The notes beneath the pieces were generated by a model. It was not told the DNA's origin, did not search any database, and saw nothing but the letters and a program-made list of their open reading frames with translations. From positions 1 through 29,889 of the IMG/VR virus record IMGVR_UViG_3300049255_000598: a DNA stretch of 29,889 bases; one strand, 5' to 3'. The position numbers and the translations under genes are program-made. Within the stretch, counting starts at the first letter, position 1. Every line of letters begins with the position of its first letter. The stretch is from a virus. Of the stretch, positions 1-29,889 are shown one piece after another.

Positions 1-156
1 CGCCCCTTCGAGGCCGATGGCGAGCGCGATCTTGTGCTCGGAGGTCATGGTGCGGGGGATGTAGAGGCGTTTACCCCCGAACTTCTCGACGAGCTGGAGC
101 GCCCGTTCGCGGCCGATGACCATGGCGATTTCGTGCACGAGTGGTGGAAGTCTCAA
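1..156 (-). CDS. mor: Mor-type middle transcription activator (partial, C-terminus beyond window)
   Basis: Only the first 52 codons are inside the window. Read leftward from a TTG at 156-154 that overlaps the stop of the upstream gene (TTGA), the frame gives LPPLVHEIAMVIGRERALQL followed by VEKFGGKRLYIP. This is the hallmark N-terminal pattern of the Mor/C family (leucine-rich start, 'EIA.VIG..AAL.L...FGG.RLYIP'). In Mu, Mor is made at the end of the early operon and binds the middle promoter as a dimer to switch on C and then the late genes. The last position in this early operon matches that role. An ATG at 123-121 is a possible later start but would remove conserved residues. The HTH half of the protein is off the edge, so the assignment rests on the dimerisation half only. 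Confidence 0.72.
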   Translation of the reverse strand, partial: MRLPPLVHEIAMVIGRERALQLVEKFGGKRLYIPRTMTSEHKIALAIGLEGA

Positions 157-596
157 GCAGCCCCCCTGGAAAGCTCCACCCGTAGCTGGTTGAGCCGAGT
201 GCGGAAGCGGACGTCGGTGGCGATGAGCTGCTGTGCCTTCCGCGCTGCGGTGATGAGCGTGGAGTGGTCGCGCCCCATCAGCTTGCCCAGGCGCGGGAAG
301 GAAGCATGCGTGAGGTCGCGGGCGAGCCAGACCGCGGCGGCGCGAGCGAGGATGGATTCGGCGTGGCGATCGCGAGCGAACAGAGCTGCGCGCGGGAGGT
401 CGAAGGCTCGTGCCGCTGCGACGAAGATAGGCTCCAGGACAGCCGTCGTGACAGCAACGGTCTGGGCACCTGTGGCGTCTGCGGCGGCGCGAGCCAGGAC
501 GAGGTCGAACGGGCCGGTCCAGAGCCGGAGGATGGCGCGCACGCGTCGTATTTCGAGCGCGTCGAGCGGTGGCTCGGCTTCGAGAGTGTCGTTCAT
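153..596 (-). CDS. DnaA domain IV-like DNA-binding protein
   Basis: 147-residue protein beginning at the ATG that overlaps the GemA stop (ATGA). Residues about 55-122 read like the DNA-binding domain IV of DnaA: a basic helix region (RDRHAESILARAAAVWLARD) and then the signature 'LMGRDHSTLITAARKA' at about 106-121, equivalent to the GRDH(S/T)T loop of DnaA that contacts DnaA boxes. The AAA+ domain of DnaA is absent, and the N-terminal ~50 residues are unrecognised. It sits between GemA and Mor in a coupled early operon. A role in binding host origin-type sites or in early regulation is inference. Confidence 0.6.
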   Translation of the reverse strand: MNDTLEAEPPLDALEIRRVRAILRLWTGPFDLVLARAAADATGAQTVAVTTAVLEPIFVAAARAFDLPRAALFARDRHAESILARAAAVWLARDLTHASFPRLGKLMGRDHSTLITAARKAQQLIATDVRFRTRLNQLRVELSRGAA

Positions 597-991
597 GGGG
601 TGGCCTCGGGCTTTGCCTTGTCCAGGGCGGTGATGACGGCCGCGAGCTGCTGGCCCTCGCACATGCCGATGCGGTCGATTCCGAACATCTGGCGGGCGAT
701 GCCGTCCGCGTACGACCAGGGCAGCTTGCTACGGGTGAGGAGCGCCTCGATCTTCCGCAGCTGCGGGCGCTCAGCCATGTTCGTGGGGCGGCCGGGGTAC
801 GAGGTGCCGGCGAGCGCGCGGAGGTGGGCGGCGACGCGGCGAAGCTCGGACATGCCGAGCTTTCGGCAGCTGTCCTGGCCGGTGACCTGGACGAGCATGG
901 CGCGGTAGGTGTCCTCGTCCAGGCCGGCCTGCTTCGCCTGGATGTGCACGGAACTGATGAGGGCGTTGCGCGACGGGTCTGGTGGGATCAT
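593..991 (-). CDS. gemA: GemA family regulatory protein (DUF1018, Mu gp16-like)
   Basis: 132 residues; the start ATG overlaps the previous stop by ATGA. The N-terminal half contains the family pattern 'ISSVHIQAKQAGLDEDTYRAML' then 'VTGQDSCRKLGMSELRRVAAHL'. The C-terminal half has 'QLRKIEALLTRSKLPWSYADGIARQMFGIDRI', as in the Mu GemA/gp16 family. In Mu, GemA alters host gene expression and DNA supercoiling; the biochemical activity of the family is poorly defined. Position in the distal early operon just before the Mor gene agrees with Mu-like genomes. Length is close to the family norm, and no damage is seen. Confidence 0.85.
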   Translation of the reverse strand: MIPPDPSRNALISSVHIQAKQAGLDEDTYRAMLVQVTGQDSCRKLGMSELRRVAAHLRALAGTSYPGRPTNMAERPQLRKIEALLTRSKLPWSYADGIARQMFGIDRIGMCEGQQLAAVITALDKAKPEATP

Positions 992-1203
992 GTCCTGCCT
1001 CCGTGTTCAAAGAAATCGATGACCCTTCGGCGGGCTCGCTGGTAGGCCTGCTCGCTGTCGCGGGTCTCGGTGGCGCGCCAGTTGCGCCACGCTGCGGTCA
1101 GCGCGGCGCGGAGCGCCGCGGGGATCTTGAAGTAGTGGTCCGGGCACGCGACGTAGTCGCGGGCTAGCGGTTCGTTGCAGCCAGGAGCGCAGCAGGTCGC
1201 CAT
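988..1203 (-). CDS. small zinc-finger-like early protein
   Basis: 71 residues. The N-terminus has 'CCAPGCNEPLARDYVACPDHY', a C-x3-C...C-x2-H cluster that could hold one zinc ion, then a helical, basic C-terminus. Start ATG shares one base with the preceding stop (TGATG), and its stop overlaps the GemA start. I do not recognise a named family. The Cys cluster followed by '.Y..IP..L...' is similar to that of the gene at 22444 in the tail region, so the phage may carry two members of one family. Function unknown; nucleic-acid or protein binding is inference. Confidence 0.6.
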   Translation of the reverse strand: MATCCAPGCNEPLARDYVACPDHYFKIPAALRAALTAAWRNWRATETRDSEQAYQRARRRVIDFFEHGGRT

Positions 1204-1310
1204 CAGCGGGTCCCGTAGGTGGCGAGCCAGCCTTGCACCGCCTCCTGCAGGATGACCGCGAGTCGGATGGGGCGGCGCTTGTTGGGGACGTAGGCGTAGT
1301 GGCGGGTCAT
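1203..1310 (-). CDS. 35-residue early-operon protein
   Basis: Very short reading frame (MTRHYAYVPNKRRPIRLAVI...) whose ATG overlaps the upstream stop as ATGA and whose stop shares a base with the next start. The tight coupling on both sides is the main evidence that it is translated. It is basic, with one amphipathic helix likely in 'RLAVILQEAVQGWLATY'. No family recognised and no function assigned. Confidence 0.45.
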   Translation of the reverse strand: MTRHYAYVPNKRRPIRLAVILQEAVQGWLATYGTR

Positions 1311-1690
1311 ACGGTTCCCCCGCGCGTCCTGCTCAGCAGGATCTGCATGAACGTGTCCCAGAGGCCGCGCTGTGCCTCGGTGGCGCGCCGCAACGCGACC
1401 TGGCACTCGGCCCAGGAGACCTGGAGCTCGGTGATGCGCGCGAGCCGGCGGTGAGAGACCCGGGCGCCGTCGGGGACAGCGAGCTGCGCGAGCTCGTGCT
1501 CCACGCTGAGCGTGGCGTAGTGCATGCCTCGCAGGATGGCGTCGGCGCGGGCGACGTCGAGCCGGGCGTTCTCCAGCTCGAGGTCGATGTGCTGGCTCTC
1601 CAGGAGCCGCTGGACGTAGTGGCGGAGGGTATCCGGGCTCTGCTGCAGGAGGCGGCAGGTCAGGACGTCGATGGGCGAGTCAGCGGGCAT
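1307..1690 (-). CDS. hypothetical early protein, mainly helical
   Basis: 127 residues from an ATG at 1690-1688 that lies inside the end of the upstream gene. The same frame is open further upstream, but that portion is antisense-like overlap with the neighbour, so the short start is preferred; a GGAGG lies upstream of it. The sequence is rich in Leu, Glu, Arg and His with long predicted helices (residues about 10-75, then 85-120) and no Cys cluster or membrane segment. Not recognised. It belongs to the block of small accessory early genes between Gam and GemA that varies among Mu-like phages. Confidence 0.55.
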   Translation of the reverse strand: MPADSPIDVLTCRLLQQSPDTLRHYVQRLLESQHIDLELENARLDVARADAILRGMHYATLSVEHELAQLAVPDGARVSHRRLARITELQVSWAECQVALRRATEAQRGLWDTFMQILLSRTRGGTV

Positions 1691-1940
1691 TGATGCACGC
1701 CTCCATCGCCTCTTCGAGCGTGTCTGCGCGGCCCATACGGTCGGGCCGATTCTCTCCGTGGCCGCGGACCTCCCACTTGTACTCGCCGCCCATCCAGCGA
1801 ACGATGCGCCGCTTGCCGTGCACCAGCGCCTCGAACTGGCGAACGACCCACTCAATCTCGGAGGGGGCCTTCACCACGCACACGGCGTCGTCGTCGCGCT
1901 TGTAGAACCGGAGGGTCTCCAGCGTGTCTGCGGAGATCAT
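1680..1940 (-). CDS. hypothetical early protein
   Basis: 86 residues starting MISADTLETLRFYKRDDDAV at an ATG overlapping the preceding stop (ATGA). Contains 'GKRRIVRWMGGEYKWEVRGHG', a probable short beta-sheet segment, and an acidic C-terminal helix (TLEEAMEACINAR). No family recognised. Clean coupling and normal GC-rich codon use support it as a real gene. Confidence 0.55.
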   Translation of the reverse strand: MISADTLETLRFYKRDDDAVCVVKAPSEIEWVVRQFEALVHGKRRIVRWMGGEYKWEVRGHGENRPDRMGRADTLEEAMEACINAR

Positions 1941-2284
1941 GGCCGGCCTCCGCGCTCGAAGCGGTCGAGGATGCCGGCGCAGCGCGCGCAGTCCGACAGC
2001 TCTGTGCACGCGTGGAGATGACGCTCGTCGTCCGCGCCGTGGACCTGCCAGTAGCGGGCGATGGCGAGCTGCTCACGGCGCCGCTGGCGGTCGGGCCAGG
2101 GCGGGCGGATGGCGAGCTCGCCCCAGTTCGTGGCCTGGTTCAGGAGGTGCCGCGCGTGCTGGTACGCGCGGGCCTTCAGCGCCTCGCTGCGACGCTGCTC
2201 GCAGGCCTGGCGGTGAACGCGCACGGCCAGCATCGCCAGCCACGTGAACCAGCACGCCCGAGCGAAGGCGGTGTCAGGCTGCAC
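1937..2284 (-). CDS. hypothetical early protein
   Basis: 115 residues from a GTG that overlaps the 3' end of the Gam gene by 11 bases and is preceded by a good ribosome site (GGGAGG about 5 bases upstream). Composition is Arg, Ala, His and Trp rich with helices throughout. C-terminal 'HLHACTELSDCARCAGIL' holds three Cys and two His in a spacing that could bind a metal, but it fits no family I know. Function unknown. Confidence 0.55.
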   Translation of the reverse strand: MQPDTAFARACWFTWLAMLAVRVHRQACEQRRSEALKARAYQHARHLLNQATNWGELAIRPPWPDRQRRREQLAIARYWQVHGADDERHLHACTELSDCARCAGILDRFERGGRP

Positions 2285-3083
2285 GGCGGCCTCCCTTCTG
2301 CGGGATGCGGCGGATGGGGACCGAGGTGGCGATGTTCGATGAGGCCGGCTTGATGCTGAACGTCTCGCCCTGGGTGACTGTGATGCCCTTCACTCCCGCG
2401 ACGGCTTCCGGGTTCTTCAGGATGGCGGCGCGGTCGATCTCCTGCTTGGTGCGGACGAACTGGTCGCCACCGATCTCCAGGAGGTCCAACAGGGCGGAGG
2501 CTTCGTTCTTGATGGTGACGCTGGGCGGGTTGCGCTTGAGGCTGAGGACGCCCGCGGCGAACTGGAGCTTGCTACCTTCCTCCCAGCGCTCTTCGTTGGC
2601 GACGGCCCACTTCAGGAGGCGGTCCGTCTCCGCGGAGATGGTGCCGTTCAGCTCCTGGACGGAGGCGGCGACGTTGGCGCGGAGCCGCGCGATTTCGGCA
2701 TCCACGTCGGCGTTGATCCTGGCGAGCTTGCGCTGCGCCTCGCCGATCTGGTCGATGGACTCGTTCACCTCGGTGTCGGTCATTCGGGACATGCGCTTCT
2801 CCTTGGGCTTGCTTTCGTGGCGGGTGGTGTTGGCGGCGGTGGGGAGGTTGACGCCGGCGTCTCTGATGAGGGTCCAGCGGGTCTCTGTGCCTGACTCGGT
2901 GCGACGCTCGGTGCGACGGACGTAGGGCGGTTCGGCGGAGCGGAGCTTCCGCAGTGTGCGGCGCACCGTGCGCGGCGAGGCCTCGGCGAGCTCCGTCAGC
3001 TCGTGCTGCGTGGCGGGGTGACCGACGATTCGCAGCGCGTGCCAGACCCGCTGGGCGGGTTTCGGGCCCGACGCGGCGATCAT
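2274..3083 (-). CDS. gam: Gam-type nuclease-protection protein with N-terminal winged-helix extension
   Basis: 269 residues if started at the ATG overlapping the upstream stop. Residues 98-269 (MSRMTDTEVNESIDQIGEAQ onward) match Mu Gam. They include the long coiled-coil helices (about 105-160) and the 'RWEEGSKLQFAAGVLSLKRNPPSVTI' core, and the 172-residue length fits Gam (about 174). Gam is a Ku-like dimer that binds double-strand DNA ends and shields them from exonucleases. Residues 1-75 instead read as a winged helix-turn-helix (VWHALRIVGHPATQHELTEL, then 'SPRTVRRTLRKL'). An internal AAGGAG six bases before the Met98 codon (2792-2790) suggests Gam may also be made alone. Whether one long product, the short one, or both are made cannot be told from sequence. 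Confidence 0.85.
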   Translation of the reverse strand: MIAASGPKPAQRVWHALRIVGHPATQHELTELAEASPRTVRRTLRKLRSAEPPYVRRTERRTESGTETRWTLIRDAGVNLPTAANTTRHESKPKEKRMSRMTDTEVNESIDQIGEAQRKLARINADVDAEIARLRANVAASVQELNGTISAETDRLLKWAVANEERWEEGSKLQFAAGVLSLKRNPPSVTIKNEASALLDLLEIGGDQFVRTKQEIDRAAILKNPEAVAGVKGITVTQGETFSIKPASSNIATSVPIRRIPQKGGRRAA

Positions 3084-3280
3084 GACCGAGCACCGGTGGT
3101 GTCGACGGGGACGTAGACCTCGGCGATGCAGATCTGCGCGCCCGTGAGGTCGCGGACGAAGAGGCGATTCGGCGGGGCCGGGAACACCTGGACGAGCTGG
3201 CCGACGCGCCGCGCCAGGTCGGGGTGGATGTACAGCTCGCCCTTGAGGACGATGCCGCGCTTGGTGACGGAGCGGGTCAT
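3080..3280 (-). CDS. free-standing MuA-type C-terminal beta-barrel protein
   Basis: 66 residues, ATGA-coupled at both ends (to MuB upstream and HTH-Gam downstream). The sequence 'SVTKRGIVLKGELYIHPDL' followed by 'VGQLVQVFPAPPNRLFVRDL' lines up with residues about 400-450 of the transposase in this same window ('TVTKKGVALFGGDYIHADLG' and 'VGERVEALLDPTDLGRSVIL'). That region is the beta-barrel following the catalytic core of MuA-family transposases. The protein is thus a detached copy of a transposase domain with no catalytic residues. It may bind DNA or modulate the transpososome, but that is inference. Confidence 0.7.
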   Translation of the reverse strand: MTRSVTKRGIVLKGELYIHPDLARRVGQLVQVFPAPPNRLFVRDLTGAQICIAEVYVPVDTTGARS

Positions 3281-3984
3281 CGCGCGCTCCCGAGCAGCGT
3301 GAGGGGACGGTCGCCCCACTGGGCGACGGAGACGGCCTTGTGACCGTTGCGCTTGGCGAAGCCTTCGACGCGGGCGAGACCGACGACGACGAGCCGCACG
3401 CTGCCGGCCGATTCGCGGTGCAACTGGGCGAGGAGGTCCGCTTCCACGGGGACCTCGCACAGGGTGTTGGCGAGCGTGGTGACGTCGGCGTCGGTGGCGG
3501 GGAGGAACTCCACCGTCTGCGACACGCGGCCCGAGAGCTGCGGGCGCTGCTTCACCGTGGCGAGGAACTCCCGCATCCCGACCAGGATGAGCGGCTGGGT
3601 GCTGAGGTCGTGGATGTCGCGGAGGGTTTCGACGAGGTGCTTGCGGGTGACGAGGTAGTCGCACTCGTCGACGTAGAGGGCGAGACCGCGGGCGGAGAGC
3701 TCCTTGGCGATCCACTCGACCATGAGGGCGGTGGAGGTGAGCGGGACGCTGCCCAGCTCGCGCATGATGGCGCGGCACATGGTGGCGGGAGACCAGCAGT
3801 CCAGGGCGCGGACGTAGACGGCGCCGCTCTGCACGGCAGACCATTTGATGGCGGTGGTCTTGCCGAAGCCGGAGCGGCCCCACACCACGGCGATTCCCGG
3901 CGTGGCGGGGTCACGGTCGGTGAGCTCCTGGGCGGCGTCACTGAGACGGCGGACGTTGCTGGTGAGGGCGACCTGGTGGTTCAT
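3277..3984 (-). CDS. B: MuB-type AAA+ ATPase, transposition target selector
   Basis: 235 residues. Walker A 'GRSGFGKTT' at 36-44 and Walker B 'LALYVDE' at 101-107 are intact. A sensor-like 'PLILVGM' follows, and the C-terminal region 'GSVRLVVVGLARVEGFAKRNG' is typical of MuB/TniB-like ATPases. MuB forms ATP-dependent filaments on target DNA, delivers targets to MuA and protects phage DNA from self-insertion. It lies directly after MuA with AAAGGAG upstream of its ATG and overlaps the beta-barrel gene by ATGA. It is shorter than Mu B (312 residues), as common in non-enterobacterial relatives. Confidence 0.88.
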   Translation of the reverse strand: MNHQVALTSNVRRLSDAAQELTDRDPATPGIAVVWGRSGFGKTTAIKWSAVQSGAVYVRALDCWSPATMCRAIMRELGSVPLTSTALMVEWIAKELSARGLALYVDECDYLVTRKHLVETLRDIHDLSTQPLILVGMREFLATVKQRPQLSGRVSQTVEFLPATDADVTTLANTLCEVPVEADLLAQLHRESAGSVRLVVVGLARVEGFAKRNGHKAVSVAQWGDRPLTLLGSAR

Positions 3985-4012
3985 GTGGTGCTCCTTTGCC
4001 GGGCGAGCCGGC

Positions 4013-5866
4013 TCAAAGCGCCGCGAGGATTCGCGGACGCGCGGTGAAGCCCGCCGCCAGCTGGCGCGCGGGAGAGCGGTAGAGGGGGGTCGACTCGAAC
4101 TGGCGCATCCACGCGGCTTCGTCGGCCGTGGGCATTCCCGCGCGGAGCCGCATGTACTGGGCCCAGAGGCGATCGCCCTCGTCGACTTCGACGGGGCGAA
4201 TGGGTGTGACGGTGACAGGCCTTACGGGCTCCGTAGCGACGTCCGTGGCTGGTGCGTCGAGCGCCTTGGCTGCGTCGGAGAGCGCGTCGAGGTTCTCGGT
4301 GGTGTGTTCTTCGACGCCTCGCGGCGGGAGGGCGCTGACCTTGGCGGCCTCGCGCTCGTCGCGGGCGTCGATAGCGGCGGCGATGTCGTCGGCGCCACCA
4401 GAGCGTGCCGCTTCCCGCCACGCTGCCATGCCCTCGGCCCTGGCTTCGTTCTGACGCTTGCGTGCCTGGACGGCGACGTCCTGCTGCGAGATGCCCGTGC
4501 GGACCGGATCTTCCGCGACGCAGACGAACTGCTTGTCGTGGAGGATGACGCTGCGGCCGAGGTCGGTGGGGTCGAGCAGCGCTTCGACGCGCTCCCCGAC
4601 GAGCGGCCCCAGATCGGCGTGGATGTAGTCGCCCCCGAAGAGGGCGACGCCCTTCTTGGTGACGGTGCGGTAGTGGCTGATCTCCAGGAGGAGGTCGAGC
4701 GTGCGATCCTTCTCGTGCTCCGGCTTAAGCCGACGGATGCCGCCCGTCCAGGAGCGGGCCTGGTCGAACGGGGAGACGCCGCGAAGCCCCTGGTGCGGAC
4801 GGCGCTCGTAGGTGTTGCGCACCCAGCGGTCGCACCGCTCCTGCAGCTGGTTCGCGGTCAGCTCGGCCTGGATGACCTCGTTCTTCTGCTGCAGGCGTTC
4901 GGCGAACGACGCGCGGGCGCGCAGCTCCTGGGCTTCCGCCACGTTGTGACCGGAGTAGCCGGGCAGCAGCTCGAAGAGGCCGTGGGAGAGTGTCTTGAAG
5001 ACGCGTTCGACGAAGGGCTTCTGCTCGGACGCGAACGGGGCGCAGAGGCGGTGATCGATCTCGAGCTTGCGGCACACGCCGTCGAAGCGGACGGAGACGT
5101 AGTCCTTGCCGTTGTCAGTGCGCACCGCGTCGGGCATGCCCCAGAGGAGGATTCCGCGGCGGAGCAGCGCGCAGATGGCGGCGGCCTTGCTGGTGGGGGA
5201 GACGAGGAGCAACAGCCGGCGGGACCACACGTCGATGAGACCGATGACGGTGTGCCTGCCGTCGACCAGCTGCATGTCGGCGGGCGTGCTGTCCATCTCC
5301 CAGAGCTGGTTGAGGCGAGCGATGCCGGCGGCCGCGTCACCGAACGCGACCTTCATGTGGCTCTTCCACTTGTCCGGGTTGCGGTGCCACTGCCAGATGG
5401 ACTTGTGCTTGATCTTCCAGTCGGCGAGCCAGCGCGTGATGGTGCGGCGGCTGCAAAGCTCGGCGAGGTCGGGCCGGTCCGCGACGAGCCCTTCGTGCAC
5501 GCGGATGGGCTCGACGGTGGGGTGGTGGTACAGCGCCTTGAGCAGCCACTCCTGGAGCTCTTCAGACTGGCTGATTATCCCGGTACCGGCGCGATTGCCG
5601 TAGTTGTCGGCGAGGCCGTCGGCGCCGGCCTCGTCGAAGCGGGCCTGCCACCGATAGAGGGTCGCAGGGGAGACGGTCGGGATCTCCGACTTGAGCTGCG
5701 CGTCCACCTGGAGCGCACCCGACGAGTACTTCTCGCAGAACTGCTCGGCGCCTTCGCGCTTGCCCAGGAGGGCGCGGGCGCGGAACTGCTCGCAGAGACG
5801 CAGGAGCTGGTGGCGCGCCTGCGCCACGCCCCACATCGGGGAGGATGGCGAAGTGAGCGCGCTCAC
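4013..5866 (-). CDS. A: MuA-family DDE transposase
   Basis: 617 residues (Mu A has 663), started at a GTG that overlaps the upstream stop. An N-terminal DNA-binding helix-turn-helix appears at about 64-90 (TVSPATLYRWQARFDEAG). The RNase H-like catalytic core follows with the DDE triad at D192 (WEMDSTPAD), D251 (RTDNGKDY) and E287 (KPFVERVF). The second D to E spacing is 35 residues, the D,D(35)E arrangement. The beta-barrel domain is at about 401-454, and a charged tail extends to the C-terminus. The enzyme cleaves and joins phage ends during integration and replicative transposition, acting as a tetramer with MuB. All catalytic residues are present, so the element looks transposition-competent. 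Confidence 0.95.
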   Translation of the reverse strand: MSALTSPSSPMWGVAQARHQLLRLCEQFRARALLGKREGAEQFCEKYSSGALQVDAQLKSEIPTVSPATLYRWQARFDEAGADGLADNYGNRAGTGIISQSEELQEWLLKALYHHPTVEPIRVHEGLVADRPDLAELCSRRTITRWLADWKIKHKSIWQWHRNPDKWKSHMKVAFGDAAAGIARLNQLWEMDSTPADMQLVDGRHTVIGLIDVWSRRLLLLVSPTSKAAAICALLRRGILLWGMPDAVRTDNGKDYVSVRFDGVCRKLEIDHRLCAPFASEQKPFVERVFKTLSHGLFELLPGYSGHNVAEAQELRARASFAERLQQKNEVIQAELTANQLQERCDRWVRNTYERRPHQGLRGVSPFDQARSWTGGIRRLKPEHEKDRTLDLLLEISHYRTVTKKGVALFGGDYIHADLGPLVGERVEALLDPTDLGRSVILHDKQFVCVAEDPVRTGISQQDVAVQARKRQNEARAEGMAAWREAARSGGADDIAAAIDARDEREAAKVSALPPRGVEEHTTENLDALSDAAKALDAPATDVATEPVRPVTVTPIRPVEVDEGDRLWAQYMRLRAGMPTADEAAWMRQFESTPLYRSPARQLAAGFTARPRILAAL

Positions 5867-6141
5867 TTGGCGCTCCGCGCCAGTTGGCGGAGTTCCTCAG
5901 TCGCCAGCCCCGGATTCGAACCGAGTCCTCCGGGCCCCATGCCCGGCGTGCTCCCAACACCGACTGGCGTCGTGTCGACGTAGACCGTTGCGAATGATGC
6001 GAGACACGGGATGGGGCCGAGCCAGAAGTGATGCGGGTAGAACCACAGCGTCGTGTTGTGGCGCCCGCGCACCGGCTGCAGCGGCTTCTCGCAGAGGGAG
6101 CACGGAACGATCCCGGGGTCTGTCGTCGCCGGATATTTCAT
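5863..6141 (-). CDS. hypothetical early protein with CxxC
   Basis: 92 residues from an ATG overlapping the upstream stop (ATGA); its stop overlaps the transposase start (GTGA). 'VPCSLCEKPLQPV' near residues 13-25 is a single CxxC knuckle, followed by an aromatic stretch 'NTTLWFYPHHFW' and a Gly/Pro-rich C-terminal part. One CxxC plus nearby His residues could bind a metal. No family recognised. The position directly before MuA is where small Ner-region accessory genes are found in Mu-like phages. Confidence 0.55.
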   Translation of the reverse strand: MKYPATTDPGIVPCSLCEKPLQPVRGRHNTTLWFYPHHFWLGPIPCLASFATVYVDTTPVGVGSTPGMGPGGLGSNPGLATEELRQLARSAK

Positions 6142-6293
6142 GATGTCGGCTCCGCGGCCGCATGGCGTGCGAAGCGGGCCGGAACCGGACGCCCGTCGTT
6201 CCGCCCGGCACCGTCGCTGAGCAGGACGCCGCCGGTGATGACCGAGACCTGGGCGGTGCCGAAGAGAACGCGTGCGCCGACGGTTGTTGTCAT
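6138..6293 (-). CDS. 51-residue early-operon protein
   Basis: Starts MTTTVGARVLFGTAQVSVIT at the ATG overlapping the stop of the HTH gene (ATGA), and its own stop overlaps the next ATG (ATGA). A short hydrophobic beta-prone segment (residues 5-25) is followed by a basic tail. Not recognised. Translational coupling on both sides is the only support. Confidence 0.45.
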   Translation of the reverse strand: MTTTVGARVLFGTAQVSVITGGVLLSDGAGRNDGRPVPARFARHAAAEPTS

Positions 6294-6520
6294 GCCGCCC
6301 GCCGCTCTCCGCGACCCATGGCTAGCCACTCGATCGAGACGCCCAGCCCCGACGCCAGGAGGGCGAGGTGCGGGTACTGCGGCGTCGATTGCTCGTTTAG
6401 ATACCTGCTCATGGCGGACTGCTGTACGCCGGTTCGCTCACAGAAGTCCTTCGCGGTCTCAGTTCCTAGTGCTTCGCGAAGTCTCGCCGCAAAAGCCCGT
6501 CTTGACTGGCGTCGTGTCAT
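6290..6520 (-). CDS. Cro/Ner-like HTH regulator, first gene of the early operon
   Basis: 76 residues from the ATG at 6520-6518; an in-frame TTG nine bases upstream is possible. It is a lambda-repressor-type HTH with the recognition region 'FCERTGVQQSAMSRYLNEQS'. It ends with 'LGVSIEWLAMGRGERRAA', nearly the same as 'LDVSVDWLALGRGEMRAV' in the divergent repressor at 6603. The two are therefore paralogues, this one lacking the S24 domain. It likely binds the shared operator and turns down early and/or repressor transcription, as Mu Ner does, though it is cI-like in family. The ATG lies almost at the predicted transcription start. Confidence 0.8.
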   Translation of the reverse strand: MTRRQSRRAFAARLREALGTETAKDFCERTGVQQSAMSRYLNEQSTPQYPHLALLASGLGVSIEWLAMGRGERRAA

Positions 6521-6525
6521 GGGTC

Positions 6526-6559
6526 GCAAGACTACGACTTGCTATCTGTATGTGCAAGT
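6526..6559. promoter_or_regulatory. operator repeats in the lysis/lysogeny switch
   Basis: Three GCAAG/CTTGC half-sites lie in alternating orientation at 6526-6530, 6538-6542 and 6554-6558. The last two form a perfect 6-bp inverted repeat (ACTTGC, 11-bp spacer, GCAAGT; 6537-6559). This lies between the divergent HTH genes and overlaps the predicted leftward -35 and -10, the expected place for binding by the repressor and its paralogue. Binding is inference; the repeats are seen directly. Confidence 0.6.
6529..6557 (-). promoter_or_regulatory. candidate early (leftward) promoter
   Basis: On the minus strand TTGCAC (6557-6552) and TAGTCT (6534-6529) are separated by 17 bases, a fair sigma70-type pair in a GC-rich genome. 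Transcription would begin near 6522, only a couple of bases before the ATG at 6520, which has no Shine-Dalgarno, so the first early gene may be read from a leaderless transcript. Both elements overlap the operator half-sites. Confidence 0.45.
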
Positions 6560-6564
6560 AGAAT
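6559..6564 (+). promoter_or_regulatory. candidate -10 of the repressor promoter
   Basis: TAGAAT just downstream of the operator fits a rightward -10 element for the repressor gene at 6603. No good -35 is visible (GACTTG at the right distance), so the promoter may depend on activation or be weak. AGGAG at about 6590 serves the downstream ATG. Confidence 0.3.
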
Positions 6565-6602
6565 TTTGGGCGGGCCGCGCTGTGCGGTAGGAGCGGTCCC
6601 GC

Positions 6603-7190
6603 ATGGCGGCAGCGGCACGGGCTACGACGAGTACTTTCCAAGCACGGTTGCGTTTCGCGCTGGGGGCTGAGTCGCAGCTCGAATTCGCGAAGCGTTCGGG
6701 GATTCAGCAGAGCGCCCTTAGCCGGTGGATCAACGGCAAGTCCACGCCGCGACAGGACCAGTTTTTCAAGCTCGCCGAGGCGCTCGACGTGAGCGTCGAC
6801 TGGCTCGCGCTGGGTCGCGGCGAGATGCGCGCGGTGCCGCAGAAGAACGTTCGGTTCCTCACGGACGACGAACTCAGGCCGTTCGGTCTCGAGGCGCGGT
6901 CGGTGCTCATGTCCCCGCAGCTCGACGATTCGATGGTGCCAAAGCTGCGTCCTGGCGAGCATGGACTCATCGACCTGCGCGTGAGGGAATTCGAGGATGA
7001 CGGCTTGTACGCAGTGTCGACGGCGGACGGGTCGACGATGGTTAGGTGGCTGGAGCGAGCCCCTGACGGGCGTGTCGCGGTCTCATGTGCGAATCGCAAA
7101 TTCGACTCGCGAGTGCTGGACTTGGCCGAGGCGAAGATGAAGATTGACGGTCGTATCCGCGCTATCCTTACTGCCCCTCGCGGGGGTTGA
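6603..7190 (+). CDS. c: C2/LexA-like phage repressor (HTH + S24 domain)
   Basis: 195 residues. HTH at about 12-70 with recognition region 'FAKRSGIQQSALSRWINGKS'. The C-terminal S24-like domain has 'DDSMVPKLRPGEHGLID' around residues 108-124, where Ser110 would be the catalytic serine. The partner lysine, usually in a 'VK.L' strand, appears as Arg148 in 'STMVRWLER'. No clear Ala-Gly cleavage site is seen in the linker. The protein likely represses the leftward early promoter and keeps the prophage silent. Loss of the general-base lysine would make RecA-triggered self-cleavage doubtful while leaving dimerisation intact. It ends 4 bp from the convergent gene on the other strand, with no obvious terminator between them. 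Confidence 0.85.
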   Translation: MAAAARATTSTFQARLRFALGAESQLEFAKRSGIQQSALSRWINGKSTPRQDQFFKLAEALDVSVDWLALGRGEMRAVPQKNVRFLTDDELRPFGLEARSVLMSPQLDDSMVPKLRPGEHGLIDLRVREFEDDGLYAVSTADGSTMVRWLERAPDGRVAVSCANRKFDSRVLDLAEAKMKIDGRIRAILTAPRGG

Positions 7191-7194
7191 CACG

Positions 7195-7827
7195 TTATTG
7201 ATCTGTTCCGAGCGTCGCCTGGACGAACGACGACGGGTCTATTGCGGGACCCAGCTGCCATAGGACGTAGCCGCCGATTGCGGAGACCGGCTCGGAGACG
7301 CAGCTGTTCGAGGCTCTGGCCCAGACGGTCGTGCTGGTCGCCTTGCCCAGTACCTTGTAGAAAGTCGGGCCTGCTGGCGGACATGTTGTTGCGGCGGGAC
7401 CAGCCGCATACTGGGGAGAGCTGCAGCTGCTCGGCAGTGTGAGAGCGAGTGGCATCGTGCATGCGGAGTCAGAGAATATGCCGTCATTTCCATAGTTGGG
7501 CGGGGTTCCGGTCGGGAGGCAGCGCGTTACCCCGTCGGACGCGGTGCCGAAAGCGCAGGCCGTCTGTAGTGTGGAGTCCCACCAGCCAACGAACTGACGA
7601 GCGCCGTCGGTCGACTGGTAGATCTGGGGCTTCAGACGCGTGCCTGCCTGCGTAAGCTCGTCGGCCATGGCCTGCATCATCAGGCCCGCATCATCGACGC
7701 GCGCAACGCCGCCGTCCTCCGCCCGCTTCAAAACCTCCGGCGCCCTTGCCCCGCATCGCAAGAGTGCGGCGAGTGTGAAGAGACAGCCGCACGCGAACCC
7801 GACAATGGTCTGCAGACGCTTGATCAT
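7195..7827 (-). CDS. secreted Cys-rich protein of a myxobacterial-type lipoprotein family
   Basis: 210 residues. The N-terminus MIKRLQTIVGFACGCLFTLAAL is a signal peptide or membrane anchor. A Cys follows (LLRCGA), but Arg at -1 is not a normal lipobox, so lipidation is uncertain. The exported part has 'STDGARQFVGWWDSTLQTAC', then 'DGVTRCLPTG', 'FSDSACTMPLAL' and several further Cys likely in disulfides. I associate this pattern (D.G.R...W.D....C.F...DG..RCLP....FSD..C) with lipoproteins of Polyangia-type bacteria; no search was possible. The ATG has a very strong AGGAGG five bases upstream and overlaps the preceding stop (ATGA). It is last in the operon with the fibre-like gene. Its function is unknown; a receptor-related or cell-surface role is inference. 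Confidence 0.6.
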   Translation of the reverse strand: MIKRLQTIVGFACGCLFTLAALLRCGARAPEVLKRAEDGGVARVDDAGLMMQAMADELTQAGTRLKPQIYQSTDGARQFVGWWDSTLQTACAFGTASDGVTRCLPTGTPPNYGNDGIFSDSACTMPLALTLPSSCSSPQYAAGPAATTCPPAGPTFYKVLGKATSTTVWARASNSCVSEPVSAIGGYVLWQLGPAIDPSSFVQATLGTDQ

Positions 7828-8147
7828 TTTTCCTCCTGAGAAGCCTGCGGCTTACCACTCGCGACCGGCGCTGTCACCCGCGGCCGGTTGAGCCACCGCT
7901 GAAACTCTCGGAGCTGGGAAGGCTTCGCGTCTGCGAGCTCGGGGTGCGCCTCGATCATGCACGGGCACGGGACGATCTCCTCCTGCTCGGCTTCGTGGCG
8001 CCCTCGCCGAGCCGCGTCCAGGCGTAGGCGGTTCTCCCGCTGGCGGGCTTCGGCCCAGGCGGTGCAGCGATCGCAGAGGGAGGCGAACGGCGGGACGTCG
8101 TGCTGGCAGTCGCGATGACCGCATTTCTTCGGGGTTGTCTCGAGCAT
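7824..8147 (-). CDS. small Cys-cluster protein in fibre operon
   Basis: 107 residues from ATG at 8147-8145 (MLETTPKK...); an in-frame GTG at 8177 would add ten residues. 'CGHRDCQHDVPPFASLCDRC' at about 9-28 is a C-x4-C...C-x2-C zinc-ribbon-like cluster, followed by a long charged helix and a second 'CPC' motif. Family not recognised. It lies between the fibre-like gene and the secreted Cys-rich gene, overlapping the latter by ATGA, so the three are probably co-transcribed. Confidence 0.55.
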   Translation of the reverse strand: MLETTPKKCGHRDCQHDVPPFASLCDRCTAWAEARQRENRLRLDAARRGRHEAEQEEIVPCPCMIEAHPELADAKPSQLREFQRWLNRPRVTAPVASGKPQASQEEK

Positions 8148-8210
8148 GAGAAGGACCGTAGCAGGCGCCACGGACACGCTCGGAATACGCGTCTATATAC
8201 AGACCGCGGA

Positions 8211-9815
8211 TCAGGACCCTGGCGCGCGAAGCGACGTGACGCAGCCGCCGCCTTGGATGTGGCCCAGGAACATGCCGCCTCCGGCAAGAAGAGAGCCCCA
8301 GCACAGCACGTCGAGTGTCCTCGCGGGGTAGCGCTGCACCCACACCTGCTGCCCGTCCTCCAGGGGCGTGCCCTGGGGCAGGAAGTCCAGGCAGGTGAAG
8401 AGGTACGGGCGCGTCGGCGAGACCGTCTGAGCGACCAGCCATGTGGATCTTCCAGGCGCGGGAGAAAGCGCTACGGCGATGGGCCCCAGGACGGTGGTGA
8501 TCGGAAGGATCTGCTCGCGCGTGAACCCGGCGCCCACCGGGTCGAGCGAGCGCGCGAGACCGCCGTTGGTGTCGGGCGAAGCCCACGCGCCGATGGCGGG
8601 ATCGTACGCGATGGCAGAGACGCTGGCGGTGTTGCTGTAACCGGTGTCGGTCCAGGTCTCGCCGTTGTCCTGCGACACGTAGAAGTGCGAGCCGCCGGAG
8701 CCGTCGTTGCCCGCCGCGACGCAGAGGCCGTCGCCGTTGCTCGCGACGCAGGTGAGGTTCACGTAGGCGTCGGGGAACGTGCGGAGCGTCCAGGTCACGC
8801 CGTCGGGGGAAGTGACGACGCGGCCGCTGTCACCGACGGCGAGCCACTGCGTTCCCGTCCAGCAGACGCCGTAGTAGTCGCCGGTGCCGTCCAGGATTTC
8901 GTGCTCGACCCAGGCGGCGCTGGCGGGAGGCGCAGGCTGCACGTTGGTCCAGGCGGCACCGACGCCGACGGCGACCCAGCCCTTGTCCTGCTGGAAGGCG
9001 ACGGCGTGCACGCCGTCGCCGAGATCCACTGGGGCCGACCAGGTGTAGCCGCCGTCGAGGGTATACGCGGCGGACTCGGCGCCGACAGCGACGAAGAGCA
9101 GTCCGCCGTTGCCGGGCTGCCCGCTGGACGCGATGGCGGCGACAGGGAGGAACCCCGGGTCCGACACGCGCCGCCAGTTGCCCACCTGGAGGTCGCGCAC
9201 GATCTTGGCGAGTTGCCCGCTGTCGTTCGCGCTGAGCGTGTCGTTGAAGCCTTCGACCACTTTCGCGAGCGCCTCCTGGACGACGTTCATCCAATTCGCA
9301 GTGAGCTCGGTGGGCGGGACGCCGTAAGGCAGGTCGAGGTCGCCGAAGCCGTTGGCCTGGACGCCGGCGACGTTCTCGTCGCGGCCACCGATAAGGCCGT
9401 TCTCGGGGTCGACGACGGCGATCTGGGAAGCAAAGTCCACCGCTGTGTCAAGGATAAGCGTCGAGCCAGGGAGGCAGTTGCTGCGGAGCCCGCCTTCGAC
9501 GCTGGTGATGGCAACGACGTGATCGGCGCCACCGGCGCAGACCAGGTCCTCGTCGAGCGTGTAGTGGTAGCCGTACCCGGCGGGCTCGGGCGGGGTGCCG
9601 ACCGTCGTGTAAGGGCGACGGAGCACGGTGCCCTTCGCCAGGACGCCCGCGCTCTTCGAATGAATGGTGCAGGTGCCGCGGGCGGGGAACCCGAACATGC
9701 CGATGACGCGGGTGTCCTGGGGTGGCGGTTTGTGGTCGGCGTCAACCGTGGCAGGACTTGTATAGAAGTTTTGCCATCCAGTCGTAGTGGGCTGCTTGGC
9801 TTCGATGCGCTGCAT
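8211..9815 (-). CDS. BNR/Asp-box tail-fibre-like protein, minus-strand paralogue
   Basis: 534 residues starting MQRIEAKQPT with GGAG six bases upstream. The second half carries Asp-box repeats typical of beta-propellers: 'TLDGGYTW', 'SPDGVTW' and 'SQDNGETW', with regularly spaced 'VAVG' strands between them. It is clearly related to the last gene of the tail operon (27895). Both start MQRI, and 'TANWMNVVQEALAKVVEGFN' plus 'LSANDSGQLAKIVRDL' match 'SAAWHNAVQEEIARVIEAYA' plus 'LNPADNSQLVRVLRGF'. This copy has about 130 extra residues between the start and that shared region. It is probably an alternative receptor-binding fibre or spike; sugar binding by the propeller is inference. It is oriented against the structural operon. 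Confidence 0.72.
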   Translation of the reverse strand: MQRIEAKQPTTTGWQNFYTSPATVDADHKPPPQDTRVIGMFGFPARGTCTIHSKSAGVLAKGTVLRRPYTTVGTPPEPAGYGYHYTLDEDLVCAGGADHVVAITSVEGGLRSNCLPGSTLILDTAVDFASQIAVVDPENGLIGGRDENVAGVQANGFGDLDLPYGVPPTELTANWMNVVQEALAKVVEGFNDTLSANDSGQLAKIVRDLQVGNWRRVSDPGFLPVAAIASSGQPGNGGLLFVAVGAESAAYTLDGGYTWSAPVDLGDGVHAVAFQQDKGWVAVGVGAAWTNVQPAPPASAAWVEHEILDGTGDYYGVCWTGTQWLAVGDSGRVVTSPDGVTWTLRTFPDAYVNLTCVASNGDGLCVAAGNDGSGGSHFYVSQDNGETWTDTGYSNTASVSAIAYDPAIGAWASPDTNGGLARSLDPVGAGFTREQILPITTVLGPIAVALSPAPGRSTWLVAQTVSPTRPYLFTCLDFLPQGTPLEDGQQVWVQRYPARTLDVLCWGSLLAGGGMFLGHIQGGGCVTSLRAPGS

Positions 9816-10120
9816 GCGTTGCTCCGGTTGGTGACCGAGGACAGGGTGACGCCCTCGGCTTCGACAGTCAACCTGTGATGCCTGATTGACTCAGAGCGAA
9901 TCACCCCATGGGCGCGAGGGCGAGTTCTGTCCAGGTGTGTGTAGACTAATACTCTAATAGTGAAACATATGGGGGGATGTGTCACGCCTTCCCGTAACCC
10001 GACGATCTCGGCTCACATTGATAGATTTGCCCTCGCTTTCCGGGTTCGCGGCGTATGGGGGGACCTGTCCCGTATGGGGGGACTTGTCACACGTTCCCAG
10101 CGATCTCGAGGGGTGCGAGC
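9816..10120. promoter_or_regulatory. divergent control region between the fibre operon and the head operon
   Basis: About 305 bases without a gene, lying between divergent starts. The stretch 9941-9970 is AT-rich in a GC-rich window and contains TAATACT (9947-9953) as a rightward -10 candidate, with a poor -35 (TTCTGT, 16 bp away). On the other strand TATTAG is a leftward -10 candidate. Downstream lie three G-rich direct repeats. Promoters are inferred only from composition and these short matches. Confidence 0.4.
9968..10098 (+). repeat. three G-rich direct repeats upstream of the head operon
   Basis: The motif TATGGGGGGA followed by [TC]NTGTC and then C-rich bases occurs at 9968-9993, 10054-10071 and 10073-10098. 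The first and third copies extend to about 26 bp (TGTCAC..G.TTCCC). The second and third are 19 bp apart start to start, close to two helical turns. They sit directly upstream of the protease gene start and could be activator sites for late transcription. Their role is not known. Confidence 0.7.
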
Positions 10121-11221
10121 GTGCGCACCGTGAACCGAACCCACGCAGTGTCCCGGAAGCCGACCGCGCGACCCGCCGCGAAGGGCCCTTCGCGGCGGGG
10201 CACGTCGGCGGTGGTGCGCAACAACGCGCAGCAGCGCGTGGTGATGTGCCGGGCGGTCGAGATCACGCTCGACAAGGACGGCAAGGCCCCGTCGCGAATC
10301 ATGCTGATTCCGAAAGGCCCGAAGATCCGGGGCTGGGACGGCCGTTCGTGGAACCTGAAGAATCCCGCCGTGATTGTGCAGGCGTTCAAGCGCCGCGGGA
10401 TTCAGCTTCCGGTCGATTTTGAGCATTCGACGCACCTGAAGGCACCAAAGGGCGAGCGGGCCGACGCGGTCGGGTACATCACCGGCCTCGAGGTCGTGAA
10501 CGGGGCTCTCTGGGGCGACGTCGACTGGAACGAGGACGGCCGCTCGGCGATCGAGGGCAAGAAATACAAGTACATCTCGCCGGCCTGGCCGCCGAGCGGT
10601 GACCGCAGCGTGAAGGAGCTCCTGAGCGCCGGCCTGACCAACGAACCGAACCTGAGCATGCCCGCGCTGAACGCGGCGGGTCACGAGGCAGACATGCCGT
10701 ACGAGGTTGCACACCCCGACATTCTGGAGGCGCTGGGCATGGACGACGACGCCGGCCCCCAGGACTGCGTCGACGCGATCAACGCGCTGAAGCCGACCGG
10801 CAACGCGACCCGCAGGGGCTTCGTGCCGAAGGCGGACTACACCCAGGTCCTGAACCGGGCCACTGTGGCGGAGACCGCATTGGCGGAAATCGGTAAGAGG
10901 GATTTCACCGCGCGTAAGACCGCTGCGGTCGACAAGGCGATCACCGACGGCCACCTGGCGCCCGCGAGCAAGGGCTACCACCTGAACTCGATCAAGACCG
11001 AAGCGGATCTGGTCGAGTTCAACGCGTTCGTGCCGACGCAGCCGAAGCTGGTGGAGCCGTCGGGGCTCGACAAGCGCGAGGTGCCGACGACGCAGACGAT
11101 GGGCGTGGACGCCAACGGGCTCACGCCGGCGGAAGCGATGCTCTGCGAGAAGATGAAGCTCGATCCCAAGAAGTTCATCGCGAACCGCACGACGGTGTCG
11201 GACCTGACCACGCTTCGGTAA
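10121..11221 (+). CDS. I: Mu I-like head maturation protease / scaffold
   Basis: 366 residues from GTG at 10121, chosen because GAGGGG lies seven bases upstream; the frame is open further back through the repeats. An N-terminal basic segment is followed by the Mu gpI protease domain: 'LPVDFEHSTHL' (about 97-107), 'ADAVGYITGLEV', 'KYKYISPAW' and 'LLSAGLTNEPNL' (about 167-178). The C-terminal 160 residues are helical and charged like a scaffold. The protease cleaves the scaffold during prohead assembly. An internal ATG at 10739 with GGAGG eight bases upstream could give a separate scaffold product like Mu Z. First gene of the rightward structural operon. Confidence 0.88.
   Translation: MRTVNRTHAVSRKPTARPAAKGPSRRGTSAVVRNNAQQRVVMCRAVEITLDKDGKAPSRIMLIPKGPKIRGWDGRSWNLKNPAVIVQAFKRRGIQLPVDFEHSTHLKAPKGERADAVGYITGLEVVNGALWGDVDWNEDGRSAIEGKKYKYISPAWPPSGDRSVKELLSAGLTNEPNLSMPALNAAGHEADMPYEVAHPDILEALGMDDDAGPQDCVDAINALKPTGNATRRGFVPKADYTQVLNRATVAETALAEIGKRDFTARKTAAVDKAITDGHLAPASKGYHLNSIKTEADLVEFNAFVPTQPKLVEPSGLDKREVPTTQTMGVDANGLTPAEAMLCEKMKLDPKKFIANRTTVSDLTTLR
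10739..11221 (+). CDS. Z: probable internal-start scaffold product (Mu Z-like)
   Basis: In-frame ATG (MDDDAGPQDCVDAINALK...) inside the protease gene, preceded by GGAGG with 8-base spacing; would give 160 residues. Nested scaffolds made from the 3' part of the protease gene are known in Mu (Z within I) and lambda (Nu3 within C). The segment lacks protease motifs and is predicted helical. The start is inferred from the ribosome site only. Confidence 0.45.
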   Translation: MDDDAGPQDCVDAINALKPTGNATRRGFVPKADYTQVLNRATVAETALAEIGKRDFTARKTAAVDKAITDGHLAPASKGYHLNSIKTEADLVEFNAFVPTQPKLVEPSGLDKREVPTTQTMGVDANGLTPAEAMLCEKMKLDPKKFIANRTTVSDLTTLR

Positions 11222-11258
11222 CCCGCGGCGGGGCGCTCCGCTCCACGGAGAGACGACG

Positions 11259-11831
11259 ATGCGAACGATGGCGAAGATGGTGGCGGCAGGGATGCTCGGG
11301 CTGGTGCTCGGGCTCGCTCTCACTGTGAGCGCCGATCCGACGCACCCGTACCGGCGGTTCGGCGGCGCGCTCAACAACTTCTTCGAGCACGACGTCTATG
11401 TGGGTGGCCGGGCTTCGGTGGCGGGCACGCTGAGTGGGTGGGACGGCGGCCCGCTGGAGATCGCGAGCGCGCTGCAGCTTGACCAGGGCGCGTTCGTGGA
11501 CGGCGGGCTGCAGGTCGCTGGCGGCGTCAACTACCTGGGCGCGGACCAGGGCGTGGCGAACCACATCATCGTCGCGTGTCCTGGACCGGTCGCCGGAACG
11601 CAGGTGTGCGTGAAGCTGACGCACGCGATGGGGGCGGGCACCGCGGACACGGTTACCTGCAACCCGCTGCCTGATGGCGGACCGCCAGGCGCGACGCTCC
11701 CGCTCCGCAGTCACTTGAACGTGGCGAACGGACTGGCGACCGCGCTGGGCACTGGCTCGGTGCATGACCGACGACGGCGCCGAGTGGCAGGACGACGCGG
11801 AATAGCGCGCCCGAGGGCGCGAGGAGTCTGA
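11259..11831 (+). CDS. exported protein inserted in the head operon, possible 3' frameshift
   Basis: 190 residues as read. N-terminus MRTMAKMVAAGMLGLVLGLA is a clear signal peptide with cleavage likely after 'TVSA' (residue 25). The mature part is Gly/Val rich and beta-strand-like, with a disulfide-type pair in 'VACPGPVAGTQVCVKL' and another Cys later. The last ~25 residues turn into an Arg-rich string (DRRRRRVAGRRGIARPRARG). In the +1 frame the same bases read 'CMTDDGAEWQDDAE' and stop at 11805, a far more natural ending. A one-base slip or mutation near 11740-11765 is therefore likely. A secreted protein between the protease and decoration genes is unusual; function unknown. Confidence 0.6.
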   Translation: MRTMAKMVAAGMLGLVLGLALTVSADPTHPYRRFGGALNNFFEHDVYVGGRASVAGTLSGWDGGPLEIASALQLDQGAFVDGGLQVAGGVNYLGADQGVANHIIVACPGPVAGTQVCVKLTHAMGAGTADTVTCNPLPDGGPPGATLPLRSHLNVANGLATALGTGSVHDRRRRRVAGRRGIARPRARGV

Positions 11832-11832
11832 G

Positions 11833-12294
11833 ATGGCGGCGATTGTGGCACCACTGACGCAGGATATGGAGGTCGAGGTCAGAGAACACCAGCGGGCGTA
11901 CCTGCCCGTGAAGGGCGGCGCGATGATCCGCGCCGGCGCCACCGTGGCGCGCGACCCCAATACGGGGGTGGCGTACCCGGCGGGCGCCGCGTCGACCGAC
12001 AAGATCGTGGGGGTGGCGGAGGAGTTCGCCGACAACACGGACGGCGCGGACGGCGCCACCAACGTGCGGGTGATGGGCGGCGGCGGCGACCTGTACGCGC
12101 GCAACAACAACGCGGGCGACCCGGTGGATGCGACGTGCATCGGCAAGGTCGTCTACGCGCCCGACGACAACAGCGTGAGCAAGACGAGCAACGGCGGCGC
12201 CTATGCGCCGGCCGGCATCATGCGGGACTTCGGGCCGCTGGACACGCAGAGCGGCGACGTCCCCTGGATCGAGTTCGGGTACATCACCTTCTAG
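11833..12294 (+). CDS. DUF2190 family head decoration/capsid-associated protein
   Basis: 153 residues with GAGGAG upstream of the ATG. The pattern 'MIRAGATVARDPNTGVAYPA' followed by 'IVGVAEEFADNTDGADG', 'NVRVMGGGGDLYARNNNAG' and 'GKVVYAPDDNSVSKT' fits DUF2190 proteins, small beta-rich proteins that decorate or stabilise capsids. Position between the I protease and the major capsid agrees with the decoration protein slot. Ending 'WIEFGYITF' is typical of a beta-barrel. Confidence 0.75.
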   Translation: MAAIVAPLTQDMEVEVREHQRAYLPVKGGAMIRAGATVARDPNTGVAYPAGAASTDKIVGVAEEFADNTDGADGATNVRVMGGGGDLYARNNNAGDPVDATCIGKVVYAPDDNSVSKTSNGGAYAPAGIMRDFGPLDTQSGDVPWIEFGYITF

Positions 12295-12344
12295 TCAAGG
12301 CTGATTCACAACGCTGCGCGCGGCGCGGCTGAACGGAGACGGAC

Positions 12345-13268
12345 ATGATCGCCAACCTGGAGAACTTGAGCGTCCTGACGACAGGGGTGAGGACCGCCTT
12401 CCGGGACGCGCTGCTCACGTCGAAGGCGAAGGTCGACTGGACGAAGGTGGCGTCAGATCTTCCCTCGAGCACGGAGACGGAGACGTACCCGTGGCAGTCG
12501 CTCTTCCCGCAGATGCGGGAGTTCGTGGGCGACCGGCAGCTGAAGTCGATGACCGAGCACTCCTACTCGCTGAAGAACAAGGAGTGGGAGTCCTCGATCG
12601 AGATGCGGCTCCAGAAGATCAAAGACGACCAGTACAACATGCTGACGCCGAGCGCGGCTTCGGCGGGCGACGCGGCGGCGAGATTTATCGACCGGCGGCT
12701 CTTCGAGGATGTGCTGGGGACGGCGTTCACGACGGGGCTGGCGGACGACGGGGTCTCGTTCTTCAGCGCGGCGCACAAGTCGAAGGGCACCCAGAGCAAC
12801 TACGTGCAGCTGCAGGGCGGGGACGAGCCGGTGGAGCCGTGGTTCCTGCTCGACTGCTCGCGGCCCATCCGGCCGTTCTTTTGGCAGAACCGCCAGGAGC
12901 CTGAGGTGGAGTTCATCGGCCAGCCGCAGTCGGAGCCGCGCTTCCGGCGTCGCAGCGTTGCCTGGACGGTGGAGATGGTGGGCGAGGTGGGCTTCGGTCT
13001 GTGGCAGCTGGCCGTGGGCTGCAAGGGCCCGCTGGTGGACGACGATGGGCAGCCCACGGAGTACTTCGACCTCGCCTACCAGATGATGATGTCGCAGACC
13101 GACGTGGACCGCGGCGCGAAGCTGGGCCTCAAGCCGACCGTGCTGCTTGTGGGCGCGTCGAACCGCGCGGCCGCGAACAAGAACATCCTCGCGGACCGGC
13201 TGGCGAACGGCGCGGACAACACGAACTACAAGGTCGTGGACGTGATCGTCACGCCGTATCTCCCGTAG
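12345..13268 (+). CDS. T: Mu T-like major capsid protein
   Basis: 307 residues (Mu T about 305). N-terminus 'MIANLENLSVLTTGVRTAFR' and the motifs 'FPQMREFVGDRQLKSM', 'YSLKNKEWESSIEMRLQKIKDDQY' and 'LADDGVSFFSAAHK' are characteristic of the Mu gpT family, an HK97-fold coat protein. The C-terminal half has 'LKPTVLLVGASNRAAANKNIL' as in relatives. It forms the capsid shell after proteolysis by the upstream protease. Full length with no disruption. About 90 bases of non-coding DNA follow. Confidence 0.92.
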   Translation: MIANLENLSVLTTGVRTAFRDALLTSKAKVDWTKVASDLPSSTETETYPWQSLFPQMREFVGDRQLKSMTEHSYSLKNKEWESSIEMRLQKIKDDQYNMLTPSAASAGDAAARFIDRRLFEDVLGTAFTTGLADDGVSFFSAAHKSKGTQSNYVQLQGGDEPVEPWFLLDCSRPIRPFFWQNRQEPEVEFIGQPQSEPRFRRRSVAWTVEMVGEVGFGLWQLAVGCKGPLVDDDGQPTEYFDLAYQMMMSQTDVDRGAKLGLKPTVLLVGASNRAAANKNILADRLANGADNTNYKVVDVIVTPYLP

Positions 13269-13358
13269 TGGTGACGCCCGGCGGCTGACACAAGCGCTGG
13301 TGTGTTTTCGGTCAATGTCCGTGTCAGGTGGTAGCTGACCAAGCGTTCAGGGTGATTG

Positions 13359-13790
13359 GTGCCGTACGCAGTCTACGCAGACCTGGTGAACCGCTACGGC
13401 GCTACCGAAGCGCTCGCCGTGGCTGACACCGAAGGCGTGGGCGCGCCGAACATGACGGCGGTCAATCTCGCCGCCCAGAATTCGACGGACGAGATCAACT
13501 CCGCGGTCCAGGTGAAATACGACCTGACCGCAGTCGTCGCCCAGAACCCCGACATCTTCCTGGAGTGGTGCGTCGTCCTGATGCATGGGCGTCTCGCCTT
13601 CCGGCCAGGACAAGCGCAGACGGACGCCGTGAAGGACGAGGTGGCGGAGGTGCGGCGCCAGCTCGGGCTGGTCGCCAAGGGGGAGCGGAAGCTCGCGGTC
13701 GTTCCCGATCTGCCAACGAAAGGCAAGGGTGTGGTGCTGAGCACTGGTCGCCGTCGTCTGAGCCGGCGCACGCTCGGGGGTATCCTGTGA
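13359..13790 (+). CDS. Mu gp36-like protein (DUF1320)
   Basis: About 143 residues from GTG at 13359; an in-frame TTG lies one codon upstream. The N-terminus 'YAVYADLVNRYGATEALAVA' then 'INSAVQVKYDL' and 'LEWCVVLMHGRLAFRP' match the DUF1320/gp36 family, which sits directly after the capsid gene in Mu-like phages and is thought to act at the head-tail joint. Its stop overlaps the next start (GTGA). C-terminal tail is basic. Confidence 0.82.
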   Translation: MPYAVYADLVNRYGATEALAVADTEGVGAPNMTAVNLAAQNSTDEINSAVQVKYDLTAVVAQNPDIFLEWCVVLMHGRLAFRPGQAQTDAVKDEVAEVRRQLGLVAKGERKLAVVPDLPTKGKGVVLSTGRRRLSRRTLGGIL

Positions 13791-14248
13791 GCGTCGCCAT
13801 CGGCTTCGACGTTTCGACGGAAGGCTTCGAGGCGCTGCAGGCGCGGCTCGCGCGGGTGTCGTCGTTCGGCTTCGGGCGGCTCATCCAGGGCGCTGGGGCG
13901 CTGGTCGAGTCGCAGACGAAGCGGCGCATCACGCGCGAGAAGCGCGACCCCGACGGCAAGGCGTGGCGGCCCTGGAGCGAGCGCTACGCGCGCACGCGGC
14001 AAGGGGGCCAGAGCCTGCTCCAGTCGCACAACCACCTGCTGCAGTCGATGCAGTGGGAGGCGGCGGACGAGGGCGTCGCCGTCGGGTCGAACCTGAAGTA
14101 CGCGCGCGCGCAGCAAGCGGGCTTTCCGGCGCGCCACCTCCCGGCGCGGCCGTACCTCGGCATTAGCGACGCGAACGAGCACGAGCTGCTGGAAGAGCTG
14201 AACGGCTGGCTCGACGAGTGGATGGAAGGCCTCGGGAGCCTCGCATGA
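13787..14248 (+). CDS. G: phage virion morphogenesis protein (Mu G-like)
   Basis: 153 residues from GTG at 13787 overlapping the gp36 stop; the longer open frame upstream is rejected because it overlaps gp36. Contains 'GRLIQGAGALVESQTKRRI' and 'DPDGKAWRPWSERYARTRQG' then 'LLQSHNHLLQSMQWEA' and 'YARAQQAGFPARHLPARPYLG', the classic tail-completion/virion morphogenesis signature. It is needed for joining or completing tails; in Mu the G gene lies further upstream, so its position after gp36 is a small rearrangement shared with other Mu-like phages. Confidence 0.88.
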   Translation: MSVAIGFDVSTEGFEALQARLARVSSFGFGRLIQGAGALVESQTKRRITREKRDPDGKAWRPWSERYARTRQGGQSLLQSHNHLLQSMQWEAADEGVAVGSNLKYARAQQAGFPARHLPARPYLGISDANEHELLEELNGWLDEWMEGLGSLA

Positions 14249-14838
14249 CTGTCATCGAGCTCCGAGACGCCATAGTCGCGGCCTTCCTGGCGCAGCTGAG
14301 CCCGCAGGAGTGCCAGGTGCGCGGCGGCAAGGCGAGCCTCCAGGACCTGCAGCGGCTGGCGACCAAGGCCACGAAAGGGCCGGCGATTCTCGTCACTGTG
14401 CTGGCGGGTGACGCCGGCATCCAGGGCGGCATGGCCGTGGCGAACACGGAGTTCGCGGCGTACGTGGTGACGCGCGATCTGGTGACGCCGACGACGCCGC
14501 CCGCGGCGCCGATTCCGCCCGTGTCGCGGCACGACGTGGCGATCAATTTCTGGTCAGCGATCGAGCAGATTGTGGCGACGACGCGGTGGGGAGACGGCGT
14601 CTCGCTGGCGACGGACGTACATGCCGAGGGCATGTACACGCCGGAGCTGGACAGTACCGGGCTGGCGCTGTGGGCGGTGACGTGGCGCCACAAGGTGGAC
14701 CTGCCCCCCGACGAGACAGCCGCGAACATTCAGGCGTTCAACACGCTGAGCGCGACGATCACGACGCCGCCCACGACGAACGCCGAGGGGCAGTCGTACG
14801 GGGCGACCGTCCAGGTCGACGAGACGGAGCCTTCATGA
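14245..14838 (+). CDS. Mu gp37-like tail protein (DUF1834)
   Basis: 197 residues from ATG at 14245, ATGA-coupled to the G gene. N-terminus 'MTVIELRDAIVAAFLAQLSP' with 'GPAILVTVLAGDAG' and 'LALWAVTWRHKVDLPPDE' fits the gp37/DUF1834 family that lies between gp36/G and the sheath cluster. It is probably a tail terminator or connector component. Its stop overlaps the next ATG (ATGA). Confidence 0.72.
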   Translation: MTVIELRDAIVAAFLAQLSPQECQVRGGKASLQDLQRLATKATKGPAILVTVLAGDAGIQGGMAVANTEFAAYVVTRDLVTPTTPPAAPIPPVSRHDVAINFWSAIEQIVATTRWGDGVSLATDVHAEGMYTPELDSTGLALWAVTWRHKVDLPPDETAANIQAFNTLSATITTPPTTNAEGQSYGATVQVDETEPS

Positions 14839-15140
14839 TCGCGAAGATCCTCTATCTGGTGCCCAAGGAGGGCGTCACGGTCCGCGACCCGCACACGCGG
14901 CGCAAGCTGCCGCCAGAAGGCGAGCCGCACCGGGTGGCGACGCAGTCGGAGGCCACGTACTGGTCTCGGCGCATCCGCGACCGGTCGGTGGTTATCGGCG
15001 AGCCGCCGGTGAAGCCCGTGCTGGCGACCGACGCCGAGCGGCTGGCCGCCGACGTAAAGGCGGGGGCTTCCGCTGACGTCATCGCGGCGGACGTGGCGCG
15101 CGTCCAGGGCGACAAGCCGACTGGTGGGGCGAAGCAATGA
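14835..15140 (+). CDS. Mu gp38-like protein (DUF2635) with C-terminal extension
   Basis: 101 residues. The first 60 read 'LYLVPKEGVTVRDPHTRRKL' and 'EATYWSRRIRDRSVVI', the full DUF2635 pattern found just before the sheath gene in Mu-like phages. The last 40 residues (Ala/Asp rich, 'ATDAERLAADVKAGASADVI') extend beyond the usual ~60-residue family length. The stop overlaps the sheath ATG. Role unknown beyond tail assembly. Confidence 0.78.
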   Translation: MIAKILYLVPKEGVTVRDPHTRRKLPPEGEPHRVATQSEATYWSRRIRDRSVVIGEPPVKPVLATDAERLAADVKAGASADVIAADVARVQGDKPTGGAKQ

Positions 15141-16615
15141 GCATTCAGTTCAACCTGATCAGCCCGAACGTCCGCACCCCTGGCTCGCAGATTGAGTTCG
15201 ACGGGTCGAAGGCGACGTCGAGCCAGCTGGTGGGGCAGCCGAAGCGGATCATGGTGTTCGGCCAGCGGCTGGCGGCTGGCGGCGTCGCCGCGCTGGTGCC
15301 GACGCAGATTCAGTCGACGCCGCAGGCGATCGCGGCGTTCGGCGCGCGGTCGATGCTGGCGGCCGAGCTGGCGATGCTGCGCACCGTGAACGCGCAGGTG
15401 GAGACGTGGGCCTGCGCTCTCGCCGACGGTGAAGGCGCGGTCGCGGCGGTCTATACGCTGACGTTCACGGGGCCGGCGACCGAGAGCGCCACGCTCTACC
15501 TGTACGTGGGCGGCCGTCAGGTCCAGGTCGCGGTCACGCTCGGCGACACGGCGGCCGACATCGCCGCGAACGTGGTGACGGCGCTGAACGCGTACGTGGA
15601 CCCGGCGACGGGGCTGCAGCTGCCGGGCACTGCCGCGGCGGACGCCGGCGTGGTGAGCTTCACTGCGGCGAACGCGGGGGCGCTGGGCAACTGGATCGAC
15701 ATCCGCAAGAACTACAATAACGAGCGGCTCCCGGCGGGCGTCACCCTGGCTATCGCGGTGGACACCGCCGGCTCGGGCGGACCTGCCGTGTCGGCCGCCA
15801 TCGCCGTCATCGGCGAGCGCTGGTACTCCACGTTCATCAGCCCGTACACCGACGCGACCAACCTGACCGCGATGGAAGACGAGCTGGAGGACCGCTGGGG
15901 GCCGACGCTCCAGATCGGCGGGATCACCTTCGCGGCATCGGTGGACACGCTCAGCGACACGGAGACGCTGACCGAGTCGCGCAACAGCAAGCAGTCGGTG
16001 ATTGTGGGGCTGCCGCTGAGCCCCACGGCGCCGTGGGAGATTGCGGCGATTGTGGCGGGCGTGGAGGCGTCGGAGCCGAACCCGGCGAGGCCGCGCACGA
16101 CGATGCCGTGCCCGGGCATCCTGGCGCCGGCCATCGAGGACCAGCTGCGGCAGACGGAGCGCAACCTGCTGCTCTACGACGGCTGCGCCACGCTGACCGT
16201 AGACGATACGGGGAACGTCGCGATTGAGAGATTGATCACGACCTACCAGACCAACGCCCAGAACCTGCCGGACACGGCGTACCTGGACCTCACCACGATG
16301 CGGGTCCTGGAGGCGCTGCGCTACTCGACGCGGGTGTTCTTCGCCACGAACTACGCCCGCTACAACCTGGCGAACGACGGGGACCCAGTGGCGCCCGGGC
16401 AGCCGATCATCACGCCTTCGAGCGCGAAGGCGGCGCTGATCGCGCTGTTCATTTTGTGGCAGGCGGCGGGGTGGACCATCAACTACGCGGAGTACGTGGC
16501 GAACCTCCAGGTGCAGCGCGACGAGGACGATCCAAACCGGCTCGACGCGCTCATGCCGCCCGAGATCATCGGGCAGTTCCTCGTCTTCGCGGCGCAGATT
16601 CAGTTCCTTCTGTAG
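15137..16615 (+). CDS. L: contractile tail sheath protein (Mu L-like)
   Basis: 492 residues (Mu L 495). N-terminus 'MSIQFNLISPNVRTPGSQIE' then 'KRIMVFGQRLAAG' and 'AFGARSMLAAELAMLR' match Mu-type sheath proteins. The C-terminal region 'AIERLITTYQTNAQNLPDTAYLD' is the conserved sheath fold that contacts the tube. The presence of a sheath identifies the virion as a myovirus with a contractile tail. Followed after 9 bases by the tube gene. Confidence 0.93.
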   Translation: MSIQFNLISPNVRTPGSQIEFDGSKATSSQLVGQPKRIMVFGQRLAAGGVAALVPTQIQSTPQAIAAFGARSMLAAELAMLRTVNAQVETWACALADGEGAVAAVYTLTFTGPATESATLYLYVGGRQVQVAVTLGDTAADIAANVVTALNAYVDPATGLQLPGTAAADAGVVSFTAANAGALGNWIDIRKNYNNERLPAGVTLAIAVDTAGSGGPAVSAAIAVIGERWYSTFISPYTDATNLTAMEDELEDRWGPTLQIGGITFAASVDTLSDTETLTESRNSKQSVIVGLPLSPTAPWEIAAIVAGVEASEPNPARPRTTMPCPGILAPAIEDQLRQTERNLLLYDGCATLTVDDTGNVAIERLITTYQTNAQNLPDTAYLDLTTMRVLEALRYSTRVFFATNYARYNLANDGDPVAPGQPIITPSSAKAALIALFILWQAAGWTINYAEYVANLQVQRDEDDPNRLDALMPPEIIGQFLVFAAQIQFLL

Positions 16616-16624
16616 AGGTCGGCC

Positions 16625-16990
16625 ATGGCGAAGGTCACAGGGATCATCAAGGTCAAGCTTGACGCGCTCATCGCGCGGTCGTTGCCGGGGGCCAAGCTGG
16701 ACCCGGGCGGCGTGATGCGGAAGCCGTCCAAGGGCTGGGCTGTGTACGGCTACGCCGAGGCGGTCAAGGAGTCGGAGCTGACCTGCGAGTTCGTGCACGC
16801 GCAGGGTGACGACATCACGCAGTACGACCAGCTCACCGCGAGCACGGTCGAGTTCATCTGCGACACCGGCCAGACGTACATGATCGCCGGCATGTGGATG
16901 GCTGAGCCCGCGACGATCACGCAGAACGACGATGGGGCGAAGGTCTCGATCAAGATGAACGGGCCGCCGGCCGTGCTCGTGCCGGCCTGA
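16625..16990 (+). CDS. M: tail tube protein (Mu M-like)
   Basis: 121 residues (Mu M 118). 'GIIKVKLDALIARSLPGAKLDPGGV' then 'TCEFVHAQGDDITQYDQLTASTVEFICDTGQTYMIAGMWM' is the Mu-type tube protein pattern. It polymerises as the inner tube through which DNA passes. Standard position immediately after the sheath. Confidence 0.9.
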   Translation: MAKVTGIIKVKLDALIARSLPGAKLDPGGVMRKPSKGWAVYGYAEAVKESELTCEFVHAQGDDITQYDQLTASTVEFICDTGQTYMIAGMWMAEPATITQNDDGAKVSIKMNGPPAVLVPA

Positions 16991-16998
16991 GGAAAGCC

Positions 16999-17835
16999 AT
17001 GCGCTGGGTGATCGTTAACGAGGCGACGAAGGCCAGCGCGCTGCTGGCGGCGCTCACGTCGCAGTGGCTGGCGCGCTGCGCGGCGGCGTGCGAGGTGCAG
17101 CTGAAGCGGGACGTGGCGCCCGTCTATGCAGGCGGGCCGTACGCGGTGCGCGTCGGCGTCGGGCCGAAGGACGTGCAGCCCGGCGAGTCCGTCTTCGCCA
17201 TTCTCGACAGCCTGCCCGATGCCCCTGGCGCAGTGGCCTACCACGACGTCACTGGGGCGGCGGTGCCCGTGGCGTTCCTCGGCCTGGACACGTGCCAGGT
17301 GCTGAAGGACGTGAGTACCGCGATCAGTCACGAGCTGGTGGAGGCGGCGGGCGACAGCGACTGCAACCTCTGGGCCGACGACGGCAAGGGCAGCGAGTAC
17401 GCGCGCGAGCTGTGCGACGCGGTCGAGAGCAACAGCTACTGCATCATCGCTGGCGCCGACGGGCCGATCTACGTGTCCGACTTCCTGCTGCCCGCGTTCT
17501 TCTCGCCCGGCGCCAAGGGCCCGTATTCGCTGATGCAGGCGCGCGGCGCGATGCCCTGCAGGCCGTCGGCTGCCGCGTTCACGACCGCGGACGGCGGCTA
17601 CCAGCTGAAGCGCACGGCGGGCGCGAACGAGACGCAGGTCACGGCGTGGCGTCCTGGCAAGCGCGGCCTGATCGCGCTGGCGGGGAAGCACTCGTGGGCG
17701 TCGCGCCCGGCGCGTCGCGGGCTCGCTCGGTTGGTTCAAATCCAGCCCCCGCTACTCCTTCACGTAAGTCCACCCCAACGGCGCTGCGGCGCCAGGAGCA
17801 ATCCATGCGCAAGGTTCAACACATCGAAGCTGTGA
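16999..17835 (+). CDS. zincin-like protein in tail operon
   Basis: 278 residues as read. Central motif 'DVSTAISHELVEAAGDSDCNLWAD' (H111-E112, E115) followed by 'YARELCDAVESNSY' and 'VSDFLLPAFFSPG' resembles a family of phage-encoded HExxE proteins with 'SHE.LE...DP..NLWA...EVCDPV' that I recall from phage tail regions. The second metal His of a standard HExxH is replaced by Glu115, so peptidase activity is uncertain. The last ~45 residues (from about 17700) are Arg/Pro rich and run through a tRNA-like sequence and into the next gene, so the natural end may have been altered. It is not part of the standard Mu tail set. Confidence 0.6.
   Translation: MRWVIVNEATKASALLAALTSQWLARCAAACEVQLKRDVAPVYAGGPYAVRVGVGPKDVQPGESVFAILDSLPDAPGAVAYHDVTGAAVPVAFLGLDTCQVLKDVSTAISHELVEAAGDSDCNLWADDGKGSEYARELCDAVESNSYCIIAGADGPIYVSDFLLPAFFSPGAKGPYSLMQARGAMPCRPSAAAFTTADGGYQLKRTAGANETQVTAWRPGKRGLIALAGKHSWASRPARRGLARLVQIQPPLLLHVSPPQRRCGARSNPCARFNTSKL
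17679..17754 (+). other. tRNA-like segment
   Basis: GGCGGGG (17679-17685) can pair with CCCCGCT (17747-17753) as a 7-bp acceptor stem. Next to it GTTGG-TTCAAAT-CCAGC (17730-17746) forms a perfect-looking T-arm with the near-canonical loop. GCCCG and CGGGC can form an anticodon-like stem, but with an 8-base loop. The D-arm is poor and position 8 is A, not U. No CCA is encoded. It lies within the 3' part of the open frame of the zincin-like gene. A degenerate tRNA or a recombination remnant is possible; chance in GC-rich DNA is not excluded. Confidence 0.3.
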
Positions 17836-18623
17836 CTGTGTGTATTGGCTACGCCGACTTCCTGCGCGAGACCCTGAAGTACAACATCCCTTTGCTCGAC
17901 CGCATCATCGTGATCACGTCGCCGGATGATCGGGAGACGCGGGAGGTCTGTAAGCGCAACGGCCTCGTCTGCGTCGTCTCCGAGGACCACAAGGCCGGTG
18001 GTCACGAGGCTTATTCGGACTTCAACAAGGGCGCGCTGGTTGAAAAGGCCCTCCACCAGTGCTCGGAGAACGCGTGGAGGCTGCACCTGGACGCGGACAT
18101 CGTGCTGCCGCACCAGTTCCGTCACCTGCTGGAGACGGCGGGCCTTCGTGAGGACTGCCTCTACGGCGTCGACCGCATCAACATCCGCGGCTGGGAGGAG
18201 TGGCAGCGGCTCCAGAAGTCCGGTTGGCTGCAGGGCGGCGAGTTCCAGCACAACTGGCAGATCCACTTCCCCGGCGACCCGATCGGAGACCGCGTGGCGC
18301 CGAACAGGATGGGGTACGTGCCCATCGGGTTCTTCCAGCTCTGGCACTCCATCGCCGACGAGTTCGGCGGCATCCACTGCCGCCCGTACCCCAGCACCCA
18401 CGGCACGGCCGCCAGGAGCGACGTGAAGTTCGCGCTGCAGTGGGACCGTTCGAAGCGGGTACTGGTCCCCGAGATCGTGGTGGCGCACCTGGAGAGCGAG
18501 AAGGGGCGGATGGGCGTGAACTGGAACGGCCGGAAGTCCGCGCCGTTCGGCCCGCCGCAGGTCCTGATCAACACGGAGGCGCCGGGACCCTCGGGCAACT
18601 GCGACGGTCGGTCGCAGCCATGA
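17805..18623 (+). CDS. GT-A-fold glycosyltransferase-like protein
   Basis: 272 residues from ATG at 17805 with AGGAG six bases upstream. N-terminus 'VTVCIGYADFLRETLKYNIP' and 'DRIIVITSPDDRET' resemble the nucleotide-sugar-binding start of GT-A glycosyltransferases. 'RLHLDADIVLP' (residues 92-102) supplies the D-A-D metal and UDP-sugar motif. A family 2-like transferase is the best guess. It sits between tail tube and chaperone genes and overlaps the chaperone start (ATGA), so it is an accessory gene expressed with the late operon. It may glycosylate virion protein, DNA base or host surface; the target cannot be told. Confidence 0.7.
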   Translation: MRKVQHIEAVTVCIGYADFLRETLKYNIPLLDRIIVITSPDDRETREVCKRNGLVCVVSEDHKAGGHEAYSDFNKGALVEKALHQCSENAWRLHLDADIVLPHQFRHLLETAGLREDCLYGVDRINIRGWEEWQRLQKSGWLQGGEFQHNWQIHFPGDPIGDRVAPNRMGYVPIGFFQLWHSIADEFGGIHCRPYPSTHGTAARSDVKFALQWDRSKRVLVPEIVVAHLESEKGRMGVNWNGRKSAPFGPPQVLINTEAPGPSGNCDGRSQP

Positions 18624-19192
18624 GCGCCGTCACCGTGCAGCTGAGGTGCCCGCTGACGTCCGCCGACCTGGCGGACAAGGGCAAGCCTGTGACGGAGCTG
18701 CAGCTCCCGCGGCCGACACTGAAGGTGCTGCAGCGCGTCGACACGATCGAGGGTGAAGTGGCCATGACGCTCGCCACCCTGGAGCTGCTGACCGGGCGCG
18801 ACAAGGCGACGCTGCGGCAGCTCAAGGGGCGCGACCTGGAGGCGTGCGCGGCGGTCCTGGCGCCGCTCCTGCGAGAGGCGGCGCCGGAAGGGGACGCGAC
18901 CGAGGACGAGGAAGGTGTCACGACGGTGAAGCTGCAGCACCCCATCACGGTCCTGGACGGCGAGGACAAGGGCACGACGCTGGACACGCTGGTATTGCAG
19001 CAGCCGGACCTGGGCCAGCTGGAGCTGCTGGACGGCGTGAAGAGCAAGGCGCGGCGGGTGTGCGTGCTGCTGAGCAAGCTCACGGGCTACAGCCAGCGGA
19101 CGCTCGGCGAGCTCGACGTGGTGGACGTGAAGGTGTTCTCCCGGATCCTGGGGATCGCCCTGGGAAAAGACCCGACAACTGGAGGGACCTGA
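18620..19192 (+). CDS. tail assembly chaperone, duplicated Mu gp41-like domain
   Basis: 190 residues. Residues 5-84 ('VTVQLRCPLTSADLADKGKP'...'LLTGRDKATLRQLKGRDLEA') and 101-180 ('TTVKLQHPITVLDGEDKGTT'...'KLTGYSQRTLGELDVVDVKV') are two copies of the small gp41/E-type chaperone domain: beta-hairpin, then three helices ending in 'LTG.....L..L...D'. They are joined by an acidic linker (85-100). Family members usually have one copy. The protein assists assembly around the tape measure. Near the end it carries a G-GGA-AAA slippery site in the right phase, with termination nine codons later in the zero frame. Confidence 0.82.
   Translation: MSAVTVQLRCPLTSADLADKGKPVTELQLPRPTLKVLQRVDTIEGEVAMTLATLELLTGRDKATLRQLKGRDLEACAAVLAPLLREAAPEGDATEDEEGVTTVKLQHPITVLDGEDKGTTLDTLVLQQPDLGQLELLDGVKSKARRVCVLLSKLTGYSQRTLGELDVVDVKVFSRILGIALGKDPTTGGT
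19162..19168 (+). other. -1 programmed ribosomal frameshift site (slippery heptamer GGGAAAA)
   Basis: G_GGA_AAA is in phase with the zero frame: GGA is codon 182 and AAA is codon 183. A -1 slip leads into a frame that remains open to 19314. Tail chaperone genes of lambda, Mu and most tailed phages use such X_XXY_YYZ sites to make a minor extended protein. A downstream stimulatory structure was not evaluated. Confidence 0.85.
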
Positions 19193-19314
19193 GGGGCAAC
19201 CTCGCGAAGATCTACGGCTGGTCGCCCGCGGTGTTGGACCGGCTGACGGTGGAGCGGCTCCTGCTCGAGCACGAGCAGGCGATGAAGGTGCGAGAGAGGT
19301 TCAGGCTTGCGTGA
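19168..19314 (+). CDS. frameshift extension of tail assembly chaperone
   Basis: After a -1 slip at 19162-19168 the ribosome would add 48 residues (RPDNWRDLRGNLAKIYGWSP and onward), giving a 231-residue fusion. The extension has 'LAKIYGWSPAVLDRLTVERL', a pattern common to the T-type halves of chaperone pairs, in which a small Trp/helix unit binds the tape measure. There is no independent start with a ribosome site, which supports expression by frameshift. Its end overlaps the tape-measure start. Confidence 0.8.
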   Translation, partial: RPDNWRDLRGNLAKIYGWSPAVLDRLTVERLLLEHEQAMKVRERFRLA

Positions 19315-21022
19315 GACCGGTGTCAGCGTCCTGGTGAAGCTCATCGACGGCGTGACTGCGCCGATGAGGAAGGTCACCGGCAATTTCGCGACGCTCCGCC
19401 ACGCGGCCGAGCACTCCAAGGAGCTCTTCGAGTTCGGGGCGCACTCGCAGCTCGCGGGCGCGGGCATGAACGAAGCCGCTGAGAAGCTGACGGAGGCGGT
19501 GGCGCAGCCAGTAGAGGTCGCCGAGTCGTTCGAGCGGGCGATGCTGCGGGTGACCGCGCGGACGCACGCGACCGCGGCGCATGTCCACGAGCTCGAAGAG
19601 GCGATGCACGGGCTCTACGCGTCGCCGACGCAGGCAGCGGGCGCCATGGAGCGGCTGGCGCAGTCGGGCAGGTCGGTCGAAGAGATTCTCCAGATGATTA
19701 ATCCCATCGCCCAGGTGGCGAAGATTGATCAGGCGGACCTCGGCCAGACCGCACGCAACACGTCGGTGCTGATGAAGCTGTTCAGCCGTGACGCGGAGCA
19801 GACGGGCCAGACCCTGGACGTGCTCGCGGCGGGAGCCAACAAAGGGGGCGTCGGTGTCAATGAGCTGATTGAGATGATGACTCGCGCCACCGAGGCCGGC
19901 GGAGCGATGGGGGTCTCCCTCGAGGAGATTACCGCGCTCATGGCGGACATGGCGTCCGCGGGTCGCGACGGCGGCCGGGCCGGTGCGACGCTGCAGGCCG
20001 TCTTCGATGCATTCGCTAAGACGCCATCGAAGGACGTGGCGGCGGACTTCGCGCGTATCGGGCTGCAGACGACGGGGAAGAACCCGATTGAGCTGCTCGG
20101 CGAGATGTGGAGCAAGACCGAGGACGTGCCTGCCGCGAAGCGACTGGCGCTCTTCGACGAAGTCTTTGGTCAGCAGGCGGGCGCCGTGGCTGAGCAGCTG
20201 GCGCGCGACGTGGCGCGCGGCGCCATCCGGTCGATGACCGACGAGCTCGGACGAGGCAAGGGAACCGTGGCGTCGCAGTTCGCTGCGATGTTCGGCGGCG
20301 GTCCCAATGCGGCAGAGCGGCTGTCCTTCGCACGGGAGCGCACGCAGATCGCGGAGGGTAGCAGCCTGTCCCCCGTGGTGGGTCGGGCCACCGACTGGTG
20401 GACCCAGCTCGTCGACGGCCTGGGCAAGGTGGCGGACGCAAACCCCAGGGCGACTGGCGCCGTGATGGGGACGGTGGGCGCGCTGGGCTTTCTGGCGAAG
20501 TCGATTGTGATGGTCGTTGGTGGGATTGGCTTTCTGGCTACCGGTGTCGGGGTGATCACAGCCGGCTTGGGCGTGGAGGCAACGGGCGTCCAGCTGCTCG
20601 GTGGCGCGATGAAGGCCGTGGGCACGATTGCCGGCGGGATTGCGGGCACGGTCGGTGCGGTCGCGTTTGCCCTCGTTGGTGTCGGCGCCGCCGCCTATGA
20701 GGCCTACACGCATTGGAGTGACCTGAAACTGCTGTGGGACGAATGGAACGCCGAGGACAAGCCGACGCTCGACGCGGGGCCCACCGCCTGGCAGCGGAAG
20801 CACGGGCAAAAGCAGAAGACGCCGGCGACCTGGACGGACGCCGATGAGGAGGCCTACCAGGGGAAGGTCTCGGCCGCGAACAAGGCGCGAGAAGAGGCGA
20901 TAGCTCGGGCGCATGTGACGGTGGAGCTGCGCCACGACAAGCCGCCACGCATCGCACGCGTGCGCGCCGATCCACAGGTCACTCTTCTCACGACGATTGG
21001 CCCGTCGTTGAGCGGTGGCTGA
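19307..21022 (+). CDS. tail tape measure protein
   Basis: 571 residues from TTG at 19307, overlapping the chaperone extension. TP901-type core at about 70-320: 'ERAMLRVTARTHATAAHVHELEEAMHGLYASPTQAAGAMERLAQSG', then 'GVGVNELIEMMTRATEAGG' and 'ALMADMASAGRDGGRAGATLQ'. Several hydrophobic helices (about 390-460) rich in Gly/Ala/Val precede a charged tail. It sets tail length by spanning the tube during assembly; at about 570 residues the tail would be shorter than one built on a 700-900-residue tape measure. The order chaperone, frameshift, tape measure is standard. Confidence 0.92.
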   Translation: MRETGVSVLVKLIDGVTAPMRKVTGNFATLRHAAEHSKELFEFGAHSQLAGAGMNEAAEKLTEAVAQPVEVAESFERAMLRVTARTHATAAHVHELEEAMHGLYASPTQAAGAMERLAQSGRSVEEILQMINPIAQVAKIDQADLGQTARNTSVLMKLFSRDAEQTGQTLDVLAAGANKGGVGVNELIEMMTRATEAGGAMGVSLEEITALMADMASAGRDGGRAGATLQAVFDAFAKTPSKDVAADFARIGLQTTGKNPIELLGEMWSKTEDVPAAKRLALFDEVFGQQAGAVAEQLARDVARGAIRSMTDELGRGKGTVASQFAAMFGGGPNAAERLSFARERTQIAEGSSLSPVVGRATDWWTQLVDGLGKVADANPRATGAVMGTVGALGFLAKSIVMVVGGIGFLATGVGVITAGLGVEATGVQLLGGAMKAVGTIAGGIAGTVGAVAFALVGVGAAAYEAYTHWSDLKLLWDEWNAEDKPTLDAGPTAWQRKHGQKQKTPATWTDADEEAYQGKVSAANKAREEAIARAHVTVELRHDKPPRIARVRADPQVTLLTTIGPSLSGG

Positions 21023-21023
21023 G

Positions 21024-22454
21024 ATGGCGTGGCGCGACCAGCTGCAGAGCCCGAGCTTCCGCGGGGTGCCGTTCCTGACGAAGGGCGACTTGGAGCTGCG
21101 CTTCGGCCGCCGGACGGTGACGCACATCCTGCCCGTCCAGGACGTGCCCGTGGTCGAGGATCTGGGGCTGCTGCCGCGCCGGTTCAAGCTGTCGATGTTC
21201 GTGGTCGGCGCGACCTATATGACCGAGCGCGACGCGTTGATTGGGGCCGTGGAGACGTCCGGACCGGCGACGCTGATCCACCCGACCTACGGCAAGGTGA
21301 CAGTCAGCGTGGAGGGCGAGGCGGTCTGTCACGAGACCACCGATCTCGGTGGCTGCGCGGAGGTTCAGATCACGTGCGTCACGAGCAGCCTCACGGATGA
21401 TCTGGGGCTGGCGGTGGATACGGCAGCCGCGGTCCACACGCTCACTGGCGTGGACGCGATGGCGGGTGGCCTTCCCGCGATAGGCGTGCTCGGCGCGCTG
21501 GCGGCGGTCTTCTCGGCCGCGTTCAACGTCGCGAATCTGCCATTCGCGATTGGCGCTTCGCTGCTGTCCCAGGCTGCCGGCCTTTTCGGGTTCTTCACCC
21601 AGAACGTCTGGGGCGTGGCGCTCGCGCCGCTCGGGTCCTACACGCAGATCGTCTCGCTGATTGAGGCAACGGCCGCACAGCAGGGGCTCGCGCTGGGAGC
21701 CATCGAATCCACAGCCGACGTGGTCACCGGGCTCTCGCAGGCGACGGCGGTGACGGCGATTGCGTTGGGAGCTGTCCAGGACGCACAGACAGACGGGACG
21801 ACGACGGCCGCGACCACGACCACCACAACCGGCGCGACGACGAGCGCGCCAGCTCCGCTGCCGCCGACACCGACCACGCCGGCGACGGGGCCCGATGGCG
21901 GGCCGTTGCCCAACAACGGGACGCTGCCCGAGGCCGTCGCGGCGATCGCGAAGCTGGCGGTCGGTGGAACGATTCCGGTGGCGGTGACGCCCACCGGTCC
22001 CATCGCCGCGCTGCTGACGCCAGGAGGCGCGGCGCTGGCGCAACAGCAGGCGGCGGCCGCGGCGCTCCTGCAGATGACGCAGATCCTGTTGATTGTGGCG
22101 GCGTGCGACGCGGCAGCTCGAGTGGACTACCCCAGTGCGCAGTCGGCACTGGCGATGCGTCAGACGCTCGGCGACGTCCTGGACGAGATCGTTCTCGGCG
22201 TGGAGGACGAGGATCTGTACGCGTCGCTGATGAACCTGGAGGCAGCTGTCTGGCAGCACCTGACGGTGACGGCGAGCGGTCTACCTTCGGTGGCGACCTA
22301 TACGCCGCCGCGCATGCTGCCGATGCTGGCGATTGCCCAGCAGGTCTACGGCGACGCGAGGATGGAAGGTCAGATTCTCGTCGAGAACGATGTGGCGAAC
22401 CCGGCGCGCGTTCCTGGCGGCGTGGCGCTGGAGGTGCTCTCCGATGCCGCGTGA
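21024..22454 (+). CDS. N: DNA circularisation/baseplate protein (Mu N-like)
   Basis: 476 residues from ATG at 21024; an in-frame GTG at 21015 would add three residues. N-terminus 'WRDQLQSPSFRGVPFLTKGD' with 'GRRTVTHILPVQDVPVVEDLG', 'DALIGAVETSGPATLIHPTYG' and 'VQITCV' is the conserved domain of the Mu gpN/'DNA circulation' family, a tail and baseplate component. The middle holds a low-complexity Thr/Ala/Pro linker (about 254-294). The C-terminal half is helical with 'YGDARMEGQILVENDVANPARVPGG', the usual ending. Its end overlaps the next start. Confidence 0.88.
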   Translation: MAWRDQLQSPSFRGVPFLTKGDLELRFGRRTVTHILPVQDVPVVEDLGLLPRRFKLSMFVVGATYMTERDALIGAVETSGPATLIHPTYGKVTVSVEGEAVCHETTDLGGCAEVQITCVTSSLTDDLGLAVDTAAAVHTLTGVDAMAGGLPAIGVLGALAAVFSAAFNVANLPFAIGASLLSQAAGLFGFFTQNVWGVALAPLGSYTQIVSLIEATAAQQGLALGAIESTADVVTGLSQATAVTAIALGAVQDAQTDGTTTAATTTTTTGATTSAPAPLPPTPTTPATGPDGGPLPNNGTLPEAVAAIAKLAVGGTIPVAVTPTGPIAALLTPGGAALAQQQAAAAALLQMTQILLIVAACDAAARVDYPSAQSALAMRQTLGDVLDEIVLGVEDEDLYASLMNLEAAVWQHLTVTASGLPSVATYTPPRMLPMLAIAQQVYGDARMEGQILVENDVANPARVPGGVALEVLSDAA

Positions 22455-22917
22455 GACGGAGCCCTGTCCGATCGGCTGTGGGCGCAACAAGTCGGCCGAT
22501 TATCTGATGTGCCGGCCGTGCTGGTCGATGGTGCCGCGCGTCCTGAAGGGGGCGGTCTACGCGGGCGACTCGGCCGCGGGATGTCCGAGTGGGGTGTATA
22601 CTCCTGTTCAGGCTCTTGAGATAGGAAAATGTCATGTCAGTGACCAGCAGCATCGAGTGGACGAACGCGACGTGGAACCCAGTGCGCGGCTGCACCAAGA
22701 TCTCCCCTGGCTGCAAGCACTGCTACGCCGAGACCTTCTCGGAGCGGTTTCGTGGTGTGCCAGGCCACCCCTTCGAGCAGGGCTTCGACCTTCGCCTGGT
22801 GCCGACGGCCCTCGAACTGCCGTTGAAGTGGAAGAGTGGTCGCCTGATCTTCGTGAACAGCATGTCCGATCTGTTCCACGAGGATGTCCCGGATGCGTAC
22901 ATCGAGAAGGTCTTTGA
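22444..22917 (+). pseudogene. small zinc-finger gene, probably truncated by inserted cassette
   Basis: Starts MPRETEPCPIGCGRNKSADY at an ATG overlapping the N gene by 11 bases. Residues 8-27 form a C-x3-C...C-x2-C cluster followed by 'WSMVPRVLKGAVYAG', like the Zn-finger protein at 988-1203. After about residue 40 (near 22565) the sequence loses similarity. The frame simply stays open through the next gene, which is coded in another frame, until 22917. I infer that the native gene ended downstream of an insertion point near 22565-22600 and was cut by the DUF5131 cassette. Confidence 0.5.
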
Positions 22918-23407
22918 TGTGATGCGACGCGCGACTCAGCACCAGTTTCAGGTGCTGACCAAGCGCGGCGATCGGATGGCAGCGTTCACGAAGACGCGCG
23001 CGGTCCCGCCGAACGCTTGGATGGGGGTTAGTGTCGAGAGTGCCAAGTACGTGGGGCGCATCCGCCATCTGGCTCGGGTGCCTTCCAGTGTCCGGTTCCT
23101 CAGTGTCGAGCCGCTGCTCGGACCGATTCCGAACCTCCCGTTGAATGGAATCAGCTGGGTGATCGTCGGAGGAGAAAGCGGGCCAAGATCCAGACCGATG
23201 AAACCGGAGTGGGTACGTGAGATCCGTGATCAGTGCGTTGAGGCAGGCGTGCCCTTTTTCTTCAAGCAGTGGGGAACACCGCGGAAGGCAGCAGCGGGTC
23301 GCGACCTCGACGGTGCAACTTGGAACGAGATGCCGAAGGACGTACGATTGCCTCAAGTCGCCGTCGCAAAGCGTGCGCTGCTCCCAGTGGTGAACGACGC
23401 ACGCTAA
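22634..23407 (+). CDS. DUF5131 (phage Gp37/Gp68) family three-Cys-motif protein
   Basis: 257 residues. 'IEWTNATWNPVRGCTKISPG' followed by 'CKHCYAE' gives the three-cysteine cluster (C-x5-C-x2-C) of DUF5131. 'LPLKWKSGRLIFVNSMSDLFHEDVPD', 'QFQVLTKRGDRM', 'WMGVSVE', 'VRFLSVEPLLGPIPNL' and 'WVIVGGESGPRSRPM' then give a complete family match. The cysteines and barrel-like pattern recall radical-SAM proteins, but the activity is not established. Members often pair with TcmP, a remnant of which follows. Codon use is less GC-biased than in neighbouring tail genes, suggesting recent transfer. AGGA lies seven bases upstream of the ATG, and TATACT at 22597 could be part of its own promoter. Confidence 0.88.
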   Translation: MSVTSSIEWTNATWNPVRGCTKISPGCKHCYAETFSERFRGVPGHPFEQGFDLRLVPTALELPLKWKSGRLIFVNSMSDLFHEDVPDAYIEKVFDVMRRATQHQFQVLTKRGDRMAAFTKTRAVPPNAWMGVSVESAKYVGRIRHLARVPSSVRFLSVEPLLGPIPNLPLNGISWVIVGGESGPRSRPMKPEWVREIRDQCVEAGVPFFFKQWGTPRKAAAGRDLDGATWNEMPKDVRLPQVAVAKRALLPVVNDAR

Positions 23408-23427
23408 CGTAGCTTGAAGGGGGCACT

Positions 23428-23580
23428 GTGACCGAACAGGACAAGAAGACGCCGTTATTGTACGAGGGTCGTGAGCAGTCGCTGGTGAAGCACGAAGTCC
23501 TGAAGCAGTATCTGCGCGCCTCGGCTCTCGAGATCGTCCGTGAAAGGCGACTGGCGAAGAGCGCGGCGGTGTCGCGATGA
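23428..23580 (+). pseudogene. three-Cys-motif partner protein (TcmP) N-terminal remnant
   Basis: 50 codons from GTG at 23428. 'LLYEGREQSLVKHEVLKQYL' resembles the N-terminus of TcmP proteins ('H.LaKH.iL..YL.aW'), which are normally several hundred residues and encoded next to DUF5131. Only this start is left; the frame ends at TGA overlapping the ATG of the P gene (ATGA). The assignment rests on a short motif plus the neighbour, so it is moderate. It might now serve only to couple translation into gene P. Confidence 0.5.
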
Positions 23581-24656
23581 CGCAGCCCGACATCAAGCTG
23601 ATCGTCCAGGGCGTGCAGTACACCGGCTGGGAGACCGTGACGGTGCGACGGTCCATGGAGTCGCTGGCCGACGCGTTCACGCTCACCTATGTGGACCGGT
23701 GGCTGCGACAGGGGCAGGAGCAACCCATCGCCGAGGGCCAGCTCTGCACTATCACCGTGGACGGCCAGGAGATTCTGGACGGGTTCGTGGACGAGGCAGG
23801 AGGCAAAGAGGACGGGGACTCGGACCAGCTCACCGCCGTCGGTCGCTCGGCTGCCGGTGATCTGATCGATTGCAGCGCCATCCACTCCGGAGGCCAGTGG
23901 GCCAACGCCACGATCGTCCAGATCGCGTCGGACCTGCTATCGCCCTTCGGTCTGAGTGTCCGGGTGCAGTCGGGCCTGGTGCTGTCCACGCCGCTGGTCG
24001 GATTCTCCCTCGAGGAGGGCGAGACGGTCGCCTCCGCGCTGGACCGCATGGCGCGCATGCAGGGCGTGCTGGTGTGCAGCGACCCTGGGGGCGACATCGT
24101 AATCACGCGGGCGGGCGCGACGCGGGCGACGACGGTCATTCGGCGCGGCGTCAATGTGCTGGCGAGCCGGCGACAGGGGTCCTGGCGCGAGCGCTACTCG
24201 CAGTACATCGTGAAGGCTCAGTCGGCAGCGACCGGCGGCGTCTTCGGCGCTCAGGCGTCGCAGCGCAAGGCGGTGGCGACGGACCCGACGGTCTCGCGGT
24301 ACCGCCCGCTGGTGGTGGTGTCGGAGGATGCGAGCTCGCTGTCCGTGTCGACGCGGGCGAACTGGCAACGCAACGTGCGCGCAGGCCGAAGCGTGCGATG
24401 GCACTACACGCTGTCGGGCTGGAAAGACACGGCGAGCCCCTGGGCGCCGAACGTCCTGGTGCACGTCACGGACGAGCGATGGTCGATAGACGCGGACCTG
24501 TTGCTGGTATCGGCGACGTTCACGCGGACGGGTGATGGCGAGGGCACCACGACCGAGCTGGAGCTGTGCGACCCGCTGGCGTTCGACGTCGCGCAGCCGC
24601 CGAGCAAGCTCCCGAAAAAGCGGCGGACGAAGGCCGTGACGAAGCTGGGCAAATGA
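23577..24656 (+). CDS. P: baseplate hub protein (Mu P/gp44-like)
   Basis: 359 residues. 'IKLIVQGVQYTGWETVTVRRSMESLADAFTLTYVDRW' and 'ILDGFVDEAGGKEDGDSDQLTAVGRSAAGDLIDCSA' are the Mu gpP/late-control D hub-fold pattern; 'SDLLSPFGLSVRV' and 'SALDRMARMQGVLV' follow. Hub trimers connect the tube to the spike. The C-terminal 40 residues are Lys-rich. ATGA-coupled to the preceding remnant and to gp45. Confidence 0.88.
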   Translation: MTQPDIKLIVQGVQYTGWETVTVRRSMESLADAFTLTYVDRWLRQGQEQPIAEGQLCTITVDGQEILDGFVDEAGGKEDGDSDQLTAVGRSAAGDLIDCSAIHSGGQWANATIVQIASDLLSPFGLSVRVQSGLVLSTPLVGFSLEEGETVASALDRMARMQGVLVCSDPGGDIVITRAGATRATTVIRRGVNVLASRRQGSWRERYSQYIVKAQSAATGGVFGAQASQRKAVATDPTVSRYRPLVVVSEDASSLSVSTRANWQRNVRAGRSVRWHYTLSGWKDTASPWAPNVLVHVTDERWSIDADLLLVSATFTRTGDGEGTTTELELCDPLAFDVAQPPSKLPKKRRTKAVTKLGK

Positions 24657-25219
24657 CGCTGCGCCAGGAGGTCGATCATCTGCTGGAGCCTATCTGGAAG
24701 CGCCTGCGGACGCAGGTGCTGCGGGCTGTGCTGCAGGCGGTGGACGATACGCAGGCTGTCCAGGTTGTGAAGGTGACCGGGCTGAGCGACGACGTCTTCA
24801 ACATTGAGCACATGGTGCCCTACGGATTCTTTTCGGTGCCGCCGGTTGGCTCCGAGGGGCTGCTGTTGAAGGTCGGGAACGCCAGCAACCGCGTGGCGGC
24901 CTTTCTGAATCAGCGCAGCTCGCGGCCGAGTGGTCAGGTAGCAGGCGCCTCGGGACTGCACGACGGCGACGGAATCAAGGTGCTGCTGTTGCCCGGTGGC
25001 GGTCTTCTGCTCGGCACTACCAGCGCCACGAAGGGCGTGGCGCGCGACGGCGACGCGGTCCGGGTGACAATCCCGGCTGGGACTTTCATGACGGGCGTCG
25101 TGCCCACTGTCGTCGGGGGCGTCGTCACCGCTGTTGTGCCTGTGCTGAATCCCGCTCCTGTCGTGGTGACCGGCCAGATAGTCGGCCCCTGCTCGGCGAG
25201 CGTGAAGGCGGCCGACTGA
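24653..25219 (+). CDS. baseplate spike protein (Mu gp45-like)
   Basis: 188 residues from ATG at 24653 overlapping the P stop. 'VQVVKVTGLSDDVFNIEHMVPYGFFSVPPVGSEGLLL' is the OB-fold start of Mu gp45/V-type spike proteins. The Gly/Val-rich repeats at about 130-180 (VVGGVVTAVVPV) would form the beta-helical needle. A Mu gp45-type spike pierces the outer membrane. The stop overlaps the next start (TGATG). Confidence 0.85.
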   Translation: MTLRQEVDHLLEPIWKRLRTQVLRAVLQAVDDTQAVQVVKVTGLSDDVFNIEHMVPYGFFSVPPVGSEGLLLKVGNASNRVAAFLNQRSSRPSGQVAGASGLHDGDGIKVLLLPGGGLLLGTTSATKGVARDGDAVRVTIPAGTFMTGVVPTVVGGVVTAVVPVLNPAPVVVTGQIVGPCSASVKAAD

Positions 25220-25665
25220 TGATCGCGCTGGCCTTCAACAACGCGGCGCAGAGCGCCGATCTGCTGCGGCAGCCGGACGGGCCCTACGTCGACGATCCCG
25301 GGCTGGAGACTGCGGTCACCATCTCGCTCTTCACCGACGCGCATGACGTGAAGCCACCGGCGCCTGGCCAGCAGCGGCGCGGCTGGTGGGCGGACGCGTA
25401 CCCGACCGATGCCAACGACTCACCCATCGGCTCGCGCCTCTGGACGCGACGCCGCAGTGTGCTGAGCACGGAGGTGCTGCAGGAGATGCAGGACGACGCC
25501 GAGGAGGCCCTGGCGTGGCTGGTGGCTGATGGTGTCGCCTCGGACGTGACGGCGACGGCGACCGCAGTCACGAAGACGGCGTGTCTTCTGGCCGTCGAGA
25601 TCGAGCGGCCGAACAATCCGCAGGCGTGGAAGAAAGTGTGGCTGGTGCCCAATGCCGTTCAATAG
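25219..25665 (+). CDS. baseplate wedge protein (Mu gp46/W-like)
   Basis: 148 residues. 'LETAVTISLFTDAHDVKPPA', 'RRGWWADAYPT', 'IGSRLWTRRRSVLSTEVLQEM' and 'AEEALAWLVADGVA' match the GP46 family. It lies between gp45 and gp47 as in Mu and overlaps gp47 by 14 bases. A structural wedge component. Confidence 0.9.
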   Translation: MIALAFNNAAQSADLLRQPDGPYVDDPGLETAVTISLFTDAHDVKPPAPGQQRRGWWADAYPTDANDSPIGSRLWTRRRSVLSTEVLQEMQDDAEEALAWLVADGVASDVTATATAVTKTACLLAVEIERPNNPQAWKKVWLVPNAVQ

Positions 25666-26773
25666 GCCCACCCTCCCACAGCTGCTGTTGCGCGTGCAGC
25701 AGGACATCGCGACCCGGCTGCCGGGGACGAACCCGTTCCTGCGCTGGTCTCCCGAGCGCGTATTGGGGAGCGCGTCGGCGGGGCTGGCGCACGAGCTCCA
25801 CGGCTACCTGCAGTATCTCAGTCAGCAGATCGTCCCGAACGTCGCGATGGATGACTCCTTCGCGGACCGCTGGGCAGCGGTATGGCTGCGTAGCCCGACC
25901 ACGCTGGCGCCGGCGGGACGCAAGCCGGCGAGCGAGGCGAGTGGGACGGTGACGATTGTCTCGACGGACGCGGGTCTCGTCTCGGCTGAGACGACGGTGT
26001 TTCAGCGTTCGGACGGAGCGCTGTTCAACCTGGACTCTGACCTCGTCACGGCAGACGGGACTCACAGCAACGTCGTGAACGTGACGGCCGTGGTGGCGGG
26101 GAGCGCAGGCAACTGCGACCCTGGGAGCGAGCTGACGTTTCAGACGCCGCTGGCGTTCTGCAACGACAGTGTCGAGGTGGACCCGGTCGACGGCATTACG
26201 GGCGGCCAGGACGTGGAGACGACGCCGGCGCTGGTGGGGCGGATCCTTCAGGCGATTCAGTCGCGGACGCAGAGCGGTGCGCCGGGTGACTACGTCGGGT
26301 GGGCGCTGAGTCAGCCCGGCGTAACGCGCGCGTGGGAGGTCCGGGGACAGTACGGTCTGGGGACGGTGGGCGTCCTGATCGCGAGCGACGTGGTGACGCG
26401 GAACGATGGCGGCGTCGTCACCTCGGCGAGCGTGGCGGCCTCCGACGATCTCGTGGCGGCCGTGCAGGCGTACATCGACAGCGTGGCGCCCGAGACAGCG
26501 CAGGTCTACGTCGCCTCTGTCGAGGGGCTCCTGGTCGACATCGAAATCCAGCTGCTGACCTATACGGAGGCCTACGCGAACGCGATCACAAACGCTTTGT
26601 ACGATGCGTTCCTGCAGTCCACTGCGGCGGGGCGGTCGCTGGAGCCGGTGGCCCTGGTGGGTGCGATTGCGGCAGCCGCCGGATACGGCGGCTTCCTGCT
26701 GAGTGAGCCGAGCGGGCTGGTGGTTCCGGGAGTGGGTCAGGTTCCCGTCGTGGGAACGATTACGATCGGATGA
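25652..26773 (+). CDS. baseplate J-like protein (Mu gp47)
   Basis: 373 residues. 'MPFNRPTLPQLLLRVQQDIA', 'DRWAAVWL', 'AGSAGNCDPGSELTFQTPL', 'TGGQDVETTPALVGRILQAIQ', 'GDYVGWALSQPGVTRAWEVRG' and 'GTVGVLIASD' give the full J/gp47 family pattern. It is the main wedge protein that triggers sheath contraction. Full length (Mu gp47 about 358). Confidence 0.92.
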   Translation: MPFNRPTLPQLLLRVQQDIATRLPGTNPFLRWSPERVLGSASAGLAHELHGYLQYLSQQIVPNVAMDDSFADRWAAVWLRSPTTLAPAGRKPASEASGTVTIVSTDAGLVSAETTVFQRSDGALFNLDSDLVTADGTHSNVVNVTAVVAGSAGNCDPGSELTFQTPLAFCNDSVEVDPVDGITGGQDVETTPALVGRILQAIQSRTQSGAPGDYVGWALSQPGVTRAWEVRGQYGLGTVGVLIASDVVTRNDGGVVTSASVAASDDLVAAVQAYIDSVAPETAQVYVASVEGLLVDIEIQLLTYTEAYANAITNALYDAFLQSTAAGRSLEPVALVGAIAAAAGYGGFLLSEPSGLVVPGVGQVPVVGTITIG

Positions 26774-26782
26774 GGAGGTGAG

Positions 26783-27232
26783 ATGTCGGTCACGTTGGGG
26801 TTGACACTGACGGCGCGTGCGAACGCGATGGCAGGCGCGCTGTCGAACGACACGACCTACTACATCGCGTTGCTGCTGGCGCTGGGCTCGGCCGAGGACG
26901 GCAGCGACGTGGTGGAGGCAGCGGGCTCGGGTTACGCGCGAGCGTCGACCGAGGGGTGGGTGGCGGGCGGCATTGCGCTCGGCGGGGCCTCGGGGACCTT
27001 CGTGCTCTTGAAGAACGAGAACGACGTCAACTTCCCCGAGCTCACGGGCGCGCTGGGTCCGATCGTGGGGTACGCGATTTATGACGCAGCGGTGGAAGGT
27101 AACTGTCTTGGCACGGGCATGATCATGGACGCGTCGCTCGACGCGCCCAATCCGCAGACGTACGCCGCGGGCGACGTGCCGCTCTTCAGCGCCGGCACGA
27201 TCTTCATGGGTCTGGCGCCCATCGTTCAGTGA
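26783..27232 (+). CDS. phage tail protein of unknown role between gp47 and gp48
   Basis: 149 residues with a very strong ribosome site (GAGGAGGTGAG) upstream. 'SVTLGLTLTARANAMAGALS', 'YYIALLLALGSAEDGSDVVE', 'GYARAS' and 'GYAIYDAAVEGNCLGTGMIM' resemble small tail proteins with a 'Y.R' and 'a.y..f.s' beta-sandwich pattern found near fibre genes in other phages. No exact family recalled. It is likely a fibre-attachment or baseplate accessory protein. Confidence 0.6.
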   Translation: MSVTLGLTLTARANAMAGALSNDTTYYIALLLALGSAEDGSDVVEAAGSGYARASTEGWVAGGIALGGASGTFVLLKNENDVNFPELTGALGPIVGYAIYDAAVEGNCLGTGMIMDASLDAPNPQTYAAGDVPLFSAGTIFMGLAPIVQ

Positions 27233-27241
27233 GCTGAGCTC

Positions 27242-27886
27242 ATGCGACCGTCTCTCCGTCATCTCTACGGCCTGGGCGGCAGCGACTCTGGCGGCGCCGC
27301 CATTATCGCCCCGTACGGTCTCCTGGTGGGTCGGTCCAGGTCGGGCGGCTACGCGCAGTTCGCCCCGATTCCGCGGCCGTACACGCAGACGATGCTGGAC
27401 CTGTTGCCATCCGGCATTGCGTGGCCGCGCGAGCTGACGACGGAGCTCGCCGGGATCTGCGAGGCGCTGGGGATTGAGCCTGCGCGCGTGGACCGCCGGT
27501 GCGCGGACCTGGTCGACAACTTCCTTCCCGACGAAGCCGACGAGATGATCGGCGAGTGGGAGGCGTTCGTCGGGCTGCCGGTCCCGAGTGCCACCACGCT
27601 CGATCAGCGCGAGGCGAACTGCCTCTACTGGCTCACGATGCCAGGCCGCCAGGACGCTGCCTTCTGGATCGCGCTGGCGCTGCTGAGCGACTACGCGATC
27701 ACCATCACGAACTACGAGCAGGCGACGGCCGACTCTGCATGCAACGCACCTTTGACGCAGACGCCGTGGCAGTACCAGTGGGATGTGAGCGGGGCGAGCC
27801 AGGGCGCCGACGCAGACGCCCTCTTGACGGCGCTCTTTGGTCGACTTGCCGCAGAGCAAACCTCTGTGGCTTTCTTCCTGGCCTGA
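27242..27886 (+). CDS. baseplate protein Mu gp48-like (DUF2313)
   Basis: 214 residues. The core begins at about residue 45 with 'YTQTMLDLLPSGIAWPRELT' followed by 'LADLVDNFLPDEADEMIGEW'-type sequence (here DLVDNFLPDEADEMIGEWEA) and 'FVGLPVPSATTLDQREANCL', which is the gp48/YmfQ pattern. The first ~40 residues, Gly-rich, are an extension. The protein completes the baseplate and precedes the fibre gene, as in Mu. Confidence 0.85.
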   Translation: MRPSLRHLYGLGGSDSGGAAIIAPYGLLVGRSRSGGYAQFAPIPRPYTQTMLDLLPSGIAWPRELTTELAGICEALGIEPARVDRRCADLVDNFLPDEADEMIGEWEAFVGLPVPSATTLDQREANCLYWLTMPGRQDAAFWIALALLSDYAITITNYEQATADSACNAPLTQTPWQYQWDVSGASQGADADALLTALFGRLAAEQTSVAFFLA

Positions 27887-27894
27887 GGCTGACC

Positions 27895-29064
27895 ATGCAA
27901 CGTATCGACACGGCGACTCGCGCACAGAACTTGTTCGGAGCTGGCAAGGACGGCTTCACCGAGGGTGCCATTGGCCCACCGCGTGTTGCAGCGACGGCGA
28001 TGTCAGCCGCGTGGCACAACGCGGTTCAGGAGGAGATCGCCCGGGTGATCGAGGCGTACGCGTCGGAGCTGAACCCGGCCGACAACTCGCAGCTGGTGCG
28101 GGTGCTTCGCGGCTTCGTGGAGGCGAACTGGACCGAGGCCACTCCTACTGGGGCCGCGCTGATCCCGTTCGACGTTTACGCCGCGTGCTCGCTTGGTCCG
28201 AACGGCGGCGCGGTCATCGGTGGCACCAACGGGTATGTGCAGGTCTCCGACGATGGCAGTGGCTCGTCGTGGACGACGGTGCCCCAGCAGCTCGCAGATC
28301 CGGTCAGCGGGCATCCCGATATCACCGGCCTCGCGTACAACGTTGCCGGCAATATGCTGGTCGCGGTGGGGAAGGCCAGCGGTGGGTCCGGTAAGGCGGC
28401 TCTCTGGTGGTCTAACGACAAGGGGATCACGTGGGTCCAGAATTTCTATGACGTGCCAGAAGACATCAATGCGATCATCTACAACGCCGCCTTCGGTTGG
28501 ATCGCCGTCGGCAACGACGGACTGTGCATCAAGGCGGCCGACCCCACCGGCGCCTGGACATCAATGGGGAACATTTCTCTCGGGGCGAATCTGCACGCGC
28601 TCGCTTACAACGCCGTCACTGGCACGCTGCTCGCGACTGCCGACGGCGCTCCGGCCCAGGTGCTTACCTCGGTCGACAACGGCGTCACGTGGGCACCGAC
28701 TCCGATCCCCGGTGCCTACGACACGCTGTACGCGGCGTGCGCCTATGGCCCCCTCTTCCTCGTGGCTGGTTCCGGGGGGCAGATGTACAGCTCGGCGGGT
28801 TGGGCTCTGCTCGCTGGTGTGGGGTCGACCGTCCGAGCGATGGTCTGCGCTCCTGGCGGTGTCATCCTGGCCGTGTGCGACGATGCCAGCCTCTACAGCT
28901 CGGTCGACGGTGGAGCGACCTGGACGCGTCACTACGCGGCGCGGCTCCCGAACAGTCTCTATGCCCTGGCGTGGCTGACGGCCGGTAGCGGGATCGGGTT
29001 CGGGTGGCTGGCGGCGGGCAAGAATCAGACCCTTCTGAACTCGCTTCGCATCGGCGGCGTGTGA
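27895..29064 (+). CDS. BNR/Asp-box tail-fibre-like protein, plus-strand copy
   Basis: 389 residues from ATG at 27895, nine bases after gp48. N-terminus MQRIDTATRAQNLFGAGKDG with 'SAAWHNAVQEEIARVIEAYA' resembles fibre baseplate-attachment regions. Asp-box repeats 'SNDKGITW', 'SVDNGVTW' and 'SVDGGATW' with 'GWIAVG' type strands indicate a beta-propeller of about 300 residues. It is a paralogue of the minus-strand gene at 8211-9815 and is in the standard fibre position. It probably binds the host surface. No fibre-assembly chaperone gene follows. Confidence 0.8.
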   Translation: MQRIDTATRAQNLFGAGKDGFTEGAIGPPRVAATAMSAAWHNAVQEEIARVIEAYASELNPADNSQLVRVLRGFVEANWTEATPTGAALIPFDVYAACSLGPNGGAVIGGTNGYVQVSDDGSGSSWTTVPQQLADPVSGHPDITGLAYNVAGNMLVAVGKASGGSGKAALWWSNDKGITWVQNFYDVPEDINAIIYNAAFGWIAVGNDGLCIKAADPTGAWTSMGNISLGANLHALAYNAVTGTLLATADGAPAQVLTSVDNGVTWAPTPIPGAYDTLYAACAYGPLFLVAGSGGQMYSSAGWALLAGVGSTVRAMVCAPGGVILAVCDDASLYSSVDGGATWTRHYAARLPNSLYALAWLTAGSGIGFGWLAAGKNQTLLNSLRIGGV

Positions 29065-29133
29065 TCATTCCGACGGCCATTGTGCGAGATCAAAAGGCGT
29101 GCCACGGTCGGAGGTATGGCTATTCCGGGTCTG

Positions 29134-29175
29134 TCTCACACCATCTGGCGCCACGAATCTCAAACCATCTGGCGC
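29134..29175 (+). repeat. paired 18-bp direct repeats, candidate transposase sites at the phage right end
   Basis: TCTCACACCATCTGGCGC (29134-29151) and TCTCAAACCATCTGGCGC (29158-29175) differ at one base and are spaced 24 bp start to start. Mu right-end MuA sites (R1, R2) are adjacent copies of about 22 bp, so number, spacing and place (just after the last phage gene) fit. The matching left end is outside the window, so this is not confirmed. Confidence 0.5.
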
Positions 29176-29313
29176 GCTACACTCGCGGATGACTCACGAT
29201 TTGCACGGTGGCACACAGAGTGCAGTGGCTCGCGGAAGGCTGGTCGGAGTGCGGAAAGGCGTGATCACGACGGTGGCAAGGGTGGCAAGGGTGGCCGACC
29301 CCCGCCGAGTGCA

Positions 29314-29342
29314 CGATTTCCTCAGGAAATCGCGAGTTCGCG
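29314..29342. other. perfect hairpins
   Basis: CGATTTCC-TCA-GGAAATCG (29314-29332) is an 8-bp perfect inverted repeat. It shares its last two bases with a second perfect hairpin, CGCGA-GT-TCGCG (29331-29342). No T-tract follows, so a Rho-independent terminator is not indicated. A protein-binding site or host repeat element is possible. Confidence 0.5.
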
Positions 29343-29359
29343 AGGGACCGATCGGCCAC

Positions 29360-29440
29360 CCTCGAGGGTGGCTGGAGGGTGGCCGGAGGGTGGCCGAGGG
29401 TGGCCGGAGGGTGGCCGAGGGTGGCCGAGGGTGGCGGGTG
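29360..29440 (+). repeat. G-rich tandem repeats (GGGTGGCCGA type)
   Basis: Roughly seven imperfect copies of a 10-11 bp unit (GGGTGGCCGGA or GGGTGGCCGA) in direct tandem. The preceding stretch from 29272 also has GGGTGGC units. The regular G-runs on the plus strand could form quadruplex structures. No coding function seen. Confidence 0.7.
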
Positions 29441-29505
29441 ATTCGTCCCTCGGGTGGCGCGAACGCGTCGGGCAGTTGTCCAAAATCGAACGTGCGTCGC
29501 CCGTC

Positions 29506-29535
29506 CCGTCGAGGCGGCGGCCGTCGAGGCGGCGG
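29506..29535 (+). repeat. exact 15-bp tandem duplication
   Basis: CCGTCGAGGCGGCGG occurs twice in exact tandem (29506-29520 and 29521-29535) in the GC-rich right flank. Probably a simple replication-slippage repeat in host DNA. Confidence 0.6.
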
Positions 29536-29889
29536 CGATCCGGGCGAGCGAGGCGGGCAGAGAGCCGGGATGCTGCAGGAAGGTGCGGCGATGGTGTTTT
29601 GATGGTGCGGCGTTTTCCGCCCTTCGGGCGGCTCCCGATGAGGAGAGCCCACTCCATGGCCGCATCGACCGCCGATTTGTCAAAGCAGTTACCGGCCGGC
29701 GGGCCGGGGCTACGCCGCCAACCTGCGCGCGCAGGCGAACCCTGGTGGCACCGCGGGGATGAACTCGGTCGCGCTCGCGTGGCCCTCGCCGCCCACGCGT
29801 CGCCCGCATTCCGCTACCCCATGGTCAGCCACGCCACGACGCCGCCCGCCGCGCAGATGGCAGCCGAGCCATGCATGGCCTGGGTGTAG

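Follow-up and report, generated by a model that had tools for sequence, protein, structure and literature searches.

A Mu-like phage encodes, beside MuB, a 66-aa protein that consists of a transposase beta-barrel, domain IIbeta of MuA (Mu-transpos_C, PF09299), and stand-alone barrels of this kind recur in about 15 further Mu-like lineages. The protein lies in a window of 29,889 bases, the whole stretch of DNA that we analysed, from IMG/VR virus record IMGVR_UViG_3300049255_000598, a Mu-like phage fragment. The free barrel is apparently a real accessory of the transposition machinery and an undescribed one. In the open-access papers that we searched, we found no description of stand-alone IIbeta barrels. 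A stand-alone transposase domain that recurs in the MuA/MuB operon points to an overlooked accessory. Our tentative reading is that it could be a DNA-binding accessory of target capture that derives from the transposase, is co-expressed and works with MuB and a winged-helix protein.

Gene and operon

The window encodes Mu-like_Pro/gpI, gpT major head and sheath proteins and belongs to a Mu-like phage with a contractile tail. Its early operon lies on the minus strand and comprises a Ner-like HTH ORF (6529-6290), MuA, MuB, the 66-aa ORF, a winged-helix–Gam protein, small genes, GemA (991-593) and a DnaA_C-type HTH protein. The roles of MuA, MuB and Gam in transposition are textbook knowledge. 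The MuA-like DDE transposase has 617 aa (4013..5866, minus strand; rve PF00665; phrog_310, E 9e-79), and its barrel occupies residues 392-450 (4517..4693, minus strand; PF09299, E 4e-10). It is followed by a MuB-like AAA+ transposition protein of 235 aa (3277..3984, minus strand; PF13401, E 4e-15; phrog_296, E 6e-47). Downstream of the 66-aa ORF, a phrog_2030-like winged-helix domain (residues 6-92) is fused to the end-protection protein Gam (2274..3083, minus strand; Phage_Mu_Gam PF07352, E 3e-25).

The 66-aa ORF starts with ATG and spans 3280..3080 on the minus strand. A Shine-Dalgarno sequence, GGGAG (3287..3291, minus strand), lies 6 nt 5' of the start codon. Four-nucleotide ATGA overlaps, also on the minus strand, join the MuB stop to the barrel start (3277..3280) and the barrel stop to the winged-helix–Gam start (3080..3083). 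G+C at the three codon positions is 0.69/0.46/0.93, compared with 0.69/0.48/0.93 for MuB. The ORF is a real gene, correctly recognised. Under the operon coupling of our preferred explanation, the barrel would be co-translated with MuB and the winged-helix/Gam protein.

Domain identity and predicted fold

PF09299 matches residues 2-51 of the 66-aa protein at 30.7 bits, above its cut-off of 21.7 (E 3.2e-7). BLASTP aligns the protein with the barrel of the operon's own MuA at 21 of 53 identical residues (40% over 53 aa; E 2e-7), a match far above chance. The first-pass annotation had proposed this alignment from two strings, and both were confirmed: SVTKRGIVLKGELYIHPDL covers residues 4-22 of the 66-aa protein, and TVTKKGVALFGGDYIHADLG begins at residue 401 of the window MuA. 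Searching the record in all six frames gave no barrel beyond these two. The match to phrog_310 covers the barrel region only (487-546 of 696). Absent from the protein are the RNaseH-like DDE catalytic core, as the same annotation had stated, and the transposon-end DNA-binding domains Ibeta and Igamma; what is left is a free-standing MuA domain IIbeta barrel. There is no HTH match, which was our test for Ner/C-type early repressors, and the model consists of beta strands and one short helix. NCBIfam and PADLOC give no match.

AlphaFold2, run on a mixed alignment that included MuA barrels, predicted the structure with pLDDT 90.2 and pTM 0.71. Because that alignment held MuA barrels, we repeated the prediction with stand-alone barrels only; this gave pLDDT 92.1 and pTM 0.74 with unchanged secondary structure. 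When the first model was compared to the PDB with Foldseek, the top 18 matches were all MuA, TnsB or IstA chains, with probability near 1 and E 0.03-0.9. These E-values are weak (0.03 at best), as expected at 55 residues, and the claim is carried by the clean ranking and the sequence profile. The second model superposes on TnsB (7svw) with a VIA Z of 8.6 (1.4 A over 55 residues) and on MuA (1bco) with a VIA Z of 6.4 (rmsd 1.9 A over 56 residues), whereas the best non-transposase chain reaches a VIA Z of 3.8. The structural check suggested in the first-pass annotation therefore returned the MuA/TnsB/IstA barrel as the predicted fold and not an unrelated one. Taken together, the profile and the models make the domain assignment and the predicted fold secure.

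By profile and predicted fold, the protein is the same domain as MuA IIbeta (PF09299; PDB 1bco, 1bcm, 4fcy), but it has a gene to itself and lacks domains I, IIalpha and III as well as the D-x-x-D-x-G loop. Its best structural match is the TnsB barrel (‘middle domain’) of type V-K CAST (7svw, 8aa5), which is one domain of a transposase rather than a separate protein. BFVD contains another protein that is barrel only, the 73-aa A0A8S5MQA4 of Podoviridae sp. ctUS21 (Foldseek E 7e-5, target TM 0.70); its name, ‘Transposase’, is an automatic annotation.

Recurrence in Mu-like phages

Direct searches of IMG/VR, GTDB contigs, INPHARED and plasmids found no close homologue of the 66-aa protein. Relatives were obtained by fetching MuA loci and then scanning small ORFs with barrel profiles, so the search is anchored on MuA. 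The gene, which might have been taken for a single oddity, turned out to belong to a recurrent class found beside MuA and MuB. Free barrels lie between MuA and MuB in L005, L007, L008, L011 and L181 (67 aa); 3' of MuB in L166/L189; 3' of MuA in L283; and upstream of MuA in L169 (two in tandem), L173/L174, L073, L268, L270, L278 and L017. L345 has one further copy. A plausible Shine-Dalgarno sequence precedes every free copy whose upstream sequence is present in the data. Seven copies pass the Pfam cut-off (L181, L189, L169a, L173, L005, L007 and L017), seven fall below it (L268, L270, L283, L073, L008, L011 and L169b), and the L278 copy has no Pfam match. One candidate, H65, was dropped when it turned out to be a MuA-like frame, and small-frame PF09299 matches in L180, L182, L183 and L184 were excluded because their frames were transposase-like or truncated.

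With the window included, 15 of the 227 MuA clusters (95% identity) carry a free barrel, about 6%; this figure is rough, with upstream flanks often cut, L181 taken from a separate survey and two of the scans seeded with carriers' MuAs. A survey of 398 genomes from a single phylum gave roughly 120 Mu-transpos_C matches, nearly all within long transposase frames, and we therefore consider the stand-alone form uncommon. No free barrel was detected in nine isolate phages (Mu, B3, MuM16-1, vB_RhkS_P1, HS6, RR1-B, RC1, ThpS-P1 and MP22), a scan in which even MuA's own barrel went undetected in B3. Searching the phage collection with other free copies by tblastn gave no stand-alone gene. The fetched loci also include an unannotated record labelled as a Staphylococcus aureus phage (L334; CP062450.1, ‘Staphylococcus phage ECel-2020c’) that has a Mu-type transposase frame including a barrel.

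Some free barrels are parts of larger proteins. In L005 (3314-3718), L007 (3523-3927) and L008 (3017-3478), the barrel is joined to a conserved C-terminal region (GELVT...GMVLQCDYVNQFYLVQ), which may be a second small beta domain. Such varied fusions, which also include a CxxC-rich N terminus in L283 and a long protein in L017, would fit a barrel co-opted for a task other than transposition, for example against a host or defence target. We think this very unlikely: the 66-aa protein matches no defence or anti-defence family, and all copies lie in or beside the early transposition operon, although a search anchored on MuA could hardly find others.

Link to a winged-helix protein

In the fetched loci, MuB nearly always has a phrog_2030-like winged-helix gene nearby, at most 1.6 kb downstream in 291 of 313 (loci partly redundant). 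By gene order it corresponds to MP22 orf8 and RC1 RHWG_00046, and it normally has no barrel. In L166/L189 the order is MuA, MuB and then a barrel fused to the phrog_2030 winged helix (phrog_2030, E 7e-49), with the barrel start overlapping MuB at an ATGA as in the window. In the window, the winged helix forms the N-terminal domain of the ORF that comes next, and the barrel gene overlaps this ORF. Barrel and winged helix are thus fused in one phage and encoded by adjacent coupled genes in another, which is a gene-fusion argument for joint function. The winged-helix frame of the window stays open upstream through the barrel gene, and a frameshift may yield a product that joins the two.

This partner also raises the possibility of a transcriptional regulator of the early operon, in which the barrel would serve the winged-helix protein as a DNA-contact or dimerisation module and adjust MuA/MuB expression, as Ner does in Mu. 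The phrog_2030 protein fused to the barrel in L166/L189 is named for ‘transcription regulation’, but this name rests on annotation only. Further copies occur early in the operon, upstream of MuA, and the tandem genes of L169 directly follow a divergent repressor-like region. Ner and other early negative regulators of Mu are likewise small early-operon proteins beside MuA; Ner, however, has an HTH fold and no relation in sequence or fold to the free barrel. In transposases the barrel is a non-specific DNA binder without an HTH, and the window already has a separate gene for a Ner-like HTH protein. On balance, a regulatory role appears unlikely. The two L169 genes (1599-1799 and 1835-2068) come after a region read in the divergent direction, close to where the early operon starts.

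Conserved residues and proposed role

Five positions of the profile (R15, K19, G21, D47 and G52) are nearly invariant among MuA barrels. The free copies keep the arginine in 15 of 17 cases, and K/R and G mostly. They differ in the D-x-x-[DN]-x-G loop, which is found in 260 of 324 MuA barrels and in none of 16 free copies; the loop is common in transposase members and is not a formal criterion of the PF09299 family. Some MuAs lack it too, including that of L166, and we rejected the idea that its loss was specific to the free barrel of that phage. A net positive charge was likewise rejected as a general feature, since it is inconsistent and several copies are not net positive.

R3 of the window protein aligns with R416 of TnsB. 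In the TnsB barrel, R416, Q427 and N428 contact the target-DNA backbone, and R416 helps to hold the 5' overhang (PMC9527255). The DNA role of the barrel in MuA-type enzymes is disputed: one account describes MuA IIbeta as a barrel that binds DNA non-specifically and recognises the target (PMC3362531), whereas another group places it out of reach of target DNA in the Mu complex, unlike in TnsB (PMC9371665). The retained equivalent of TnsB R416, the lost DxxDxG loop and the winged-helix fusion would speak for DNA binding rather than for mere imitation of MuA. In the mechanism that we propose, the free barrel would dock on the DNA backbone with the same edge by which MuA and TnsB engage target DNA. 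Once docked, it would help or tune target capture by the MuA–MuB complex, either alone or with the winged-helix protein encoded almost invariably after MuB. Against such a DNA accessory, several free copies carry no net positive charge, and some lie upstream of MuA near the repressor and not beside MuB.

Barrels also make contacts between transposase subunits. In IstA, a subunit's barrel sits on the RNaseH module of a different subunit (PMC10122671), and in TnsB, the IIbeta sheet of one subunit is completed by an Ibeta/NTD1 strand that a second subunit contributes (PMC9371665, PMC9527255). A free barrel might fill such inter-subunit sites of the transpososome in trans, either on a neighbour's DDE domain or where domain Ibeta completes the barrel sheet, and so inhibit or tune transposition as a modulator of MuA assembly. 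The free barrel of L166, 61% identical to the barrel of its own MuA, would suit this role. The window copy would suit it less well: it shares about 50% identity with MuA barrels from other phages, compared with 40% for the barrel of its own MuA. A mimic of subunit contacts might also need the DxxDxG loop that the free copies lack. Assembly modulation seems to us improbable, and an accessory of target capture that binds DNA is the reading we keep, tentatively. The 66-residue protein would itself be a reagent for probing the role of IIbeta in target DNA binding and subunit contacts, where the literature disagrees.

Evolution and selection

The free barrels of L005, L007, L008 and L011 group together. 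For the L005/L007 pair, dN and dS are 0.29 and 0.98 for the barrel gene, compared with 0.10 and 1.19 for MuA. The barrel gene of this pair is under purifying selection, more weakly than MuA. The L173/L174 pair has dS = 0 and is uninformative for dN/dS. A tree of 80 short barrels needs four label changes (3-4 in bootstraps), but a single origin passes the AU test (p 0.46); the barrels are too short for the tree to give a count of origins. It is possible, if doubtful, that Mu-like phages repeatedly release the IIbeta barrel as a trans-acting factor, sometimes fused to a winged helix, which would make it a hitherto unrecognised third component of MuA/MuB target capture or immunity.

Partial duplication of MuA could also leave a decaying remnant without function, and the small size of the gene and its sporadic occurrence in about 6% of MuA clusters fit this picture. 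Such decay is hard to reconcile with exact domain boundaries, a Shine-Dalgarno sequence, ATGA coupling on both sides and coding base composition, or with a high-confidence fold (pLDDT 90-92), recurrence and a dN/dS of about 0.3 in one pair. We regard a remnant as most unlikely, and continue to prefer an accessory of target capture.

Other features of the window

The window MuA aligns from about position 106 of phrog_310 and seemingly lacks the N-terminal Ialpha of the usual MuA; we recognised no separate gene for the Ialpha region upstream of it. ARAGORN calls a tRNA-Pro (TGG anticodon; 5900-5969, minus strand) between the Ner-like ORF and MuA. A 92-aa ORF at 5863-6141 overlaps this call and may be spurious. 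The window Gam (2274-3083, minus strand) carries an N-terminal winged-helix domain, which is related to the protein usually found after MuB. A DUF5131 protein (PF07505, E 3e-100) is encoded among the tail genes at 22634-23404 on the plus strand.
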